From: Tubiluchus corallicola
Lineage: Eukaryota; Priapulida; Priapulimorpha; Priapulimorphida; Tubiluchidae
Direction of reading: 5' to 3'
Assembly: GCA_030141605.1 (NCBI GenBank)
Contig: JAQGDQ010000109.1
Span: 137,501-201,500 of the forward strand
DNA length: 64,000 nt
Below, one piece after another: positions 1 through 64,000 of the stretch. Position 1 is the first letter of the stretch, and each line of letters opens with the position of its first letter. The notes beneath the pieces are model-generated. The model had not been told where the DNA came from. It worked only from the letters and a program-made list of their open reading frames with translations, and searched no databases. A program made the position numbers and the translations under genes.

Positions 1-36
1 GAAATGCTCCTGTTTAATATAACAAAGATTTACGAA

Positions 37-303
37 CAGTGCCGGATTTAGGTATAAGATAATTAAGCTTCAGCTTAGGACCTCACAATCTGCATGGGGC
101 CCCAAGAAGATTCCGGGTTTTATACTCATTTTATAATTAAATACAATTAACTAATATTTTACTCCTAAAATAATTTGTATTGTGGACCTTGGTATTAAAT
201 AATAAAACACACACACGCACACACATGTTATATATATATATATAAGAAAGAGGGCCTAAGGACTTTATAACTTAGGGCCTCACTGAGTATAAATCCGGCA
301 CTA
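37..303. mobile_element. Short non-autonomous hAT-like element (MITE)
   Basis: The two ends are inverted copies of a sequence starting CAGTGCCGGATTTA: the left end begins at 37 and the right end reads TAAATCCGGCACTA up to 303. The flanking 8 bases are TTTACGAA on the left and TTCACAAA on the right, six of eight identical, as expected for an old 8-bp hAT target duplication. The interior has no coding sequence and carries short CA and TA microsatellites (about 207-244). Terminal CAGTG-type ends and 8-bp duplications are typical of hAT transposons; the family assignment is inference. Confidence 0.65.
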
Positions 304-521
304 TTCACAAACAAAGAAAAATAATCAAAAAATAAACTTGTGTCAGTTAAATTCTTTTGAATACTAACTTTCACACTAAAATAATCAGATTTCAGAATTA
401 TAAAATTGTTGGCGTGGGAGTAATGAAAAATATGTAACATATGAAACTGTTCATAATCATACACTTCCTACACACGAAGCCCTAGCAAGTCGCGCTCGCG
501 TCTAATAGATCAGCGCTTATA

Positions 522-615
522 TTACCTGCATAATGAAACCCTTGCGGCGCCTAGGAACACCTGCATTTTGTCCATTGTTGTCCAGCTCATCATCATGTTC
601 GAAATGTAAAAATGT
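522..615 (-). other. Candidate terminal exon of the Sel1-like gene (ambiguous frame)
   Basis: A good acceptor (ttcag) ends at 616 on the minus strand. Joined to the exon ending at 699 in its required phase, it adds 31 residues and stops at 522. However, another frame through the same DNA, which reads EHDDELDNNGQNAGVPRRRK and onward, looks more like real protein and needs a different phase. Either the true last exon lies elsewhere or a small exon was missed. The 304-521 stretch contains nothing else I can support. Confidence 0.25.
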
Positions 616-698
616 CTGAATAGTTTATTTGGCAATACAAGCTTATGGTTTCTAAATTTAAAGTTCTTGTAAAAGAGACAGTAAATCTTTGTACTTAC

Positions 699-1610
699 TT
701 AAACCATTTTATAGCTTCTTTATGATCTTGCTTAACACCTTTGCCTAAATTAAAGTATATGTTAATAGTTTTAGACAGTTTAATTACTTCTATTAAAACA
801 GATGTAAAATGTTAGTCCTGCCAGTAGATATAATTTTTTAAACATGTAAAAGAAAATACAGTTGTTAAAATGAAACTCAGTCACTCTGCTGCAACCCGTT
901 TATGAAAACTTAAGCTATTTTTCTGTTTACAATAACAATCACGTATCTCAAATAAGCAAAAATATTCAATTTTTAAATTTAACCTGGCAGTAACACTAAC
1001 AAACATTAAGATACTGCAGTTAGGTTTACCTTGCAAGAATTTTTGCCCAACAAGGTGCTGCGCATGATCATGTCCAATATGAGCATAAGCCTTGGTCACA
1101 TGAAAATGAAGACTGTCAAAGTGAAAAGCAGTGTAATAGGCAAGCCAGACAGCAAATAGGAGTACACATACCTGTAAATATAAATGTACAAACCTATCAT
1201 TTCAGAAGTAGATGTACATGCTGAATATCCTTTACAAACTTTAAACAGCTGCAGTCACTTATAAAAATAATTAATTTGGTGACACCATCATTAACGAAGT
1301 AATTATTGTAGAGAAGATTGTAAACAAGATACGTGGACGTAGATTCTCTGAATAACAGAGGAACTACTGCATGCCTAATGGAAGTATTATTCCATTTTAT
1401 ACAATGTGTATTGAAAGTGAATATTAGAATACTTACTTCCACAACTTTCACCCATGTCGGATCAGGTTTTTTCTTTCTAGCCAAATAAACCTTGCCTCCA
1501 AAAGGAAGATCAGGATCCCAGTCGTCTGGAAGAGGCTGATATCGAGGGGTATCTCCAGCACTGGTGGCACGTTTCCTTGCTGATTTTTGTTCTTCGGAAT
1601 CTGAAACCAT
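699..1610 (-). CDS. Small single-pass membrane protein with a Sel1-like segment (3' end unresolved)
   Basis: Three exons join in frame with GT/AG borders: 1437-1610, 1030-1171 and 699-744, giving about 120 residues. I chose the ATG at 1610 (MVSDSEEQKS) because the reading frame upstream of it looks non-coding. The protein starts with a polar, Lys/Arg-rich region (about 1-50), then a hydrophobic span (VCVLLFAVWLAYYTAF, about 59-74), then a histidine-rich segment. The last segment (HAQHLVGQKFLQG, then GVKQDHKEAIKWF) matches the Sel1 repeat pattern of Ala, Gly, and EA..W spacing. A Sel1 solenoid anchored by one membrane helix would act as a protein-interaction module, but I do not recognise the ortholog. 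It faces TTC5 head-to-head. The C-terminal exon is uncertain, so length and topology are incomplete. Confidence 0.6.
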
Positions 1611-1942
1611 CTTAATTGGTGCGCAACGTTCACAATGTCTAGTAAGATTAATAATTTTGGTTAAAATTATTTCTTTCAACCAGGTTTTGATTCTCATGTA
1701 ATGTACACGTTTAACGTTTCAGCGAAAAGCGTCATCACCTTGTATCCCATAGCAACAGTTAAAATATATTTTTAGTAAAAATGTATTTTGCATGCTTAGC
1801 TGCATGTAAACTATTAGTGCTAAAAATTACAATAATAGCTTTAGTTTTCTTAGTTCTTTTTCCAAATTAATTTACAAGATATTTAAAGTTTTGTCAAAGA
1901 AAATGCCAGGGCTGACCTCTACTGAAGAAATCTTGAAACAAT
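1611..1942. promoter_or_regulatory. Head-to-head intergenic region, probable bidirectional promoter
   Basis: Only 332 bp separate the start codon of the minus-strand Sel1-like gene (1610) from the ATG of plus-strand TTC5 (1943). Divergent starts this close usually share one promoter region. I see no convincing TATA box at a useful distance from either start; the 5' untranslated ends cannot be placed from sequence alone. Confidence 0.45.
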
Positions 1943-4900
1943 ATGGCGACTTCCGTAGAAGAAGACTTTGAATCTCACGAAGCAAATAATTTAAGTTTAA
2001 ACGATTGTATCAATGTCGAAGACGGTTTAAAACTTGCCAGAGTATGTAACACATGGTTTCTTTTTTGATACTGAATAATAATTTAAATTTATGAATTGTT
2101 CATAATGAAATTCAATTATTATTGTGATTATGTACTTACTAAGTGATAACTAGTAGTAGTGATAAGTAATATGTGTATGCATAATTATGTATAGCGTATG
2201 TAGTTTAGGCCTATGAATTTATAAGACTATAAGTCGTGAAGTTTATTCAAAGAATAGCGCTAATTGGATTTTAAAAAACCTTGAACGTCTAAGCTAATGC
2301 AGCGAAATAATTCACAATATTCGATGGGGATCCAGCATGTTTTCAATATTGACTGTTCCCAGCGCACTGCAAAGAGTAAAAATTTACAAAAACGTCACAT
2401 TTGAACTTGGTGCAAAGCAAAATTAGACAAAAGTGAATAAACAACTATATTCTCACACTTAACAATAACACTCTTTGAAATTAAAATTTAGGTGTCTCAC
2501 CAAATTTAATCCACTTACATAATTATACCTTCATGTTAATAAATGCATAAACAGATTATTACAAGTTTATTTTAATTAGACAAATTGTTACAAACCCACA
2601 ACTAATTAAAGGTCAGTACCAAACTTCAAATTAGAAAGTTTGGGCTACCCATATACCATACTGGTTCCTCGCTCTTTAGCGCAAGCAAAGTAGCACAATT
2701 TCGGTATATGGGCTAGTGCGTTAAACAGTGCCCTACATAATAGCCCTATGCCTGCTAATAGATATCATGCTAACAATTTACCCTACCAAGCAACTAGATG
2801 CAAGCAACGATGATTCGTTGCTGGCCACTCGCTAAATGCTGACACTTTGCCTCAGAGAAATGGAATGCCTCTGATAGAATTCTCTCATGATGTTATATTG
2901 ATGGATTAATTATTGCTGCATTCACCTCACTTGCATTTACGTTGTCGGAAAAACAACACTAGAAATTCTCAGGAGTGTTGAAAAGAAAAGTCTATTAAAC
3001 AGAAATGGCTAGTATTATTAAACGTCTGCATGAAGCTTTTAAGAATATTGATACTGGACATGAGTTTTTATGAAAACAAACCCTAGTACAGGGATAAAAT
3101 CAGAAGTGAGATGTAATACTGCTAATGCTTTACAGTGTTACAAAGATGTTTTAGCAGAAAAAAGAGTCAATGTAACCAATCAAAGCTTAAAATTAGCTAC
3201 TGTTTGATCCAGCATCATTGAGTGTCAAAATTACTTGTTCAGAATGCACTTTAAAATAAGCTAACTGGACTAAAAGTTCTACCGAAAACATCATTGATGA
3301 ATAAGAATATGCATGAAATTAAGGCAGTGAAACCCCGTTTGAGAAACAAACATTTAATTGCTCAATAGCTAACTGGTAATTTATTTGCAGGACCATGTGG
3401 AAGAATTATATAGATTTAAAGATTGTTACTTTTTGGAACATGGAATAGAAGCAGCTAGTGAAAAAGAGGAAAAATTGCAGCAGAAGCTAAATGAAGTTCT
3501 AGAGGTTATTAATGCCATAAAATGTAAGTTTACAATCGACTAAACAGATATAAACAACTTTAATTCAAAGTTATTTCTTCGGTTGATTTTCAATTTTAAC
3601 GTTTTTACTTGTCTAGTTTCTTGGTGTCGGCATAGGAGGTGTTTTTTATTAGCAACTATTTATTTTTTTGCAGATAAATGTGATGTGTTACCCAGAGCTC
3701 AGCTACTTTATTTAAAAGGGAGAGCGTTAAACGTTATTTCTCAGTATGATCCGGTAGCCGAGGAAGTACTTTCTAAAGCTGTTAAATTAAACCCACATCT
3801 AGTCATGGCATGGAATGAACTCGGTGAATGTTACTGGAACAAAGGTGACATGCAAGCAGCATATAATTGTTTTGTTGGAGCTCTGGACATGGAGCGCAAT
3901 AAAGTGTCATTACGCGGCATGTCAATGGTGTTGCGTCAGCTTGGCGCAAATGCAGAACAAAAATTAAAGAGTATTGAAGAGAGTGTTTCCATGGCAAAGG
4001 AAGCTGTACAGATGGATGTTAAGGATGGTACTTCTTGGTGCACTCTGGGAACTGCTTACTTTTCGTTGTTTTTTGCAAGCAATCAGGATCCAGCTATATT
4101 AGCACAGTGCATGAAGGCATATAGTCAAGCAGAGAATGACATTGTGGCTCAGTACCATTCAGACTTGCACTATAACAGAGCTGTGGTTTATCAATATGAA
4201 GAAAATTATAAGCTGGCTATTATGGGTTATACTAGAGCAAGTGAACTTGATCCTTTGTGGGAAGATCCAAAGCAAAAGCTTGCAGAATTGATTGAGTATT
4301 TGGTAAAAGTATGTGAATTTGTAAAAACTAAAGGTCAAGTCAAAGCAAAGAAACTACACCAAATGATTAGTTGTATAAACCCTGTAAGAGACTTAGGACC
4401 ATATTCAGGTGGAAAATATACATCACAATCTGGAAAAACTGTTAAGCTTCAATATACGTCTTTCAAGAATCTTAGCGAAGGAATCAACCACGAGATGGTC
4501 GTGCTGGGTAAAGTTGTTTGTGCACTAGGTGATTCCATGCCTTTGTAAGTATCCTTTTTAATTTGAGCAAATGTAAACTGATGCTGTTCATTTAGCTATT
4601 TAACTAACGTGCCAGAGTTTATTGCTGTGAAGCTGAGTTTGCTAGCTTTTGTGCTATGGAGTCTTTGACATTCATGAATTCAAATATTTTGTTGCAAGTC
4701 AACAACCACTCAATAGTTATATGATGATGCCAACCAAACCATATGGTTTGCTTTGTTCTTAGTAGCATGTACTCTACCTTTTATTGGTGGTGTTTGTATT
4801 ACAATTCTGCTGTATTACTATTCTGATAAGCAAGTTGTTATATAAAAAAGTAATTATGAGAAACTGAAGACTATATAACACATTAACATATAGAAGTTTC

Positions 4901-6217
4901 TCTTAAAATTATGAAGCAGAGCTGTAAAAGTGCTAAAAATATGCAGAAATTTTGAGATGCTATAAATCTGTTTGTGGTAATTTTATTTTGCTTTTTTTTG
5001 TTACAGCACATTTTGCTTCATTGACTCGGAAAGTACGTGCCTTGCCGTAACTCTGTATAATCTAGCAGCTGGACAGGGAGTGATAATTGGAGACGCGGTG
5101 GCAATTCCTGAGCCATATATGGAGCACGTTGATTTAGAACATGAAGGAAATGTAAGCACCTGTTCTTTAAATTAAACTCTAAGAAAGTGCAGTTTATTTT
5201 TCAACACATTCCGGCTTAATTTTGCATTGCATATGCAGTGTCATTGCCAGTGTAAATATTATGTTATCTTACTGATTGGGGTAAAAGATGTTATAACGTT
5301 TTCATCAAAATATTTTGTACCATATAATATATTATTAAACGTTTTAGCTGTTAGCTGGTATTTCAGTTGCCAGGAGCTTTGCGTATTTGTAAAAAATACC
5401 AAATAGTAAATAAACTATTTAGCCAAATGCTTCTGGCTAGCAGCAGAAAATGGTTTGTCCTCGATGACTAACAATTGTTTCTTATATTTGAATAATTAGC
5501 TAGAAAGTTAATCAACAGCATTCGAACACAGCTATTGCTTACGTCCGAAACTAACCACAGTTCGTGCAATGGTAGGCATCTTCCCTTGCACATCAAGCAC
5601 GTTTGCGTAAGTGTTACTGCTTAAACGTGATGTGATGTCATGAAAATGGGCTCTACGTCATTTGACATCAGAAACTAACACTGCAGTTCATGATCATGGT
5701 TATCATGCTGTCGCCTTCTATTTGTTGGCCACGTGCACGTGACAAAAAGGCGCCATTGCCAGTCTTAGTAGATTCACTGAAGCAGAATAAACACAGAAGC
5801 AGTTAATGTCTTATGTGCTTGATGAAAACTTCTATACTTTTAGTTATTCTAACCATCATATTTGTTGTACAAGCTCAACAATACTGAGATGCCACAATTA
5901 AATAATGTAGTTGATAGATGTTTGCACCAATACAGGAGGTCATGAAATTCAAAGTTAAGTTGAGTACCTACAGTTTGTAGCCTTAATACTCGGCCACCCA
6001 TATTGATATGAAACTGCTCCATGTCTGTCTGTCTGCCAGTAAAAAATATTTATTGTCTATTTATATTAGTATAATATTCACATTATGCATTTTTTAGGTA
6101 ATCTCTTTTTGGAGTATACGTGTTGCCAATCCATTGGTGCTAGTTGTGAACAAGAGAAAATTTACACGAGACAAAATAGCTAATTCGTCGTTTTCTGTGC
6201 GCTCATTGCTTCAATGA
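1943..6217 (+). CDS. TTC5: Tetratricopeptide repeat protein 5 (TTC5/STRAP)
   Basis: Five exons join perfectly: 1943-2041, 3391-3523, 3674-4544, 5007-5151 and 6098-6217, encoding 455 residues, close to the ~440 of vertebrate TTC5. The central exon carries TPR units such as NPHLVMAWNELGECYWNKGD and the family signature LRGMSMVLRQL, followed by further TPRs around YNRAVVYQYEENYKLAIMGY. The C-terminal exons encode a beta-rich OB-fold-like region (GQGVIIGDAVAIPEP, then SIRVANPLVLVVN), which is diagnostic of this family. TTC5 is a p300/p53 cofactor and, in mammals, recognises nascent tubulin chains to trigger tubulin mRNA decay; those roles are transferred from family knowledge. Introns are 1349, 150, 462 and 946 bp. 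No frameshift or missing segment is seen. Confidence 0.95.
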
Positions 6218-8372
6218 AGCAAACAAGAAACTCCAATTCAGTGACTCTGCATAGCTTGCAGAATTTACACAACTTTGGTCACTTAGCTTATCGTGTTAAG
6301 ACTTGTAGCAAACTTCACACATGCATCTTTAATATTAACATTGGCCGATTGCTGTTTTGAAACATGTTAGTGGACATTTCTAAATAAGCCTCATAAGAGT
6401 GTGTTGCTCAATGCTATGGAACTTGAGTAAATTGTGGTTCAAGTGATTTGACAACTTGTTGCACACAAAGTGAAACTTTTGGCCTATCAAGACAACTGAT
6501 TTCCAAAATTGAGCTGCTAGTGATTTTGTTTTTGTTACTGCAATGAGATTTTAGTAAATGTGATTAAAATGCCTGTGCTTCTAGTGTGTGTACATTAGAC
6601 ATGTACCTGTAAATTATAAATTGTTCTAGTCATCCAATTCTTTTTGTAAAAATATTTTTCAGTGCTTTGCTATGAAGCTGAAATACAATGCTATTTTGCT
6701 AAGTATGTTTTACTTGACGTGTGTTTTTTTGTTGATAATAGTGATTGAGTTTTGATATTACGCAGCCCACATAGATTGTCAGGCACTAATTACTTCATTT
6801 TATGTGAGAGAGTAGTGTTTATAATCGAGCCTCCTGACATCAATGTTATTCAATCCTTTGTAATGTACACACACACTGTTAGACCTTTTGTGTGAGTGTG
6901 TCAATATACAGAACAGCTTTCTTTTTTTGTTTGCAATATAGATCCATGGTACAGAAGGAACAGCACGTTGTCAGAAAATGTTTTATTAGTTCTGTTCTTA
7001 AGTGTTACTCGGGTCAAAGAATTACCTGTATTTATTACCAGCTCATTAGGCATGATCTGAAAATTCACCCTAAAGTCTAAATGTTAAGTGTACACGTTTA
7101 AGGTACAATAGTTTCAAATTCACTGCCGCATTCAAGATTTTACTAATTTAACTGATAACTGATTTTGCTGAAAAAAGAAAATTCCACAGAGATCTTGTGA
7201 TTATTATCAGATTTGAGTGATATAAGCACTAGAGTTGCCTCTTAACCAGTATAAAAGCCTCCGCTGTTCATATCATTACTTCATTTAGTGAGAGCTAAAT
7301 TATTGTGACACAGGTGAAGACATTACCTTGAACCTCGTGATCTGATTAGTGGTTAATAAGCTTACTGCATCGTGACTAGTGACTGGTACTGGAAACAGTG
7401 GGGTTCACCATTGATTAATTACTTGTCCCTTTACCAAACACTGACATGTACAGTATAGTAACTATGCAGAGAATTAGCAAATGCATTAGGCTAACTTTGG
7501 TGTTTGCATAACGATTAAAGTTCATTAGTCATTCTGTTACTCATTAGCAGAATAGCTTGATTTGCCTGTAGTTGGATAGGCCATTATTAAATCATTGTGT
7601 GTAGTGAAGTAAAGTCAGCATCAGGGATCAGTGTTGGTACTTTACTGTAGTGTGATTTTTATAAATACCACATTCCCAAAATTTTAGTCCGCAACTGTTT
7701 TCGTGACAGTAGCAAAGCATTCATCATATTTTTGCTCAGTGCAGGACATTTACTTGGTCTATTTTTAGTTGTGCGTGAATTGTTTTTTAAAATTTGAATT
7801 GGATGAAAAATCAGTGCTTATGCACACTACATGTGGATAAGAATTTTACAGAGTGCCTGTAACAAACTTGAAGTTAGCATAAAAAGTTTCACACATCGTT
7901 TATTTTAAAAACTCTAGTTTTTTCTGATTCGCAACTTTATTCCGCTAAAGCAAGCTGAACAACACTTCATACCTATGGAATGAAAATTATTGAAATAGCA
8001 GTGTAGAGCAAGAAATGATTTATATTTAACCAGAGTTACTAGGCTCTTGTAGGTGGTTTTAATAGGGTGTGTAGTTTACCATTCACTCTCAATAGTTATT
8101 TAAAAATAGGGTTTCTCTAACTATCTAATTAATATTAATAGCATAAATAATTTATTATAAACATTTCAATTTATTATCACTATCCCTGAACAAGAAACTG
8201 CATCGCAGGTTCTGGTTTTATTAAATCAGCCTTTTCAGTCAAATAATACAATACATAGACATGTATTATACTAGACATCTATTATACTAGAGACTTTAGT
8301 CACTAATAACACTGAATACGGAATCCATGAATGTGAACATTTTGGTCCATCTTTAAGATCTAAAGTCACAGT
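6218..8372. other. Intergenic region between convergent genes
   Basis: About 2.15 kb of AT-rich DNA between the stop of TTC5 and the last exon of the minus-strand secreted-peptide gene. The two genes converge here, so it should hold both 3' untranslated ends. I see no further coding sequence, tRNA or clear transposon; the open frame at 6892-7080 has no recognisable content. Confidence 0.5.
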
Positions 8373-11039
8373 TTAGGCATCTCCCAAATCACACAGTAGA
8401 GACATTCCTCCATTTATGACACAGTCAGCCCTGTTACTGAAACGAAAAAAAATCATAATTGTTTTCATCATTACACACTATCAGCACAAAAATCATTCTC
8501 ACTATTGTTTTCAACAGAATATATCGCTGATGATACAATCCCACGGTTGATTAAATTTTGATATCAATACTTACTGCAATGTAATTCACCTATTATGTTT
8601 GTTTGTCCTTACATGCATTATCACCCGTTTATTGCTTCTCTTATTTTTTATTGTTTTTGTCTATTTTACTATATGTTTTCTGTAAAGTGTTCTGCCTTGT
8701 GCTGCATTGATCGTACACGGATAGGCACGGTATAGGAATTTCTTAGACTGGCAAATTGGGCCCGCTGCCTTTTGGTCATGTTCTACCCATCAAAGTAATT
8801 ACCATTATAATTATATGCTTCAATTTGTTCACGGATTCGTAAAAATTACATAATGAACTGAAAACGAAAGTCTTACAAGTTGCTCAGATCAATTCCTCTG
8901 TCTGGCGTAAAGGATACGTAATTATGTCGTCTTCCTTCCATTTCTCTCATTTTCTCACCCAAACTGGCAATTAATCTAAAAAGCATAAAATAAATCGTAA
9001 CAGCCATAAATGTAAATGATAAGATTATATTTGTGCAAAGGAGATAAGCGCAGTCAGTCATTAGTCTTGTCCATTTAAAGTTTTTAATTCTGTTTAAAAG
9101 TTAGAAAAAATTGTCTTTACTAAAATGTCGGATCTGTATGTGTACATGTATTTAATTATATTAAATATTATTAATAAAACTCCATTCACATAATTAAGCA
9201 ACAGGACATTTCTGCAACAAATGACATTTCTGCAACATCAGTAAACAGGCTGCTCATTGTAAAACAAACACGCACACAGATTGTGTGTTTTAGATGCTAT
9301 TTTCTTTCAAGAATTATTCTCAAAATGCTTCCTCTGTAACTTGCGTAAATTTCTAACCAATATCGTGGCCTACTGGGTAGTTACCAAATACTCAAACCGC
9401 TGCGTCATATTAGGCACATTTCAGGAGCTAGCTAGCAACTAGTATTTTAAAATTTCTAAAAAGTTGAGCAGATATGACTTTTTATTATTTTTTATTACCC
9501 AAAATTAGTTAAGCAAATTTTTGTGCAAGTTTGTAATACGTGTTTTATCAGTTGTTTTTCACATTACTTCACTAGCTTTTTAAATTTCAATATTTATATT
9601 CATAATTGCTTCATAATGCCTATTAAGTCAGCTACCAGGAAGGATTATTTCGTCCGTCGATACGCCAGAAACTTACAATAAATTGAGTTAAATATCAAAG
9701 CTCAATTAAACCCTTGAAACAACTACAATTAATGGCGGTTCTCGCTCATCCTTTCTCTTGACCGCAAATTAATTGCTTCACAATTGGCTAGTTTTAGCTG
9801 CAATTGCTCACATTTTTTCAGCACTGACTACGTCATGCTACTGAGTGAAATTTCATAGGCACTGCGTCTTTGCCTCTCCGGTCGTTTATAGTTATTTGTT
9901 AATGTAATACCTGATAGTTTTCTGTTCATTTAGTCATTACCACCTATACTAAAGGTAAATTTTGACAAATTTCTAGCCATCTTGGTCCTTTTATCAATTA
10001 TGAAGAAAAGTACAATATTAATGGAAACGAATAAGCGGGGCCTCCAACAATTGATTTTCTAGCTAGATGAAACGGAATGACAACGTAGCATTTGTCTTTA
10101 AAATGACAATAAATTGTTTTACTTATGAAGTAACCACTTATTACCTAAAAATTAATGTTGGCTTAATTAATTGGCGTCACCTTTTAGTCAGAAAATGGCA
10201 ATGACCTTACAACGGGTTAACGGACTGTAGTTACTGCAAAATTGAGCGTTGAAAGGCCAGATTGCAGGCTGTACGAGACACATGAAGCGTCCACACTAAA
10301 TGGTGAAAGCATGATAGATTCTTAATTGATTCAGTAATATTTTGATGTCATAAATAGTTCTGCGCTATTATTATCAATGTGCCATAAAACTTTACTTAAG
10401 TCCATCATTATTACACATTACATAATTTATACAACTACTATACATACCTTGCGCTAGTATAAAGCGATTAGTGTACGCTCAAGCCAGTATCAATGAATGT
10501 GTTTTAGAGTTTACTACTTAGTATTAAATCAATTTAGGATCATTAACGAATAGGCTAGAAAATAACAAATAAATTTTGTGCAAAATAATTTCTATTTCTC
10601 GCACGTGTTGCGCGTTAAGTGTCCTCGTGCATCATCTAACAATCATCTAATAATTGGAAATCATTGAACGTGTTTACTTTACGATATTTTGGCTATTTGT
10701 CTAATTACCTTCAGTGCTAAATCAGTTATTTTTTTCCATAAGAATTGTAGACAAAGTAACTACGTAATCCCGAATGAATTTCATCAAATAATGAACCTAT
10801 TTGTAATATTATTGATGTCATAGAAAATGGTAGCGGATTTTATTATAAAGCTAAAATCGTTGAGCAGACATACACTTGCGCGCAAAGATCAAAAACGTTT
10901 TAATTGTCCTATATGAAAGTGTAACATACCTGTCTAAAGAGTTACCACCTGATGGCTTAAGATCGATGTATTTTGCCTGCTTTAAAGTAATTAAACACGC
11001 GAACACACAACCGATCAGGAGAATTCTAGCTGTGGCCAT
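8373..11039 (-). CDS. Small secreted peptide precursor, two C-terminal cysteines
   Basis: Three exons join in frame on the minus strand: 10930-11039, 8877-8975 and 8373-8436, encoding 90 residues. Residues 1 to about 22 form a clear signal peptide (MATARILLIGCVFACLITL). The rest is short and mostly polar: a helical stretch (SLDRLIASLGEKMREMEG), a dibasic RR at about 55-56, then a segment ending in DCVINGGMSLLCDLGDA with two cysteines nine residues apart that could form a loop. Signal peptide, dibasic site and terminal disulfide loop together fit a hormone or neuropeptide precursor, but it matches no family I can name and has no amidation signal. It could also be a small secreted effector or structural peptide. 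Introns are 1954 and 440 bp. The splice phases (2 and 2) close perfectly, which supports the model. Confidence 0.7.
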
Positions 11040-14000
11040 ACCGTTGCTAAATTCAAATTATCTGCAATACAAAAATCATAGTCAGTAAATTTGTAAACTT
11101 ATTAATGGACAGGCAAAGAAACAAAAAAGGATGCGATATGTCGACTACACAGCAATTTTGTGTATTTTTGTACTGAAGCATTTATTGTAGAATCATAGTT
11201 TCACTTCATACAACAAGTAAAACATATATTATAAGTAAATCTACTTACGAAATTAGTTTTAAGTGTACCGAAGGCGCTCAACCGGTTACTGAATGTTTCT
11301 CTCCTTTCAAAGGCGGTTTTAAACTGGCAGGTTATGTGACGTCATAAATTTTGCATCTTTCATCAAGTTGTAAGAACTTTCCTGTGCATATTTGCTTTGA
11401 AACATTAATTAACACAACTCTTCTGTATAAATAGCAGGCACTGTTAATAAAGAGATGTTATAAGTAACAATCTGGCAACAAATAAGTATTCTACTTATTA
11501 TTAAAGGAAATCTCCTACGCAGATGAAGCCATGTGCCAATTAGAAATGTTACGAAAACTGAAGCCAGAATAATGGAACAGTGCTCGACGGGAGGTGGCGC
11601 AAGCGCTCAAACTTCCAATTATTGTCGCCGCTACCCATTTCGCGTATGGATTCTTCTTAACAACGAACATTAATTTTAATTATTGATTAATTATTACGTG
11701 ATACGTTCAAGATAAGTGTAAATAAAATTAATAACTTCAAGCTTGTATAGCTATTTTCAAAAGTTTTCGGTTCTTGTAATGAAACACCTGTTTTTCCTAT
11801 GTCTTATCACAGAAAAAAAAGAATGAGTAAATTTAAGGTACCAAGTCGGACGCATGGGTCTCTGTTCTAGTGAAAATATGTACATATACATATGAAGAAT
11901 GAATGAATAAATAAATAAATGAGTGAGCAAGAAAAATGGATGAATAAACAAACAAACGACTGAGCATCTTCTTATTCAAATGTCTGTTAAGCCTTCGCAA
12001 TTTCTTACTCAAGGACGAACAGACTCAAAATCCTCTAACCAAACAACACCAAGCTAGTTAGTCGGCTTAAGAACAAGAAAACAAATAACCAAACAATAAA
12101 ATAAACGAACAAACGCGCGTACAAACAACAGATAGGCTGACAGGCAAATAGGTAGACAAGCAAGAGATAGGTAAGCAAGCAGGTAGGCAGGCAAGCGAAT
12201 GGACAGAAAATGACACCGTAAACAAATTAATAAATATTTGCTAGAACTAACAATTAGCTGAACGGTTTCAGCTGCCATGCATTATACTTCTTACCTGGCT
12301 ACTGCATGTATCTCAATGAAGTATGTGTATGTAAGATATCTCTGCCAATCTTTCTGTCTCATCCCACTAACTTAGCTTTGACAATAAGCAAGATTTTGGT
12401 CGCGCCGCCGTTATCCACGTTAAATCCTGTCGCAGAAAACTGTATACCTGGTTTACAGAGTTACAAAGCAAATGGACAGAAGAATGAATGAAAGAACAAA
12501 TGTAACCAGTAAGCAACGAATGAGCAAACCAGACATTAAACTAACTATTAGTCCACCAGTCAAATAACTAACTAATTAAAAAGAAGGGCTGGATGAAAGA
12601 AGAAGGGGTATCCTGCCAAACAGAAAGAAGAAAGAAACGGTTTGAAATTCGAAGAGTCTATTTTTGTGTGAAAGTTTGAGTGATTAAATTGACAAAAAAT
12701 GAAAGGAGCGAAAGAACTAGGGAATAGACGAACGAACGAAGAAAAGATAAAAGGAACAAGAAAACAAGCAGACGAACGAGTGAATAATCGAACAGCAAGC
12801 AAGTAAACATAAAGACACTTACACACTTGTATGGCGTACTTACTTGCATAACAGCCGTTATACTGAAAAAACAATTAGTAATTAAATAAGCTACGCCCAG
12901 CGGCAAGGTACTGTAGTAACACCGGATGCTATATGTGGATGTGAATCGTGGATTATCTTTTTAAGTAATTCCGAGTAGTTTCTATCTTTTACTAATACAC
13001 GCGAATGTGAAAACCTTGACCTTCAATAGAAAGCTATTCTGCATTGAAAATTCTATTAGTTTTGTAACGAGCAGGAAACGTTACAATGTAAATCCAAAAG
13101 AGGTCGCGCTGATCAAGTTCTTTTTAGAAAAGACGTTTGAGGACTTAGGGCAAGGCTGTATTGATGTTCTTTCTTGAAGGAAGTATTTACTTGAAATGAA
13201 CATTTGGTGCATCGTTCATTCTTATTATAATTATTAGTAATTTATTATTATTATCATGTATTTTTAGTCATATTTTGCATATTTCACAGTTCAAAAATCT
13301 ATGACCAAAGCTAGATGCTCTTACTGACTTGTTAGCTGGTAACACTGAGAAAACTAAATGTAAACGGCAAAAAAGTAGTTCACATGTAATCGTCGCTTCA
13401 GTAACCAGTAACAATTTTGTCCATGTTTCCTGTCATAAAAATATCACACCATATAAACTGTGCCACGCTCCACACATCATCAATCTAGAGCGGATTTTTC
13501 TGTGTTTTTTCTGTTTAATATAGTGGCTGAGTTTGATCAATAGAAATTTCAAACGATATTACTAAAAATATCATTTATTTACATAATAATACAATGAACC
13601 ATGATTAACAATATTCGTTCAAATAAACTCTTGGTGCGAGTTTAATTTCACAAAAAGTATTATAAATACTATAACATTAAAGAAGATTAACTTAAACATA
13701 ACGTAAAAGTGAAGTCGATACAAATAATTTGCTGTTTCTGTTTCGAGAGCCGAGCTTAACGCTTTCTGCTTTACTGTAATTAAAGAAAACGTAAAAAGGC
13801 CTACTTACTTTAACGATTCAAATGCTAAAACACAGAACTATCTTTTCGATAATAAGATAGAAATATCGCCGCGACGGATGGGCACTGTGTACAGAATAAG
13901 CTTAGGATAGACATTAGATAATTAAGTTTTTAAGTTGTCATTTGTATGCAAGAATATCGTTTTAGATAATATATGAAATTGAGCTGTTTCTAAAAATTGT

Positions 14001-14183
14001 TTTATGGCACAATAAATTATAAAGAAACTAAAGAACTTAGTTTGGAAAAGTTATTCCACTAAGCGTGGGTAAAGAAAGCTATGTCTACCAAAATTGCTGT
14101 TAGCTTTGAATACAATTTTCACTTCTTAGCAAGAATTAATGTGAAAGTCATTTAAGTGTTTTGATATTTTAAATTAGATGTAA
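11040..14183. other. Intergenic region with repeat-rich centre
   Basis: About 3.1 kb between the secreted-peptide gene and the first protease gene. The centre (about 11870-12830) is a degenerate tetranucleotide repeat, described separately. The flanks hold no coding sequence I can support; the open frames here are by-products of the repeat. Confidence 0.5.
11870..12830. repeat. Degenerate tetranucleotide repeat (purine-rich, 4-bp period)
   Basis: Blocks of 4-bp units of the type GAAT, AAAC, AAGC, AGGC and GAAC follow each other with a shared 4-bp rhythm, for example gaatgaatgaataaataaat near 11900, aagcaagcaggtaggcaggc near 12175 and acgaacgaacgaagaaaaga near 12729. The purine-rich strand is the plus strand. 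Ordinary sequence (about 12240-12480) interrupts it. It looks like an old tetranucleotide microsatellite that diversified while keeping its period. Confidence 0.6.
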
Positions 14184-17100
14184 TTATCTTCCAAATGGAC
14201 TCCCGCCAAACGGATTAGCATTGCGTCCGTTGAAAAGTCCGCTAAAAAAATTCCCTCCTCCTCCTGATGATCCTGAGTTAGGCCTAGTGTTTGGCTGCCT
14301 CAGACTAAAATCATCTGTATTCTGGTTTCTATTTCCTTGTCTAACAATAGGCGCAGACCTTGGTAAACTGAATTGGTTCAGTTTATTGCATCTTTTATTA
14401 TTAGGATTAACATAGACATCCTCTGTCAGATCTAGCATCCAGTCATAAGCAACGCTAACGTTAGTATAAACGGCGAACCGAAAATTTTGGGGACAATTTC
14501 TAACCCCTCTCTTCACTATGCCTATCACAGTCCAGAAACCACCGCCCAAGTGCAAAGCAACAGGTCCACCAGAATCGCCGTAGCAAACGTTTTCGTACGA
14601 CACCGTCTGGTCAAAACCACCACACATTTCATCGTCTTTAATTCTGATATTGTCGCGCGACTTACATATATCTTTATCCGTGATTTCTACTTGCACTTCT
14701 TGCAGAACTTGCGCTACTTCGAATGTACTTGGGTCAATTACACCAAATCCGGTAACCCACGGCTTAGATCCGATTGCTGGCTCACCCCTTAGTTGACCAG
14801 CTCGAACAGAAATCGGTTGAATGAAATTATTGAAGTCAACAGCAGTCCGGAGTCTAATTACAGCGATGTCCAATGAGGGATGAACGAAGTAATCATCATA
14901 TGTCACGTTTACTTCATTGCCAGTGTTTACTTTGAGGTTATGTTCACCTAGCGTTGCTAAAGAAAACAAAAACTAGGCGTTAATGTTAACAGCACAAATT
15001 ATATTTTTAGTGATAACAATAGTGACAATAATTAAAGAAAAAATCCCAAGTTTAAGAAAGGTTCAAAAGCATGATCCTTCAAACTATCACTGTAGTTTAT
15101 TTGCAGATGAAAAAAGAGGAAAGGTCGCAAGTATTTACAGGTACTAATTTTTTGTGGGAGTTTTTTATATCACGCTTTGAAGGAGTACAATCACTTACAC
15201 ATAAAAAAGTACAAAAGCCCAGCAAGTACAAAACAGAAGTAAAAAACACAGAATTGTAAAATCACTGGTCACAGTGACCGAGTCACAGAGCAGAGTGAGA
15301 CACAACAGGCATATCATAAGTTTCTATGAATGTGATTAGTGATTTTATACTTCTGTGTCTCTCCCCCGTGTTTTATTGTTTTTTTCTATGTGATTTTAAG
15401 TGTGACATCTTTACGCTGATACAACACAGTCATTTTAACCGAATCATCATAATAAAACAAATCACCAAGCTAAAGTAACAGTTAATTAAATTATTAAAAT
15501 TTAACCGCTTTCGGAAGCAAATCCATGTTCAAAAATAACTAAAGTGTTTGACGTTGTCACTTTAATTATTTTGTTGTTAATTTAACTTGGTGGTGTGTTT
15601 TAATATAGTGACTTCTTTATTTGTTAACAATATTAAAAATTTCTCCTAAAAATAGTATTAGTAATTTCATGTGATCATTTTTCTTCTTTTTTCACCTGAA
15701 GATAAACTACAGCGGTACTTAAAAAAAATTGTGTTTTCCCCCTTTTTAGCTGTGGGATATTTTCATTAATTAATACTAACCTGACCAGAGCATGTTTTCT
15801 CTTTAGCGTATCGGGATAGAGACAGACGGGAGGACAGAAAGGCAGACAAACGTGAAGAAATGCAGTATCCACGCACCAATTGTACATAATATATATATAA
15901 TACAATATACTCGAACCACAATGGTCGAGTGTGGGTAATTACTGTATGCGTCAAAATGGAGCTTTTTATTACAAAAATGTAGACTATAACTGCTACAAAT
16001 TCGAAAACCTTAAGTATTCTATTACCGTTTGGTTGCAGTGTGACATGAAAAACGCCAAGCAACGACGCGTGATGGAGAAAATTAGTTTAAAGTTACATCA
16101 AACTTTCTTTAGAACAGCCAAACAACCATCTTACTGTCTTTTTGTTCACAAATTTCCCTTAGTTGTTCCATCGGGCCACAAGAAAATGCATATCTGGACC
16201 CTACTCAAACTGGTATCCATTCAATATCTTTTAAATCTTTTAGTGTAAACTGTGTAAAATTAAATTAAATATTAAGTAATCATGAAACAATGCTTTAATT
16301 CAAAGCAATTAAAGCACTAGTTACTGATATAATTGGCGCGAGTTGTATAGGTTAAAGGAAAGGCCAAGCCTTCTGGGAAGTAAGGCCTTATTTCAATGTT
16401 CGCGAAAAAATTAGAAGAATTTAGTAATGAAAAAGTGTGATAAGGGCTTGGTGTAGTTGGCAAAATCACTTTTAGGTCGCCATCATTTCACGCTTGAGCG
16501 CTCAAATTTTGAACGTCTTTTCTTCCAACGATGACGTGTTGATCAGCTGAAGAAAAGCAGCACATTGTTGATATCAACTTTACAAAACAGATAGTTAATT
16601 TCGTGATGCTACTGCGTCACATTAGACAAGCTACAGAAGTATGAACAATTAGTTCAAATAGCACGCGCTTACGGAAACCACGATGCAAATACGTCCACCA
16701 GTTACGTAATAATTTTCGAGTAAATAGCAGCTACCACCGCCCCTGAAAATTTCCACACAGCAGTAGTATAAATTAATTTTATGTCTTATAGATGATGCTT
16801 TTGCAAATTTCTTTGTTATATCTTTCTAAGTTTAAGTAGTAACTGTAAAATAAACCAAACATGCATGGTGACTTTCCTTTCCTTTAATAGTGACAGTGTG
16901 TGTTTAGTAAATAAAGTTGAGCAATGCCGAGCTTGGTCAGTAAATGGATAGGTATCAGCCCAGAATACAGCTTTTGTGCACTTTTCATCTGACACACTGC
17001 TCGTGGCTTTTTACCTCAACGAAGGGATATATAAACTATTGAACGTGGCGTTTGGTTAAGATATTCTTCTGTTAGGTGTCTCGTTTTAAAGGATTTTACT

Positions 17101-18340
17101 TGATGATTTATATAAGCCATTAAAACGAGACAATATCTCGTTAATAAGTTGCGGATCTCGGCTTTTGGCTTAGCAAAACTACAAAAAAAATAGTTTCGCA
17201 AAATTATTTACCCCAAAGGGTATTAATATCCTGATTATTTATGCAGTGCTTGGCTGTCAGAATGTGGCAACTGTCGATGAGAGCGCCCCCACAGTTGAAT
17301 CCGCCTTCAGCTACGGAGAATAACTGCGCATGCCAAGGTCTTGTTCCTGGCTTCACATCCACACCTAAGAAAAGCAGGAAAATTATTAGCTGATACGCAA
17401 TTGGTAGAGAAAGAAGAAGTCATCAGATGAACGAGTTACTGGCAGAGTTCTTTAATGACTGGCTATCTACTGTAATTAGCATTTTACTGGGGGATTGTTG
17501 ACTATTTTGCATCTCTTTGCACTCTATCACTTGTCACTTGCATAGAATCAGCATGAATCTAGCGTCAAATCATCTTGGCAACACTATAGCATAGTGAACG
17601 GCAGTCAATTAGTCTAGGCACAAGCAGGTAGGGCCAGCTAACCGGTTGACGATTAGTCTTTCTTTAACCAATTAATCTTTTAGATAAAATTAGTTTTTTG
17701 CAAGTTAGTTACTCATTTCATTAATGAGTAGTCAATCGAAAAGTGGAAACTGTCCTGGATTAGGTGGGCTGGTAGCCGAGTGCTCTAGATTACAGATTGT
17801 AGACACGCTTTATGCACGGTTGCAGTTTTGGGTTCGAGACCAGCGGCTGCCAATGCCGGGCATATATTCCACAAGTATTCGTTATTTTTATTCGCGGCGT
17901 TACCTGTATAGTTGTAAGCGGTAGTCGTATTGGTGTTAAACGTTGTCTGTTAAATGAGCTTGGCGATGGTAAATAAATATTGTCTTTGTCTTTTTTAATA
18001 ACTAATAGATTAACGCAGTAATGGGTTCCTAACAAATAAGACTAACCAACTCAATTTTACATGCATTTAATGTAGAGTACGACAGTTTCTCGTAATATAA
18101 ACGTAAGTTTGAAACTTATGTAATCTTACCCCCTACTATAGCCAAATCCGTATCATTGCTTGGAGGCGGTGTGGGCAAGATACCGCCTGGTCTTGGTGGT
18201 AAACCTCCACCTGGTCTTGGTGGTAAGCCTCCACCAGGCAATTGAGGAGGTGGTATGTTGCTACCGGGAAGGCGTGGTCTGGGTTGGCCGAAGCAGCAGG
18301 ATGCGCAAACAGTCAATACGAAGACAAATTGTAACCACAT
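14184..18340 (-). CDS. Secreted S1 (trypsin-fold) serine protease A with proline-rich propeptide
   Basis: Three exons join with phase-1 introns: 18130-18340, 17212-17364 and 14184-14956, giving 378 residues. Order: signal peptide (1 to about 18), a Pro/Gly-rich propeptide with repeated GGGLPPRP units, the activation sequence IVGG spanning the first splice junction (about 68-71), then the catalytic domain. The triad is visible: His110 in LTAKHC (usual LTAAHC), Asp151 in DIAVIRL and Ser250 in GDSGGP. The residue at the base of the S1 pocket (chymotrypsin 189) is Asn, so trypsin-like specificity is not expected. After the domain comes a Ser/Gly/Asn-rich tail containing RNQNTD. Family knowledge predicts an extracellular endopeptidase made as a zymogen. 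It is the most divergent of three tandem paralogs. Intron 1 contains a tRNA-derived SINE. Confidence 0.9.
17765..17999 (+). mobile_element. tRNA-derived SINE inside intron 1 of protease A
   Basis: The head resembles a tRNA gene of the leucine type: an A-box-like TGGTAGCCGAGTGCTCTAGA near 17770 and a good B box, GGTTCGAGACC, near 17831. A non-tRNA body of about 130 bp follows, and it ends in AATAAATATTGTCTTTGTC and a T run. The spacing between boxes fits an RNA polymerase III promoter. It does not fold into a clean tRNA end to end, so a SINE is preferred to a functional tRNA gene. It is antisense to the host gene. Confidence 0.65.
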
Positions 18341-18892
18341 CTGAAAAATGCAAAATATAGTAATAAGGATTTTAAGATTCCGAAGAAAGATATATTAACT
18401 AAAAAACGGTTATTAAAAAACATCTTGAATGAATTCAAATTCAAATCCGGGAGTGTAACGCCGTGACCGTGTTCACACCTGACTATTATTCCTGTTCGGG
18501 TGTGGCTAACTTATGTCAATACTTGTAGATTATTGCGCTCAAATTTAACTAACCAGTGTGCACGGTGCTCTTGACCAATAATTACTTGACTGTACCTGGT
18601 TCAGTGTGGTTTACTCACGTGTGAATTAGCAGTTTCCTCTAATTTTCACATTTCGACTCCTATCTTGGCTTCGATTGCCGCCAAAAATTGAAATTAAATC
18701 ATAGAAGGAGTTGAATGACAATCAAAAACTAGTCCTATATCCAATGTAGTTGACCTTTTGACTGTGGTGACTGTTCACCGTGCTATTTTAAAGCCCCTGG
18801 CCCTGGTAAATACCCTGCAAATTTCGCGACCAAAACCTTCTGCGTTTGCGAATTAACATGAATTAAAACTCGATGCCTATTTTTCAGGTTTC

Positions 18893-18980
18893 GGCTCCTG
18901 CCTCGAACCCTTAAGTAACTCGAGTTTTTTTAACTGTACCATTGCCTGAGCCACTAGCCTGGGTGTCTACCTTGCAAGCA
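18893..18980 (-). mobile_element. Possible second tRNA-derived SINE remnant
   Basis: On the minus strand an A-box-like TAGTGGCTCAGGCAATGG is followed about 35 bp later by the B-box-like GGGTTCGAGGC. Related phrases recur within a few hundred bases on either side (18480-18700 and 19020-19070, for example AACATGAATTAAAACTCGATG against ATATGAATTAAAAGTCGAAA), suggesting several decayed copies. No clear ends or target duplication are seen. Confidence 0.35.
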
Positions 18981-21900
18981 TCTTGACTCTGCTGACCACA
19001 GTTTTAGAGTTATTCAGTGTTATGTATTAATATGAATTAAAAGTCGAAAACTGGATGCCTAACATAACAAAGACAGAAAAATTAGCTTATTGTTCTCTTA
19101 GATTTGTGACGCTAGCGCTTGCGAATGAAACTCTATATGTTTGTTAAAGTAATTCCTACAATAAAATGCTGCAGTGGTATTCTTTAGTGACCACAACAGT
19201 AATGAAAAGATGACAATGACAGCAAGAATAAAACTGATAGCAGTGGTAGCGGCAACTGCAGCAACAACAGCAGTAACAATAATAATGACAATGACATAAA
19301 AAACAGCGCGATACATCAAGGCAGTGCCCTAACCTCATTTCGAGTTCCTAGTGAAAATGTGAAAGCAATTTGTACTTTTTGCCAAACGTTTGTGCATTTT
19401 CACGCTCTTTTTATTGATTATCAATTACTGGTCCCAGATTGACTTTCTCATAGGGTGGCCAATATAAAACTGGCATGACAGATTGTTGCCTTTGGCCTAC
19501 TCCGCTTCTTTCGCTATGAAGCTGTGTTGGTATCATTTGCAATCGTTGCTAATACACAGAAACGACTAGGCAGCTATTTATTGATTAGTGATCAATACTT
19601 GGTTACTGATTGATTTAGAAAAAAATGTTGGCATTTTGTTCCTGCATGTGGGCGACATTATCTGGTCATTATGGCGAAAGCCTGGTGCATTGACTAATCT
19701 GTGTGGGTTATCACCCATTCGCATTCATTCAGGCACAGCTTAGCCAAATTTCAAGTTTTAACGATTACAATTACCAAACTTTGTCACATTCTCAATACAC
19801 GGAGTGGAAGCTAGTGCACCCAAAAATCAGTAGGAAGCAGTGAGTGTCATCCTTACCACTTCGGTGCGAAAATTTGTCAACAACATGTGATTCGTAGTTT
19901 TTATTGATACGTAGGCATTATTGGTTTTATCAGTAATTTGTTGAAAAAACTTTTTAGAGTAGTTTATTTCACAAAATTTGTGATTTAAAAATTTCAAATT
20001 GGCAATTGAAAACAAGCCTTTGCGTCACCGTCGTCTAAACTGATTACCGTCTCGCGCCGATTCAAATCATGGATTTTACAAAGGTACAGAATCGAAATTG
20101 CATGCCACATTGCATTTTGTAATTTCATGACATCTAGTTTACATTGCTAAATCATTTTAATTCCTTTGTTAACGTTTCTGCTACAACACACTACTATCCA
20201 CAACAACTGTAATGTGTATAAAATCACTTTATGTCTCATTGCTCATGCTACTCGTCACAATAGTATTCAAACCTTCACATTAGAGACCTAATGAGCATGA
20301 TGACCATGACAGTATTTTAGTAAAGGTTTTAGGGGTTAATACGTTGTAGACGTCCATGACCTTGTTCCGTTATGGCATCTTGTTTCGCTCTGAAAATTTA
20401 ATTTTAACGAACATAATAAAGGAACCAAAAGATAAGAAAATAAATAACTCAAAAATGTTCTCAAGTCTCATCATGCAATAATGCAATATGAGAACTGTCA
20501 ATTTTTCGTGCCGTTCAAAACAAAATATTTCATGACTTTAACTAAATATAATTTATTTCTAGTTATATGGCTTACAATGTTTTCTTATCAATGAAGCAAT
20601 CGTTGCATTTATTTGATTATTTTAGTTGATGAACTTCTGAGACCGATAGATCCTATAAACGCGACAAACGCAATTTCTTTTTTTATTTCCTTCGAGTGCT
20701 GTCTGATAATATTTTTTTTTAAAGTGACGTTTATGCAGATGGCACGGACTGAATGCTGTGCTTATATATTAAGCCTGCTTAAGTGCTGGTACGAGGTGTT
20801 TTGCGTTATGTATAGTTATCAATGCTTATTTTATTGTGGTTAGAGAAGCTCCTGGCTGTACAGCTGTTCCAGAAAACAAATACCTCATTTCTTACTAAGT
20901 AGGCTTATTGCTGACTAACACGAAAAGTTTACAAAATAGAGTACTATACCGTACTACCTGTCTTACCTTATAATTCTCCACAGCAAAATATTTTGTTTTT
21001 GTAGTAATTTCTTGTTAACACGTTGATTACATTAGGCTTAACTGATGGAGAAAGATGCATTCAATCACGATAGGCTAAAAGACGATGAAACATTAAAAAC
21101 TAACACTTTACACGAAAACTAACAAAGTATTTTTTGTTGAGAATTCAGTCCGTGATCAAGGATTTTACTGTGGAAACCAAATGAGCGTTACCTTGCAGGA
21201 CGTGAAACACAGTTGTATGTACACAAGCCGAAATCCGCCCACCAAATTTTTAGCTATTCTGTACTAAAAGACGATTTGTTTATAACCTCGAGTGAAATTT
21301 CAACAAACAGATATTATCAAAACTCTATTTTACACTACTAAGAATACTCTTTACAGCAAATATGGTTGTATTAAATTCTTGTAAGAAACGAAACAGGTAC
21401 ACCCTGAGGCCAATCACGAAACAAGGATTTGCTTTCGCTGCACGCACTTTACATGGTTGGCTGCTCCAGGGTCCTGGAAAGGCGGAGTCTTAGACTTTTA
21501 CACTTTTGTGGTTTAAACCTATCGCTGAAATACTAGTAAACAAACGAAAAATGACACCGTAGACCAAACGCTTGCAATGTTACAATATGGAGGTAATTTA
21601 CAACAGAAATTTTGTAATATAATGTACTTACACAAATACTACAAAGCTCTCAATCACCTTTAACATGTCTCTCAAGTAATAAAATGTATGTTAAAGGCTC
21701 ATAACTACATGTGTCCCACATCAAAAATGCATAGGTCTGTTGCAGAAATAATTAAACAAAAACCGAAAAGCGCATCGAAGTATGGTGTTCAAGTATTTCA
21801 GAAACTTATAATAATTGTTCTAGTCGACAATTGCATATTTTATATCTCAAAACTAAATATTAAATTTTCCAACTTGTTTATTTTCACGGCAATAAAAACA

Positions 21901-23709
21901 TTCATGTAACAATACCCTCACCACCTTAATATCGATGGATATGGTATTGGAATAAAAGTTTAGTCTTTGCATTTGTTAATTTTTCTCAAACTGCATTTTC
22001 AGAACAACGCCTTTAGGCTAATCTGACAAGCTAGACTTGAAAACGAGTTTGAGTAGATCATCGAATTAAACTAATGTCTCAGTTAAACTGAATTACAAGT
22101 GTAGAGTCTTTTTGTTGAATGTCAACAAAAAGTTTTTAATGTGCTTTTATATGTACACGTACGTGTACGTGTAAAACTTTTATATGTACACGTTCTATAT
22201 TGTTATAATGCATGAAAAGAAATCTTGAACTTCTCTATAACTGCTGCTGTAGTGCTTACCTGTATAGTTTGTAAGTCGTCAAATTTTAAAGCACCAACAG
22301 TTCTTTTATTTTGCACACTTATTCTCGAATCTTAATCGAAATAGAATCAGCTAAAGTTTAATATTTCGGATCTACAGTTAATTCTCGCTGTTGCATCTCT
22401 GCAAGTTACGACCACATTACATGTATGAGCTACTTCCGTCTCTTTTATATCTTGCTATGCATGTATCAGGATATCCTGAAAAGACCATTGTAGGACTTAT
22501 TTAGGTAGATTGTGAATGATGTGTTCACTCAAATCTTGCAGTTTGATAAGCATGCAGATTGCAGTGAATTTAATTGCTGTATGATTTATTGTAACTATTA
22601 TTGTCCTTGCTATTGTTAGATGTCTAAGTTAAATCTCGTTCAGATAGAAATGTTTATAAATTATTTTATCATTATTAATTGTTTGCGAAATGCACTGCAC
22701 GTCTAATACGTTTAATGTCTTACAGGACAAATAATTCCTTCAATAATTAACATTATATGCACAATTCGCAAAAAATATTTAAGAAAGGTAACATGTTTAA
22801 ATTTTTAATAACATGTGGTGGTGCTAGTGCCGTCAACAGTTTAGGAATGAACAACATCAAGAATTGTCTATATAAAAGAACAAAGAGCTTAAAGCCTGAA
22901 CGAGGGCAATCTTCAAATTGAATGTGAATGACTTTGTTGTGAAAAATGCAAAGCAAGGACGATTAGACTCAAACAATCAATGGCCAGTGATTAATATTCT
23001 TCATAAGTAAAACGAAGAACAAGAAGAAAGTTCTAAGAGTACACAAACCTAGATGAACTGAACTATATTGTGGAAGATGAGGGATGCACCAAAAAGTAAA
23101 ATTGTACTAATATTGCAAAGCATCTGTGGATGGGGCTTAGAGTCCGCTGTCCGTTCAACTGCACATCATATACGTGACCGCAGGTCAGATTATCTTTACT
23201 GGCTAGTGACCCTAAATGTAAACGGTTAAAGAATGCTGATTTAAACTTGTCGCACAAAATTTTTCTCTTTAACAACTTTGGGGTTCTCATTTCATGGCAG
23301 CTTCTTCGTGGAAAATTTTCCAGGGGCATTAATACATTTCTTCTGAAATTCATTTCTCTTTATGGGACATTTGATACAAACACGTTGAACTGTTCGTTAT
23401 ACTTTGTTGAGCAACTAGCCACTTACTAGAATTGAAATATTTTCCGTTTTTACTTTACAACATGGCCTCTCAAAACCTATTTTTTGCTTATTTAATTAAC
23501 GTATTCTATTCCTGTTATTTACAAGTTTTGAACCCACTGTTCACCATGGAATTACTTCTTTCCAGTACAAAAATTAGAATAAGAATTAGAGAATAATGAA
23601 ATTGACAAAACATTAAATTGAGTGACACCGAAATTAAAACTAAAGCAAGCTGACAATGTGCGTTTTATGTCAAAGTGCTATATGTATGGGGGGCATACAC
23701 ACGCGTTGT

Positions 23710-23710
<1 letters not shown>

Positions 23711-23753
<43 letters not shown>

Positions 23754-23766
23754 GAGAGAGAAAGAG
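23711..23766. repeat. (GA)n microsatellite
   Basis: An almost uninterrupted GA dinucleotide tract of about 55 bp, just downstream of the stop codon of protease gene B. Confidence 0.95.
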
Positions 23767-23774
23767 AGTTTTAA

Positions 23775-23780
23775 TTTATT
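23775..23780 (-). terminator. Candidate polyadenylation signal of protease B
   Basis: AATAAA on the minus strand, 81 bp past the stop codon of protease gene B. Distance and hexamer fit a cleavage signal; the cleavage site itself cannot be seen. Confidence 0.5.
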
Positions 23781-23860
23781 AAAAAAATCGTCTGGAAGTA
23801 CAGATTGTTGCACTGATGTGATGAAAATTACAGGTTTGAGGTTTGAGTAAAATTTGTAAA

Positions 23861-25985
23861 TTAAAATTGAGTGAATTTAATGCACATCCCGTTACTAGGA
23901 TGAACATAAACATTAGAAGTTAGATCCATTATCCAGTCGTAGGCATAGCTGATATTTGTATATATGGCATAGCGGGCGTTTTGTGGGCAATTTCGGACAC
24001 CACTCTTGGCAATGCCAATCTGCGTCCAACGAAGATTGCTTAACTGTAAAACGAGTGGCCCTCCTGAATCACCATAACATACATTTTGATATCGTGTAGT
24101 TTTCTCAAATCCACCACACATTTCGTGATCTGTTATGTCGATGTTATCATGAATCTTGCATCTTCTTTTGTCAACTATTTCTACTTGCACTTCTTGCAAG
24201 ATGTTAGCTGTTTTGAACGTTATTGGGTCAACAACTCCGAATCCGGTCACCCATGGTTTAGAGCCAATACTTGGCTCAGCAAAAAACTTTCCAGCTCGAA
24301 TTGAAATAGGTTTAATGAAGTTTGTGAATTTTACAGATTCTTTAAGCCGTATAACAGCTATGTCAATGTTGGGGTGGACATAGTATTCAGCATATGTCAC
24401 TGTTTTTTCATTGCCATCAATAACTTTGGTGTTGTGTTCTCCTAAAACGGCTAAAATAATAAAAACGTTCCAGTTTTAGTTTGAAACCGCTAGTCAAGAT
24501 AATTAGAAAATACACGTTACACTGTTATGGTCGTCGTCGTTGTCATTGTGATTGTCAGTGTTGTCATCGTCACTGCTAATTTACACATAATTCTTTTTAC
24601 ATAACAGAGTGTCTTTTTACACTCACTGTAGTAACTGTTAATCAAATCAAGGAGCCAAGCTTTTGCCGTATAGATAAATGAAAGCCAAAAAAACAATTAC
24701 ACAATTTGTTACACTAATTTACATACAGTGTAAATTTACATTCACATTTACATTTTTGTTCTTTCATAAGAATGAGATGTTTACCCCAAAGAGTGTTGAT
24801 ATCTTGTTTATCGATGCAATGTTTGGCAGTGAGAATATGACAGCTATCTATAAGAGAACCGCCGCAGTTGAATCCACCTTTAGTTAGCGAAAAAAGTTGA
24901 GCATGCCATGGTCGCCCTTGATCCCTGATGTCAGCCCCTGTTTCAAAAAGCATTCAAGTCTCAAATTTTCATTTTTACAGTTCATCGTCACATATTATTC
25001 CTGCACCAGGAGGAGCAAAATTTGTCTGTAATAGCTTTTTAATAGGAAAAGCTCCTACACGTCTGAATTTTTTAAATTTAATGCACAGACCTTTTTTATT
25101 CTGTGTGTACTATGTCTTAATATACGCTCAATTAACTATTAAATAAAATAGAACAAGAACAGTAGCCTTGCTCAAAAGTTAGAACAACCTACTAATATGC
25201 CCCCTTTCTTTGTTTTCTGCATTAGAATCTGATGGAGCGGTCACTATCTTTAATAATTACTAACAGTATTTAATAAAAAAGGATTACAAACCTAATCTAG
25301 ACGATCTCAGAAGTAGTGGACCTTTAATCTCAAGGTGGCGTGATGACAAAATTCGTGATGGACGTGACGTTAATGAACCTGGTGTTATCCGTGGCGTTTG
25401 CGCACGAAAACGCTGTAAGATCTCATTTACTGGACGGAATTTAAGACGTGAAGGTGGGAATGCGATTAACCGCGAAAGCCCTGTTTCTTGCCGAGACTGT
25501 GGAACAAGAAACTCTGGACTAGGAGGTAACAAAACTGGTATTTGTTGTGGAAAGAAATTTTCTTGTCTTGGCGGCAATAAAGCGGCCTCCAAAATACCAG
25601 AACTGATCGATGAAGTGATAGTTGATGGCCGCATAACATCAGTACCGCCCACTGCACGCTGCTTGCCGCCAGATAGTCTGTAGAAGCTAGAACCAAATTC
25701 AGGTAGAGATCCACCTGCACTACCTAATTTACCAAATCCAGGTATAGCTCCACCCACACTACCTAATTTATCAAATCCAGGTATTGATCCGCCAACACTG
25801 CCTAATCCGCCAGATCCAAATCCTTCGCCAAATCCACCTCCTAATTTGCCTAATCCAAATCCGCCACCAATTCCACTGCCTGATTGACCAAATCCAGAGC
25901 CAAAGCCGCCACCAGATCCACTGCCTGATTTAGACGCTCCATTTATGGATTGTACAAATGTGGACATAACAAGTAACAGAAGCAT
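23861..25985 (-). CDS. Secreted S1 serine protease B with glycine-rich propeptide
   Basis: Exons 24785-24937 and 23861-24450 encode the catalytic domain and match genes A and C in phase and length (middle exon 153 nt in all three). Exon 1 starts at 25985 with a signal peptide (MLLLLVMSTFVQSING) and a Gly/Ser-rich propeptide with SVGG-type repeats. Two exon-1 ends are possible, both phase 1. The long form (to 25292) gives 478 residues but places SSRLG where IVGG should be, so it has no canonical activation site. The short form (to 25646) gives 360 residues and creates R-AVGG-ADIRDQG, a textbook activation site. His is in AKHC, Asp in DIAVIRL, Ser in GDSGGP; residue 189 is Asn. The protein stops soon after the catalytic domain (KFTQF), lacking the tail of A and C. 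Confidence 0.85.
25644..25647 (-). promoter_or_regulatory. Candidate internal splice donor in exon 1 of protease B
   Basis: The codons for AVGG read GCA GTG GGC GGT, with a GT dinucleotide after the first G of the last codon (donor G at 25645, T at 25644). Splicing here joins in phase 1 to the catalytic exon starting at 24937 and restores a canonical S1 activation site. The downstream donor at 25291 (G|GTTTGT) gives a non-canonical one. Which is used cannot be decided from sequence. Confidence 0.5.
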
Positions 25986-27107
25986 GTCTTTTCACACACA
26001 ATGCTCTAGTTTGCCAAATAAATAGTTTTTTTTATATTAAACTGCTCTCGCTCTTGTTGACGCAGTCAGGAAAATAAGTTTGCTATAAGCAAGGACAAGT
26101 TTGTCTCATGTGTAATTCATGACTTAATTTTTTAAACTGGTTATCTGATCGACCGCTTGGCATTCAAATGATTTTGAATTTATTGCCCAGTTGGGATGCT
26201 GCTGCAGAGAAAAGAAAAAGAAGACGAAAAGGTGGAAATGGCGGAGGATGGGAGGAAAAGGGGTAAGAGGAAGAGCAGTAATAGCAACAGTGGCTACAAT
26301 GGTAATTGCAACAGCAGCTGTTTAGCAATACAAAGTAGTCTATTTGCTTTATACATCTGCAAAAAACGGTGTTTGCAGAGCATTTTATTTAAAGTTGAGA
26401 TGGACATAAGCCTGATGATATAAATTAATTCAAAAGCTGCATTTCAATCCTATACCATAATAATTCTTTAATTCGTTAGTGTGGGGTGGCTAGTGCAGCC
26501 TGTGAAAAAGATGCAAGTACTTAGGATTCTCACTGCCCATTATATTTTATTTTTATTCAAAAACGCTGCATACATATATCGTTGCCTAATTACAATTGCT
26601 GTTACATTTATTCTGCATACGTGACGTTTCGGTCGTTCCTCGACCTTTCTCAAATGATAAAAACAAATGTAAAACAGTACGCAGTGTTACAACATACAGA
26701 CATTTCGTTTATGAAATGCTTATACACAAGCTTGCAACATACATAGTTAATATTCTAAGTGCCAAAGTAGAATAGAACGATATTATTATTCCATCACGGA
26801 AAATGTTTTGTTAGTATAGGCAAATGTATAATCCACTACTGCAATAAGTTATATATAAAATCCTTAATTTTTGAATTTAACATTACTTAATTACTTTAAT
26901 ATGATATGCTTCTCTTATCACACTGTTCTCGGCAATATCTACAATACTAAATATGTCTGTAGCGATTGGTTTCTTAGAAAAGTGAGCATGTACAACACAG
27001 TTAGTTGATTGTGTTCAATGTTACGATTATCTTATTGTCTTGTTAATGTGTGAGCTATTTACTGATTGACGTAAAGGTGCTAATTCCAATGTTCAAATCT
27101 TAGATTA
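25986..27107. other. Intergenic region between protease genes B and C
   Basis: About 1.1 kb. It contains a purine/trinucleotide-rich stretch (about 26200-26330) and the hammerhead-like relic at 26623-26654. A minus-strand ATTAAA at 26895-26900 could serve as a variant polyadenylation signal for protease C. No coding sequence is supported. Confidence 0.45.
26623..26654 (-). ncRNA. Degenerate hammerhead-ribozyme-like motif (retroelement relic)
   Basis: On the minus strand a TTTGAGAAA segment is followed by a five-base-pair hairpin, GGTCG-AGGAA-CGACC, and then GAAACGTC. This is the layout of the minimal hammerhead: CUGANGA, stem II, GAAA, then the cleavage-side GUC. The first core block is mutated (UUGAGAA instead of CUGANGA), so activity is not expected. 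Minimal hammerheads with GAAACGTC are common in Penelope-like and retrozyme-type elements; no adjoining element is recognisable here. Confidence 0.4.
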
Positions 27108-29510
27108 CTAATGTCGTCTATTAAAAATTCCGCCAAAGAAGGATGGCTGAGTGTTGCTGTTTGTACGTTGAAAATTAAAAGGATCTGTATTCTGATTCCT
27201 GCTTGCTCGAGCATTGACCTGAGCTGACCTTGGCGAACCAGACTGAGCAAATTTGGTGCATCGTCTGTTATTCGGATTAACATAAACATCTGCAGTTAAA
27301 TCTAGTATCCAATCGTAAGCAGCACTAATGTTTGTATATATGGCATAGCGGACGTTTTCCGGACAATGCCGAATACCGCTTTTGACAACGCCAATCTGCG
27401 TCCAACGAAGATTACTCAACTGCACGACTAGTGGCCCTCCAGAGTCACCGTAACATACATTTTCATATCGTGTAGCCTCTTCAAATCCACCACACATTTC
27501 GTGATCTGTAATATCGATGTTATCACGACTCTTACATCTTATTTTATCAACTATTTCCACCTGTACTTCTTGCAAGATGTTTGCTGTCTCGAATGTACTT
27601 GGGTCAACCACCCCAAATCCAGTTACCCATGGTTTAGAGCCAATTGCTGGTTCAGCAAAAAATTGTCCAGCTCGAATTGAAACGGGTTTTATAAAGTTAG
27701 TGAAACGTACTGATTCTTCAAGACGTATAACAGCTATGTCAATAACAGGATGTATGTAGTATTCAGCGTAGGTTACGTTCTTCTCGTTACCATCCACCAC
27801 TTTAATATTGTGTTCTCCTAATGTCGCTGAAAAAAAGCAATATGGCAACACAAATGTCTTATTACCCAACACAATTAGCTACAAAATGAAAATATCGAAG
27901 TCATTTAACAGATTTAGTTAAAAACAATTATATGCTTGTTTTTGGCAGGTTGAAGATGCAGAAAAAGTATGGTCTTCTTACAAGGAGGCAATATTTACCC
28001 CATAGTGTGTTTTTATCCTGATTTTCAATACAGTGTTTGGCAGTGAGAATATGACAGCTGTCTATAAGAGAACCTCCACAATTGAATCCTCCTTTACGTA
28101 GAGCGAACAACTGGGCATGCCATGGTCGTCCTTGATCTCTTACATCTGCTCCTGTTACAAAAAAGCATATATGAGTTTGAATGGTAAATAGTACAGAAAT
28201 GTGTAGAAAATTTTGTCGTTATTAGCATTGAGCAAGGCAGTCTTGAATAAATAATACTACAATAGGTTTCTTCGTGTTTTTTTGTTTTTTTTTTAATTTT
28301 TTAAATATGAGCCACAGTTTTGCGTTCCTTGTCTAATCAATATTACTACTAATCTCCGTTTTAGATTATTTTTCTTCTGTTTGCTTTAAGTTTTTTTTAC
28401 TATTGACCAATGTGCAACATATAAATATGCGTTAATGAGGAAAAAGTAATACAAACCTCCTAACACTTTTGGTACGCTTCTGTGATTAGTGCCCAACCCT
28501 ATAGCTGTATTCGGTTGAGGTACTGGAATGCGGGGCTGCCGCGAAATTGACAAACCTGGAGAAAATGGTTGCGGAGGAAACTGTCTAAGAGGCTGAGCAA
28601 CTGGTGAGCCGCCCACTAATTTTGGTGTATTATCTGGAGGACCGATTTGATCTCTGAAAAGTCGAGAAGGATTTCTATTAATATCTCGAGCACGTGTTCC
28701 AAGGAATGGAGATGGTCGTGGAACTGAATTACCTCCTGTAATCCGTGGTGTTTGAGATTGAGGGGGTCGTGAAACTGGCTGCCCTCTCACAACGTGTAAC
28801 CTTGTTGATGCGGTTGGAGGTTCTGTAACTCGCGAAACTGAAGTGCCACCTACTACATGGACAACTGGTCGTGATGTTGGAGGTTTGTCTCGTATTGGAC
28901 TATTGGGAGGCCGCGAAACGGTTGAGCCTCCTACTATTGAGACTCGTTGTTGTGAGTCTGGTGAAAAGTTTCCAGGTGTTTTAGGCTTAGGATTTTCAGG
29001 GGGTCTGGAAACTGCAGAGCCACCTCTTATGTAAGGAATATTGCCAACACCAGGCATGCCACGCTCCAGTTGTGGGATCAGAATATCAAGAAATTCAGAG
29101 CGTCTAGAATTTGGAGGGTTTTGTATTGGAGACTTCTTAGAATTTCCTTGGCGAGTTCTTTGACTCCGTTGGGTGGATGGTCTTCTGCTAATTGCGCCAG
29201 ATCCTGTCTCTCTGGCTCTTAATGGTGATTGGATTTCACCAACTCTCGAAGCAGGCCCACTCTTTTGTTTCCCTCTTTGGGTACCTCTGTCAGCTTTAGG
29301 TGGAGATTCACCTCTCCGAATTTTTTGCGTGGTTCCACGTCTTATAGGTGTTGTTACTATAGGTCTAGTATTACTATCGATAGCTATCGTGGGTCCCCTT
29401 TTAGAGATTCCAGATCGGCTTGTACTGGCGGATAATATTGAAGCTAGATCTATGCACAGCGAAGTAGTGGAGACCGTCAGTATCAATAACATATTCCGCA
29501 TATGCACCAT
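27108..29510 (-). CDS. Secreted S1 serine protease C with long propeptide of repeated activation-like motifs
   Basis: Three exons join with phase-1 introns: 28457-29510, 27999-28151 and 27108-27826, giving 641 residues. A signal peptide (about 8-22) precedes a basic, Pro/Arg/Ser-rich propeptide of roughly 330 residues, much longer than usual for S1 zymogens. The activation site K-VLGG (349-352) lies on the first splice junction and leads into ADVRDQGRPWHAQ. His is in LTAKHC, Asp in DIAVIRL, Ser in GDSGGP, with Asn at pocket position 189. The C-terminal tail shares the RNQNTD motif with protease A and ends in FNRRH. Six imperfect copies of the activation motif occur in residues 161-307. The catalytic part is closest to B (shared ADIRDQ/ADVRDQGRPW and DNIDITDHEMCGGFE). 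A secreted zymogen is inferred; its substrate is unknown. Confidence 0.9.
28590..29030 (-). repeat. Coding repeat of activation-site-like motifs in protease C propeptide
   Basis: Residues 161-307 contain IRGGSAVSRPP (161), IVGGSTVSRPP (192), VVGGTSVSR (219), VVRGQPVSRPP (240), ITGGNSVPRP (257) and LVGGSPVAQP (298). The functional VLGGADVRD follows at 349. Several copies follow a basic residue or His (HVVGG, HVVRG, RITGG, KLVGG, KVLGG). Spacing between copies is 31, 27, 21, 17, 41 and 51 residues. The shared core is aliphatic-aliphatic-G-G-x-x-V-x-R-P. Confidence 0.85.
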
Positions 29511-30986
29511 GACCTAGATTACAAGCAACAAAAATTTCAAAAGTGATCAATGTCTGTATTTAAAAAAGAACACTTAGGGTGCACTATTTATTTTAGGGCT
29601 ATTTGCTATTTCCTTGAAAGTTCTTGCAATTTTCGGAATATTTTATTGTGGACAGATTAATGCTAAAGCTTTTTAAAACAGTTAACAGTATGAACCAATG
29701 CTGTAGTTTTACTCGTACAAGCGAGTGCTGCAGTGTTCGTAACTGAGCAAGTTCTTGGACAGGTTCTGCATAACTATGAACTTGTCTATTAGCTTCTCCG
29801 GTAAAGTGTGCATAGTGTTGCGTAGTAATTTATTATTCTGATTCTAATTCTAATTTATTATTCTGCATAATGAGTTTAGCTACAGCCAGCATAGAACAAA
29901 TAAATTAAATTTGTTGTGTTTCTTGTTTATTTAAGTCATAGTAAATTCATTTAGCTTGCATAACAAAGCGAAAGGCAAATTTTAGTTAGGTAGTAAATTG
30001 AATATACCAGACAGCATTTTAAACTTACCGTAGATTGTTGTGAAAACTGAAGTGCTTGTAGAGCAACCACGTTACAATAAAATTTTATAGCAAGTTCTAT
30101 TCAATTGTGTGATACCAAATTTACAAAAGAGCGCACCAATATTAGTTCATTTGTACAAAAATGTACTCTATAAACTGCAGGTAAACACCACACAATATGA
30201 GCTGAAATGTAATGAAGTTGCGTCTGCGATTTTCATACATACTTGACTTGCTGACCCGGAGGCATGTAAGTTCTCTTTTATTCTTCGTGAACCAGTTACA
30301 TTAGGCTGCGGCAATACGACTCACGCTGTCACATGTCACGTTTTACACGTCACGTTTCACGTTTCACGCCGAAGGATTATCCAACCACAGATTTCACGTT
30401 TCACGCGTCACTCATTTAATTTAAACACATGATGATGATGACGACGACGACGACGATGATAATGATCATCATAATATTTTATATTATATTACGTTATTCA
30501 ATTAGGCACAAAAGTACAAAAAAGTAAAATGGCACACAAAGGGCACGAAATAGTATATGTACAACAGTAGGCTTCACTAGCGTGTCAGAGCCAGCCACAG
30601 GGAATCCTCAAACAGCAAGATACCTTTCGTGATAATGATGATGATGGTAATGATGACGATGATGATGACGGTGATAATGAGGATGAGGATGGCTATGATA
30701 AACAATTATTTATACATACATATATACGTATAGTAGGCCTCTATTTACAGGTCGGACTATTTATGAATATTCATAATTATTTTGTATAAACGATGACGCA
30801 GTGCATTTATGTTTGACTTGCTTGACTCTTAACATCTCAGAAAAATATTTCGGAAGTTAATTACATATATATATATATATATATAGATTATAATTATATA
30901 TATCGTTATAATTATGATTGTATACATCCTCTGTATGCATCTATACACGTACGCACGCACGCACGCACGCACGCACACACACACAT

Positions 30987-31133
30987 ACACATTCTCTATT
31001 AATTTGGACAGGCTATAGAATGGTTAATAGAAATAAGAATAATTTAAAACCATGAAGTATTATGTATTTTTGATATTATACCCCATTTTGAAGTACGGTA
31101 CACACACATTCTCTATTAATTTGGACAGGCTAT
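30987..31133. repeat. 30-bp exact direct repeat, 117 bp apart
   Basis: Positions 30987-31016 and 31104-31133 are identical over 30 bases (beginning ACACATTCTCTATTAATTTG). The intervening sequence ends with TTTTGAAGTACGGTA, which recurs near 31271 next to the dispersed repeat. A local duplication is the simplest reading. Confidence 0.75.
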
Positions 31134-31239
31134 TACTTGGACAGGAGTAGTTTCTCCTCCTAGACCAGAGACGCTAAATTTTCGCGCTTCACGTTTTCAA
31201 GAGCATGCTTTCACTCGCAAAACATGAAAAGTGAAAGGA

Positions 31240-31780
31240 AAACAGGATGATTTATAATATTATTCCCTGTTTTGAAGTACGGTAAAAAGTATACATCTTA
31301 GTACCTATGATAATGCCAGAGTTTTTCTGATAATTAAATAATAAGTTCAAAACTTATTTAACTAGTAATGAAATCACAAATAAACATAATTTTCAACAGC
31401 AAAAACATTCAATGAGCCTGTTACACGTGTTTACAAAAATGGAAATTTAAGTACGATGCGCTGCACAACATTCAGCGGTATACAAAAACTCGAAAAATTT
31501 AAATTCAGTACTCAAGTTTTAAATTTACGCTGCCTTCACGCATGAGCTCTCGAATGTGTGCACTACGTCACAACTGAACATCTCTGAACTGAGAGGTTAT
31601 AGACCTGTTTTTTTGCAAGAACTTGCCGCGTGAACGCGAAATTACCTTTCTGTGGCAATAATTCTTTCATGTAAGTCATTCTTGAAAAAATAGAGTGTTG
31701 TCTTTCAATATTTTATAGGACAGAGTCAGCTCATTTGAGCTGTAGTTTAAGATTTGGTCAGGTTTTTCTTCAAGCATGAC
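31240..31780 (+). repeat. Dispersed repeat family, copy 1
   Basis: This segment matches 47695-48310 in the same orientation and 43290-43640 in reverse complement. Shared landmarks in order: TTCTGATAATTAAATAATAA, ATTTTCAACAGCA, CACGTGTTT, GCATGAGCT(C/G)TCGAA, CTGAGAGGT or a close variant, and a T run. Copies are perhaps 65-80% alike by eye. No open frame or clear terminal repeats are seen, so the class is unknown. Confidence 0.6.
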
Positions 31781-32212
31781 AGCTGAAGCCTAAGGCCGGT
31801 GACGTGAAAAGTGAAAACGTGACTCCTATGGCCCAGCAGCTCATTATAGAATTATAATCACACAATTGGAAAATATGATGTTCAGTATGCTAAGTATCTC
31901 TGCGCAATATCCTTGTGTTATAATTTTAATTGATTAGTAAGCAATTATATTAACATAATTTCTTCACATTGTGAATAGCAATAAAACAAACAAATTAGGA
32001 CAAAATTTTAGAAACTACCTCATTTGAACGGTTTAAAATTATATTCAGCATAATATTCAACATATTCAACATTGACGAAATGACTGTCTGGGTATTTTAT
32101 TTAGACTTCTTTTCAGCTTTTCATGTATGCTATAGAGCATATGCCTATCTTTAATACCCACAAAAAATCTGTCACATTTAGCACAGGCTATCAAGTATCT
32201 TACGTCTATTAC

Positions 32213-32396
32213 CGCCTGTAATATGCTGCATCTGAGGACACCTGGTGTTTCTGTCAATCATGTGACATTTATGAATATCTCTTGTCATCATCCAAGCTTC
32301 TTCCTGTAACTGAAGCTGAGGCTGACAGAGACGTGAAATGAATTCGTTGTAATTAAGAAGACTAGCAAGCATTATAAATTGGAGTCCTATTATCAT
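32213..32396 (-). other. Candidate alternative first exon of a protease (ends in ITGG at a phase-1 donor)
   Basis: An ATG at 32396 opens a frame of 61 residues with a hydrophobic start (MIIGLQFIMLASLL) and three cysteines. It ends CPQMQHITGG, with GT after the first G of the last codon (donor at 32212-32211). That is the same arrangement as the first exons of proteases A, B and C: signal-like start, propeptide, aliphatic-x-G-G, phase-1 donor. Splicing to 28151 would give ITGGADVRDQG. His precedes the ITGG, as in two motif copies of protease C. No catalytic exons lie between 29511 and 32212, so it would have to use those of gene C, or be a relic. Confidence 0.35.
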
Positions 32397-34295
32397 AAAC
32401 CCGTGTCATTTGCTTCATCTTACGTTTAGTAAAAACCTATTCAGAAGGCAAACTTTTCGTAAAAACAATAATTTATTTAAATGGCATTGGCATGACTTTG
32501 ACGATGCAAATGTAATCACATTGCACGGCACGTTCTCATAGGAAATATTGACTTAACGAAGTTTTATGACTTTTCATACTTACCATGTGATTTCAAGACT
32601 GCCTTTCACGCAATCACTAAAACTAAACTTCCGAGGAGCTGTTGTTGAAAGGAAACAACTAATTATGCAAACAATTTAAACCATAATAATCATTAAGCTA
32701 GTATCATAAGTGTGATTACAAAGTTGCCGATCCCAACAAGCTTGTAAAGTTGTAGAAATAATGTTCACACTAGGTGTCGCGATAGCCGCCGGCAAGGCTT
32801 TATAGACAATAATTAGTTTAACTGACTGATTCACTCGTTTACACTGACTCAACCTCGTTAATCACCCCCTCTCGCATATACGCACCCCTACTCCCTTATT
32901 CGCACAAGCAACTGTCCAAGACCCCTTTAAAAGACTTTTGAAGGGGCTTTGCAATTGTCAAGTTTTTATGACATGCACTGTCAAGTTTTTATGTCTTTCA
33001 AAAAACATATGGCAAATGAACTTTACTAAGAATTTATAATAAAAGTTTTGTATTTGGAAGTCTTAGTATATGGAACACATTATTGATAAAGCTTATATGA
33101 GTGTGCTTCAAACGATTTTGTTTAGAGGGAAACCAGTAAGGGTCTTGCTTTTACCAGTACTGAGGGTGTAAAATTCATCTGAAACACTGCATTCCAATAG
33201 TTAATACCTTCCTTTTACAACGGAGTGAATAATAATGAATTGAATAATTTATTGCTCGTATTAATCTGTGTCGAGGATATAAATTATAAAGTTTGTTTAG
33301 AACGCTATTCTGTTGCATGCGTAGTGAAACCATGACGCGTCAACGCAAACTTACTGGGCAGTCTGAAACTTTCAGCGGAGGTACCCACTTCAGAAATCTG
33401 TACATTGATTAATACCGAAATAAAAGAATTATTCAGGAAGGTAAGATGCGCATTCGTACAATTCTTGACATTCCCACTGGCTTCTACGATTACAGCGTGA
33501 CATTACAGACCATCATAACATTCCATCACATAACACCATATAGTCTGTCATACGAACAATTATTTTGTATGTCCTGTTTACAAATTTAAGAAAACAACGC
33601 AATAATCTTGCTTACCAGATAAGTGCATTTTATAACATCTAATTCTGAAAATTATGTTTGCATAATTATAAAACGGCTGTTTCGGGCCGAGAAAAAGAAA
33701 CAGAGAAAGAATTGGGTCTTAGATAACTCAGTCGGTTTAAGGATTACTGCCATAAATGTCAAAACTAATGGAGGCAGTCTGAGCGTAATGTTGATGAAAA
33801 TTCTTTGCGGGATAATTTTTAGATTAATTAAATTGTATAAATCCTGAATGGGCAGCATGAAGCAAAGAGAGAAATATCACAATTTACGAATCTAGCAGAT
33901 TTAATTCTAAAAGCTACTTAATTCATAATAAACGCCATTTTCCCATGAATACTTAATAATAGCTTCAATAAAAATAAATGATAAATACATGTAACAGTAT
34001 CATTTACATCACGCCACATACGCCGCGTATGCGGTGGCAAGTTTAGCCAGTTCATTCAGAGATGATAAAGCTACTGAATTATAAACCTAATTATTATCAG
34101 TCAATATTACTTTCGAGAGCACATCTAATGAAATATTGTAATACGAAAATATTAATAACTATTAGGCATATTGGACGCGAACTGTGACTATAACGTCACA
34201 AACCATATAATGAATGTCTTGCTTTTTGAACCTAATTTGCACCAATACTGATTACACTATAAAATAACTAATAAGTTATATAGACTGTACAATGG

Positions 34296-52475
<18,180 letters not shown>

Positions 52476-53265
52476 TCATGTCTCTCGCTGGGAATGCTGG
52501 CCATCTGGACACGTACACTGCCATGCGAGTCAATGTCTCACAACGTATAGTAATAAACAACGCGCACTTGAAGGCCTATAATCTATTGTGCCAGCAAATG
52601 TATTGTTCTTTGTCTGGTTGGTAAGCAATGGGCTTCATTTGACAACTCGGCTTGCTGTATAATACTGAAGTTAGAGGTCGCCGTAAGCATGCGCAACGGA
52701 TTTGTCAACTGCGTTTGCCGTTAATCAATAACCTGTTGGAAAACCGTAACGTCATTATTTTCTTAGCGATTAGTAATGCGTTAAGAACCACAAATGAACC
52801 GGACATGTAAGCTGTGTCTATTGTATAATAGCTCTGAAGGACATTTTCGCGCGTCTTTCAAATTTCGAGCGTCTGCCTAGCCGCACAACAAAACAGCCTG
52901 CGATTGCTTTTATTTGTTGCAGAACAACTGTTTAAACACCATTGACGTAATTTGTATCTCTTCCCGTCCCTCTCTCTCTGTCCTACCTATGTGGCTACTA
53001 GAATCTACTTACCTACCTACCAGATTACTTATCTATGTACCATTCCATCTGTAGCTTTGGCTGTCTGATTACCTCTGGCTGTCTGTTTTAGAAGGAGTTT
53101 AGCGTTCAAGTTGATAATCCGTTCTTTAAAAAGCAATCTCATAAAAGCATTTGCTGCACCCCATAAAAATGTTTTCCAGCTTTTATTCTGCAGTAGTTCC
53201 TGCCCAAGTGCCACTGTTTATATGACTTGAGACGTAACAGATACAAGGCAACATACACCATTCCA

Positions 53266-53395
53266 CTCTGTCCTGTACTCCCCGACACTGCCCTGCACTG
53301 TTCCGTTCTGTCCCGTCTTGTCTCGTCTCGTCCCATCCCATCCCATCCTATCCCATCGTATCCCATCCCATCCCATCCCATCCCATCTCATCCAC
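53266..53395. repeat. Pentanucleotide array, TCxxG grading into TCCCA
   Basis: Units read TCCCG, TCTTG, TCTCG, TCTCG, then TCCCA with a few variants (TCCTA, TCGTA, TCTCA). The 5-bp frame is kept throughout, and the G-ending units lie left of the A-ending ones. Confidence 0.9.
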
Positions 53396-54759
53396 TCATC
53401 TTCTGTTTTGTTTTGATCCTTTCCACCTACTTTGTATTTTTTATTTCATTTTATTCTCTTGCAAGGAAGGTCATTTTGAAGTTCACGTAACATTTTAGCA
53501 AAGCTGTGTACATATTTCCAGATACTGTACGCAATCCAAGTGTACGCAGTCCAATTTGCAATATTCAGTAATCGTTGCACAAGGATTTTATTTACAGTCG
53601 ATCCTTTACATGAGCTGAGAGCTGTTAGCTCTTTGTCGACTGTATATCGGTTATACACACGCAGACTGACAGCGTAAATTGTTTCTTGTCCATGTGGGGA
53701 AATGAAACTCCCAAGGGTTGGACAGAGAACGAGTCAGAAACTTTGAAAGAGTCAGAAAAATAACAAAATCTAAATGCTAAAAAACAAATGAAAAATGTTT
53801 CTAAAACCGAATAGTCCAACAGAACATGTGACCTAGTGTACTAGAAAAATTAATAGATTACGGAATAGAATAATTTATGTCGAAATGTGAACTTCTTTTA
53901 TACGTTTTCATGGCACGTAATTTTGCATGTTATAGGAAAAAGAATATGAAATTATTAATTTATAATAGTTGGACTCTGAAGTGTCAGGTACAGTATTTTC
54001 TAATTTAGAATCTGGAGACCAAATAACAAATAGAGACTTCCGCTGCTCTTAGTTCACGAACTCTAAGGGGTGCGAACTTTTATGTTATGTCGTATGAACA
54101 TTTTTTAGCATTGTACCAGTATTACATGTTTACAAAATCAACAACGGAATGTAGATTACATACGTTTGCTATCCCCAATGAAATCATTTATTAGGCCTAT
54201 ACTCTATTACAAACACAGTAAAAGAATAACTGTCAGTATTAATATTTTACCAAGCCAAAACACAGAAAGAATTTTAGAGAGAAAACATCTGACTCAGTAC
54301 GCTAACTCGCAGATGTTCTCTTTCATGCCGGATCTCAGCTCAGTTTGTCTCACACAAAAATTCTTTGTGGAGCCTTGAGAGTCAGACGTTTCTCCACATT
54401 GTTTTTGTCCTTCATTTTCCGATATTACAATATAAAATGAGTATTTACAGCGTGGCTCCATCTCTTGGTACCAGCTTTGAATCTCCTTAAATATGCCAGG
54501 TAAAAAATTAACGTGACCTAGAAGCCTGTTTTACATAGCCTACACAGATAGTTGTGACTTTTCTGTTAAAAACTTCTTGAGGTTTTTATACTGTGAAACA
54601 TGTAACTGTTAGTATTAATGGTCTGAGCCAGATAAAGAGGCAAAATGTTTGTATATACAATTCCTGTTTGCTTATCTGAGAGATAAGAGATTAATAGGTG
54701 CCTGGTAAAAGGCAATTACAAATTAACATATTATTTGCTTTCACGAACAAAATGGACAA

Positions 54760-56550
54760 AATATAAAGCAATTTCCAATGGTTTAATGTACTCTGGATAA
54801 ATAGTCAAGAACAAAGTGGAAAGCCAAACAGGTTCTTAGGATACGTCTCACATCTCATAGTTAGGATAGATATTCACAGTGTACATGCAAAATGAAACTG
54901 ATACCAAAAGTAAAAAAGGAAAAGAAGAACGCAAGTACAACCAAGATGTTGGCAGCACTGAAGCCTTAGTTTTCACAAAACTGCAGCTATCTCTGGACAG
55001 TCTGAGTACGTTCTTGCAGAATGTTTGCACTTTGAATTGCACCAATCAAAAATCGAAGAAAAAAAATGTATGCAGTGTAATTTTGAAGAACACAACACAC
55101 TAAAAACCTGCCAACAGCTCTGGAAGAATGGAACGTTTCAAGGTTGAAAAAGCAGGAATGTGCTGCAGAAGCTGTGAATTGGGTTCATACTAGCAGAAGT
55201 GATATAAAGAAAATTGTGAGGTGCGTTAGAGGAGGTTAGTGAAAACGCTCCAATCAAAAGTCTCCATTAGCTCTCCTCGACTCAGGCTCTTCCAACACGT
55301 TTTTGCAAGGCATCGTATGAGAGGTTGGGTGCCAGTGGTTTAAACAACTTGTCTTTGACCACGTTGGAAAGTAGCAGGAAAATAATTAATGCCTGAAAGT
55401 GTCTGACTTTGATAGCAAGAACGCTCACTTTTCCTTATGTTTGTTAAAGCCTCTGTGACAATGGCAGGGATTTTCTTGCAAACAAAGCAAGGCTGACACT
55501 GCGGCCTGAGCCACAGGTTGATGCAAGAAACTTCTAACTTAGATACTTAATTGACCGAGATGTGACGGGTGCGCTAATTCCACTGGAGGTGAGACCGGGT
55601 CGAAGAGGAGTTCTGTACGCAATAAAAACAAAGCTCGGGTGGAGCCTAAATGGGCCCATAGCAGGCGGTACCACGAATAACGTTATTGTCGGCACAAATT
55701 TCGTCAAACTTACATGATCACAATTACGTGAAGCAAGGCCGACATGAGATCACCTTTAGAAGACGGCAGTCGGGCAAACGGGGAATAGTTTGGCTCGTGG
55801 CTTGAATCGCTAGAATCCTATGGCCTTCAAAACTGGCTGCACGTGACGATAAGAGTGATGTTCACTGTTCGGACAAGAGTGTGCACATGTAATTTTCAAA
55901 GTTTTAATGAATGTTTTCTTTGTGGAATAAACGTTTTGTTTTGAAGGAGAGATATTCACACTTTTGATTCATATTGTTTGCACAAAAATTTGGTGGCTAT
56001 TTTGTTTTTCCGTATGACCTTTCCTCGATAGTTTTTCAAGTCAACCACAGTTTTTTCGGATTCAGCATAGTAACTTGATACGACTGGCTATGTTGCCGCC
56101 TTTTAGGAAAAACGCCGCCAGGGTTCCGCTTTTTGAAAACTCGTCTAGTCTATATATAACGTAATTTAGAGTAATAATCTATAGGTATGCTAGGGGCACA
56201 TCCCTTGATGAAGAAAGGTCTAATTTTGTTAGCAAATGAAAGAGCTCACTTTGCTTTTTTTAAGAAGCAAGCTTATGTTTATCTTTAACTTGTAGGAATT
56301 CGAGGCAATCTACTTAAAATTAGTTTTCTAAGAAGAACTTTTTACTTTCTTAGTTAGCAAATGCTAGTGAAAACATGGTGTAATATGATATTAGCGTTTA
56401 CATCGTGGTTCCATACCAAATGATAATGACGGACTAACATGGTAACTGATTTCAAATTAAGTGGACAAAATGTTTCAATGTTTTCAAATGTTTTAGTTAT
56501 TCGGGATAAATAGTCAAGAATAAATTGGAAAGCCAGCCAATAATTGTCTC
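54760..56550 (+). mobile_element. BEL/Pao LTR retrotransposon remnant
   Basis: Broken frames on the plus strand carry three landmarks of BEL/Pao polyproteins in the right order. There is a zinc-knuckle-like CMQCNFEEHNTLKTC near 55067, an aspartic-protease ALLDSGSSNTF near 55270-55300, and the peptidase-A17 region (VTGALIPLEVR, then KLGWSLNGPI) at about 55547-55716. Stops and frameshifts separate them, and reverse transcriptase and integrase are not seen. Two diverged direct repeats (near 54761-54829 and 56463-56533, sharing GGATAAATAGTCAAGAA) bracket it and may be LTR remnants. It is inactive. Confidence 0.7.
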
Positions 56551-58171
56551 ATCAGAGCATAACCTTTTCGTTTCTCTTCGTGTGAAATGTGAATCACCCA
56601 CTTCCTTTATTGTAGCAGCCTTGTTTTGGCATAATTATCTCATTATTACCGTGATAACATCATCTCAATTAAGTGGAACCTGGGATAGATCTGCAGCAGC
56701 TACATTGACATTTTTCCTCCTTGTCATAAACTAGCGCTCTGTAGATCACCACACCAGCCTACATGAACTGAATTAAGAACGTCATCAGACCTGATGATAA
56801 AAAATCCATGATCTGCGCCGTTTCTATGATCTGCTGCTTTACTTTGTTTTGGACTAAAAAATATAGTGAACACATTTGATTTCACAGAATATCAATACCA
56901 GGTACGTTATAAAGACAGCTCTCCTTTCTCCTGTAAAAGTACGTGCCCCCTGAATATGATGGCTTTGAAAATTTGAAGTATCTGTTCTCACGCTGGTTTA
57001 AGAAATGGCGGCCAGGTACACGTTGATGTGGTGTTCTATTTCTGACTAGAATGTGCAGATATTACTATTAGATTCTTAATTGTCCCATTAACTTCTATTT
57101 CTCTAAAACGGTTATGTATTACATACACTGTAATCGCACGTAAAAGTCCACGGAATGTCTAATTTTACTTACAAACGATGACGACAAAATCTTTGGCCAT
57201 CATATAAAAGGGCAAGTTTTAAAATAAAGTGCCAGGATTTGTTAAAAAGCCATTGATCTTACAACTGAGGCAAGAACTATAACAATAATTATAATATCGG
57301 GTTATGATGTGTGGTGCTTAAACTGCACATTTTATGTTGGTATTAGGATTTCAGAATCCAGCTTTTTCTGTCAATTTAAGTTACTAACGTATAAGGTGCG
57401 ACATAATCTTTTTCTAGGGTGTATAGAAATAACGTGTGCAGAAGAATTTATTACATCACAGTATTGCTGAAAAAAGAGAGAATCTACCAATCTGTCTTCA
57501 GTATTTAGTGTGAAACCCTCGCCGTGTATCTCATGCTGCAGTCTTGAGGCAGATCAAACTGAAAGATCTGGAACTCACATACAATTCGTGCTGTCCCAAA
57601 GAACAAAATGGAGGCTTATATGATCATCCACGAACTTACTTTAATACTACAAGCTTCTGAAATATCAGCAAGACGTGTTGGAGGATCCTGATTTTGATGT
57701 TGATTTCTTCAAATCTCTGATCATACCCCTGAAAACTGCATGCAGTGCAAGATGCATGAGGCTCGCACACTAAGTATTGATTCAGCAATACTTTGATGTA
57801 ATAAATTGTTCTGTGCTCCCAATTGTCCCCCACACCAGCAAAAAGTTGTCATATCATGATGCTATATTTGGGACAATGCGTAAACCACTTTATACTCTCT
57901 AGCCAACACTAACATGCATTGCACTGCTAATATTTTATCGTATTCTGGGTTTTTTACTGTAAGCGAGCAAAATTAATGATGCAAAGTAAAACGACAGATA
58001 ACTACATATCAAATTATCTATGGTCACGGTGGCGGCGTGATCGTGCGATGTGTAATATGTGGATGTGAAGGAAATAACGCGTGTCACGAGACGACACTAA
58101 CGTGAATTCTCGAGATAGAATTATTTGGAAAGCGAAAACGAGGCTTGTGTAATTGGAAGGGAAAGGGTATC

Positions 58172-61100
58172 ATGTCAGACCGGGAGAGTGGAGATGAACA
58201 GTCTCAGCAGCCGGGCAGAGGAGGTATATTCTGTTTTGATCGGTTGCATATCAATCTGTTGTTATTGTACTAATAAACTGCCAAAAATTAAATCTGTAGG
58301 TGGACGTTCAGTTCCGTTTTGGGGCATTGAAATCGAAGTATGTTTGTAGATTACTTAGGTAGTCGTACCTTGATACTGATAATTCAGCGTAAATATTCTC
58401 TTAAAATTCAACATGATAATTTTTTATCAGTAAAGTTTTAAGCGTAAAACATTTCTCTGATTTAGCTACTTGACATAAGACAGATCGCCTAGTTTGTAAT
58501 AGTTATTGTCAGCGTGATGGCGAAAATCCTATGCATTGTCTTGCAGTTCATTCGTTTATTGGCATTGCAAACAGTTCTGAGCCACCTTTGGCATCTTACT
58601 TCCTAATTTAAGTAAATATGTATTTAGTATTGCATGCTGTTGTATGCAGTTAAACAATGTGGAGCGTGGCCATTTTTACTGCCTCTTCTTTTAGTAACTT
58701 ATGTATGCCAATTATGTGCTCATTTCATGTTTAAGTAAGCGTCTGCTACTTAAAACAAATAATATTCTGCGAAGTTTTGCTAATAACATATTGTGCCTTT
58801 TCCAATACTGGGGCTTTCCAAATAGAAAAATTCATGTTTTGACAATTGGATGTGTCTCACTATGCAGCCTTTATCCAACAATGCCTCATTACATGCAAAT
58901 TTTAGAATGCGAGGTACAAGAGTAAATTACCTGCCCTACTCCGTATAGACTATTTGTCGGAGGTTTTGTTTTGTAAAAAAGAAAATGAAATGTGTTTTGT
59001 TTGTGACTTATAAGTCCAGCCAGCAGGCATACCATGATAAGCAAACATTGATTACTGTCCAATTTATGCTGCTGTGTTAATATATATTTGATCAGCCAAT
59101 ATTCCACATCAGGTAAAGTTTTTCTTAAAGCAACACTGTGCTATAGCTTGTAGGTTTGTTTTATTCTGTTCAGTTTTTTCAGTTTAGGTAAAGCAGTGTA
59201 TAATTGTAATGCTAAAATACATCATTTAGTGTCAGTACTGTAAATTAAAGAAATAACTCCTATAAAACAGTGAAATGTACAAACTTTTAGTTCACCATTG
59301 GTACTAGAAAAATTGCATAGCAGTTAAAGCAACAAAACTAAAAACTTTTTCTACTGGTGATTGTTTCTAGATGGCTTTGGTGGTCAGCAAAATGAGGTGG
59401 AGCTGGCTACAAAAATGCTGCAGATTCAGTCCAAGAGGTTTTACTTGGATGTAAAGCAGAACAAGCGAGGTCGCTTCATCAAGGTGGCCGAGGTGAGGCA
59501 ATCTTGAGTCTCTTTGTTTGTTTATCTTAGAAGTATTTGTATACCTTGTAGTAAATCTTAGTGGTGTTTGCTCAAGTTTGATTGCCCAGCTCCTTGCACT
59601 TTTTAAGCAGTACAGTTGAGCCATTCCGAATATATTTGACAAGAAAAACTGAAAGTGGTGTTTTTTAACAAATTCAGTTTTTTAATAAAGCTTACCATTT
59701 TATTGGTGCTCATCTATCAGTTCTTTTAAGCAACCTTTATAGACCCTTTTGTGTTTTCTAACATGCATTTCATCTAGAAAATCTAGACTTAATTCTAGGA
59801 CTATTGTCTGTTTGAACTTTAACCAAAATTGTCTGCTGCCATGGCTTCTTTGTCTGGTTTGTGCATTTTTCAAGTTGTCGAATTCTAAATGCACCACTAC
59901 TGCAAAATGCATCACCCTAAGGTTGCTGATCAGTGTAACATACTGGCAGCATAAATACTGCCCACATTTACTTATTTTTTTTTTATAAAACAGAAGTTGT
60001 TGCTGGGCTGCAATTTATATGGAACGTCATGTTGGTTGGGCTTCTTTTATCTCTAACCATTTATCTGAAGTTACCTCTTCAGCTATCAACAGTTTTTATT
60101 TTTTATCACCTACTATTCTTCTTTAATAATTACTTCAGCACCAGTATTGGGTTTTTACAATAGTTATCAGCAGTTTTTAATTCTTGGCCCCTGTTATCCC
60201 CAACAGTTCAACTGAAGTATCTATTTCAGTGCTATGCATTAGATCACTATGCCAGTTATTTGCAGTATTCATTATAAAAACACCTTGTCAAAACCTTAAG
60301 AGGAAATTGAATGCCAGGGTTTTAGAAAAACTTACCTTTGACCTTGAGTGGTTCACCTGAAGACACCAAACATTGGCCAAAATCTGTTTGATTGTCCAGA
60401 TGCTTGTGAATTTGTCACAGCTGTCTCTCTTCTGCTACAGAGTATCAGCTACAAATTTATATCAACAGATATGTTTAATAATTATTTTGTGATTTTGGTT
60501 TATAAAACTTGTGCACATTTGCAGGTTACTATTACAAGAGTATTTGTTATATACTTTATGTGCATTGTTCTGAGCATTTCGCTAAAAATTATTTTAATTT
60601 TTTTAAAATCTGGAATTTTCTAGGAGCCTTATTAGCTCATAAGTGGTCAAATGATAATATTATTAGTTAATATTATTTACCAGTGTGTGCTTTGGATTGT
60701 ATGAAACTTTACATTGCACTTAATTTACTTGTTTACAAAGTCCAACTAACTGAAAAAAGGTCACTAAATTTCAGTAATTTGCTGAGGGTGATAAAGAGAC
60801 AGAACTTCAGTTAGTGTTATTATTTCTGCTACTTTTGTCTTTCGCATAGTTGTCTAAAACTTCAATAATTAGGCAACTGTAAAAAACAGAAAAATTTGAT
60901 GTCGTAGAGTCACCCTTATAGCAATTAATACTAATAATTATATGACCTATATATTTAAAATAAACATTTCATTCAGTTAACTAGATTTACCTACAGGTGT
61001 TAAGATCTCATTATGTCATTCTTTTGCTTAATTGTTTTCTAGTATTTTAAGAGATTGTGATGTCACCCATTGTTGCATTGTCAACTACAGAGTACAGATT

Positions 61101-63550
61101 CGATCTTTAATATAGTAGTTTAACTAATGTAAACAATCAGTTTTTAATATTAGTTTTTTTTTGAAATAGTATAATTATTGTTTTATAAAACTAACAATAA
61201 AGTAAATAATTCTGTGATGTAGGTCTTTCATTTTAGACCTGTGCGCATCTTCTGCCTAGTTTGATTGTTAAAAAGTTAGGAGTTTCTTGCACCCTAAAGA
61301 ATGCGAAATCATAAGACAATAATTATTAACACATCAAGTATCGCCTTTTGTGTAAATCTGAAAAATTTCTTTTTGCTATTTTTATTCCACTAGATGAGTA
61401 AAGATAATTAAATTATAATGCTATGTAACAGTTTTCATGAAAATAATCATCAGGGTACTTAGTAACTTGTAAAAGTTCAAGGTGCACGGTAAATCTCTAC
61501 TTCTAAAATGCATAATACATGAGTGGCAACTTGCAAGCACATATTGCATTTTAAAGGTCATCCAATGTCATGATGAAGGGCAGACACAAGCTAAAGAAAT
61601 CTTTTAAAATCTAGACAAATTTGTTAACTGTTGCTTAAAATTACTCATTTTATGCAAAATTAAATAATTTTTAGTTACTTGACCAATGCATGCAAAATTG
61701 ATTCTTCTTTACTTTTACTGATATCAAGTCACTAGCTTAGTTTTAGTCTGGTTTATATGTAGCATGTTTTTTATTTTGATCATAGCAAATTAAGCACATT
61801 AATTTGGCAATTGTCACACAAGTGCCTGATCTCTACAAATCTTGATTTTCTGCACTTAATCATGGTGTATACTTATTTTGTTTGGTTTTCCATCTACCTG
61901 TTATTCAGCTAGAACAAGCCATGTGACAGTGACATTCAAATTAATGTTCAATTCTTCCTGTTAAGATTTTAGATTTTCTTTTAGAATTTTAGCCATATTG
62001 GTGCATCTTTAAAGGAACTTTAGACTGAAAGGAACTACTCCTTTTGTTACATATTTGTGATCAGCCTAGTTTGCTTTTAACTTATGTTTCTGTCAATTAT
62101 TATGAAAGCAATTAAAGTTCTCTATGTGCTCTCACACACATTGACCAAACAAAGTTACTTGATGTACGTTAATCAGATTGCGACTGTGAATGCCAGAATA
62201 TTCAGGCATTCACAGTTACAATCTAATTAATGATGTCGTTAATTGCCAGTTGATTTAAAAAAAGTTGATACTTGGTCTTGATGTACATCACTGAGACTAG
62301 AGTTCTTAGACTATTCATGAGTTACGACTGCAAAAATGCTTCTAATGCTAACACATAACATGGTTGTTAGGTCTACTAAAATTTTTAGTTGACTAGTTGA
62401 CTAATGTGAACAGTTGCTATTATTAGAAGTACTCCTTGTGTTACAATTGTTGCAAGATTCTCCGTTGTTTAGTTTTACATTAAAAGTCAAAACTGTGATA
62501 TGAACAGGAATGTACAATCCTTAACTGATTTTAACTATTTCCACAGGTTGGAGCAGGTGGAAAGAAAAGCAGATTATTATTATCTATGTCAACTGCAGCT
62601 GAATTTAGGGATCACCTAACAGATTTTAGTGATCATTATGCCTCCCTTGGTACGTTCTCATCTACATATACTTTGTTTTTGAATTCTTTAAAGAGGGTGG
62701 TAATTGTCTGAAATTTCACCCAAAAGTTAAAAGGTACTTTTTAATACATGTTTACACAGCTTTTATTTCAAGGTTTCATATGCCTCAAGTTTTAATTTAT
62801 TGATGTTCCTAACATTGCAGATTTTATTATAAAGATTTGTTAAATTCTTTTTTATCCTTAATATGTTGAATAGAAATGCTTCTTAAATAATTTCCTCAAA
62901 TACCAACCTGGTCTCCTACATTAAATTTTAAACTCTTCTTCTTGGATATTCATTTTTTAGATTTGTCATTATAGTAGCTGGCGTTCACTTATAAAGGAGT
63001 TTACATAAAAAAATTGAACTTGTTGTCAAACTTGTTGTTTCCTTGGCTGTGAGGCCTTTGTGCTCAGCCCTTGGAATCATTCAGATGGTTGCAGCTGAAA
63101 GAACAACTTGAATATGAAATATGAAAATGTCCACAACAAGTATGGAGACTCTGAGAGGGGTAGAGCTTTTCTATTTTTGTATGGAGATCCGGTGTCGTCT
63201 TTCGTATAAAATGCATCGTACGTGATTTCATGTTGTAGTATGGATACATTGTTTGAGTAAAGCATTTTTGTGAAGGCATACTGTTACAAAAGGAACCGAT
63301 ACTTATGTAAACAAATTTTTTTTGGAATTACTAAATTACCCAGTGATTTTATTGAATGCAGTTAGTGCAACGTCAAGATTGAATTAACTATAAATAATGT
63401 GGTTGTTTATAATGATTTACTCATGCTTCAGGTCCTCCCAATCCGGACAATGTACCCGATGATGGAAAACTAAAAAGTGAGACAATGGTTAAAGAAAATC
63501 GTCGATATTATTTGGATTTGAAAGAAAATGCAAGGGGCAGATTTCTACGA
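58172..63550 (+). CDS. PURA: Pur-alpha, purine-rich element binding protein (5' part)
   Basis: Four exons lie in the window: 58172-58223, 59371-59492, 62547-62649 and 63432-63550, coding 132 residues with compatible phases; the gene continues beyond the right edge. A short polar N-terminus ([17 protein letters not shown]) leads into PUR repeat I ([40 protein letters not shown], then AAEFRDHL). The start of PUR repeat II follows ([19 protein letters not shown]). PUR repeats form whirly-like beta-beta-beta-beta-alpha folds that bind single-stranded purine-rich DNA and RNA; Pur-alpha acts in transcription, replication and neuronal mRNA transport. The gene could equally be the single invertebrate ancestor of PURA/PURB/PURG. 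It lacks the long glycine-rich N-terminus of vertebrate PURA. Introns are 1147, 3054 and 782 bp. Confidence 0.93.
62161..62238. repeat. Imperfect inverted repeat in a Pur-alpha intron
   Basis: GACTGTGAATGCC and GGCATTCACAGT flank a loop of about ten bases. The pairing extends outward with mismatches to arms of roughly 34 bp (GTTAATCAGATTG against CAATCTAATTAA). It could be a foldback element or a structured intron segment. Confidence 0.6.
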
Positions 63551-64000
63551 GTAAGTTAATTCTGAGGAATATTCTTTTTCAACTGTGTCAAAATCTGCCG
63601 AGTGTCTCCGTCTAGAGGAAATAAATGTATAATCATTTCTAATGCTTTGTCATTTATCGGGGCAAAAGAACTTAAGTGAATTTTTGGGTTTTGTGAAACT
63701 GGCTGCAAAGGGTGTTTAGGACCTTGTACTGTTCGAAAAGTAGTGAAACTCAAAATTTTTTGAGATCTGGGAAAATTTCTAGGCTACCAAGAAAAATTAA
63801 TTTTGTCCATTTTTGGCACCCACCATCAACTAGACCTCAGTGTGGCTACTTCTCTTGATCTCCATCCTGCCCCGTATTTGCAGTAAGAGTAATGACTGAA
63901 TGAGTATTTTAAATAGTAGTAAGCTGCAGCGGTTTAGTCGTAGTCACCTACAGTCAGTTTTTCAAATCAAATCTTTTTTCTTAATGAGTACAACTGTAAT

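Follow-up and report, generated by a model that had tools for sequence, protein, structure and literature searches.

Activation-site-like motifs repeated in the propeptide of a Tubiluchus corallicola S1A protease and its paralogs

In most descriptions, an S1 protease cascade is switched on by one cut at one site. A protease gene of the priapulid Tubiluchus corallicola raises the question of why a propeptide should resemble such a site again and again, upstream of the real one. We analysed a stretch of 64,000 nucleotides (hereafter the window), part of one contig (JAQGDQ010000109.1, our C685) in a genome of 343.5 Mb and 2344 contigs. The minus strand of the window carries three S1A protease genes, A, B and C. 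A propeptide exon comes first in each; exon 2 supplies His57, and exon 3 supplies both Asp102 and Ser195. The triad motifs TAKHC, DIAV and GDSGGP are present in all of them. The first intron is in phase 1 and lies at the activation junction in all three (3/3). Elsewhere in the window, frames at 34296-35180 and 52152-52475 resemble, by eye, pieces of two-pore potassium channels, and a 74-base unit is repeated five times in tandem with 93% matches at 38197-38562.

Judged from its sequence, gene C encodes a secreted S1A (chymotrypsin-fold) protease zymogen. Its exons 3 and 2 match PF00089 (Trypsin) with E values of 7.2e-29 and 1.4e-9, and its catalytic exons match solved S1A chains, thrombin and plasma kallikrein being among the best 60 of 544. 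Trypsin-like enzymes have Asp at position 189; exon 3 of C has Asn at what we take to be thrombin's Asp189 position. Asn at this position (ENVCYGDSGGP) occurs at 27108-27878 and at 14184-14972 of the window. The exon 1 product has 351 residues, with a signal-like start followed by a Pro/Ser/Arg-rich propeptide (net charge +36, 15.3% Pro, 12.5% Arg) and no Cys beyond residue 20, and exon 1 of C, like that of B, matched no Pfam domain at E values up to 1. The propeptide is a long, basic and probably disordered chain. It ends at the true activation junction, PK/VLGGADVRDQGRPW, which spans the intron between exons 1 and 2.

All six stretches that the initial annotation had described as preceding the real VLGG were found on the minus strand, inside a single open exon and within the annotated span 28590-29030 (Table 1), and they share the consensus [ILV]-x-[GR]-G-x-x-V-x-[RQ]-P. 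Five fit the pattern [IVL].GG..V; C4 (VVRGQPV) has Arg for the first Gly and cannot be counted as a GG copy. The x-x-V of the tail assigned to them occurs in all six, but C3 lacks the Pro (VSRVT) and C6 has Q where the others have R. The residues directly preceding C1-C6 are Y, S, H, H, R and K, so that the claim that several follow Arg, Lys or His holds for four of the six, but for Arg or Lys alone in just two. Comparison of the C copies shows G4 and V7 unchanged throughout; conservation at core columns 1, 5 and 6 does not exceed that of the flanks. The flanking columns mostly have an identity of 0-0.27, with one exception, a Pro eight residues before the copy (0.67). Codons for the same residue are identical between copies in 35/81 comparisons (null mean 23.2; 207/20,000 shuffles reach 35), giving modest support to common descent of the C copies by duplication. 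Recent tandem duplication within C was rejected, as DNA self-matches of exon 1 extend over just 9-25 bases.

Table 1. Positions of the annotated features in the window. A slash marks the start of a motif or junction; parentheses mark a residue split by the intron. Positions of C1-C6 cover the first ten residues shown.
Feature	Position	Strand	Details
Gene A exon 1 frame	18116..18394	-	short Pro/Gly-rich propeptide; junction A/IVGGVDVKPGTRPW
Gene B exon 1 frame	25284..25991	-	Gly-rich start; R/AVGGTDVMRPS from 25655; decayed R/ITPGSLTSRPS
Gene C exon 3	27108..27826	-	Asp102 (DIAV), Ser195 (GDSGGP); boundaries at splice consensus
Gene C exon 2	27999..28151	-	(G)ADVRDQGRPWHAQ..., His57 (TAKHC); boundaries at splice consensus
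Gene C exon 1	28457..29510	-	open frame; donor GGAG/GTTTGT
C true junction, exon 1 half, K/VLG(G)	28457..28466	-	phase-1 intron in second Gly codon
C6, K/LVGGSPVAQPL	28590..28619	-	aligned to F2 VIGGSPVVAQPIR
C5, R/ITGGNSVPRPS	28713..28742	-	aligned to B2 and D2
C4, H/VVRGQPVSRPP	28764..28793	-	aligned to G1 LVRGNPVIRPP
C3, H/VVGGTSVSRVT	28827..28856	-	motif count in exon 1
C2, S/IVGGSTVSRPP	28908..28937	-	motif count in exon 1
C1, Y/IRGGSAVSRPP	29001..29030	-	aligned to D1 IAGGRPVTRHT

Could a Pro- and Ser-rich chain produce such motifs by chance? The pattern [IVL].GG..V occurs five times in the 327 post-signal residues of C, against a mean of 0.031 in residue shuffles (0/200,000 reach five) and of 0.069 in shuffles that preserve dipeptides (0/20,000). 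The shorter [IVL].GG, also found five times, is reached by 17/200,000 residue shuffles and 0/20,000 dipeptide-preserving ones, and [IV][VIT]GG, found three times, by 5/200,000 and 8/20,000. The x-x-V patterns were picked post hoc, from the copies themselves; a junction profile was not. This seven-column profile used only other S1 genes in this genome and was derived from the ten activation sites that a pattern extracted from 30 loci, two of the heptads occurring twice. Scored against shuffled sequence, the profile found four windows of at least 10 bits in C (null mean 0.033; 0/5000 shuffles); a fifth window, LVGGSPV (C6), scored 6.3 bits and VVRGQPV was missed. Ordinary low-complexity chance is rejected for the C copies by two types of shuffle and by the profile. 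By the same profile the copies in C resemble S1 junctions, and the description of them as the protease's "own activation sequence" is only partly right, as they are not copies of the C junction itself.

The motif extends beyond gene C. At least one copy is present in exon 1 of each of the paralogs B, D, E, F and G, with at most a partial copy in H and none in A, in which both the motif listing and the profile came up empty, the junction is normal and the only Pfam match of exon 1 is sub-threshold (DUF5527, E 0.15). Given that relatives also carry the motif, it seems to be a real family feature. Gene D, on contig C1280, carries H/IAGGRPVTRHT. Whereas C has an [IVL]xGG junction fused to the protease domain, that of B (SSRLG/ADIRDQGRPW) is one residue, a Gly, short of IxGG, and that of D (SSRLG/TGIRR) is read by analogy with B. 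In the second motifs of both genes, B2 (ITPGSLTSRPS) and D2 (TIGTSSVSRLP), which align to C5, the GG is lost and S-R is retained. D is probably a non-catalytic homologue, because Pro occupies its Ser195 position (GDPGGP for GDSGGP, within NVCHGDPGGP; L034:27-608). Exon 1 of B (window 25284-25991) and of D (L034:2339-3313) begins with long Gly/Ser/Phe-rich repeats, for example GGGFGSGFG, unlike that of C.

Gene E, on contig C1620, has single copies together with a tandem array, the only recent array seen, whose 72-base (24-residue) unit keeps the frame and reads IAVGGQPVQQPFLPETSLNTGGKP with variants. No exon 2 was found in the 3.8 kb separating its exons 1 and 3, and exon 3 contains a frame change; E is probably broken, perhaps a pseudogene or the product of misassembly. 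A run of N in the same locus (L044) ends about 5 kb from its exon 3. Genes F, G and H lie on contig C2301, and their first exons were assigned by eye, using frames and donors. F carries A/VVGGNPVPSGP and L/VIGGSPVVAQP ahead of its junction N/VVGGSPITAQQRYPW, G carries A/LVRGNPVIRPP ahead of P/IVGGSSLVNQQSYPW, and H has at most a partial SVTGGGDTTHK ahead of Y/VVGGKSRADPRDYPW. In H (L033:9449-10000) the active-site sequence is NACYCDSGGP, with CDSGGP and an intact Ser195; the Cys presumably replaces Gly193.

Searching the genome with exon 1 of C returned only itself and E among the best candidates listed, and with exon 1 of E, E itself, C and, weakly, two places on C1569, again among the best candidates listed. 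A genome search with exon 2 added an isolated exon 2 that is 88% identical to that of C and lies on C1184 (L050, C1184:12738-12881), and no exon 1 was recognized by eye among frames of more than 40 codons in about 3.9 kb upstream of it. At C2247:247819-260850, at least eight near-full-length S1 matches stand in tandem, most of them in frames of about 270-300 codons. A six-frame motif scan covered 282,799 fetched bases from loci chosen for S1 genes, some of them overlapping, with a pattern that misses C3. It gave 29 rows, 18 of them in propeptide exons of gene C's protease family (9 in E); the remaining rows were seven real junctions of other proteases and four hits in frames of 27-43 codons.

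Applied to the paralogs, the junction profile found no window in A, and none in G, which is not above chance. B has one window, at 11.9 bits, and exceeds chance only weakly, with 1530, 583 and 166 of 5000 shuffles containing at least one at 6, 8 and 10 bits. The single window in D (7.0 bits) is not above chance (2031/5000 shuffles at 6 bits). E has three windows at 6 bits (175/5000), two at 8 (138) and one at 10 (388), its array units reaching only 5.1 bits, and F has two at 6 bits (37/5000) and one at 10 (91/5000). The strong statistical case is therefore limited to C, and the paralogs contribute through alignment. Local alignments pair D1 with C1, B2 and D2 with C5, G1 with C4 and F2 with C6. 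Their scores are reached by 0/500 shuffles for D-C, 6/500 for B-C, 0/300 for B-D, 17/2000 for G-C, 58/2000 for F-C and 5/2000 for F-G; F-E (274/2000) and G-E (581/2000) are weak. Copies thus pair across two diverged subfamilies, some of the pairings being weak. F and C are 34% identical over 174 columns of exon 3, and the pairing of their copies is therefore old, if it reflects descent.

What the copies share was read from a list of 20 across genes, in which identical array units of E were entered once; column counts leave aside E2, which is in a different register (n = 19). Gly occupies position 4 in 18 of them and position 3 in 16, Val occupies position 7 in 18, and position 9 holds R (11) or Q (5), with P next in 14; since likeness guided the choice of copies, these counts are biased upward. 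The five readable real junctions (A, C, F, G and H) share [IV]-x-G-G and have V, I or L at position 7 in four of five, and then part company with the copies: their residues at position 9 are P, D, A, N and D, and the next are G, Q, Q, Q and P. The likeness thus ends after about seven residues, and the [RQ]-P tail is peculiar to the repeats. Because this tail is absent from the junctions, and B2 and D2 lost GG while keeping S-R, the motif is a repeat in its own right that overlaps the junction in form, rather than a literal copy of it. The residue before the 20 listed copies is R in six, A in four, H in three, I in three, and Y, S, K and L in one each; before the real junctions of A, C, F, G and H it is Ala, Lys, Asn, Pro and Tyr.

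The two parts of these proteins evolve under different constraint. For C and B, dN/dS is 0.05 in exon 2 and 0.10 in exon 3, and for C and E it is 0.21 over 148 codons of exon 3, against 0.47 over 135 codons or 0.63 over 324 codons of exon 1, with the reservation that E is probably broken; dS was saturated in most pairs with A, which yielded no ratio. Purifying selection on the catalytic part is strong, and the propeptide is far less constrained, to the extent that the probably broken E can tell. Comparison of the first exons further suggests that the N-terminus of the propeptide has been rewritten among the protease relatives of C.

How, then, might the motif be used? Its first seven positions would mimic the N-terminus that an S1 protease gains on activation. 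Its recurrence in paralogs of two diverged subfamilies, and the retention of G and V while the spacers differ, lead us to infer use at the protein level. The reading that we favour, tentatively and at somewhat less than an even chance, is that the propeptide is disordered and repeats its motif so that the activating protease can dock on it or process it. The copies would offer that protease, or the catalytic domains of the family itself, several places to bind or cut, and those upstream could compete with the final cut at K/VLGG, bring the protease to it or make it proceed in stages. In favour of this reading are the excess over shuffles and the profile matches in C, the 18 scan rows in propeptide exons of the family, the pairing of copies between paralogs, the fixed G4 and V7, the frame-preserving amplification in E and the constrained catalytic exons with their intact triad. 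Against it are the uneven residues before the copies, the junctions' lack of an [RQ]-P tail, the absence of copies from A, the low profile scores in paralogs, the weak F-E and G-E alignments, the loose exon 1 and the flank-like core columns 1, 5 and 6. Because the residues before copies and real junctions vary, a single trypsin-like activator for all of them is unlikely. Copies and junctions would have a common recognition element in their primed side ([IV]-x-G-G-x-x-V), and it is this possibility, together with the varied preceding residues, that leads us to propose docking or competing sites. We see a slim chance that the propeptide provides a built-in supply of activator, by analogy with activation through an inserted N-terminus: limited cutting would release or expose several chains starting with Ile/Val-x-Gly-Gly, which would insert into the Ile16 pocket, either of their own zymogen or of others nearby, before the final junction cut, making activation graded or cooperative.

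The motif may also have no zymogen function. A fast-evolving Pro-rich propeptide could accumulate repeats of common descent that drift, and their likeness to a junction would be a by-product of short Gly-Gly-x-x-Val repeats. The loose evolution of exon 1 between C and E, the loss of GG from B2 and D2 and the presence of the largest array in an apparently broken gene are all consistent with such turnover, which we regard as doubtful yet well within possibility, since the junction-profile matches in C, the V7 of 18/19 aligned copies in six genes (selected by likeness) and the pairing of copies across subfamilies argue against it. A distinct question, compatible with the other readings, is whether the copies descend from the activation junction of C's protease family. 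F2 (VIGGSPVVAQP) does resemble the F junction (VVGGSPITAQQ), and the excess codon sharing among C copies points the same way; however, the copies extend past the intron position, which would call for an intronless source or later intron gain, and the tail of the C junction is unlike the C copies, making this origin unlikely.

Two further readings place the function elsewhere. Because the true junction has its phase-1 intron inside GGA-G/GT, a copy encoded by GGA-GGT can act as a donor of the same phase, and alternative splicing could then yield a full activation site, for example PR/ITGGADVRDQGRPW, on a shorter propeptide. Ranked with a generic donor matrix, the donor-like GAG/GTAATT in the GGA-GGT of C5, in the phase of the true intron, stands second among 53 GT sites of C exon 1 and the intron start, ahead of the true donor in fifth place, which is weak by this matrix; the F2 donor scores -0.5, close to the -0.9 of the true F donor. 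The C5 donor may therefore be used. Against this stand C2, C4 and C6, which have no phase-1 GT, C1 and C3, whose phase-1 GT lies in the first Gly so that use would drop one Gly, and B1, which ranks 20/50; moreover, such a site arises from any GGA-GGT pair, and a donor leaves the downstream V-x-[RQ]-P unexplained. Since only some copies could be donors, splicing cannot explain the motif, and we consider this reading quite unlikely. Very unlikely, too, is that basic Pro/Arg-rich peptides with a role of their own, for example antimicrobial, are excised from the propeptide at the repeats. The charge of the propeptide and its Pro and Arg content would suit such a role, and an antibacterial N-terminal region has been reported for the shrimp protein PmMasSPH1 (PMC4372372), but residues at which cleavage could occur are not regular around the copies, and exon 1 of C, lacking a Pfam domain, has no clip domain.

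Propeptides that repeat a look-alike site are a natural setting in which to ask how an activating protease locates its target, and whether competing sites set a delay or a threshold. If the copies activate in trans, they would represent a new regulatory principle; if they reflect mere repeat turnover, they caution against calling short GG motifs sites. A literature search covering mostly open-access sources, in the parts available, turned up no account of an S1 propeptide in which activation motifs are repeated.

Gene C shares with known S1A zymogens (PF00089) its catalytic exons, its triad and an [IV]xGG junction with an intron at the junction, and differs from them in an exon 1 that has repeated junction-like motifs in place of a Pfam domain and in the Asn at the Asp189 position. 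Zymogens can also be activated by an inserted N-terminus, as with streptokinase and staphylocoagulase, and Bode reportedly found in 1978 that Ile-Val activates trypsinogen in this way. The C copies, if cut, would similarly expose Ile/Val-x-Gly-Gly N-termini, whereas in those systems the inserted end comes from an added peptide or a different protein. Long propeptides with no assigned role, like that of C, have been described in Tenebrio SerP5, SerP22 and SerP28, which have extended propeptides without known domains; the accessible part of that report makes no mention of a repeated junction motif (PMC11172050). In D, which has Pro for Ser195, there is a likeness to masquerade-like homologues. 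Among these, shrimp PmMasSPH1 has an N-terminal region with clip and Gly-rich domains that is reported to be antibacterial and, as far as the accessible part of its description goes, shares with the present family a secreted S1 fold and a low-complexity N-terminal region, which is Gly-rich in B and D (PMC4372372). No clip domain was found with Pfam in exon 1 of C or B, and C has no Cys there after residue 20. Gene C differs further from PmMasSPH1, within the same part of that description, in keeping its catalytic triad and in having propeptide repeats that imitate the activation site (PMC4372372).
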